Source: a virus
Length of the DNA: 31,658 nt
IMG/VR virus record: IMGVR_UViG_3300021977_000004
Location: 1 to 31,658 of that record
Reading direction: 5' to 3' (one strand)
The stretch's first letter is position 1. The number at the start of each line of letters is the position of its first letter. The notes under the pieces are model-generated. The model saw nothing but the letters and a program-made list of their open reading frames with translations. It had not been told where the DNA came from and made no database searches. A program made the translations under genes and the position numbers. This document shows, piece by piece, positions 1 to 31,658 of this stretch.

Positions 1-93
1 GCAGTCGCTAATATCATCACTACAATATTCAGCCATGTCTGGTTCTCTATCGCCTTGGTAATCTTCTGGTTGTGTGTCGTCTACGTTAATCAT
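1..93 (-). CDS. Zinc-ribbon protein, partial left-end copy
   Basis: This is the N-terminal 31 codons of the gene that is complete at 31384-31602, repeated here only because of the terminal redundancy. The ATG is at 93-91 and overlaps the last 8 bases of the preceding leftward gene. It should not be counted as a separate gene. Confidence 0.9.
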   Translation of the reverse strand, partial: MINVDDTQPEDYQGDREPDMAEYCSDDISDC

Positions 94-149
94 CTTCTTC
101 CACCTTTTTTAAGTCAAAGTAGGTACAGACAAATCTCTGAACCTTCTCC
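1..149. repeat. Terminal direct repeat, left copy
   Basis: Bases 1-149 are identical to 31510-31658. The repeat covers the start of the zinc-ribbon gene and the end of the next leftward gene, both of which are complete at one end or the other. The simplest reading is a circular or circularly permuted genome with assembly overlap. A true short terminal repeat, as in T7, cannot be excluded from sequence alone. Confidence 0.95.
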
Positions 150-307
150 AAAGCAAACAACTCTTCCATTCTGTTGTGTACTGTAATATCAATGCCATGT
201 GTGTCCGAACCCTCTACAAAGTTGTAGGTTACAAGTTCGCTAAGGCTGCAAATATCAAACAGTTCTTGTGACTGCTCAAACGTATCTGTGTAAATAGTGA
301 CTATCAT
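86..307 (-). CDS. Small hypothetical early protein (73 aa)
   Basis: This is a leftward ORF of 73 residues beginning MIVTIYTDTF. I chose the ATG at 307 because an AAGGAA ribosome binding site lies about ten bases upstream. A longer reading to 409 would overlap most of the end of the neighbouring gene and lacks such a site. The protein is acidic, ends in a KKVEEDD tail and has no motif I recognise. It is the third gene of the leftward early operon and its end overlaps the next gene start by 8 bases, suggesting coupled translation. Its role is unknown, and early placement suggests host takeover or regulation only by inference. Confidence 0.75.
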   Translation of the reverse strand: MIVTIYTDTFEQSQELFDICSLSELVTYNFVEGSDTHGIDITVHNRMEELFALEKVQRFVCTYFDLKKVEEDD

Positions 308-323
308 TTTGTTTATTCCTTTT

Positions 324-590
324 TTAAAATAGTAATTGATTGCTAATTTTCTTGACTTCATAATCCCACTGATTAGAGCCATTAAAATCTTTATGCGTAT
401 AACCATCACTCGCTAAAGCTTGTTGTACTTCTATTGGTAATTCATACACACCATCATAGTCGCGTAGATTCTTGCCCTCAAACCACAAACCACCACCACT
501 ATCCTCACCTAGTGTGTTATGTTCAAACCACCCTGTTTTCTCATCGTTACGTAATACAATGGTGTAGTTTTCCGTTGCTAAGTTTTTCAT
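324..590 (-). CDS. Small hypothetical early protein (88 aa)
   Basis: This leftward ORF of 88 residues begins MKNLATENYT. Its ATG overlaps the TGA of the upstream gene (587-590), a coupling arrangement that supports both starts. It contains a Gly-rich stretch (EDSGGGLWFEG, about residues 29-39) followed by an Asp/Glu-rich segment, and has no membrane segment or signal peptide. I do not recognise the family. It is the second gene in the operon driven by the promoter at 894-922. Confidence 0.75.
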   Translation of the reverse strand: MKNLATENYTIVLRNDEKTGWFEHNTLGEDSGGGLWFEGKNLRDYDGVYELPIEVQQALASDGYTHKDFNGSNQWDYEVKKISNQLLF

Positions 591-838
591 TCCACTTCCT
601 CAACAAAGTGAGCCTTTCCACTAACCCATGCACCTGGGCCATTAGTGTCTTCAGCCTCTAACTCTGCTAATTTCTCAGCCTCTTCTTCTGATGAAGCCTC
701 AACGTAGTAATGTGTTGAGTAAGTAACATCTACACCTACACAGTATTCTTTTTTAGCCGACTTCTTTTCAAGTTCTTGCATTGTGTGTAACGCATCTAGT
801 GTTTCAGTTAATGTTTTTGCTAGTTCTTCGTATGTCAT
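587..838 (-). CDS. Small acidic early protein (83 aa)
   Basis: This is the first gene of the leftward operon, with its ATG at 838 preceded by a CGGAG site eight to nine bases upstream. The 83-residue product has a helical N-terminus and a strand-rich middle (YCVGVDVTYSTHYYVEA). A very acidic helix rich in EEEAEKLAELEAE follows. That strand-then-EEEA-helix layout resembles small phage DpnD/PcfM-like domains, but the resemblance is by eye only and the function is unknown. Its position immediately after a strong promoter implies abundant early expression. Confidence 0.8.
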   Translation of the reverse strand: MTYEELAKTLTETLDALHTMQELEKKSAKKEYCVGVDVTYSTHYYVEASSEEEAEKLAELEAEDTNGPGAWVSGKAHFVEEVE

Positions 839-893
839 TTTGTATCTCCGTTTTGTTTAAAGTTTTAACTTCTTTTTCGATTGAAGTTGCCAC

Positions 894-922
894 ATTATAT
901 CGAATCTTTTATAGAATGTAAA
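894..922 (-). promoter_or_regulatory. Leftward early promoter
   Basis: On the minus strand a TTTACA -35 (922-917) and a perfect TATAAT -10 (899-894) are separated by 17 bases, with transcription expected to start near 887. It lies 56 bases upstream of the first leftward gene and should drive the operon that continues across the genome junction. Confidence 0.75.
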
Positions 923-955
923 GTATTTTTATAAAAATATTTAAAATAATACTAT

Positions 956-983
956 TTGACACAGAGAAGTTTTTGACTATAAT
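956..983 (+). promoter_or_regulatory. Rightward consensus sigma70 promoter
   Basis: A perfect TTGACA (956-961) and a perfect TATAAT (978-983) are separated by 16 bases, with expected initiation near 990. It is back to back with the leftward promoter (894-922). It points into a region with no credible coding sequence, which makes its product most likely an untranslated RNA. Confidence 0.8.
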
Positions 984-989
984 GATGGA

Positions 990-1430
990 AAGAAACAAAA
1001 AACCCCCGAAAGACTTAGAATCTGACGAGGGTCGAATTAGGTGAGTGAGCCACCTGTTAAAGATTATATCATATCTTTTCCATTTGGCAATTCACCGACC
1101 CGACAGGTGATATGTCTGACCAATTGGTTTCACTCACACCTGAATAAAAAAAAGAGATTCATCAAATGGGTATGCTGTTGATTGATGTTAGATTAAGTCG
1201 TTAGGTTAAATGTAGGACAAAGCATTTCCTTTCGTTACGAACTTACTAGGGTAATACCTGTACAGTGTTTTAAAATCTAGCGCAGAGTTACAGTGGGTGA
1301 GTACCAGTACATGGTAGCGATGAACTCTGAGTCACAAACGTAATAGTGTGACCATCCGATGAAGACTGCTTAGTGGCTTTATACGAATGTAAATCTCTCA
1401 AGGTTCTTAACTGAGCCTTGGGATTTCTTT
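990..1430 (+). ncRNA. Candidate structured noncoding RNA (~440 nt)
   Basis: The span between a consensus promoter and a terminator-like hairpin lacks ORFs longer than about a dozen codons. It is dense in inverted repeats. Stems seen are 1002-1008 with 1026-1032 (one mismatch), 1041-1048 with 1130-1137, 1051-1057 with 1103-1109, 1059-1064 with 1073-1078, 1189-1194 with 1274-1279, 1283-1289 with 1323-1329, 1302-1306 with 1312-1316, and 1331-1336 with 1347-1352. GGGTCG at 1029-1034 can also pair with CGACCC at 1096-1101, which would be a pseudoknot across the main helix. I recognise no known RNA family. It might instead be a long leader or a replication origin. Confidence 0.5.
1391..1430 (+). 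terminator. Terminator-like hairpin ending the candidate ncRNA
   Basis: AAATC plus TCAAGG (1391-1403, with a two-base bulge) pairs with CCTTGG plus GATTT (1416-1426), and TTCTTT-like bases follow. The U tract is short and broken by a C, so termination may be partial. It is the first strong stop signal downstream of the promoter at 956-983. Confidence 0.4.
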
Positions 1431-1490
1431 ACCCCGACTTCCCCAACTAGATAACTTAACCGAATATAACACTGACTTGCTCTTGCTCTT

Positions 1491-1509
1491 AAAAAGGGTA
1501 TTTATACCC
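1491..1509 (-). terminator. Hairpin with U5 tract, minus strand
   Basis: GGGTA (1496-1500), a TTTA loop and TACCC (1505-1509) form a perfect five-pair stem. Read leftward it is followed by five Ts (1495-1491), the form of a weak intrinsic terminator on the minus strand. No leftward gene is visible just to its right. It may block read-through from an unrecognised leftward start between 1510 and 1660, or simply insulate the region. Confidence 0.4.
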
Positions 1510-1607
1510 CAGAGCGAAGCGAGCCTTACCCAAGTATCTAAACGATTATTTACAAAGTAAATGATGTTTGAACAAACGAACGAAGTGGAGTGCGTAAGTT
1601 ATTACCA

Positions 1608-1629
1608 AATGTTAAAGTTTATTAACATT
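1608..1629. promoter_or_regulatory. Palindromic operator of the Cro-like regulator
   Basis: AATGTTAA (1608-1615) and its perfect reverse complement TTAACATT (1622-1629) are separated by six bases. The right half overlaps the -35 position of the promoter for the adjacent regulator, so binding there would block RNA polymerase. Autoregulation by the 1661 product is the natural inference. Confidence 0.6.
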
Positions 1630-1653
1630 ACTATATTGTTTCTTCTATATAAT
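1624..1653 (+). promoter_or_regulatory. Promoter giving an apparently leaderless mRNA
   Basis: A perfect TATAAT (1648-1653) lies seven bases before the ATG at 1661, so transcription should begin at or within a base or two of the start codon. The -35 (about 1624-1630) is poor. No purine-rich ribosome binding site is present upstream of the ATG, consistent with a leaderless message like that of lambda cI from its maintenance promoter. Confidence 0.55.
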
Positions 1654-1660
1654 ATACTCT

Positions 1661-1879
1661 ATGCTTATAAAATATCATGACATCAACGCAGAAATCAGAA
1701 AGTGTGGTTTAACTAGAACTCAAGTAGCAGAAATCTTAGGTATCACCTATCAAGCACTACACATGAGAATTAAAAAGGACAAACCAGATATTCATTTGAT
1801 TATTTATGCCTTGAGTTCTTACTTCCAAGAGGTTAGTCTTAACCTTGAACAAAACAAAGAATACTTCAAGGAAAAATAA
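1661..1879 (+). CDS. Cro-like helix-turn-helix regulator
   Basis: The 72-residue protein has a helix-turn-helix at about residues 17-40 (LTRTQVAEILGITYQALHMR), the size and layout of small phage Cro/CI-type DNA-binding repressors. It begins at the first ATG after a TATAAT box, has no ribosome binding site and may be translated from a leaderless mRNA. A perfect 8+6+8 palindrome sits just upstream and is its likely operator. Its stop overlaps the next start (TAATG). There is no partner integrase or cI-sized gene, so it more likely times early and late expression than controls lysogeny. That role is inferred. Confidence 0.8.
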   Translation: MLIKYHDINAEIRKCGLTRTQVAEILGITYQALHMRIKKDKPDIHLIIYALSSYFQEVSLNLEQNKEYFKEK

Positions 1880-2049
1880 TGATTAAAAGTGAGTACAAAC
1901 ACTCTCAAGATGAATGTAAGGTGGTTTTATCTAGTATCAAAGACATAATAAGACAGGTTTCCAAGGTTAATGATGAATATCTAAGAACTCAACTATGTGA
2001 ATCAGCAAAAGATATGTGTGACCAGTTGTTGAGAGAACCAGATGAATGA
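1879..2049 (+). CDS. Small hypothetical protein (56 aa)
   Basis: This short ORF begins MIKSEYKHSQDE and fills the gap between the regulator and the nuclease gene. It shares the A of the regulator stop (TAATG) and overlaps the following ATG (2042) by 8 bases, so translational coupling on both sides supports it being real. The product is hydrophilic and mostly helical, with three cysteines and no recognised motif. Confidence 0.65.
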   Translation: MIKSEYKHSQDECKVVLSSIKDIIRQVSKVNDEYLRTQLCESAKDMCDQLLREPDE

Positions 2050-2404
2050 TTATGAACATCAAGTACAAAAGGCTATTGCTCAGTATTTAGATTTACGTGG
2101 TGTTTGTTGGTTTGCCGTACCTAATGGCGGTCAGCGTAATAAGATTGTTGCAGCTAAACTAAAATCAGAAGGTGTAAAGGCAGGCGTTCCCGATATTTGT
2201 GTTATTCATGATGGACTGGCGTACTTCTTCGAGGTCAAGAAACCCAAGACAGCTAACAGCAGTAGAGGCACACTAAGTAAGCCTCAAAAAGAGTTTATTG
2301 CTAAGATTGAAGAGGCAGGTGGTGAAGTAGCAGTAGTGTATTCAGTTGCAGATGTGATTGAGCAATGTATTGAGTGGAATATAAACGTATTAAACTTAGT
2401 ATGA
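2042..2404 (+). CDS. VRR-NUC family nuclease
   Basis: The 120-residue protein matches the stand-alone VRR-NUC fold of the PD-(D/E)xK superfamily. Visible are an N-terminal Glu (E5), the phage-type PNGGQR segment (27-32), GVPD with catalytic D51, and ExK (E64, K66) followed by SKPQKEF (about 79-85). Family members are structure-specific DNA nucleases of phage and replication-repair systems. It lies in a cluster with a YbcO-like nuclease and NinB just before the terminase genes, which suggests recombination-intermediate processing before packaging. It overlaps the next gene by ATGA. Confidence 0.85.
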   Translation: MNDYEHQVQKAIAQYLDLRGVCWFAVPNGGQRNKIVAAKLKSEGVKAGVPDICVIHDGLAYFFEVKKPKTANSSRGTLSKPQKEFIAKIEEAGGEVAVVYSVADVIEQCIEWNINVLNLV

Positions 2405-2682
2405 GTAAGATAACTAAATCAGCAAGAGGTCAAGCATGTACTATTCGGTTAGATGGGTGTTATGGTGGGCCAGAGAATGAAACAGTTGTCTTGGCTCATC
2501 TTAATGGCGGTGGTATGGGCGCTAAGTGTCTTGATATTCATGGTGCTTATTGTTGTGCTAATTGTCATGATATTCTTGATGGGCGTGTACCATCTGATTA
2601 TTCATCGGAATTTCTACTACTAACTCACCTGCTAGGGATGAAACGAACACAAGAGATTATGGTTGGTAAGGGGTTAATGTGA
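2401..2682 (+). CDS. YbcO-like (DUF1364) HNH-type nuclease
   Basis: The 93-residue protein has the DUF1364/YbcO pattern: a basic N-terminus (KSARGQACTIR), paired cysteines C13 and C20, AH at 32-33, C43, and a CCxxCH ending at 51-56, then a conserved-looking RTQEIM near the C-terminus. In lambdoid phages and prophage DLP12 this family is a small metal-binding nuclease in the nin-type recombination region. I chose the start at 2401 because the ATG overlaps the upstream TGA; a start at 2374 would lie inside the upstream gene. The end overlaps the NinB GTG start. Confidence 0.85.
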   Translation: MSKITKSARGQACTIRLDGCYGGPENETVVLAHLNGGGMGAKCLDIHGAYCCANCHDILDGRVPSDYSSEFLLLTHLLGMKRTQEIMVGKGLM

Positions 2683-3095
2683 AGCGAGTGATTGAACGCA
2701 AGAAAGAGAAACGGCACATTATTGAATCTATGATAGTTTCACATTTCAGTGAGTTTCCAGATGACGAGAAGGCAATTATTGAGATTAATCAAGACAAGGC
2801 CAGTAGGTCAACCAAACAGAACAGATTGTACTGGGAGTGGATTAACTTATTAGGTGCAGAAACTGGCTATACAAAAGACGAGATGCACGCTATTCTGAGA
2901 GATAAGTTCTTAGGCTATAACTTAGTAACAACCAAGACAGAAGTCATCAAAGAATTACGCTCAACTACTAAGCTAAAGGTGGGCGAGATGAAGGACTACC
3001 TAGAGCAGATTGATATATTTGCAGCAGAGTATGGCATAATACTACCAAGACCAGAAGATTTGTATTATGAATCAATGGGATACAAGAGAGGTTAA
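2679..3095 (+). CDS. ninB: NinB-like recombination protein
   Basis: The 138-residue protein resembles NinB (Orf) of lambda-like phages. It contains RSTKQNRLYWEWINLLGAETGYTKDEMHAIL (roughly residues 43-73), matching the family pattern of a KQNRxxW segment followed by a helical part and a C-terminal region rich in L and Y. Lambda Orf binds DNA and SSB and works in the Red recombination pathway. Here the genome also encodes SSB and a Sak annealing protein, so the same partnership is plausible. Translation starts at GTG 2679, overlapping the upstream TGA (GTGA), preceded by GGTAAGGGG. Confidence 0.8.
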   Translation: MKRVIERKKEKRHIIESMIVSHFSEFPDDEKAIIEINQDKASRSTKQNRLYWEWINLLGAETGYTKDEMHAILRDKFLGYNLVTTKTEVIKELRSTTKLKVGEMKDYLEQIDIFAAEYGIILPRPEDLYYESMGYKRG

Positions 3096-3096
3096 G

Positions 3097-3300
3097 ATGC
3101 AAGAAGAGTACAAAGAAACAGAAGACTTTAGATTTACCATGTCACTAATGGAAGACACAGAAAAGTCAGCATTGGTTGCATTGTATTACACAGCTTTAAC
3201 ATGGCTTGCTGAGTCAGATAACGTGGAAATATTTGATGTTCATAACGATATAATTGATGCTATGGATGTAATCGTTAATGACACAAAGCCAGTTCACTAA
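3097..3300 (+). CDS. Small hypothetical protein (67 aa)
   Basis: This is an acidic 67-residue ORF starting MQEEYKETED, with the ATG at 3097 after an AGAGG site and one base after the NinB stop. An upstream ATG at 3067 lies inside ninB and is less likely. Its stop shares a base with the small terminase start (TAATG). I do not recognise its family; it is predicted helical and soluble. Confidence 0.7.
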   Translation: MQEEYKETEDFRFTMSLMEDTEKSALVALYYTALTWLAESDNVEIFDVHNDIIDAMDVIVNDTKPVH

Positions 3301-3698
3301 TGGACAATTTACCTATACTAATAAGCGATGGATTGAGTGATAACCAGATAAGGTTTATTAATACTTATGCTGTTAATTATTGTAACATCAGCCAGGCTTG
3401 TATAAACGCAGGCATATCAAGACAAACATTCTATAGATGGAAAAATGATAGTGACAACTTTACAGAGGCGTTGATACAGGCAGAAGAGGCCTTAAAGGAT
3501 AGGGTCGTGAGTGAGATATACACACACATCTTTGAAGACAGGAATCCTATTGTGCTGAATAAGTTTGCACCTAAGATTCTTAAAGACAGAGGCTTGGGTG
3601 ATGAGAAGGATATTAACTTAACTGGCAGCCTAAAGAATGACAACGAGGTGATAGTAACTATCGTTGATGGTGGTGAAGTTTCGGACTATGAAAGTTAA
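3300..3698 (+). CDS. terS: Terminase small subunit
   Basis: The 132-residue protein has an N-terminal helix-turn-helix (about residues 28-48, NISQACINAGISRQTFYRWK), then an acidic helical oligomerisation region and a segment ILKDRGLGDEKDINLTG typical of small terminases before a flexible acidic tail. The subunit recognises the packaging site and recruits the large subunit. It directly precedes the large terminase gene and overlaps it by 11 bases. Which DNA it recognises is not visible. Confidence 0.85.
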   Translation: MDNLPILISDGLSDNQIRFINTYAVNYCNISQACINAGISRQTFYRWKNDSDNFTEALIQAEEALKDRVVSEIYTHIFEDRNPIVLNKFAPKILKDRGLGDEKDINLTGSLKNDNEVIVTIVDGGEVSDYES

Positions 3699-4938
3699 GT
3701 TTAAAATAACCAAGAAGTTCAAGCCTTTCATGAAACCCACCAGGTACAAAGTTGCTTATGGTGGGCGAGGCAGTGGTAAGTCATGGACTATCGCTCAGAT
3801 TCTAATCAAGAAAGCATGGGAAAAGCCTGTAAGAATACTATGCGCTCGTGAGATACAACGCTCTATTCAAGACTCAGTGTTACAACTACTGGGTGACACG
3901 ATTGAACGAATGGGGTTGAGTGATTACTTCGATGTACAAAGAACACAGATACTAGGAACTAATGGCAGCAGGTTCATCTTTGAAGGTATGCGAGCCAACA
4001 TCACTAAGATTAAGTCAATGGAAGGTATTGATGTAGTCTGGGTTGAAGAGGCTGAGTCAGTGACCTATACATCATGGGAAACACTCATACCAACGATACG
4101 TAAAGATGGTTCAGAAATCTGGATTTCATTTAATCCACAAGATGAGATGGATAATACCTACGACAGATTCGTATTGAACCCACCTAATGAATCATACGTT
4201 GTTAAGGTTAATTACAATGACAACCCCTGGTTTCCTAAAGAACTAGAGGCAGAGAGATTACAACTCAAAGAAAAGAATGAAGACTTGTACAACCATGTCT
4301 GGGAAGGTGACGTGTTATCTAATAGAGATGGCGCTTACTTTGCTAAGTTCATTGATGATTCACAAATACTAGACTTCCCACTTGAACCAGGAATACCTGT
4401 TGATACTTACTGGGATTTAGGAATGGCTGATGCCACTGCTATATGGTTTGTTCAACGAATAGGTACTGAGGTTAGGGTTGTTCATTCGTATGAGAACCAA
4501 GGCGAAGGCTTACAGTTCTACGTTAATTACATACATGACTGGCGAAACAAGAACCAGGTGGTTATGGGCCAACACTACGCACCACATGATATTGCAGTGC
4601 GTGAATTAGGCACAGGTGTATCAAGACTAGAGTCAGCACGTAAGATGGGTATAAACTTCAGAGTAGCACCTAAACTATCTATTGAAGACGGCATACATGC
4701 TGTTAGACAAATACTGCCTAAGTGTTACTTCCACAAAACATCGTGCAAAGAAGGACTACAGGCTTTAAAGAGATACCGTAAAGAGTTTGATGAGAAGAGA
4801 GGCGTGTACAAGACTCAGCCACTTCACGATTGGTCTAGTCATTTCGCTGATGCGTTTAGGTACTTTGCTGTGTCGTATAGAAAAGAGCAGCCTAAAGGAA
4901 GACCACAACCTAGAGCAGACATCTCATGGATGAGATAG
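3688..4938 (+). CDS. terL: Terminase large subunit (Sf6 gp2 / PBSX-like)
   Basis: This 416-residue packaging motor has Walker A GGRGSGKS at 25-32 and Walker B IDVVWVEEAE (about 114-123). A C-terminal RNase H-like nuclease includes YWDLGMADATAIW and, near the end, HDWSSHFADAFRYF. By eye it resembles Shigella phage Sf6 gp2, whose family packages by a headful mechanism, which fits a circularly permuted genome. I chose ATG 3688 over 3664 because residues from MKVKFK onward align with the family start. It overlaps terS by 11 bases and the next gene by 13. Confidence 0.93.
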   Translation: MKVKFKITKKFKPFMKPTRYKVAYGGRGSGKSWTIAQILIKKAWEKPVRILCAREIQRSIQDSVLQLLGDTIERMGLSDYFDVQRTQILGTNGSRFIFEGMRANITKIKSMEGIDVVWVEEAESVTYTSWETLIPTIRKDGSEIWISFNPQDEMDNTYDRFVLNPPNESYVVKVNYNDNPWFPKELEAERLQLKEKNEDLYNHVWEGDVLSNRDGAYFAKFIDDSQILDFPLEPGIPVDTYWDLGMADATAIWFVQRIGTEVRVVHSYENQGEGLQFYVNYIHDWRNKNQVVMGQHYAPHDIAVRELGTGVSRLESARKMGINFRVAPKLSIEDGIHAVRQILPKCYFHKTSCKEGLQALKRYRKEFDEKRGVYKTQPLHDWSSHFADAFRYFAVSYRKEQPKGRPQPRADISWMR

Positions 4939-5294
4939 AAGGTTGGTATGTTGTCTTTGTAGATGGTATGGGTAATAACTTCTGGGATGTTGTAACATGT
5001 AAAAAGTTTAGGCATTGTTACGCTTTTAGATGGGATGGGTATAATTGGATTGTGGTTGATGCTCTCAGTCAAAGCCTTGAAGTTCACATACTTCCATTCG
5101 GACAAGAGGTTGATTTACCTAAAGAAACACTTGCATTAGGACATCAATTAGTGTACTTTACGAAACTGAGGAGAGGTAGTTTCATATTCCGTGGGTTGAT
5201 GACCTGCGTGAGTACGGTGAAACATCTATTAGGTATTCGTGCCTGGTGGATTGTTACACCAAAGCAATTATATAACTACTTAACTAAGGAGTAA
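4926..5294 (+). CDS. Hypothetical phage protein (122 aa)
   Basis: This 122-residue ORF overlaps the terL end by 13 bases. It is rich in aromatic residues and strand-like, with WYVVFVDGMGNNFWDVVT near the start and RAWWIVTPKQLYNYL at the end. Similar small proteins sit between terminase and portal in T7-like phages, but I know no function. The position suggests a head-assembly or host-membrane role by inference only. Confidence 0.75.
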   Translation: MDEIEGWYVVFVDGMGNNFWDVVTCKKFRHCYAFRWDGYNWIVVDALSQSLEVHILPFGQEVDLPKETLALGHQLVYFTKLRRGSFIFRGLMTCVSTVKHLLGIRAWWIVTPKQLYNYLTKE

Positions 5295-5297
5295 CGC

Positions 5298-5489
5298 ATG
5301 GGTTCATCAAGCGCACCAAAAACAGAAAGACAAGTCGAGGCAGAGAAACATCAAGACCAAGAGAGCAGAGCAGAAAGTGCAGAGAAGAAGTACAGATTGT
5401 CAGCATCAAGAAGAAGACGTTTTGGTAAGTCTATTCTTATGTCTGGTGGCGCTAGAGGAATCTCTGAACCAAGTACAACACTAGGATAA
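5298..5489 (+). CDS. Small basic head-region protein (63 aa)
   Basis: This 63-residue protein begins MGSSSAPKTE and has a charged helical middle (QVEAEKHQDQESRAESAEKKY). A basic SRRRRFGKSILMSGG motif then precedes a C-terminal STTLG. The RRRxGxxSxxSGG...TLG ending is a recurrent pattern of small proteins beside podovirus portal genes. A GGAG site precedes the ATG. The function is unknown; nucleic-acid binding through the basic patch is possible. Confidence 0.7.
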   Translation: MGSSSAPKTERQVEAEKHQDQESRAESAEKKYRLSASRRRRFGKSILMSGGARGISEPSTTLG

Positions 5490-5492
5490 ATT

Positions 5493-5681
5493 ATGGGCAG
5501 CACCGAGAGAATGGATTGGGCAACTGGATATGCACCAACCGATAAAAAAACTGTGAAAAGACACAAGGCAGCAGTCAAAAAAAACAACCCATATGCCCAA
5601 AAGGAATCAGCATATACAGCGCCCAGGCGTAGGGCTGTTAAAAAAGAGCAGATTAATGTTAATACTACTATGTCAAGTTGA
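5493..5681 (+). CDS. Small basic protein (62 aa)
   Basis: This 62-residue Lys/Arg-rich ORF (KKTVKRHKAAVKKNN, APRRRAVKKEQ) has its ribosome binding site AGGATAA spanning the preceding stop. It has no recognised domain. The strong positive charge suggests binding to DNA or to the acidic scaffold, which is speculative. About 53 noncoding bases follow before the portal gene. Confidence 0.65.
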   Translation: MGSTERMDWATGYAPTDKKTVKRHKAAVKKNNPYAQKESAYTAPRRRAVKKEQINVNTTMSS

Positions 5682-5734
5682 GAGTTCTCAATATAAGTAG
5701 TAGTTCATTATTAATACAGACATAAGGATAAATT

Positions 5735-7327
5735 ATGCCAAAGAATAAGCAGAGCAAAGTAGCAGTGGAATCTTTCCTAAAAAGATACTCTGCAGCAAAG
5801 GCGCATCGTGCCACATGGGAATCTCACTGGAAGGAATGTTATGAGTACGCATTACCTCAACGTGAGGTATTCACTAATGGTCAACCAGGTGCAAAGAAGA
5901 ACACACGTATTTACGATTCAACAGCGCTTATTGCTACACAGCGATTTGCATCAAGACTACAGTCAACACTGATACCACCATTCAAACAGTGGGCGAAGTT
6001 ATCAGCAGGTAGTTCTATTCCAAAAGAACACCAGATGCAAGTTGATAAAGACTTAGAGCAAACAACTGGTGTATTGTTCAGTTACATTAATCAATCTAAT
6101 CTAGCAACAGAGGCTAACGAGGCTTTCTTAGACCTTGCAGTTGGCACTGGTGCTTTGTTACTTGAAGAGGGTGAAGGCGACCAGTTACTAAAGTTTACTG
6201 CTGTACCACTTAAAGAACTTATCATTGAGAATGGTGGACAAGGCTCTGTTGAAACAGTATTTAGAGAGCATGGTGTCCCTGCTAGGGATATTACTCGTAT
6301 CTGGCCAAAGGGAACTGTATCTGATTCAGTTAAGCGAATCATTGAAGAGAAACCTAATGACCTTGTTGATGTCATTGAAGGAACAATTTACAATGAGAAG
6401 AACAAGAACTTTGAGTATGTAATCATTGAGGCATCAACAAAACATGTAGTTTTTGAAGACTATTACGATGTATCACCATGGATTGTATTCAGATGGTCTA
6501 AGGTAGCAGGCGAGCGCTATGGTCGTGGCCCAGTAATGACAGCACTGCCAGACATTAAGACTGCTAATGAAGTAGTAAAGTTTGTATTGAACAATGCTGA
6601 GAAAGAGATAGCAGGTGTTTATACAGCAGTGGATGATGGTGTACTTAATCCTTGGACTGTTAATACAGCACCAGGTTCTATCATTCCAGTAGCACAACAA
6701 GGCTCATTGCAACAACTACAGTCTGGTGGAAACTTCAATGTATCGCAGCTAGTGTTGGAAGAGTTACGCAACAACATTAGAATGGCTTTGTATCATGACC
6801 AGTTAGGACCAGTAGGTGGCGCAACTAAGTCAGCAACAGAGATTTCAATTAGACAGCAAGAACTAATGAGTGATATTGGCTCATCGTTTGGTAGATTACA
6901 GACAGAGTTCATCAATAAACTTATCAAGCGTTCAATTGATATTCTAAAGCGTAATGGACATGTTCCAGACATCGCAGTAGGCAATCAAGTCATTGATATT
7001 AAAGTAATTTCTCCACTTGCTCAACAGCAAGACATGGAAGAGGTGAACAAGTTGGCACAGTTTGTAGAACTTGCAGGAATGGTTGGGCCAGAGGCATTAC
7101 AGTTAGGCCTTGACCTTGAGGCAATGCCAGAGCATCTTGCGAGATTATTAGGCATTGACCCTTCGTTAGTTAGAAGTAAAGGTCAGCGTGAGCAAATCAA
7201 AAAAGCACAAGCAGAGGAAATGAAACAACAGCAGATGTTACAGACTGCAATAGAAAACCCAGAGTTAGCACAGCAAGCAGCAGAGAACCCAGAGATGGTA
7301 GATGCTGCAATGAAGGGTGAACTATGA
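5735..7327 (+). CDS. Portal (head-to-tail connector) protein
   Basis: The 530-residue protein has the T7 gp8-type portal layout. The N-terminal helical segment reads ATWESHWKECYEYALPQ, followed by IYDSTALIATQRFASRLQSTLIPPFKQWAKL, the portal-core ATEISIRQQEL near residue 370, and a Gln/Glu-rich helical C-terminus (QAEEMKQQQMLQTAIENPE). The dodecameric portal is the DNA channel of the vertex, the docking site for terminase and the base for the tail. AAGGA precedes the ATG. The stop overlaps the next start (ATGA). Confidence 0.92.
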   Translation: MPKNKQSKVAVESFLKRYSAAKAHRATWESHWKECYEYALPQREVFTNGQPGAKKNTRIYDSTALIATQRFASRLQSTLIPPFKQWAKLSAGSSIPKEHQMQVDKDLEQTTGVLFSYINQSNLATEANEAFLDLAVGTGALLLEEGEGDQLLKFTAVPLKELIIENGGQGSVETVFREHGVPARDITRIWPKGTVSDSVKRIIEEKPNDLVDVIEGTIYNEKNKNFEYVIIEASTKHVVFEDYYDVSPWIVFRWSKVAGERYGRGPVMTALPDIKTANEVVKFVLNNAEKEIAGVYTAVDDGVLNPWTVNTAPGSIIPVAQQGSLQQLQSGGNFNVSQLVLEELRNNIRMALYHDQLGPVGGATKSATEISIRQQELMSDIGSSFGRLQTEFINKLIKRSIDILKRNGHVPDIAVGNQVIDIKVISPLAQQQDMEEVNKLAQFVELAGMVGPEALQLGLDLEAMPEHLARLLGIDPSLVRSKGQREQIKKAQAEEMKQQQMLQTAIENPELAQQAAENPEMVDAAMKGEL

Positions 7328-7542
7328 TAGCAGATGGCAAAGATATTGATGCTCTGATAGCCAAAGTATTCAAGAGCAAGGATGGCAAAGTATTGTTGTC
7401 CTTTCTTGATGAACGGTTTATTAGGCAAGCAGTGTGTAATCCTGGCCAAGTGGAAGGTCAAGGTTATTTTAGAGAGGGGCAGAACAGTGTCATTAGATAC
7501 TTTCAGTCTTGTATTAAACGTCAAGAGAAAGGCGATTACTAA
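7324..7542 (+). CDS. Bbp19-like small structural protein
   Basis: The 72-residue protein fits the Bbp19-like pattern found beside portals in podoviruses: FKSKDGKVLLSFLDERF, then a Pro-Gly (NPGQ) and YFREGQNSVIRYFQSCI. Bordetella phage BPP-1 Bbp19 is structural, but its exact role is not known to me. It overlaps the portal end by four bases and precedes the scaffold gene. Confidence 0.7.
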   Translation: MIADGKDIDALIAKVFKSKDGKVLLSFLDERFIRQAVCNPGQVEGQGYFREGQNSVIRYFQSCIKRQEKGDY

Positions 7543-7558
7543 TTACGTGGAGTAATGT

Positions 7559-8326
7559 ATGAGTGAAGAAGAATCAATATTGTCAGCAACGGCAGAGCAA
7601 ACAGAGCAAACAGAAGAAACAGTAGCGCCAGAAGGCCAAGCACCAGAATCAGAGGCAACACCAGGTTGGTTATTATCAGAGGGTGTTAATGGTGAGGGCG
7701 ATGCACCAGATTGGTTCAAGTCTAGTAAGTATGACTCAGTAGCAGAGCAGGCTAAAGCCTATGCAGGATTAGAATCTAAGTTAGGTTCATTCACTGGCGC
7801 ACCTAAAGATGGTTACGTGGTTGAACTTGATGAGTCACTAGGATATACAATCCCAGAAGACGACCCACTACTAGGTGAGTTCGGTGAGTGGGCGAAAGAG
7901 GCAGGTCTATCTCAAGATGCTCATAACAAACTACTCAACATGTACGTTAATCATACAGTTGGTCAGACAGATTCAATTGATGTGAATGATGAGATTAAGA
8001 AGATTGGACAAGATGCCGAGCGCAGGATTAAGGATGTTACTCATTGGGGTCAAGCAAACCTTGATGAAAATGAATACGCTGTGTTACAGACAATGGCTAC
8101 AACAGCAGATGGATTCCAATTGATTGAGAAGTTAAAAGGAATGTCTAGGGAAACACAAGTATCAGCACCAGACACAGTTAAACCTGTTGACTCTATGACT
8201 GAAAACAAACTGTATGAGTTGATTTCTGATTCAAGATACGCATCAAATCCAGACTATAGAGCAGAAGTTGAAGGTAAGTTTAGGGATTTCTATGGCTCTG
8301 CACCTGCAAATACTATTAAACAATAG
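7559..8326 (+). CDS. Capsid scaffold protein
   Basis: The 255-residue acidic protein has a disordered Glu/Thr/Pro/Gln-rich N-terminus (about 1-35) and then PDWFKSSKYDSVAEQAKAYAGLESKLG. This last segment is the usual scaffold motif seen between portal and capsid genes in T7-like phages. Middle helices follow, then a C-terminal SRYASNPDYRAEVEGKFRDFY that could be the coat-binding end. Scaffold guides assembly of the procapsid and then leaves. A GGAG ribosome binding site precedes the ATG. Confidence 0.85.
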   Translation: MSEEESILSATAEQTEQTEETVAPEGQAPESEATPGWLLSEGVNGEGDAPDWFKSSKYDSVAEQAKAYAGLESKLGSFTGAPKDGYVVELDESLGYTIPEDDPLLGEFGEWAKEAGLSQDAHNKLLNMYVNHTVGQTDSIDVNDEIKKIGQDAERRIKDVTHWGQANLDENEYAVLQTMATTADGFQLIEKLKGMSRETQVSAPDTVKPVDSMTENKLYELISDSRYASNPDYRAEVEGKFRDFYGSAPANTIKQ

Positions 8327-8358
8327 CGTTGTAACCCTATCTACTAAAGGAAATCACG

Positions 8359-8376
8359 AGGGGATTTAATTCCCCT
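8359..8376 (+). other. Hairpin downstream of scaffold gene
   Basis: AGGGGA (8359-8364) and TCCCCT (8371-8376) form a perfect six-pair stem with a six-base loop, but an A tract rather than a T tract follows, so it is not a standard terminator. It may protect the 3' end of the upstream message or attenuate read-through into the capsid unit. Confidence 0.4.
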
Positions 8377-8386
8377 TAAAAAAACC

Positions 8387-8414
8387 TTTACTTTGGGTTG
8401 GTTTTTGTTATAAT
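8387..8414 (+). promoter_or_regulatory. Promoter of the major capsid unit
   Basis: TTTACT (8387-8392), a 16-base spacer and a perfect TATAAT (8409-8414) precede the capsid gene by about 135 bases. An imperfectly spaced dyad, TGGGTTG (8394-8400) with CAACCCA (8415-8421), straddles the -10 and could be an operator. The GTTTTTG just before the -10 also occurs before the -10 of the promoter at 956-983. Confidence 0.65.
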
Positions 8415-8439
8415 CAACCCACAGATACCCTTCTCTAAG

Positions 8440-8504
8440 GCCTGTATTGGAAGTTTAAGCGCCTCGAAAGCGCCAGATTCAACCCGATACAGGCTACTTG
8501 AATC
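8440..8504 (+). ncRNA. Structured 5' leader of the capsid mRNA
   Basis: An 11-pair helix with one G-U pair joins 8440-8450 and 8484-8494. Inside it is a GCGC hairpin (8459-8462 with 8470-8473). GATTCAA in the loop (8476-8482) is fully complementary to TTGAATC (8498-8504) just past the helix, giving either a pseudoknot or an alternative hairpin. The linker of three bases is short for crossing an 11-pair helix, so a switch between folds is at least as likely. The ribosome binding site lies 30 bases downstream (AAGGAG, 8535-8540). Confidence 0.5.
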
Positions 8505-8548
8505 GAAAAACAGTAACATAATTTTTTTTATTCTAAGGAGAAGACACA

Positions 8549-9391
8549 ATGTCTATCAATTTAAGTTCAGCAGCATCAGCACAGTTTGATGCAGAAGTAA
8601 AGCATGCCTTTCAAGGCGTAGGTCAATTAAGAGATACAGTTCGCATCCGTAATGGTGTTGTTGGTGATACTCACAACTTCCGTACTATGGGCAAAGGTAT
8701 GGCACTAGCACGTGGAACAACTCAAGCAGACGTAATAGCAATGGATGTTGCACACGCTAAAGTTGCAGCAACTCTAGGCAACTATGTTGCACCAGAGTAC
8801 ACAGACATCTTTGATGCAGCAGAGGTAAACTTTGATGAGCGCACTGAGTTAGCACAAACTATCGCAGGCGCACTAGGCCGTAAGTTAGACCAGTTAATTA
8901 TCAATAGTTTATCAGCAGGTTCTACTATTGCTAAAGACTACGAGGCATCTGGCACTACCACCAACATGACACTACAGAAGATTACTGGCGCATCTGCTAC
9001 GTTATCTGACAATGGTGTTCCAATGGAAGGTCGTGTTATGGTTGTTTCACCTGCAGCGATTCAGTCAATGATGAACGATTCAACTATCACATCTGCAGAC
9101 TACAATGCACTACGCGTATTGATGTCTGGTGAGATTAATACTTTCATGGGTTTTGAGTGGAAGATGATTGAAACTCGTGCAGAAGGTGGCTTATCTGTTA
9201 CTTCTAACATTCGTGATTGTTACGCATACAGCAAATCAGCAGTTGGTTTAGCAATCGGTATCGACTTATCTACAGAAGTAAACTATGTACCAGAGAAGGT
9301 TTCATGGTTATCACTTGGTAAGATGAAAGCAGGTGCTGTAACTATTGACACTTCTGGTGTAGTTAAGATTGAAATTGACGAAACTAAATAA
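8549..9391 (+). CDS. Major capsid protein
   Basis: The 280-residue protein follows the scaffold gene and has the sequence style of small HK97-fold coats of podoviruses. The N-terminal part reads SAAQFDAEVKHAFQG-like, then FRTMGKGMALARG, YVAPEYTDIFDAAEVNFDERTELAQTIAGALGR and a C-terminal VSWLSLGKMKAGAVTID. It has its own promoter, a structured leader and a strong AAGGAG site, and it is followed one gene later by a terminator, as expected for the most abundant protein. No separate protease gene or obvious processing site is visible. Confidence 0.88.
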   Translation: MSINLSSAASAQFDAEVKHAFQGVGQLRDTVRIRNGVVGDTHNFRTMGKGMALARGTTQADVIAMDVAHAKVAATLGNYVAPEYTDIFDAAEVNFDERTELAQTIAGALGRKLDQLIINSLSAGSTIAKDYEASGTTTNMTLQKITGASATLSDNGVPMEGRVMVVSPAAIQSMMNDSTITSADYNALRVLMSGEINTFMGFEWKMIETRAEGGLSVTSNIRDCYAYSKSAVGLAIGIDLSTEVNYVPEKVSWLSLGKMKAGAVTIDTSGVVKIEIDETK

Positions 9392-9408
9392 TACAATAGG
9401 AGTTAATT

Positions 9409-9795
9409 ATGGCTTTTGATGACAGAAGGTTCGCCAAGATAAGTTCTTGTGCTAACTCAAGACTGCCAGTGTTGTGGGGTTATGCTACAAACGACACTGT
9501 AAAGCAAGTAGATACAGAAGGTTACTTTAATGAAGTTTCAGATACTGTTCAAGTTGGAGATGTTATTCTTGCAACTACCATCAACGGCTCTTGTTCAATT
9601 ACCAGAGCAGATACTACGGCTCATGATAATAGTGTTGACTGTGTGGCAGATGATTCTACCCATGACGGCTCAGGTGATGCAGGTGTTTGGACTAGCACAG
9701 GTGCAGCAGCAGGACACCTTCTTGTTCTCAGTAATACTTTAGGAGTTGTTAATGTGGCAAACACTACACCAATGACAACAACAGATACTGATTAA
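9409..9795 (+). CDS. Putative capsid decoration protein
   Basis: The 128-residue protein is rich in Thr, Ser, Asp and Val. It contains LWGYATNDTVKQVDTEGYFNEVSDTVQVGDVILA (about residues 22-55), a pattern common to beta-rich decoration or head-fibre proteins encoded after capsid genes. The Thr-rich C-terminus looks flexible. It shares the capsid transcription unit and lies before the UUCG terminator, so it should be made in large amounts. The role is inferred from pattern and position. Confidence 0.55.
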   Translation: MAFDDRRFAKISSCANSRLPVLWGYATNDTVKQVDTEGYFNEVSDTVQVGDVILATTINGSCSITRADTTAHDNSVDCVADDSTHDGSGDAGVWTSTGAAAGHLLVLSNTLGVVNVANTTPMTTTDTD

Positions 9796-9809
9796 GTTGC
9801 TTTAACTCT

Positions 9810-9835
9810 AGGCCTTCTTCGGAGGGCCTTTTATT
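9810..9835 (+). terminator. Intrinsic terminator after the capsid unit
   Basis: An eight-pair stem (9810-9817 with 9822-9829, one G-U pair) is capped by a UUCG tetraloop closed by C-G and followed by TTTATT. This is a textbook rho-independent terminator and bounds the capsid plus decoration unit. Confidence 0.88.
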
Positions 9836-9856
9836 AAATCAATTTAGGAAGTTAGC

Positions 9857-10429
9857 ATGTCAGCAGTAGTAAATAACAGTAGTATTGATATCGCATCCAA
9901 AGCATTGTTGCTGATTGGTGAGTCGCCTATCTCTTCATTTGCAGACGATACAACAGCAGGATTAATAGCATCAAACCTATACCAAGCAAGTTACGAGAGT
10001 TTACTAACTCTTCACCCTTGGCGCTTTGCATCTAATAAGAAAACACTATCTAGGCTTACTGCACCACCAATTAATCAATGGAAGTATGGTTTTCAATTAC
10101 CTGCTGATTTTCTAGTGGCGCAACATGTAGATGCTAACAACGATAACTATCAGATATATGGTGATAAGTTGTTCTCTAACAACACATCTATAATCTTAGA
10201 CTACACGTACAAACCAGATGAATCATTCTTACCTGCATACTTTACTGAGTTGCTAGAGTTAAGACTGGCATCTGTGTTTGCAATACCTATTACTGAGTCA
10301 TCTACTAAGGGAGAGTATTACGCAACCCTTGCAGAGAACCAATTAAAGAGAGCCAAGACTGTTGATTCACAAGCAACGCCTTCAATCTCACCAAGAAGAG
10401 ATTCACATATTGTTAGGTCACGTTTCTAA
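9857..10429 (+). CDS. Tail tubular protein A (T7 gp11-like)
   Basis: The 190-residue adaptor has the gp11-type layout: an N-terminal SIDIASKALLLIGESPISSFADDT helix segment, LLTLHPWRFASNKKTLSRL, a strand-rich middle and a C-terminal helix with LKRAKTVDSQ. In T7 this protein forms a dodecameric ring beneath the portal. An AGGAAG site precedes the ATG, and its stop overlaps the next start (TAATG), tying it to tubular protein B. Confidence 0.87.
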   Translation: MSAVVNNSSIDIASKALLLIGESPISSFADDTTAGLIASNLYQASYESLLTLHPWRFASNKKTLSRLTAPPINQWKYGFQLPADFLVAQHVDANNDNYQIYGDKLFSNNTSIILDYTYKPDESFLPAYFTELLELRLASVFAIPITESSTKGEYYATLAENQLKRAKTVDSQATPSISPRRDSHIVRSRF

Positions 10430-12654
10430 TGCCTCAAGCAGTAGCATCACAAACAACCTTCTCAGCAGGTGAACTAGACCCTAGACTTGTATCAAGACAT
10501 GACTACGAGAACTACTACAAAGGTGCTGAAACATTAACCAATGTAGTTTGTCTAGGCCAGGGTGGTGTAAAACGCAGACAAGGTTTAAGGCATGTACATG
10601 AATTAAACGAGCCTATAGTAAGGTTTGTTGAGTTTGAATTTAACATTACACAGACATACCTGCTAGTCTTCGCACCTCTAAAGATGTACATCTACAAAGA
10701 TGGAGTATTACAAACAGGTATTAATGGTGGTGGGAACGACTACTTAACAACCACCTATACTGCATCAGAGTTGCCGAATATTGGTTGGACTCAATCAGCA
10801 GACACACTTATTGTTACTCATAATGACCATGCACCTGTAAAGGTTGTTAGAGGAACAGCACACAACTTATGGACTATATCAAACCTGTCCTTTAAGCATT
10901 TACCTACTTACGACTTCAACCAAGACTATGATAGCACTACATGGAAGAGGTCAACCACTACAGCGCCAAAGTTAGGCGACAGCACAAAAATTAATGTGTC
11001 AGCAGGAAATCCTGTAACTAGCGCACATGTGGGTGGTTACTTTCAAGGTGGTGGTGGTAAGATTCGTATTACATCAGTTTCCACCACAGCAGGCTCTCAA
11101 AGTATTACTGGAAAGGTGTTACAAGAGTTCTCTGAGTTGAAGTTCAATGAGGGAACAGCAAGCATTAATGGCGAAGACGTATCCTTGGAAGAAGTGGTTT
11201 GGACAGCAGAGTATGGCTACCCAGGTGTTTGTACCTTCCATGAAGGCAGACTATGGTTCAGCAACTCTACGCAACTACCTCAAACATTATGGGGTTCAGT
11301 AACAGGCGACTTCTTTAACTTTGATAGAGGTTCAGCAAGAGATGACCAGGCAATTGACATTACATTAGACACAGACTCAGTAAACGCTATTCTTTACTTA
11401 GTGTCTGGCCGACATCTACAGATATTTACAACTGGTGGTGAGTTTCACGTACCAGATAGACCAATTAAGCCTAGTAACATTGGTGTACTTAGGCAAACCA
11501 GATTCGGTGCATTACCAAGTGTAAGGCCGATAAATGTTGATGGTGCTAGCGTGTTTGTTCAAAGAAACGGTAAGCAAGTTCGAGAGTTCTTGTTTGCTTA
11601 TCAAGAAAACTCATACAACTCCACAGAGATTAACCTGTTAGCACCTCATTTAACTAATAACCCTGTATCAATGGCATCCTTAACTGGTGATGTGATTAAT
11701 GAGGGTAACTATATCTATATCGTGAATGGTGATGGCACTATGGCAACATTCATTACGAATAGAGCAGAGGAAGTTCAAGCATGGACTAAATTTGAAACAG
11801 ATGGAAAGATGAAGGATGTCGCTGTAGTTGAGGATGTTGTGTATGTTTATGTGGCACGAGCGAGTTGTAGTATCGTTGGCCTTAATGCTGCACAGTGTAT
11901 ATCGTATGAGCCTACTATAGATGACCCAGAAGTTAGTGCAGGTGATTTTAAGATTGATACAAATTACCGAATATCCAACGTAACAGGCACTACCAATTGG
12001 AGTTCAGTAGGAGGCCCTACTGCGGCAATTATAGGTGACATCTTTTCTGCCACAGCAGACGGCTCTACTCTAGCTGGAGATGTTGGTAGCAACCAGGCGC
12101 ATGAGGGTGGTTTTTGGACAGAGAAATATCACGTTGAAGCCTTAACTCATGACCATTACACAGACTCATCGGTGCGAGTTAAGGACACAGCAGCAATGAC
12201 CGAGGTTGACCTAGGAACTAACCATCTTAATGGTATTGAGTGTCGAGTAAGGGTAGATGGATATGTTGCCGAGAGCAAGATACCAGTAGATGGAAAGATT
12301 ACACTGGATACACCAGGTACTGACGTTGAGGTTGGTCTTCAGTATGGAGTTGTAATTAAGACAATGCCTGTTAATATACAGTTTGCCTCTGGCCCAATCA
12401 ATACGAAGTCAAGAAGAATACTTAGAGTATCAGCACAACTGTATGAATCATCTGGCGTTAGCATCAATGGCAAGGCGTTACCAGTGAGAAATTTTGGTGT
12501 TAATGTATTAGGCACAGGACTAAAAACATTTACAGGTATCAAGACAGTTCCATTGCTTGGGTATTCTAAAACAACCCAAGTTACAATTACACAAGATGAC
12601 CCAATGCCGATGACGTTGTTGGGTTTAAGTTTAGAAGTACAGGCGAGAGGGTAG
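10429..12654 (+). CDS. Tail tubular protein B (T7 gp12-like nozzle)
   Basis: The 741-residue protein starts QTTFSAGELDPRLVSRHDYENYYKGAETLTNVVCLGQGGVKRRQG, the hallmark N-terminus of podovirus nozzle and stabilisation proteins, and contains the expected EGRLWFSNS-like strand of the propeller (about residue 270). It forms the lower tail tube. Around residues 480-560 a segment with two cysteines and GTTNWSSVGG resembles a small inserted module seen in other phage structural proteins. It is followed three bases later by the next gene. Confidence 0.87.
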   Translation: MPQAVASQTTFSAGELDPRLVSRHDYENYYKGAETLTNVVCLGQGGVKRRQGLRHVHELNEPIVRFVEFEFNITQTYLLVFAPLKMYIYKDGVLQTGINGGGNDYLTTTYTASELPNIGWTQSADTLIVTHNDHAPVKVVRGTAHNLWTISNLSFKHLPTYDFNQDYDSTTWKRSTTTAPKLGDSTKINVSAGNPVTSAHVGGYFQGGGGKIRITSVSTTAGSQSITGKVLQEFSELKFNEGTASINGEDVSLEEVVWTAEYGYPGVCTFHEGRLWFSNSTQLPQTLWGSVTGDFFNFDRGSARDDQAIDITLDTDSVNAILYLVSGRHLQIFTTGGEFHVPDRPIKPSNIGVLRQTRFGALPSVRPINVDGASVFVQRNGKQVREFLFAYQENSYNSTEINLLAPHLTNNPVSMASLTGDVINEGNYIYIVNGDGTMATFITNRAEEVQAWTKFETDGKMKDVAVVEDVVYVYVARASCSIVGLNAAQCISYEPTIDDPEVSAGDFKIDTNYRISNVTGTTNWSSVGGPTAAIIGDIFSATADGSTLAGDVGSNQAHEGGFWTEKYHVEALTHDHYTDSSVRVKDTAAMTEVDLGTNHLNGIECRVRVDGYVAESKIPVDGKITLDTPGTDVEVGLQYGVVIKTMPVNIQFASGPINTKSRRILRVSAQLYESSGVSINGKALPVRNFGVNVLGTGLKTFTGIKTVPLLGYSKTTQVTITQDDPMPMTLLGLSLEVQARG

Positions 12655-12657
12655 ATT

Positions 12658-13092
12658 ATGGGTGTTACTGCAATGGTAGTTATGTCAATCGCAAGTGCTG
12701 CGATGCAGGCAAAGGCTGCAAAAGACAAGGCAATAGCTGACAATGAGGCTGAGGATTCAGCATTAAAGAGCCGAGAGTTGGCTAGAACTATGGAACTAAA
12801 TGACATGATGGCCACTAACGCTGTAGAAGGTGGCGCTAGTGGTTTGAGTATGGTTTCTGGAACATTAAAAACAATACAATCATCTAATGAAAACAAATTT
12901 AAACTACAGGTTGGTTCAGATAGAATCACCACTGGTAACAAGATGCGAGCAAATACACAGACTGCTAACAATGCTAAGAATATGGCAATGATGAAAGCGG
13001 CAACATCAATAGTTGGTGGCTACAATGATGCAAGTTCCCTTGCAGGTAGCGATGGAACCTTCTCTTACTTTGGCAAGACTTTCAAAACATAA
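12658..13092 (+). CDS. Internal virion protein A-like (T7 gp14 position)
   Basis: The 144-residue Ala/Met-rich helical protein has a mildly hydrophobic N-terminus (MGVTAMVVMSIASAAMQAKAAKDKA). The middle EGGASGLSMVSGTLKTI matches the pattern of gp14-type core proteins, which are ejected into the outer membrane during infection. It is the first of four consecutive candidate ejection proteins. The identification rests on composition, the GxSGLSMxSGT segment and gene order. Confidence 0.7.
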   Translation: MGVTAMVVMSIASAAMQAKAAKDKAIADNEAEDSALKSRELARTMELNDMMATNAVEGGASGLSMVSGTLKTIQSSNENKFKLQVGSDRITTGNKMRANTQTANNAKNMAMMKAATSIVGGYNDASSLAGSDGTFSYFGKTFKT

Positions 13093-13097
13093 TAATT

Positions 13098-14894
13098 ATG
13101 GCACAACAACAAACAAGCCAACAGGTTTATAAGTTCAACAATCCAGTACAAGCAGTTGCCACTGTTGGTAATCAACAAGTGTGGCAGCAACTTAGTAACA
13201 CTATAGATGCTTTCTATAAACAATCTGTTCAGAAAAAATCAGCACTTAGAAAATCAGAAGGCTCTATCGCAGGACTTGCTGCATCAAAGGGTGATGAGAA
13301 GTTAAAACTACAGATGAAAAGCGCAGGCACTATCTATGGTGCTGCATGGAATGATGCTGCTATTAAGGCTTACGGTGCATCCATTGAAACAGATGTTGCT
13401 AATGATATTAATGAGTATGCAGTATTAAACTCAGAGAACTCACAAGGGTTTTCTTCTCTGGTTGATAAGTATAAGACAGAAATGTTATCTGGTATTACAG
13501 ACCCAACCTTTAATGCTATCGCAGCAAACAAGATTGATGAGGTTGCAGGACTACATGAGCGTGAGATTTATAAGGTTGAGAACGAAAAGAAGAACCTGAT
13601 AAACATATACAAAATTCAAGATGCACATGCCAACAATGTAGAAACAGCGACAGCAATTGTTAAGCAGTCAGTGGAAAAATATTATGATGGCTATAAACCT
13701 TTCATTGGGTTAGAGGTTCAGTTTGGTGGAAAAACAATAGAGGAGTACCAAAAAGGTTATGGTGAACAAGTACAGAACCAGTTTGCAACAATAACATCTG
13801 ATTTAAGCAAGATGATGAGCGTTCCTGGCAAGCATTTTAGTGAAGGCTCTGTATTAAAGGCAAAACAAGATGCCTCTACAAAGATTTATACCTCTATTTT
13901 CCTTGCTGAGTACAACCAGGCTGTTGAAAGTGGTGAAGGCTTAAAGATGAAAGAGGCTTTTATGAAAGACCCGATTGCCTTTATCAATAGCAAGCCACAT
14001 CTGAGCGCACTACTGCCTAAAGAGATACTTGATGAATATGGAATATCTACTGTTGGTGATGGAAACATGCGTGACGAAATATACGCAACACTAGACAGTG
14101 AGTGGAAAAGAGAGCAAGATGTTATTGAGTATAACGACAAGAAAGAAGAAGAAGAACTAGCAGACGAGCAAGACGACAACATGATTGATGCGTTGACATC
14201 TCTAGTTCAGAAAGAAGGAACTATCAACATTGATTATCTTACAAAGAACAAAGATAAGTACAGTAATGATGATTATGAAACATTGCTAGGCGCAGTTACT
14301 ACTAGTAAGTATGATTATGATGATGATGCCGCAGTAAGCGAGTTGACAATGTACTTGATGACAACTGATGATGGCCGTAAAGAACAGATTGCTACAGTTA
14401 ATAAATACATAAAAGATGGTGATGTTTCTTACAAGACAGCGATACCTTTATTGAAGAACGCACTTGAAGACACAATGTTTGATATTACTAGGTCTAACGA
14501 CTACCAACTTGCATTGTCGTTGTTAAAGCCTCACTTCCAGAAACAGATAGGCGCTTATGGTGCGTTTGCTCAAGGTGAGCATCTTGTGTGGATGACGAAA
14601 GCAATAGCCGAATTACAAGACAGAGCCAAACTTGGTGAAAACCCTAGGGATATTGTCGATGAAATAACTACCAAATTCCTTGGTATTAGAGAAGACCAGG
14701 CAGCAGTTAGCAATAGACACTTGATGAGAGAGTTTAGAATTGGTACAGGTAAAGATGCAAAACTAGACTGTGAACCTGCAATGAATTATGTAAGAGCGAG
14801 ATACAACATACACAAAAACGCAATAACATTCGCCAAAGATTTGGCCTCTGTGAAGAGATATGGATGTAACATCCAGGCTAACAAACAAAAATAA
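13098..14894 (+). CDS. Internal virion (ejection) protein, 598 aa
   Basis: The 598-residue, largely helical, charged protein occupies the position of T7 gp15. It starts MAQQQTSQQVYKFNN, has long predicted helices and a very acidic block around residues 345-360 (KKEEEELADEQDD). No enzymatic motif is recognised. It has no convincing ribosome binding site (ATAATAATT precedes the ATG) and starts five bases after the previous stop, so translation probably depends on re-initiation. Confidence 0.7.
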   Translation: MAQQQTSQQVYKFNNPVQAVATVGNQQVWQQLSNTIDAFYKQSVQKKSALRKSEGSIAGLAASKGDEKLKLQMKSAGTIYGAAWNDAAIKAYGASIETDVANDINEYAVLNSENSQGFSSLVDKYKTEMLSGITDPTFNAIAANKIDEVAGLHEREIYKVENEKKNLINIYKIQDAHANNVETATAIVKQSVEKYYDGYKPFIGLEVQFGGKTIEEYQKGYGEQVQNQFATITSDLSKMMSVPGKHFSEGSVLKAKQDASTKIYTSIFLAEYNQAVESGEGLKMKEAFMKDPIAFINSKPHLSALLPKEILDEYGISTVGDGNMRDEIYATLDSEWKREQDVIEYNDKKEEEELADEQDDNMIDALTSLVQKEGTINIDYLTKNKDKYSNDDYETLLGAVTTSKYDYDDDAAVSELTMYLMTTDDGRKEQIATVNKYIKDGDVSYKTAIPLLKNALEDTMFDITRSNDYQLALSLLKPHFQKQIGAYGAFAQGEHLVWMTKAIAELQDRAKLGENPRDIVDEITTKFLGIREDQAAVSNRHLMREFRIGTGKDAKLDCEPAMNYVRARYNIHKNAITFAKDLASVKRYGCNIQANKQK

Positions 14895-14903
14895 AGGAAT
14901 AAG

Positions 14904-17900
14904 ATGGCTCACGAAAACTCAACGACATCACAAAACAAGTTCACAGGTGACTGGGGTAACTTCAATGACAAAGGTGAAGTCCTTGGGCCTAGACTTAATG
15001 ATGACGGTTCTCAAGTTGTAGAAAGTGAGAGCCGATGGTATAAATCAAAAGATGAGGCAGTTGATAGCGCAAAATTAAGAAGTGAATCATTTAATACTCC
15101 TGTTGTAGATGCAGCCACTGTAGAGGTGGAAAAAGAGCGCCTAGTTCACCCAGATGAAAATGATGTTGGCGTTTCTTTTAGTACATGGTTAGAATACTAT
15201 GGCAAGTTATATCCAAAAGTAGACCTTATTCATTTCTATGAAACTAAAGAGATTAGAAATAAGGTAACCGAATCTGGCAAAAATTTTGTTAATGAAACTA
15301 TGAGCAGCATGGAATCTAATAATACAGACTCTATTGCTTACAATGCTCAAGCAGAAACCAACTTTGCAAATAAGACTGACCAACAGAATATGGTCAACAG
15401 TCCAGAGATTGCAGCAGTGATTGCAGAAGAGCAGGACAAAAACAATTTCCTAGTGCCTAAAGTTGGCGATTGGAATAGCAAAGAAGACAGATTATTGGTT
15501 GAGGCTGACTTATACCAACAAGACATTAATAAAGATAAAGACAACTGGATTCTAACTACTGGGTGGACAGGACTAGATTTAATCCCATGGCGGTATCGTG
15601 CTTATGCTCACCCTGGTGGCGTTAGTGAGATTGTTGAGGGTGATGACACTCCTACTTATTACAATCGATTTGAAGAGGCTAAAGAGTATGGAACTGCTTA
15701 TGAGTTGCAGACTATAAACCAAGTTGGTAGACAGGTATTTGGAATTGCTACTGATAACTTCCATAGAAAACAGAACGACTTGAATACATTGTGGAAACAG
15801 GCTGACAAAGAACACGATAGAGGCATGAAGAAGAGCATCCAAAAAGCCTTAGATAAGAATCGTGGAATCCAGTCTATCAAGGCTAGTGAGATTATAGACT
15901 TGTATAACCTAGATTCATTTAGGATGAAGTCTGGCGCACCTGCTGCACAACGGGCTTACTTCGATGAACAGCAAACTATCAACTTTGCAAAGGTTAGAGA
16001 TGGCATGGCAGCATCTCAAGACCTAATCGATGACTTGAGTAATCAATTAGATAGAAAACTTCTTTTGGGCATCTTGTCAGAGGGTAGTGAAGAGTACAAC
16101 AAGATTTATGCTCAGTTAGAATTTGCACAGGGCGAACATTACGAATTTAGCAAGAAGTATTCAGACATTGTTAATAACACTTGGAACGCTAAGTTAGTCT
16201 ACGGCACTTTATGGGATAAGAACAAAGAGGTCTTAACTCATCAAATACCTCAAGGAATCTTGGATATGTCAGCAGGCTTTGGTAAAGGATTGACAGAGAG
16301 TGTTGTCAATAACTCATGGGATTTGGTGTCTACTACTTACTACGCTCTAATGAGTGATGAGCAACGTAAAGGCGACCCCTGGAGAATAGATGCTCATAGT
16401 GATAGAGAAGGTGTTGTGTTTGACTTAACAGCCATTATGACTGAGTACATGACACCGTTCATGGCTACAAGAGGTTTAATGACTAAAGTAGGTGAAGTTG
16501 TTAAGGATATATCAGCGCTAGCAGTTGCAGGCCTCTGGATGAAACCAGAAGAAGGAAACATAATCCATGCGATTAATTCGTTTTCAAATGACCAATTAGA
16601 CTGGTTGTCTTCTATGGGTGTAGAGCCTAATATAGACGACCCAATGTACAAGAAGATTCTAATGACAATTGTAGAAGGCACAGAGGCTTTCACGATTGAA
16701 TTGGCTAAGTTAGACATTACACCAAAGAAAGGCGACCCTGCATATAAAAAATTATTACAAAGAATGTCAGCAAGCGCTCAAGAGGCTGCCCTTGGTGGAA
16801 TCTTTCATGGACTTGTATGGCTTAATCGTATGGGTGGTAAAGAGATTTACCATGCTATCAAGGAACAGAGAAAATACGCTACGCTAATGGACAGAACGAT
16901 TGAGAGTGTAACTGGTATCAATGTATTCGGTAACAGAGTAAACAGACTTAACACTAGTGCTAAATTCTATCAGTCACAAGGTAAGAACCCTCAGTACATT
17001 TACAAGAGAACAGGCTACCACCAGGACACTCAAGGTGATTGGCATTTCAGAGGTGATTACACTAAAGGAACTTGGACAAATATGGTCGAAGGTTCTCGTA
17101 AGTTAGACAATGTTGTAAACGATAAAACCTTGTACGGCTTTGTACCAGAGGCACGAAATACAAATATAGTGTTTGCAGGCGAAAGAAGTCCAGGAACAGT
17201 GGGCGCTGAGTATGATGCTGAAACCAACACTATCTTTATCTATGCTAAGAACTACGATAGCAAGCAAGTGAAGTCTAAGATTTGGCACGAGATACAGCAC
17301 AACATTGACACTATTAAAGGATTTGAGGCAGGTGCAAACCCTAAAGACTTCCATCCGACACTTAACAAACTTGATGTTGAATATAGGAAAAAAGTAGTCA
17401 TTGCTAGACAAGGTGAAACGCCTGCAGAGCAGAAAGTTGTAGCCAAGATTAAAGCAGGAACTCCACTTACAAAGAAAGACCAGAAAGTATTAAACGATAT
17501 TGACACTAAAGTTGTTGCGATTCAGTATGAAAGAAATGCCATTGTTGGCACGAAGGGTAGACCTAAAAATCCAGATGACTGGGGAAGCCCTAGAGATACA
17601 AGCCAGTACAGTAGAACAGCACTTAAAATTAAATTAGACGTTGCAGGTGAGCAAAGAGCAAAACACATTGAAGATACGTGGGATGTTCCGTTTGATGATA
17701 CTACGGTTATTGAGTATTCTCCTACAACTGTACATCTTAGTGACTTCGATATTACAACTACAAGCAAACAGCAAGCAGAGGTATCTTATACGCTAGGTAA
17801 AATTGATGCTCAGTTGAAAGATGCAGGCCTAAGACCGTCAGACTTGCCGACAAACGAACAAGAAGTATATGCTTTATTAGAAAGCGACAACGAGCATGCT

Positions 17901-20900
17901 GCATTGTTAGTTAATAAACTAATAACAGACACATTGGCTGATGGATATAACCAGGCAGTAATAAAGGTTGGCAACAAGGCGTATGGAATGACACACGCTG
18001 TAAACATTCACATGTCACCTTCATCTCGATGCAAAGGCAAGGCTTGTATATTCAACGAGCCTAGAGATATTCTATCTGTAATTGATGTAATTAGAAAGAT
18101 TAAGCCTAAGAAAATGACTGACAAACACGGAACTGAGACGTTAGTCTATGAGGTTATGCACAATGGCAAGCCTGCATACCAAGCAGTAATAAAAATACAA
18201 CAAGCACTAGACAGCAAAGGCAAAGTTAAGCGCCATGTCAGAGGAAAGAAGAAAGGCCAACCTATGCAAGAGCATACGGTAGTCACATTCCACCCTATTG
18301 ATGGCTTTAATGAGGTTTCTGTTCGTGATATTCTAAATAAGATTGATGACAGAAGAAGTGTAAACATTCAAAGACAGCAAAGCACTGATGAGGCAGAGGC
18401 AATAATCGCTACTGTATCACTTGAGCCATTAAAGGTTCAGCAGCGCTTGCTATCTGCCAAGATTGGACAAACTAAAGACCCAGTTCAGAGGGCAGCCATA
18501 ATTGCTCGTGTTAAGGACATTAACGCTGAGATAAAGACTAACAAGCAGAGCAATGTAAAACTCTCTATATTAGATGATTTGAAGACAGTAGAGTGGAATA
18601 ACCAGGTGTATTCTAAGTTAGAGAACTTTGTTGAGTCATTACCTGCTGATACGGTGTTCAATGGCCCAGAAGAAATCTTACTTGCAGCACAGAAATTTGG
18701 CGTAACGCGAGAAGAGATTGCAGCATCAAGATTCTATTCTGGCAGAGGTTGGAAAGATGGTGGAGGTTACACCAAAGGATTGTTACAGATGCAGGTTGCT
18801 GGCCGTAAGGACAGAATCACATACAGGTCTTGGTTAGGTGATGAGGTTGAAGCAAACGTAGAAGACTTGCATTTTGATACTGGCAACAATGGCGATGGAA
18901 CTCTTTATGTAAAAGATGTAGACACAGGCAATTTAATCAACATCGAAGAGAATATGGACTCTGGAATGTATGTAAAGATTGATGGTAACGGTCATGTTAC
19001 TAGTGCGCCTATGGAAGAAGAGGAAATGCTAGCAGACTGGTACACAGAAAACCTTAATTACTTTATGCAAGAAGATTTGCCAGAGGCTTATCTTGAAAGA
19101 CATCTAATTAAGAAAGGTGATGAAGTGTGGGAAGTTGGGGAGAATGACCATCTTGGGTATCAAGTCGGCTTTGATTCAAATAGTAATGTTGTGCCTATAG
19201 AAGATGCCGTTACCAGAGAAAATTTCCCAACAGAAGCAGAAGCCATGATGACGATTAACCATGACAAGTATCAAGGCATAGTTCATGATGAAATGGGCAG
19301 CAATGGCTATCAATGGCATGTTGAATATAGGGTTGATGGTGGAGATGTGTTTGATAATTTAGATGATGCTGAAGGCCAGGCCAGACAAATGTTGTTTGAT
19401 TATCACCAAGATGATTTAGATGGCTCTAATGGCAGATTATGGCAAGAGTACACAGTTGTTGGTACACATGGTGACCAATATAATTTAAATGAACTTACTT
19501 CCAATTACAGACTGGACACATACAATATCGACAAGTTTGAGGCAAGGACTGGAGATAGAGGAACGTATCCACCACAAGGTCACTGGAGTGAGTTAAATCA
19601 CGAAACTGCTAGTGTTGAGATTGGTGCAGGAGGCTATGGAGGATTTGACAATAAAAACATCCTTGCATGGGTTCGTGGCTTTGATTGGTCTGGTGGTAGA
19701 ACAATTCTTGATGAGTTGCAATCTGACTGGGCGCAAAAGTGGTCTGTGAATGACAAGAAAGTAAAAGCATTATTAATCAAACACGACCTTGGCGATGCAA
19801 CACCAGAAGAAATCAATACGCTTATCAGTAGAAATAAGAGAACATGGCAAGAGGCGCGTGAAAAACAAAGTAGACAAGAGCAAAATAATCAGGAAATGAA
19901 TCATCTGCGTGATTCTTATATTGAGAACCTAAAGAACTTTTCTGGTGTAAAAATGGAAGGACTTGATGAAGGTGATATTAGATTTAACCTAAACGCCTTT
20001 GCTGCAGAGTCTGCAGAATCAACTATAAGCGCACTAGATGATGCTCTTGAAGACTTTGTTAATACTGTGCTTACTCCAAATGGAAAAACACTAGATGACT
20101 TTACTCACTTAGAGTTCAGACCTTGGTTGCAAAAGAAGATTAAAGGTTATCAAAAAGATAGTGGCGCTGACAGAGGTATATATATAGACCAGGGAATGAC
20201 TAGTGAGTCTTGGCTTTTCGATTTAATGGAAAAGGGCAAGACGGTTAGCCGAAAATTCTCACAGCGCATGGAGTCCTCTTCAAGACGAAGAATCCCAACA
20301 GATGATGAGGCAGTAGCAATTCATAAAATTATTCTTGATGATATTGTGGATGGCAAAAACGGAATACATGATTTAATTTACAACGCAAACAATCGATACA
20401 TTACTACTACTAGACTTGATGAGTCTTGGACTTCTGTGGAAAAAGCCAGAAAGTCATGGGATGATATATCAGAATTGGATGAGATTATTCCTAAACCACC
20501 TATGGGTGAAACATCATCGTATGTTAGGGTTACATTGCTTGACCAACTTACTAAGGCAATTGACAATGGTCAAAAAGAATTTGGTTGGTGGGATGCAAAT
20601 GTTCAGAATGAAAGATGGCATAGGCTGCGTAACACAGGAGGCCAATCTGTTACTATTGAAGGAATTGGTGTTACTGATGAGGGCGAGTGGTTAGTTAGAC
20701 ATACTGACCAAGACGGTAATATGGTACAAACTGTGTGGAAACGCCAAGAACTAGTTGAGCATCTAAACGAAAGACAGGTAGGTGAGTTTGATACAGAACT
20801 TGCAAAGCATGTTGGAAATGATGATGTCTATGGAGATGTGTTTGGCTCTATAGAAGTACAGGCAGAAATGACTGACAGCCCTACCAGTTTATATATGTTG

Positions 20901-21110
20901 AAAAAACCTCTAAAGACTGGCTCAGTGTTTGACTCTCAGTACGACCAAGTTATGGTCAATGTAATGAACAAACTGTTAAACTCTAAGAAAACTGGTATAA
21001 AGATGGAAAGACAGTTAGATGGTATAGTTCCAGAGCATTATTGGAAACTTGAGATTACTGATGAAGTAAAAGACCTTATTCTTGGTCAGAAACATCAACT
21101 TTACAAATAA
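14904..21110 (+). CDS. Large polyvalent-type internal virion protein (2068 aa)
   Basis: This giant ORF takes about a fifth of the genome and sits where T7 encodes gp16. A HExxH zinc-protease-like motif, WHEIQHNI (His795, Glu796, His799), is followed by KGFEAGANP. This matches the HEIQHxIQxxEGF pattern of domains in large polyvalent proteins. A second known polyvalent motif, LDELQSDWAQKW (E1604-D1608), lies further on. A region with HMSPSSRCKGKACIF (about residues 1034-1048) has two cysteines. Such proteins are carried in the capsid and injected, and their domains are thought to counter host defences. No lysozyme domain was recognised. Confidence 0.75.
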   Translation: MAHENSTTSQNKFTGDWGNFNDKGEVLGPRLNDDGSQVVESESRWYKSKDEAVDSAKLRSESFNTPVVDAATVEVEKERLVHPDENDVGVSFSTWLEYYGKLYPKVDLIHFYETKEIRNKVTESGKNFVNETMSSMESNNTDSIAYNAQAETNFANKTDQQNMVNSPEIAAVIAEEQDKNNFLVPKVGDWNSKEDRLLVEADLYQQDINKDKDNWILTTGWTGLDLIPWRYRAYAHPGGVSEIVEGDDTPTYYNRFEEAKEYGTAYELQTINQVGRQVFGIATDNFHRKQNDLNTLWKQADKEHDRGMKKSIQKALDKNRGIQSIKASEIIDLYNLDSFRMKSGAPAAQRAYFDEQQTINFAKVRDGMAASQDLIDDLSNQLDRKLLLGILSEGSEEYNKIYAQLEFAQGEHYEFSKKYSDIVNNTWNAKLVYGTLWDKNKEVLTHQIPQGILDMSAGFGKGLTESVVNNSWDLVSTTYYALMSDEQRKGDPWRIDAHSDREGVVFDLTAIMTEYMTPFMATRGLMTKVGEVVKDISALAVAGLWMKPEEGNIIHAINSFSNDQLDWLSSMGVEPNIDDPMYKKILMTIVEGTEAFTIELAKLDITPKKGDPAYKKLLQRMSASAQEAALGGIFHGLVWLNRMGGKEIYHAIKEQRKYATLMDRTIESVTGINVFGNRVNRLNTSAKFYQSQGKNPQYIYKRTGYHQDTQGDWHFRGDYTKGTWTNMVEGSRKLDNVVNDKTLYGFVPEARNTNIVFAGERSPGTVGAEYDAETNTIFIYAKNYDSKQVKSKIWHEIQHNIDTIKGFEAGANPKDFHPTLNKLDVEYRKKVVIARQGETPAEQKVVAKIKAGTPLTKKDQKVLNDIDTKVVAIQYERNAIVGTKGRPKNPDDWGSPRDTSQYSRTALKIKLDVAGEQRAKHIEDTWDVPFDDTTVIEYSPTTVHLSDFDITTTSKQQAEVSYTLGKIDAQLKDAGLRPSDLPTNEQEVYALLESDNEHAALLVNKLITDTLADGYNQAVIKVGNKAYGMTHAVNIHMSPSSRCKGKACIFNEPRDILSVIDVIRKIKPKKMTDKHGTETLVYEVMHNGKPAYQAVIKIQQALDSKGKVKRHVRGKKKGQPMQEHTVVTFHPIDGFNEVSVRDILNKIDDRRSVNIQRQQSTDEAEAIIATVSLEPLKVQQRLLSAKIGQTKDPVQRAAIIARVKDINAEIKTNKQSNVKLSILDDLKTVEWNNQVYSKLENFVESLPADTVFNGPEEILLAAQKFGVTREEIAASRFYSGRGWKDGGGYTKGLLQMQVAGRKDRITYRSWLGDEVEANVEDLHFDTGNNGDGTLYVKDVDTGNLINIEENMDSGMYVKIDGNGHVTSAPMEEEEMLADWYTENLNYFMQEDLPEAYLERHLIKKGDEVWEVGENDHLGYQVGFDSNSNVVPIEDAVTRENFPTEAEAMMTINHDKYQGIVHDEMGSNGYQWHVEYRVDGGDVFDNLDDAEGQARQMLFDYHQDDLDGSNGRLWQEYTVVGTHGDQYNLNELTSNYRLDTYNIDKFEARTGDRGTYPPQGHWSELNHETASVEIGAGGYGGFDNKNILAWVRGFDWSGGRTILDELQSDWAQKWSVNDKKVKALLIKHDLGDATPEEINTLISRNKRTWQEAREKQSRQEQNNQEMNHLRDSYIENLKNFSGVKMEGLDEGDIRFNLNAFAAESAESTISALDDALEDFVNTVLTPNGKTLDDFTHLEFRPWLQKKIKGYQKDSGADRGIYIDQGMTSESWLFDLMEKGKTVSRKFSQRMESSSRRRIPTDDEAVAIHKIILDDIVDGKNGIHDLIYNANNRYITTTRLDESWTSVEKARKSWDDISELDEIIPKPPMGETSSYVRVTLLDQLTKAIDNGQKEFGWWDANVQNERWHRLRNTGGQSVTIEGIGVTDEGEWLVRHTDQDGNMVQTVWKRQELVEHLNERQVGEFDTELAKHVGNDDVYGDVFGSIEVQAEMTDSPTSLYMLKKPLKTGSVFDSQYDQVMVNVMNKLLNSKKTGIKMERQLDGIVPEHYWKLEITDEVKDLILGQKHQLYK

Positions 21111-21119
21111 AGGATTGGC

Positions 21120-23813
21120 ATGGGTGGAATAACAAAAGCGTTGATACAAGGCTCAAGAAAGCCAGTCAGTAAATTACTGAAACAAGCAGAAGAAGGCGAC
21201 TTTAATGAGTCAAAGATTGTTCTTGAGAAAGACCCAATTGACCAGACTGTAGAAGACAGCGTTGTAGTTGATGCTGCAGCAGTAGTCAAAGAAGAAGTAA
21301 AGCCAGTAGTTGAAACTGTAGAGCCAGTAGCATCTGCAGAAGTGCAGGTGGCTTCAGAGCAAGCAGAGAGCAAGATTGTTGAAAATGTTATTAAACAAGA
21401 TGACCAGACAGATGCAAAGGTTGGTATGGGCAATCCTATTCCAAAGCCTAAAGAGTCAAACATCTCACTAAAGAACGCACAAACTACAGAAGACATAGAT
21501 GCTTTAATTGCTAAAATTGCAGACAACAATGATGCTTTTGAAGAATCAAGGCGTGGTGTTGTTCCAAATTCACAAACAGTTAAAGAGTCAAGCAACTACT
21601 CTATGGAAGACTTGCTTGGTCGTAAGACAGGCGATGCCTTTAATGCTGCCCAAGTACACTCAGCTAGAACAATATTATTACAGTCTGCGAAAGAACTAAA
21701 AATTGCTGCTCAAAATATTCTTGATGGAAAAGCTACAGAGCAAGACATGCTAGAATTTAGACAGATGAGCGCATCTCACGTAGCAGTCCAGTATCAAGTA
21801 TCTGGAATGACTGCCGAGGCAGGTAGAGCATTACAAGCGTTTAGGATTACTGCCAAAGCAGAGTCACAGGTTGGTGTTAAACAATTAAATGATGCACTAG
21901 AACTTTCTGGTGGCGCAGGCAGTGCAAAGGCATTGGCTCAAATCATTGTTGACTCTAAGAACCTTAAAGACCTTAACGCATCTACTAGAGAGGTCTACGG
22001 CATCAAAATGACAGACTTATTCTTTGAGCATTGGATTAATGGCCTGTTGTCTGGGCCTACCACCCACTTTGTAAATATGGGTTCTAATGCAGCCGTTCTT
22101 ATTCATGGTGTAGCAGATAGAATGGCTGCAGCAGGTTGGAGTAGAATATTAAGAACTTCACCAGAAGACAAGGTATATGATGACGAGGCTTACGCACAGG
22201 TAATCGGACTAATAATGGGTTTTGACGATTCATTAAAGATGGCATGGAAGTCAATGAAGACTGGCACTGGCCAGTTCAATCAGATGAGCAAGATTGAGCA
22301 ACGTAGATATAATTCTATTGATTCTACTAAGATTAGTGACATGCTCACTAAGAATGGATTTGGCAGTATTCAAAAAGACTCTGCAATGGCTAAAGGTATT
22401 GACCTGTGGGGTGAGTTCATCAGACTCCCTGGTCGAGCGCTACAAGCCGAAGATGACATGTTCAAGGTTATCAATTATCGTATGGAACTTAACGCTTTGG
22501 CAGTTAGACAAGCTAGAGCAGAAGGACTAAAAGGTAAAGAACTCACAGTTAGAATACAAGAGTTGATTAACAAACCAACACAAGAGATTCATGTTGGTGC
22601 TGTAGATTTTGCAGACAAAAATACATTTACTAATCCATTAGGACACAGAGGCAGAAACATACAAGCGTTCATTAGTGAACAGCCTTTATTGAAGGTTCTT
22701 ATGCCGTTTGTTAGAACTTTGGTGAACATTCAGAAATACACCCTAACCAGAACGCCTTTGGCAGTATTCGCAAAGAGTGTAAGAGCAGACTTGGCAGCAG
22801 GTGGCTCTAAGAGAGATATTGCAATGGGCAAGATGACCGTAGGAACTATGTTTAGCACATGGGGTTTATACCAGGCTATGCAAGGAAAGATTACAGGTGG
22901 TGGACATGCTTGGGCAGGTGTTAGAAAGTCAGACTATAGACAAGGTTGGCAAGCATACTCTATCCAAGGCCCAGATGGCGTTTGGGTTAAGTACGATAGG
23001 TTTGACCCTGTTGGTTTGTATCTAGGACTTGTTGCAGATGCTTATGAGATTTCATTATATGGAACAGAAGAAGATGCAAATGAGGCTGCTATGGCAACAG
23101 CAATGGCGCTTTATAAGAACATGGCAAACAAAACGTATGCCAAAGGTTTTACAGAGTTTCACAAGGCCTTCACTATGGGTGGAAACTACTGGGATAACTG
23201 GGCAAACAATCTAGGCGCATCCACCATTCCTTACACATCTCTAATCAACACAGCCAAGAAGATGGTTGACCCTGTTGCAAGAGATGCTCAGACAGTTTTA
23301 GAGCGTATAAAATCAAGAATACCTGGGCTTTCAACATCGTTACCACCTAGAGTTAATCTATATGGCGAGCCTATTGTTATGAATGGTGGAATGATGGCTC
23401 GTGGAATGAATCCATTTAGGACATCAAAGCCAGAGCCTACGTTTGTAGATACAGAGATTAGGGGGAATGAAGTTAATGTTAATCACGTTAAGTCGTTCTT
23501 AGGCGGAGGCAGATTTAAGGTTGCCTTAGATACTCAACAGCATCATGATTACAAGGTGTTTGCAGGAGAAGAGTTATACTTAGAACTACAAGACCTAATG
23601 TGGAGTGATTTGTATAAAGATTCAACCACAGGCCCAGATGGCAACAGAGCGATGTTAATTAAACAGAAAGTTCAAGAATTAAGAGGGAAGTGCAACCCAA
23701 AGACGAGGGTATGTACTGGTGCGAAAGAGAAATTGTTTCTCAAGTACCCTCAACTTGAACTACAATGGAACGCAACGATGGATGACAAAGAATTTAAAAG
23801 GATGGGGTATTAG
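21120..23813 (+). CDS. Internal virion / ejection protein (897 aa)
   Basis: The 897-residue protein has an acidic, Val/Glu-rich, low-complexity first 130 residues. A helical region follows, with GLLSGPTTHFVNMGSNAAV at about 308-326. This segment is characteristic of the C-terminal part of large internal virion and polyvalent proteins in podoviruses. In some relatives this region is fused to the protein encoded just upstream, so the two genes may represent a split of one larger product. It follows the 2068-residue gene by nine bases with an AAAGGA site. The role in DNA ejection is inferred. Confidence 0.65.
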   Translation: MGGITKALIQGSRKPVSKLLKQAEEGDFNESKIVLEKDPIDQTVEDSVVVDAAAVVKEEVKPVVETVEPVASAEVQVASEQAESKIVENVIKQDDQTDAKVGMGNPIPKPKESNISLKNAQTTEDIDALIAKIADNNDAFEESRRGVVPNSQTVKESSNYSMEDLLGRKTGDAFNAAQVHSARTILLQSAKELKIAAQNILDGKATEQDMLEFRQMSASHVAVQYQVSGMTAEAGRALQAFRITAKAESQVGVKQLNDALELSGGAGSAKALAQIIVDSKNLKDLNASTREVYGIKMTDLFFEHWINGLLSGPTTHFVNMGSNAAVLIHGVADRMAAAGWSRILRTSPEDKVYDDEAYAQVIGLIMGFDDSLKMAWKSMKTGTGQFNQMSKIEQRRYNSIDSTKISDMLTKNGFGSIQKDSAMAKGIDLWGEFIRLPGRALQAEDDMFKVINYRMELNALAVRQARAEGLKGKELTVRIQELINKPTQEIHVGAVDFADKNTFTNPLGHRGRNIQAFISEQPLLKVLMPFVRTLVNIQKYTLTRTPLAVFAKSVRADLAAGGSKRDIAMGKMTVGTMFSTWGLYQAMQGKITGGGHAWAGVRKSDYRQGWQAYSIQGPDGVWVKYDRFDPVGLYLGLVADAYEISLYGTEEDANEAAMATAMALYKNMANKTYAKGFTEFHKAFTMGGNYWDNWANNLGASTIPYTSLINTAKKMVDPVARDAQTVLERIKSRIPGLSTSLPPRVNLYGEPIVMNGGMMARGMNPFRTSKPEPTFVDTEIRGNEVNVNHVKSFLGGGRFKVALDTQQHHDYKVFAGEELYLELQDLMWSDLYKDSTTGPDGNRAMLIKQKVQELRGKCNPKTRVCTGAKEKLFLKYPQLELQWNATMDDKEFKRMGY

Positions 23814-25577
23814 ATGGCACACATAAAGGTTGGCGACTTAAAGCCAAGAACACAATATACGGCAGTGAATGTAGGCAGTGCTGCACAAACTTCTTTCACT
23901 TATACTTTCCCAATTTTTGACGAAGGTGACATCAAAGTTTATGTGGGCGATGTATTGCAAACACTTACAACTGATTACTCCGTTACAAATGCAGGTGAGG
24001 ATAGTGGTGGTGAAGTTGTTCTGGAAGAAGGGGCAATAGCAGGAACTATCGTTACCCTAACTAGGGATATGCCAGTGGCCAGAGAATCTGACTACCAGAC
24101 AAATGGTAACTTCCTAGCAGACACTCTTAATGATGATTTTGACAAGTTGACCATGATGGTTCAGCAGGTTGAAGAGATGCACGAAGACAGAACCATTATG
24201 TTGTCTTCATCTGCAGAGGGTTCATTTGGACACATAATGGGAACTAAAGCTGAAAGAGCATCTAAGGTAATTTCTTTTGATGATGATGGAGATGTTTTAC
24301 TTGTTAATGCGTTTCCAACATACAGAGAAGGTTGGATAGTATCTACAAATTATGTTCTTAATGATTTAGTTAAAGACACAAGTGCTGGCAATGACAATAT
24401 TTATATTTGTATTGCTGCTCATACTTCTACTGGAACTCTTCCATTAAAAACTAATTCAGACCTCAGTAACTGGGATTTAGTTGTAGATTTAGAAACAGTA
24501 ACAACACTATCAGATAGCTTGGTAAACATTGCAAACAATGTGTCAGTGGATGCTGACCAAAATACATTGTTTGGAGATAGTGCAGGCACTGTAAACGAAA
24601 CTGGTGTTCATAATACTTTCGTGGGTTTTTCTGCAGGAGGGATGAATGAAGGAGACAACAATACATTTGTTGGGTCAGTATCTGGCAATAATCTGAAAGG
24701 TGATAACAACACTGTTGTAGGTTACGCTTCTGGTTCTACCAGCCCATCCACAGGAAGTGGAAACATCCTTATTGGTAATGATTTAGTAGTTGATGATGAT
24801 ACTGATAACCAGTTGAATATTGGTAACTGGATTACAAGAGATACAACAGGTGCTATTGAATTAACTCATGGCACAGATACTAAACTAAAAACAACAGCCA
24901 CTGGTATTGAAGTTACTGGTGTCTTAACTGGTAATGTAACTGGTAATGTAACTGGTGACTTAACTGGTAATGTAACTGGTGACTTAGATGTTGGTGGTGA
25001 CTTAGATGTTACTGGCTTACTCTCTACAGAAAACATAGTAGAGTCTAGTGCTTACTGCACTGTAGAACCTACAGTAAACACAACAGAGGCTTTATGTACT
25101 GATGTTTCAGTAGGTGGTACTTGGTATCCTGCGAAAGTTACTGTTGATGGTAATTTATATCTAGGTTATGGCGCTCGATTAATATTACCGAATGCTGAAA
25201 ACACATCGTCTACGTATATTTCTGAAGGTAATATTTCTGAAGTTGGTGATGGTGATTTTATAATCTCTGCTACGAACTTATCTCTGCGTTCAACTATAGG
25301 AGCAGGTGATACTGGAAATAAGTATCTATTTGGAAATGATAGTACAGGTGAAGTAATTTTATATAATGGAACTACTGAAAGAGTAAAAACAACAGCCACT
25401 GGTGTTGAAGTTACTGGTAGCTTCGAAGTTGATGGCGTGAAAGTACCTAAAGTATTCGTACAGAACGCAGCACCAACCACAGGGCATACAGCAGGCGACC
25501 TTTGGGTTGACTCTGATGGATATTCATCATACATAGCAGTGTCTGTTGGTTCAGGTGTAGCTTGGTTTGGAACATAG
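23814..25577 (+). CDS. Tail fibre protein, T7 gp17-type N-terminus
   Basis: Residues 1-150 match the T7-like tail-fibre attachment domain, with TSFTYTFPIFDEGDIKVYV (26-44), a MPVAR segment and NDDFDKLTMMVQQVEEMHEDR, which docks fibre to tail. Near residues 265-305 three NNTxVGxxxG units resemble trimeric autotransporter head repeats. A run of TGNVTGDLTG repeats and two LKTTATGIEVTG-type motifs follow. The C-terminus has GDLWVDSDG, a short module typical of fibre ends. The shaft repeats are also DNA repeats, so length variation is likely. It determines host binding together with the next gene. Confidence 0.87.
   Translation: MAHIKVGDLKPRTQYTAVNVGSAAQTSFTYTFPIFDEGDIKVYVGDVLQTLTTDYSVTNAGEDSGGEVVLEEGAIAGTIVTLTRDMPVARESDYQTNGNFLADTLNDDFDKLTMMVQQVEEMHEDRTIMLSSSAEGSFGHIMGTKAERASKVISFDDDGDVLLVNAFPTYREGWIVSTNYVLNDLVKDTSAGNDNIYICIAAHTSTGTLPLKTNSDLSNWDLVVDLETVTTLSDSLVNIANNVSVDADQNTLFGDSAGTVNETGVHNTFVGFSAGGMNEGDNNTFVGSVSGNNLKGDNNTVVGYASGSTSPSTGSGNILIGNDLVVDDDTDNQLNIGNWITRDTTGAIELTHGTDTKLKTTATGIEVTGVLTGNVTGNVTGDLTGNVTGDLDVGGDLDVTGLLSTENIVESSAYCTVEPTVNTTEALCTDVSVGGTWYPAKVTVDGNLYLGYGARLILPNAENTSSTYISEGNISEVGDGDFIISATNLSLRSTIGAGDTGNKYLFGNDSTGEVILYNGTTERVKTTATGVEVTGSFEVDGVKVPKVFVQNAAPTTGHTAGDLWVDSDGYSSYIAVSVGSGVAWFGT
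24886..24920 (+). repeat. 35-bp direct repeat in tail fibre, copy 1
   Basis: This copy matches 25384-25418 with one mismatch (A at 24906 versus G at 25404). It encodes KTTATGIEVTG. The copies are offset by 498 bases (166 codons), so recombination between them would keep the reading frame. Confidence 0.9.
24913..25015 (+). repeat. Short tandem repeats in tail-fibre shaft
   Basis: Units of ACTGGTAATGTA and ACTGGTGACTTA repeat at 12-base and related spacing, encoding TGNVTGNVTGDLTGNVTG followed by two GDLDV units. They form a repetitive shaft and are prone to slippage in multiples of codons. Confidence 0.85.
25384..25418 (+). repeat. 35-bp direct repeat in tail fibre, copy 2
   Basis: This is the second copy, encoding KTTATGVEVTG, and it differs from copy 1 at one base. 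The segment between the copies includes the TGNVTG repeats and a Cys-containing domain (about residues 415-435). Confidence 0.9.
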
Positions 25578-25586
25578 GAGAATAAA

Positions 25587-27671
25587 ATGGCAATTTTTAA
25601 TGAAAGCGCAACATACGCAGAAGGTGACACAGCAGATTTTCTAATGGCTGATGAAAGCACAACAGTTACTCGAGAGTTTAATGGTAAAGGTTGGAAGGAG
25701 ATAGTTGTAGCTAGTTCTACAGGTACTGCTGAGCTTGTTAGAGAGATTAGGATTCCCCGACTTAAAGGTGGTTTTCAGAATTACCCCTTTGAAGTGAATA
25801 GCGATGGTAATAAGATAGCAAGCGTAAAGGGTGATATATGGTATTCACCTCTAATTCATAGCACTGACGGAGTGTCTTCAGTGCTAGAGGATGGCCACTC
25901 AGAATATGATGCAGACACCACTACTGCTGAAATCTACACTTTAATTGGACACCCTCTTTACAATCTCGCTACAGAGTCTGGTCATCATCCTCAAATTGTA
26001 TCTATTGATAATAGTTACTTTCTTAATGCCCCTTACCAAAAATGGGGTAACGCAACCCTCGGGACTCCTGCACATTTAACGTGGTCAATAGTTCCCACAG
26101 GAATTAGTATGCCGAGCATGGGCGACTTTCGTACTTTTAATGACGATTATGGCACAAAATACACAAATGGTTTTACTGACGAGGCTCAAATTAGTAATCT
26201 TGTTTCTAAAGCCTTGGAAGAGTGGTCTAATGTTTCTGGACTTACCTTCGAGCAAGTGCCTTTTTTGGAAGAAGAAGTGTACGGTACTTGTGGATATAGA
26301 GATGATAATAACACCTTTGTTGAATATACAGACGGTGGAAATCCAAGATTCACCACAGCGCGAGAGTGTAGTTTAATTAAAGACTGGGCTTATGAGTTGG
26401 GCCAAGTGGACGCGGGGCAGATTCCTTCCGACCCCGAATATCAAAGCTACGCCATTACATCTGGACAGTTAGCTGCAAATCCAGGTTATCACCCTGTAGA
26501 TGGTATCTTCATTTGGGATGAAGTAGAGTTACCTAATAAGCAAGGTGGCTCTGACCTTATGATAGCATCAGACACTATATCAAACTACAGAGGTATGGGA
26601 ACATTCCCACAAGAAACGTCAGATTCTGTACCAACAGCCTCATCTTATGCTTATGAGCCAGGTCGAAGGGACTCGGGACTCTTGTATGTAAACACTATAG
26701 ACTTCCCCTTCTTAGATGCTGATGACGTTATAGTACAATCTATAGACGTACATGGTGATGTATCGAATCTTCCATATGAGCCTGCTCCAGGAGCAGGGTA
26801 TCTTGTAGACCCAACCCCATTTGGGTACATACATGGATTATTGGTACACGAGATAGGACATTGTTTAGGCATGTTTCATGTACCCGATGCCCTATCTGTT
26901 ATGGGAAGTAGCACCCTTGCATATAATGCGTTTCAATTTTATGATAATACAACAGCACCATACCCGTTCTATGAAGAACTTAATTACTGGTGGCTAGTCA
27001 ATACAAAAGATAGAACATTATCAAGGGGTGACACATCTGGTATTCAAGCTTTATATGGATTACCACAAGAGCCATATAAAGAGAAAGTAGAACCTAATCT
27101 GGCGCTTGAACTTAGTTATAATGAATTTAGCGGCTACAGGAATTACACAGCAGGCACTGGGATAATGTTATCAGATGATGGTGTTTTTTCTAAAGTAAGA
27201 ACAACATTGACTAAAAGGGAGATGAGAAGAGGTAGAATTGCAGAGGCTCTCGTAGCTGAACTTGCTAATATTAAGCTAATGTTAGGCTCTGCTATTGACC
27301 CAACTCCTAATGCAGATGGAAGCCTTTCAGCTATTTTTGATAGCTATGCACCTCTTGATGTAAATGCGTTTGGTTATCTTACATATAAGCTCGAGGCTGC
27401 TTGGGTAAATGTTTGGGGAGATTTTGACCAAGACAGCTTAATTAAAAATACAGATAGGGAACATTTAGAACATTATTTAACACAGGGAGTGTGGAATAAC
27501 CCTACTGCATACTTATTTATAGACTCACTTATCGACAGAATGGTAGACGATGGTGTATTTAGTGATTTTGAGTACAGTACCGTAACAGTTACAGATGAAG
27601 AAACAAACGAAGTGAAAAATCTAAACTTCAGTCTTGTTGGCTCAACCCTCTCGATAACAACAACACTCTAA
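25587..27671 (+). CDS. Virion-associated matrixin-type metalloprotease (694 aa)
   Basis: This 694-residue protein lies directly after the tail fibre. HEIGHCLGMFH (421-431) is a full metzincin zinc motif. A Met-turn at M439 (SVMG) lies eight residues after the third His, as in matrix metalloproteases, and DTSGIQALYG (about 480-489) matches the C-terminal DxxGIQxLYG of the M10 fold. An earlier FTDEAQISNLVSKALEEWSNVSGLTFEQV (about 198-226) fits the first helix and strand, leaving an insertion of about 190 residues before the active site. Residues 1-60 look like a virion-attachment region and the last 190 are helical. I infer a tail-tip enzyme that cuts host surface protein. AGGAG precedes the ATG. 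Confidence 0.85.
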   Translation: MAIFNESATYAEGDTADFLMADESTTVTREFNGKGWKEIVVASSTGTAELVREIRIPRLKGGFQNYPFEVNSDGNKIASVKGDIWYSPLIHSTDGVSSVLEDGHSEYDADTTTAEIYTLIGHPLYNLATESGHHPQIVSIDNSYFLNAPYQKWGNATLGTPAHLTWSIVPTGISMPSMGDFRTFNDDYGTKYTNGFTDEAQISNLVSKALEEWSNVSGLTFEQVPFLEEEVYGTCGYRDDNNTFVEYTDGGNPRFTTARECSLIKDWAYELGQVDAGQIPSDPEYQSYAITSGQLAANPGYHPVDGIFIWDEVELPNKQGGSDLMIASDTISNYRGMGTFPQETSDSVPTASSYAYEPGRRDSGLLYVNTIDFPFLDADDVIVQSIDVHGDVSNLPYEPAPGAGYLVDPTPFGYIHGLLVHEIGHCLGMFHVPDALSVMGSSTLAYNAFQFYDNTTAPYPFYEELNYWWLVNTKDRTLSRGDTSGIQALYGLPQEPYKEKVEPNLALELSYNEFSGYRNYTAGTGIMLSDDGVFSKVRTTLTKREMRRGRIAEALVAELANIKLMLGSAIDPTPNADGSLSAIFDSYAPLDVNAFGYLTYKLEAAWVNVWGDFDQDSLIKNTDREHLEHYLTQGVWNNPTAYLFIDSLIDRMVDDGVFSDFEYSTVTVTDEETNEVKNLNFSLVGSTLSITTTL

Positions 27672-27680
27672 GGAGGTTCT

Positions 27681-28172
27681 ATGTCAACTTTTACATTGGA
27701 CTCTAGTATATCTGAGGTTTTATACGATGGTACTTCTGTATCTGAGGTTTTCTACAATGGGACTAGTGTTTGGACACCTCCTTCTACAGGAATAACCTAC
27801 AGTTGGGTAGGTGGTGGGCCTGGCACTGGTGCAAATAATATTCCCTCTGGTGCAGGTGATGATTATGTTATTGTAAATATAAGGTCTAATAGTGCAACTT
27901 TAGGAGAACACGTTTTCTGGCACAATACAACAAAAAAGCTGTATCGCAACACTGGGGCAGGTACAGGTTTAAGCGCCTTATCATTAACAGATTCGACACA
28001 AATATGGCAATACTATCCTTGGACTGGATGGTACTATACGGCTAGCACTATACATTCTACAACGTATGTTTGGGCAGAAGTAGTAGATAGTGATAATATT
28101 GCTGATGCAGGGCAATATTATGGTGACTACGTGTTCACGAGTTCTCTTCCTCAACTAGTAACCAAGGATTAA
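27681..28172 (+). CDS. Small tail-associated protein, aromatic-rich (163 aa)
   Basis: The protein opens with two ten-residue repeats, SEVLYDGTSV and SEVFYNGTSV, of the kind found at the N-termini of phage tail-tip proteins. A Gly/Trp/Tyr-rich beta-type domain with HVFWHNTTKKLYRNTG and IWQYYPWTGWYY follows, plausible for binding sugar or surface. The ribosome binding site AAGGAGGT is the strongest in the genome, so it is probably made in many copies. The function is unknown. Confidence 0.7.
   Translation: MSTFTLDSSISEVLYDGTSVSEVFYNGTSVWTPPSTGITYSWVGGGPGTGANNIPSGAGDDYVIVNIRSNSATLGEHVFWHNTTKKLYRNTGAGTGLSALSLTDSTQIWQYYPWTGWYYTASTIHSTTYVWAEVVDSDNIADAGQYYGDYVFTSSLPQLVTKD
27711..27770 (+). repeat. 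Two 30-bp tandem repeats
   Basis: Units at 27711-27740 and 27741-27770 both begin TCTGAGGTTTT and encode SEV(L/F)Y(D/N)GTSV. They are a coding duplication inside the 163-residue gene. Confidence 0.85.
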
Positions 28173-28174
28173 TC

Positions 28175-28399
28175 ATGTATAAAGTAAATGAAGCAATGAC
28201 TATTGATGAGGTTAAAGAATTAGTAAATTCTGGAAGGGTAGTGGGTGACTTTATTAAAGATAGCGCCACACACTCTTCTATTCCTTTTCCAACAAGTATC
28301 GTTGAAGACATAGTTTATTACTCAACAGGGTCTAAAATCAACACACATAAGATGGTAGAGAATGCTGATGGTACATTCTATTTAGTCCAGATAAAATAA
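28175..28399 (+). CDS. Small hypothetical protein (74 aa)
   Basis: This 74-residue soluble ORF begins MYKVNEAMTIDEVKELVNSG, with an AAGGA site and a two-base gap from the previous stop. It looks like a short helix followed by strands. No family is recognised; by position it may be a tail-fibre chaperone or accessory. Confidence 0.65.
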   Translation: MYKVNEAMTIDEVKELVNSGRVVGDFIKDSATHSSIPFPTSIVEDIVYYSTGSKINTHKMVENADGTFYLVQIK

Positions 28400-28408
28400 A
28401 GGATAGTC

Positions 28409-28636
28409 ATGGAACTTGCAGATATTATATTAGCCCTAGTAGGGGTAGTCACAACAATTAGCGCTTGGGTTATCAAGTCTGTTATTACTGATGTTAAAGA
28501 ATTAGAACACCACATGACACACTGTCAAGCGAGTATGCCAAAAGAGTATGTAATGAAGGCTGACTACAAGGAAGACATTAAAGAGATTAAGTCGATGCTT
28601 GGTGATTTGTTCACCTTAGTGCGAGAGAATAAGTAA
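28409..28636 (+). CDS. Small membrane-anchored protein, holin-like
   Basis: The 75-residue protein has an N-terminal membrane segment (about residues 5-25, IILALVGVVTTISAWVIKSVI) and a charged helical C-terminus with two His-rich turns (EHHMTHC). Such single-membrane proteins between fibre and end of the late operon often belong to the lysis set. It could be a holin or a spanin-like partner, but no endolysin is identifiable to support this. An AAAGGA site precedes the ATG. Confidence 0.55.
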   Translation: MELADIILALVGVVTTISAWVIKSVITDVKELEHHMTHCQASMPKEYVMKADYKEDIKEIKSMLGDLFTLVRENK

Positions 28637-28640
28637 TGTT

Positions 28641-28786
28641 GCCTATTTGCATAGGCGATTGTTGGATTCTATACCCCATATTCCTATGTGCGTGACACCC
28701 CCAAGACCGTCCGGCAGTACGGCATACCTCTCCTCAAGTTGTATTAAACTGCCACCAAATTATGTTGAATAAGCCAGGAGAAGCTA
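28641..28786 (+). other. Noncoding gap with GC-rich hairpins
   Basis: The 150-base gap starts with a perfect hairpin GCCTAT-TTGC-ATAGGC (28641-28656) lacking a T tract. Its middle (about 28690-28730) is unusually GC-rich for this genome and has a CCGT/ACGG pairing. No ORF or convincing promoter was seen. It may carry an RNA processing site, a small RNA or a packaging signal. Confidence 0.4.
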
Positions 28787-29215
28787 ATGTTTAGCTTACT
28801 AACTAACGTGCTACCTATCGTGGGCGGTTTCTTAATGAAACTGATTGCTATTAAATCTCAACAAGCAGCAGAGAATCAAAAACAGATGTTAGATACATTT
28901 GCTGCTAGGAACTCTAACTTAGAACAAGCAAGAACTCAATCTAATAAAGAGTCACCTATGGCTGCACTCAATCGTAGGGTAATCATCTTTGTCATACTAT
29001 CACTAGTGGTGTTTACTCAAGTAGCACCTGTGATGTTTGATGTACCAACAGTCATTCCAACAATCATTGAAGGTTTTAGTTTCTTAGGCTTTGAAATAAC
29101 ACCCGACAAGGTAGAATACATAACAGTAGAAGGCATGCTCAAGCTAACAGAGGTGTTTGAATGGGCTACCTTAATTATTGAATTTTACTTTGGAGCGCAA
29201 CTTGCTAAAACTTAA
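28787..29215 (+). CDS. Membrane protein with three hydrophobic segments (142 aa)
   Basis: Hydrophobic stretches lie at about 4-22, 65-82 (VIIFVILSLVVFTQVAPV) and 126-139 (ATLIIEFYFGAQ), separated by a Gln/Asn-rich linker (24-62) and a PDKVEYITVEG loop. A strong GGAG site precedes the ATG. The layout resembles late-operon membrane proteins proposed as holins in podoviruses. The family is not certain and no catalytic motif is visible. Confidence 0.6.
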   Translation: MFSLLTNVLPIVGGFLMKLIAIKSQQAAENQKQMLDTFAARNSNLEQARTQSNKESPMAALNRRVIIFVILSLVVFTQVAPVMFDVPTVIPTIIEGFSFLGFEITPDKVEYITVEGMLKLTEVFEWATLIIEFYFGAQLAKT

Positions 29216-29393
29216 AAGATTATGTGAGATTAATTACAAATACATAATACCTTTCACAGTCGTATTCTTAATAACAAGCGCTAGTATGGCGTTCTTTGGT
29301 GATTGGATGAAACAAGGTATGTCTATGCCACAAAAAATGATGCAGATGACACAACCTCAACCACAAGCGTGTGACTGTAACTGTACTAAATAG
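29202..29393 (+). CDS. Small membrane protein with Cys-rich tail
   Basis: The probable start is TTG at 29202, preceded six bases upstream by GGAG (29192-29195); a TTG at 29178 is possible but lacks such a site. The 63-residue product has one membrane segment (YIIPFTVVFLITSASMAFFG), a Met/Gln/Pro-rich stretch and a C-terminal CDCNC. It overlaps the preceding gene by 14 bases and ends convergent with the leftward arm. It is possibly a spanin-type or second holin component, by inference. Confidence 0.55.
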   Translation: MLKLKRLCEINYKYIIPFTVVFLITSASMAFFGDWMKQGMSMPQKMMQMTQPQPQACDCNCTK

Positions 29394-29847
29394 TCTTTAA
29401 TAACAACCTGCTTAGAGGGTCAAAGTAGTTTCTTGTTTTCATAAGTTGTGAAACATTGTCTTGAGAATTAAGAAGAATAGTCTTTGCAGGCTTTAGCTTT
29501 CCTAGGTTGTGTTGCATTTTTTTATTGGGCATTGCTGTTAGTTTTTCAATATCGGTAACACCTGTTGATAGCCTATTCCTTATAGTGCTTAGAGGTATGC
29601 CGTATTGTGTAGCAATTTGTCTAGCCGTTTGTTGTGTGTTGTCAGACAACGTGTATGCCTTGCACTTGTAGGTGCGCTTACTTCTGCTACTGCCCACAAC
29701 CCTAAACACAGCTACGGGGTCTGAATACTTCTCTAGCCTACAACGTGCTGAAGGGTTTGACATGTGTAACTTGCGCGCTAATTCACTAGGCATTATGTTC
29801 ACACCATTATCTAGCGTATAGACCTTCTCTGTTCTGTTAGCCCCCAC
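29386..29847 (-). CDS. Two-repeat helix-turn-helix protein (153 aa)
   Basis: This is the last gene of the leftward arm. Two related units, residues 9-47 (VYTL...PSELARKLHMSNPSARCRLEK) and 64-103 (AYTL...TARQIATQYGIPLSTIRNRL), each carry a helix-turn-helix, so the protein arose by internal duplication and probably binds DNA. The GTG at 29847 follows the ssb stop by two bases. No good ribosome binding site is seen there, and an ATG at residue 19 is an alternative start. The stop overlaps the convergent late gene by 8 bases. The role may be regulatory or replicative. Confidence 0.7.
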   Translation of the reverse strand: MGANRTEKVYTLDNGVNIMPSELARKLHMSNPSARCRLEKYSDPVAVFRVVGSSRSKRTYKCKAYTLSDNTQQTARQIATQYGIPLSTIRNRLSTGVTDIEKLTAMPNKKMQHNLGKLKPAKTILLNSQDNVSQLMKTRNYFDPLSRLLLKTI

Positions 29848-29849
29848 TG

Positions 29850-30296
29850 TTAAAACGGAATATCATCGTTAAAAGCATCGTCAGCTTTAACAGGTGCAAT
29901 TGGGTCATGAACCTTTGGTGTAACCCCCTGTGTAGGCGCTTGTCCATCACTCCTGCTGTCTAACATTTGTAGAACACCACTAAAACCAGAGATATTAATC
30001 TCTGTGGTGTATCTGTCATTACCCTCTTTATCTTGCCACTTACGTGTCTTTAGTTGGCCCTCAACATAAACTTTAGAGCCTTTGTGTAGGTACTGGCCTG
30101 CTATCTCTGCTAACTTTCCAAATACAGACACTCTGTGCCACTCAGTCTTCTCAACCTTCTCACCTGTGTTCTTGTCTTTCCAAGACTCTGATGTTGCTAT
30201 TGCAAGGTTCGCTATTGCTGTGCCGTTAGATGCGTGCTTAACCTCTGGCTCACGACCAAGGTTGCCCACCAGTATTACTTTGTTTACTCCTGCCAT
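29850..30296 (-). CDS. ssb: Single-stranded DNA-binding protein
   Basis: The 148-residue protein has a full bacterial-type OB fold ([49 protein letters not shown], about residues 1-112), a short flexible linker and the acidic DDIPF tip that recruits recombination and replication partners. It protects single strands during the Sak-dependent recombination or replication encoded beside it. AGGAGAT precedes the ATG on the minus strand, and a perfect hairpin lies in its leader. Confidence 0.95.
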
Positions 30297-30325
30297 TTTT
30301 ATATCTCCTGTTATTTTAATTTGGT

Positions 30326-30344
30326 GTCAGTTGTAGGTACTGAC
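30326..30344 (-). promoter_or_regulatory. Perfect hairpin in the ssb leader
   Basis: GTCAGT and ACTGAC (six pairs, seven-base loop) lie about 30 bases before the ssb ATG in the 123-base gap after the Sak gene. With no T tract it is not a terminator. It could be an operator, an RNase site or a translational control element. No strong promoter was seen in the gap, so ssb is probably co-transcribed. Confidence 0.45.
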
Positions 30345-30419
30345 AAAACCCATCGTTCGCCTTTAATTAACGAGGTCGGAAAACCCCGATTACACAATAC
30401 AAGTGATGAGCTTTGTAAT

Positions 30420-31007
30420 TTACATTCCTTCTTTGTCGTCCATAGGTCTTAGACCCTCTTTTATTACAACCTGCTCTTGTCCATCAAACGCTTTCCAAAT
30501 ATCATTCTTTTGTCTTGAGGTTAATTCTCCCCACAACTGCTTAATGCCGTCAAAGTCAGATTCACCAACAACTTCTTTAATTGCGAGTACATATTCATCA
30601 CGCTCACCCTCTTCAAATACAGGGATGTCTGGTAAGTCTTCACCTGCGTAGATGTATAGTCCAAGTCCATGACGTGCAATGGCCTTCGTTAGAGAGCGCT
30701 GAATAGCCGTATTAGCGTTCATTGAGGTAATCTTATCTAATGGTATGGCTTTGTTGCTAAAGTCCAGCACAGGCAAATACTCGATGTGTTCAAGTCCTTC
30801 AATGGTTACACCTGTCTTAACCCAAGCTGTCTTGCCGTCATTATGATAAAAGCACTCATCTTTGTTCTCATAGATGGTGTAGGTTGATTCTGGGTAAGCC
30901 TTCTTTACTTCTGCCCAGGCCCAGGCCCAAGACAAGTAAGTAAACTTTCCTTTAGATTCAGCGTGGTCATTGACGTTGACCTTGTTTAGTGTCTTAAATA
31001 CGTTCAT
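30420..31007 (-). CDS. Single-strand annealing protein, Sak type (DUF1071)
   Basis: The 195-residue protein has the DUF1071/Sak signature: YLSWAWAWAEVKK (24-36), a long strand region, and MNANTAIQRSLTKAIARHGLGLYIYA (96-121). Sak of lactococcal phage ul36 is a RecT/Rad52-like recombinase that anneals complementary strands. It is the only recombinase seen and probably pairs with the SSB downstream. I chose ATG 31007 because it overlaps the upstream TGA (ATGA); a start at 31031 would lie inside the upstream gene. Confidence 0.9.
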   Translation of the reverse strand: MNVFKTLNKVNVNDHAESKGKFTYLSWAWAWAEVKKAYPESTYTIYENKDECFYHNDGKTAWVKTGVTIEGLEHIEYLPVLDFSNKAIPLDKITSMNANTAIQRSLTKAIARHGLGLYIYAGEDLPDIPVFEEGERDEYVLAIKEVVGESDFDGIKQLWGELTSRQKNDIWKAFDGQEQVVIKEGLRPMDDKEGM

Positions 31008-31306
31008 TTCGTACCCCAACTGAATAGGCATCTGCGCTTTGCAAGTTTAACAATCTCTGTCATTGCAGCGTGTTTAGTTATTCCCTTACTTTCGGCTACA
31101 CTTGAAACATAATCGTAATTATCCTTGCTCGCGTTAATACAGAAGTTCTTATCACCGATTGTTTTAACACCCTTGCCTTTCTTGACAATAGCTTTACAAA
31201 TTGTGGAGTAACCTCTTCCAACTAACCCTGATATGGTTTTGTTATCAACGCCTGCATCGTGAAGTGCGAAAATCTTATTTAGTTCTTGTTTTGTCATTTG
31301 TTTCAT
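31004..31306 (-). CDS. Helix-turn-helix early protein (100 aa)
   Basis: The N-terminal half (MTKQELNKIFALHDAGVDNKTISGLVGRGYSTICKAI) is a resolvase/homeodomain-like helix-turn-helix at about residues 5-40. The second half (NYDYVSSVAESKGITKHAAMTEIVKLAK) has the look of a ribbon-helix-helix dimerisation unit. It is preceded by a very strong AGGAGAGG site that overlaps the stop of the mini-ORF upstream. It may regulate the early arm or assist the Sak protein; neither is shown by the sequence. Confidence 0.7.
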   Translation of the reverse strand: MKQMTKQELNKIFALHDAGVDNKTISGLVGRGYSTICKAIVKKGKGVKTIGDKNFCINASKDNYDYVSSVAESKGITKHAAMTEIVKLAKRRCLFSWGTK

Positions 31307-31318
31307 CTTATACCTCTC

Positions 31319-31384
31319 CTAAAAAAATAAATATAGTAAAAAGGCAATATAAAGGATGCCTATGCCTAGTAGTAATTCAAACAT
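31319..31384 (-). CDS. Tiny 21-aa membrane peptide
   Basis: An ATG at 31384 shares a base with the stop of the upstream gene (TAATG). It opens a 21-codon frame beginning MFELLLGIGI and ending LLYLFF, a single almost wholly hydrophobic membrane helix. Its TAG stop overlaps the AGGAGAGG site of the next gene. The tight coupling at both ends argues for translation, though a spacer that happens to be open is possible. Early phage membrane peptides often inhibit host enzymes or modify the envelope, which is inference. Confidence 0.5.
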   Translation of the reverse strand: MFELLLGIGILYIAFLLYLFF

Positions 31385-31602
31385 TACCAACCACCTTGTC
31401 TTAACCATTCGTTGGTCTGCTCTGGCGTTTCTTCATCTTCACCTTGTATGCCACAATGCTCTTTACAGTCTGAACATATATCAGAGTCAGAATAAATCAT
31501 AGCACTACAGCAGTCGCTAATATCATCACTACAATATTCAGCCATGTCTGGTTCTCTATCGCCTTGGTAATCTTCTGGTTGTGTGTCGTCTACGTTAATC
31601 AT
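31384..31602 (-). CDS. Cys-rich zinc-ribbon protein (72 aa)
   Basis: The 72-residue acidic protein has cysteines arranged C-x7-CC...CxxC-x3-C (CSDDISDCCSAMIYSDSDICSDCKEHC, about residues 24-50). This is a pattern of small phage and bacterial zinc-ribbon proteins containing CCxAxx...ICxxCKEHC. It probably binds one or two zinc ions; targets are unknown. It overlaps the preceding leftward gene by 8 bases (seen in the left-end copy) and the following membrane mini-ORF by one base. Confidence 0.75.
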   Translation of the reverse strand: MINVDDTQPEDYQGDREPDMAEYCSDDISDCCSAMIYSDSDICSDCKEHCGIQGEDEETPEQTNEWLRQGGW

Positions 31603-31658
31603 CTTCTTCCACCTTTTTTAAGTCAAAGTAGGTACAGACAAATCTCTGAACCTTCTCC
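31510..31658. repeat. Terminal direct repeat, right copy
   Basis: This is the exact second copy of bases 1-149. Removing one copy leaves a 31,509-bp circle in which the leftward operon reads continuously from 838 through the junction to 29386. Confidence 0.95.
31595..31658 (-). CDS. 73-aa early protein, partial right-end copy
   Basis: This holds the last codons of the gene complete at 86-307, repeated by the terminal redundancy. It is not a separate gene. Confidence 0.9.
   Translation of the reverse strand, partial: EKVQRFVCTYFDLKKVEEDD

Follow-up and report, generated by a model that had tools for sequence, protein, structure and literature searches.

What occupies the approximately 820-base gap between the leftward and rightward operons of the phage considered here, and could it be the place where replication begins? 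The window analyzed is a 31,658-base virus record (IMG/VR IMGVR_UViG_3300021977_000004, positions 1-31,658) with a 149-base end repeat, and it represents a tailed phage. Its leftward early operon encodes SSB, a Sak annealing protein, and HTH proteins, and its rightward operon encodes HTH, VRR-type nuclease, HNH, NinB, terminase, and structural proteins. The gap holds a region that the original prediction read as an early promoter driving a structured noncoding RNA.

Several small leftward early genes of this phage, in which no replication proteins are recognized, are without clear family matches (86-409, 324-838, 29386-29847, and 31004-31306), one of them HTH_38-like and one with a sigma-70 region-4-like HTH. 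A short search for DnaA boxes returned none near the RNA region. The GC skew of the window turns near 1-1.5 kb, to which we give no weight because the turn fits an origin there and tracks gene orientation as well.

A conserved noncoding RNA in the early region

The perfect −35 and −10 hexamers claimed for 956-983 are present and rank at the top of the 20 promoter matches in 4 kb. The −10 is kept in near relatives; farther relatives carry weaker, TTGACC/TATGAT-type versions, and at least 10/12 matches are reached in only 26% of the family, the consensus form being special to the window and its near relatives. As predicted, the span 990-1430 contains no credible ORF, its longest frame being 46 aa, and none of the long frames is kept open in the relatives. 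The calculated fold of this strand has an energy of −123.5 kcal/mol (z = −3.8), and none of 100 dinucleotide shuffles folded as low.

Searches with TerL, with DNA patterns, and with a profile traced the RNA to about 118 loci on contigs of uncultured viruses in IMG/VR (115 parsed at X plus three unparsed, some of them overlapping views of the same contig). The relatives are metagenomic contigs throughout, often fragments, and 51 non-redundant sequences, each under 96% alike, were aligned. Among loci with a homologue of the HTH gene at 1661 together with a NinB or VRR homologue, the RNA was found in 106 of 111, and in the remaining five the contig leaves no more than 146 bases ahead of the HTH reading frame. 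The RNA occurs with two widely separated TerL lineages. Stems covary across the 51 relatives, strongly supporting the predicted functional structured RNA, and it is near certain that 990-1430 belongs to a genuine family of structured noncoding RNAs about 450-500 nt long. The functional unit probably extends beyond the hairpin first taken for its terminator, to about 1512.

The 1661 homologue lies 97-314 nt downstream of the RNA in nearly every RNA locus, and the HTH matches of the window protein score slightly below the Pfam cut-off. A near-consensus −10 (TATAAT, within 1647-1661) ends eight bases 5′ of its ATG, suggesting that the gene may be leaderless and transcribed from its own promoter.

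Comparison with Rfam assigned the RNA to no recognized family (tmRNA, GOLLD, ROOL, and others): for the window RNA and its relatives, the covariance models gave no match at the gathering threshold and none credible at a relaxed one. The PK-repBA model (E = 0.022) fell well short of its cut-off, and the searches of the relatives did not bring it up again. A tRNA/tmRNA search found none, and BLAST of the window and clade-2 RNAs against deposited phages and plasmids found nothing within the RNA itself. One pattern scan of bacterial genomes yielded three matches, all judged to be chance by the profile. Among deposited sequences, the nearest TerL is that of spring-water phages, and the RNA was also absent from the stretches of these phages that were examined.

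Table 1. Features of the candidate origin region, in window coordinates
Feature	Position	Strand	Evidence or remark
Sense promoter TTGACA-16-TATAAT	956..983	+	12/12 consensus match; predicted start near 990
Structured noncoding RNA body	990..1430	+	Homologues, covariation, fold z; probably runs on to about 1495
Intrinsic terminator CCCTCG..CGGGGGTTTTTT	995..1033	-	Fold -15.7 kcal/mol
Predicted ~62-nt antisense RNA, RNA I-like, two hairpins	995..1056	-	Promoter and terminator signals
Convergent antisense promoter TTGCCA-16-TG.TATAAT	1063..1090	-	11/12 match; predicted start near 1056
P1	1099-1102/1167-1170	+	Paired in all sequences with letters there; compensatory changes
P2; P2b	1104-1109/1137-1142; 1118-1121/1126-1129	+	Both enclosed by P1; compensatory changes
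P3	1158-1163/1296-1301	+	Long-range pseudoknot; 97% paired; 4/6 pairs doubly changed
P4, enclosing P5	1186-1194/1274-1282; 1241-1243/1264-1266	+	Compensatory changes; contains pair 1190-1278
P6; P6b; P7	1283-1288/1324-1329; 1302-1306/1312-1316; 1331-1335/1348-1352	+	
Kissing loop (loops of P6b and P7)	1308-1310/1340-1342	+	
X, RNA element, core CGAAT 1384-1388	1374..1391	+	Identity covariation with X′
P8 hairpin AAUCUC..GGGAUU and UUUCUUU	1392..1432	+	Originally read as the terminator; nearly invariant
X′, downstream direct repeat of X, core CGAAT 1461-1465	1453..1469	+	Proposed R-loop nucleation site
A-run 1491-1495 and hairpin GGGTATTTATACCC	1491..1512	-	Minus-strand terminator; proposed RNA-to-DNA transition zone
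72-aa helix-turn-helix gene	1661..1879	+	Starts early rightward operon; invariable downstream neighbor of RNA

Covariation defines a doubly pseudoknotted fold

An 11-helix model (alignment A2) left 97.7% of cells paired, with double changes at 40 of 58 pairs. It accumulated 364 compensatory (doubly changed) cells, compared with 88 ± 7.5 (sd) in shuffles and 21-50 in slid controls, controls that overstate the significance somewhat because the helices were picked on the same sequences. A covariation test with a tree-based null, which is independent of this model, placed 1190-1278, 1104-1142, 1283-1329, 1335-1348, 1105-1141, 1192-1276, 1160-1299, and 1499-1506 above or near the null maximum. The first of these is the strongest covarying pair overall, the two P2 pairs (1104-1142 and 1105-1141) lie beyond the null or only just short of it, and the P3 pair 1160-1299 has E = 0.25.

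Since P3 crosses both P1 and P6, the RNA is doubly pseudoknotted, and both pseudoknots covary. P6, P6b, P7, and the kissing loop are 96.6-100% paired with many compensatory types, natural kissing pairs including AUUACA/UGUAAU and AUCAUA/UAUGAU. Short-form RNAs (L113, L118, L119, L134, L141, and others) lack the P5 insert in P4, about 50-80 nt, which is thus dispensable.

The individual helices proposed from the window alone fared less well. The GGGTCG/CGACCC pseudoknot (1029-1034 with 1096-1101) exists in the window sequence but is not conserved (1030-1100 is 14% paired), 1099-1102 pairing instead within P1, and the helices nested over 1041-1137 are likewise not conserved across relatives. The terminator-like hairpin is present at 1396-1423, but chance alone would give 2.3 sites of this kind in 4 kb. 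Its interrupted T-run and nearly invariant sequence suggest a structural role for P8, and its AAUCUC arm (1392-1397) has alternative partners, GGGAUU in P8 or GAGAU at 1154-1158 (RNAalifold).

A predicted convergent antisense unit overlaps the RNA 5′ end

Convergent promoter and terminator signals lie on the minus strand across the start of the RNA (Table 1). The antisense −10 TATAAT is exact in 50 of the 51 aligned sequences, and the promoter as a whole matches at least 10/12 in 72.5% of sequences, versus 0.9% of shuffles. The hairpin and T-rich tail of the terminator are kept in the listed sequences despite sequence change. From these signals, an antisense RNA of about 62 nt is predicted, with a sequence complementary to the start of the noncoding RNA. 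Column identity is lower in the antisense region than in the core (0.62 versus 0.74).

One contig (L018:2407-2538, minus strand) retains nothing of the RNA but its 5′ promoter/antisense part, in inverted orientation; after it come a noncoding stretch of unrelated sequence and a gene of the HNH homing type. This arrangement suggests that the antisense module can recombine separately.

The RNA and a recognized replication initiator occur in different phages

The profile phrog_270 (phage replication initiation) was found in none of 27 RNA-bearing records and in all 10 RNA-lacking records whose early region is covered. The initiators of these 10 close relatives are O/DnaD-like, matching O-like and DnaD-like profiles, and phrog_678 agrees with the pattern in being absent from all RNA-bearing records searched. 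With a profile built in this analysis, no locus carried both the RNA and an initiator. Five RNA-lacking records are without an initiator: four are contigs that end before the region, and the fifth is L018. DnaB_C and DNA_pol_A were absent from every record searched.

In the TerL tree, the initiator-bearing phages form one group inside the RNA-bearing phages (support 86/92), indicating one replacement rather than many; as a single event on this tree, the swap may reflect shared descent. Early genes of RNA-bearing phages without an assigned function (86-838, 29386, and 31004) could hide an unrecognized initiator. In one sister phage with an initiator, the early operon also includes a gene resembling phosphoadenosine phosphosulfate reductase (L062:1477-2361).

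X and X′ change together

The RNA element X recurs downstream as the direct repeat X′, and the two evolve in step. Positions 1385 and 1386 of X, both variable columns, equal 1462 and 1463 of X′ in all 51 sequences, and 1377/1455 and 1390/1467 are identical in 92-94%. Of 82,621 column pairs, no more than nine reach such identity, and four of these form the X/X′ diagonal. Seven X core types occur, and in 65 of 66 unique loci the locus's own 5-mer is found no more than 75 bases downstream of the hairpin; foreign X types are mostly absent there, except CCGAA, which is part of a conserved neighboring motif. On a tree built without the X/X′ columns, X underwent 10 changes and X′ 11, coupled except in L083.

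The spacing from hairpin to X′ is near-constant (30-38 nt), and the match between X and X′ spans only about 14 nt, mismatches included. Because the two elements share identity rather than complementarity, X in the RNA could pair with the template strand at X′. X′ lies about 25 bases before the A-run, which is about 505 bases from the RNA start, and the hairpin beyond it is conserved with compensatory changes (pair 1499-1506).

Two other readings of these repeats must be weighed. In the first, which we consider unlikely, the RNA is an immunity or attenuation leader like P4 CI RNA or P1 c4: the antisense RNA would set termination at 1396-1423 and so control the 1661 operon, and X and X′ would be repeats paired by a third element. 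The antisense promoter over the leader, the hairpin with its T-rich tail, the mutually exclusive AAUCUC pairings, and the position of the RNA upstream of an HTH regulator and early operon all agree with such a device. However, the covariation test found no aligned column complementary to both X and X′, and the exact complement of the X core occurs in just 5 of 51 RNAs within the aligned region. The −10 before the 1661 ATG suggests, moreover, that the operon has its own promoter, the initiator of RNA-lacking relatives is left unexplained, and Rfam offers no match.

In the second reading, a single DNA- or RNA-binding protein recognizes both X and X′ as operators or iterons, and the role of the RNA is separate. 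Direct repeats at near-constant spacing that change together fit this account, but X sits within the conserved RNA fold and the 1661 HTH protein, the obvious candidate, does not track the X/X′ types, so that we regard it as quite improbable. As operators of that protein specifically, the repeats were rejected: it is identical in L124 (CGGAT) and L135 (CCGAT), and the window, L023, and L107 are all CGAAT with differing recognition helices. A trans-acting structured RNA unrelated to replication (packaging, host take-over, or protein scaffold, with X′ binding incidental) is very improbable: the RNA does adjoin the terminase operon, and large ornate phage RNAs without an assigned function are known, but its presence with two very different TerL lineages argues against packaging, and the initiator complementarity and X/X′ coupling would go unexplained.

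A candidate RNA-primed origin

The RNA family and its fold, the convergent signals, the X/X′ coupling, and the complementary occurrence of RNA and initiator gene give this locus each sequence-level counterpart of ColE1, and on that basis we propose a ColE1-like way of working. We think it probable, though well short of assured, that replication starts in this region from an RNA primer under antisense control, at an origin resembling ColE1 RNA II/RNA I in operation and unrelated to it in sequence; for want of sequence homology, we do not claim it as a ColE1-type member. We place at about even the broader proposal that it typifies a new origin family among phages: a pseudoknotted RNA under antisense control would steer its own R-loop to one particular DNA site through matched X/X′ pairing, and sister phages would have swapped this RNA and a protein initiator for one another.

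As read from the sequence, host RNA polymerase would transcribe a noncoding preprimer from about 990, which would fold into a knotted structure with two pseudoknots and a kissing loop, exposing X. Once the polymerase has passed X′, X would pair with the template strand there, anchoring the transcript to the DNA in an R-loop that persists. Host RNase H would then cleave downstream, probably near the A-run, leaving a primer for host DNA polymerase. The antisense RNA, running from 1056 back to about 995, would pair with the preprimer 5′ end and reduce the number of initiations, a form of copy control.

Several points count against the origin reading. The hairpin at 1396-1423 may end the RNA before X′, and why a lytic phage should have to control its copy number is not obvious. 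Many members have a weak sense promoter, and L018 keeps the inverted 5′ part only.

Comparison with known systems

RNA-primed, initiator-free origins are textbook plasmid devices, and the literature searched contains no report of one in a phage. ColE1 works without an initiator protein: its 550-nt RNA II forms a persistent hybrid from which RNase H leaves a Pol I primer, and RNA I, about 110 nt and complementary to the RNA II 5′ end, blocks priming (PMC5043065). Similarly, in the phage locus a putative origin is preceded by a noncoding RNA of about 500 nt, no initiator is recognized in the phage, and sequence signals predict a short convergent antisense RNA against the RNA 5′ end. Its RNA element matches the non-template strand near the presumed origin, with an A-run at the presumed transition; in ColE1, an upstream loop of RNA II reportedly contacts the template strand near the origin, as described by Masukata and Tomizawa in 1990. 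The predicted phage lengths are about 505 and 62 nt, versus about 550 and about 110 nt in ColE1. Unlike ColE1, the phage antisense RNA has two hairpins, the main RNA has pseudoknots and a kissing loop, and X is not G-rich. The unit is also phage-borne, sits in a divergent early-gene promoter region, and is without a sequence, Rfam, or plasmid match.

P4 CI RNA and P1 c4 resemble this locus in having an early leader that is noncoding and contains repeats, accompanied by a short RNA (here predicted). The phage RNA differs from them in structure, in having no complementary third element in the aligned region, and in lacking an Rfam match. Like GOLLD, ROOL, and OLE, a class of RNAs some of which are phage-borne, it is large, pseudoknotted, and known mainly through comparative genomics; unlike them, it has no Rfam match, and its predicted antisense partner and DNA-matching element suggest a function. 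It thus adds a new RNA of about 450-500 nt with a solvable fold.

If the origin reading is true, it would explain how phages without recognizable replication proteins begin copying, and the X/X′ covariation would be evolutionary evidence that the contact between RNA and template is selected. The lambda O-like and DnaD-like initiators of sister phages without the RNA occupy the same early rightward module and are proteins that load helicase at DNA sites, whereas the phages described here have an RNA in that place. This exchange of RNA for initiator between close relatives makes the proposed mechanism directly testable by swapping one for the other.
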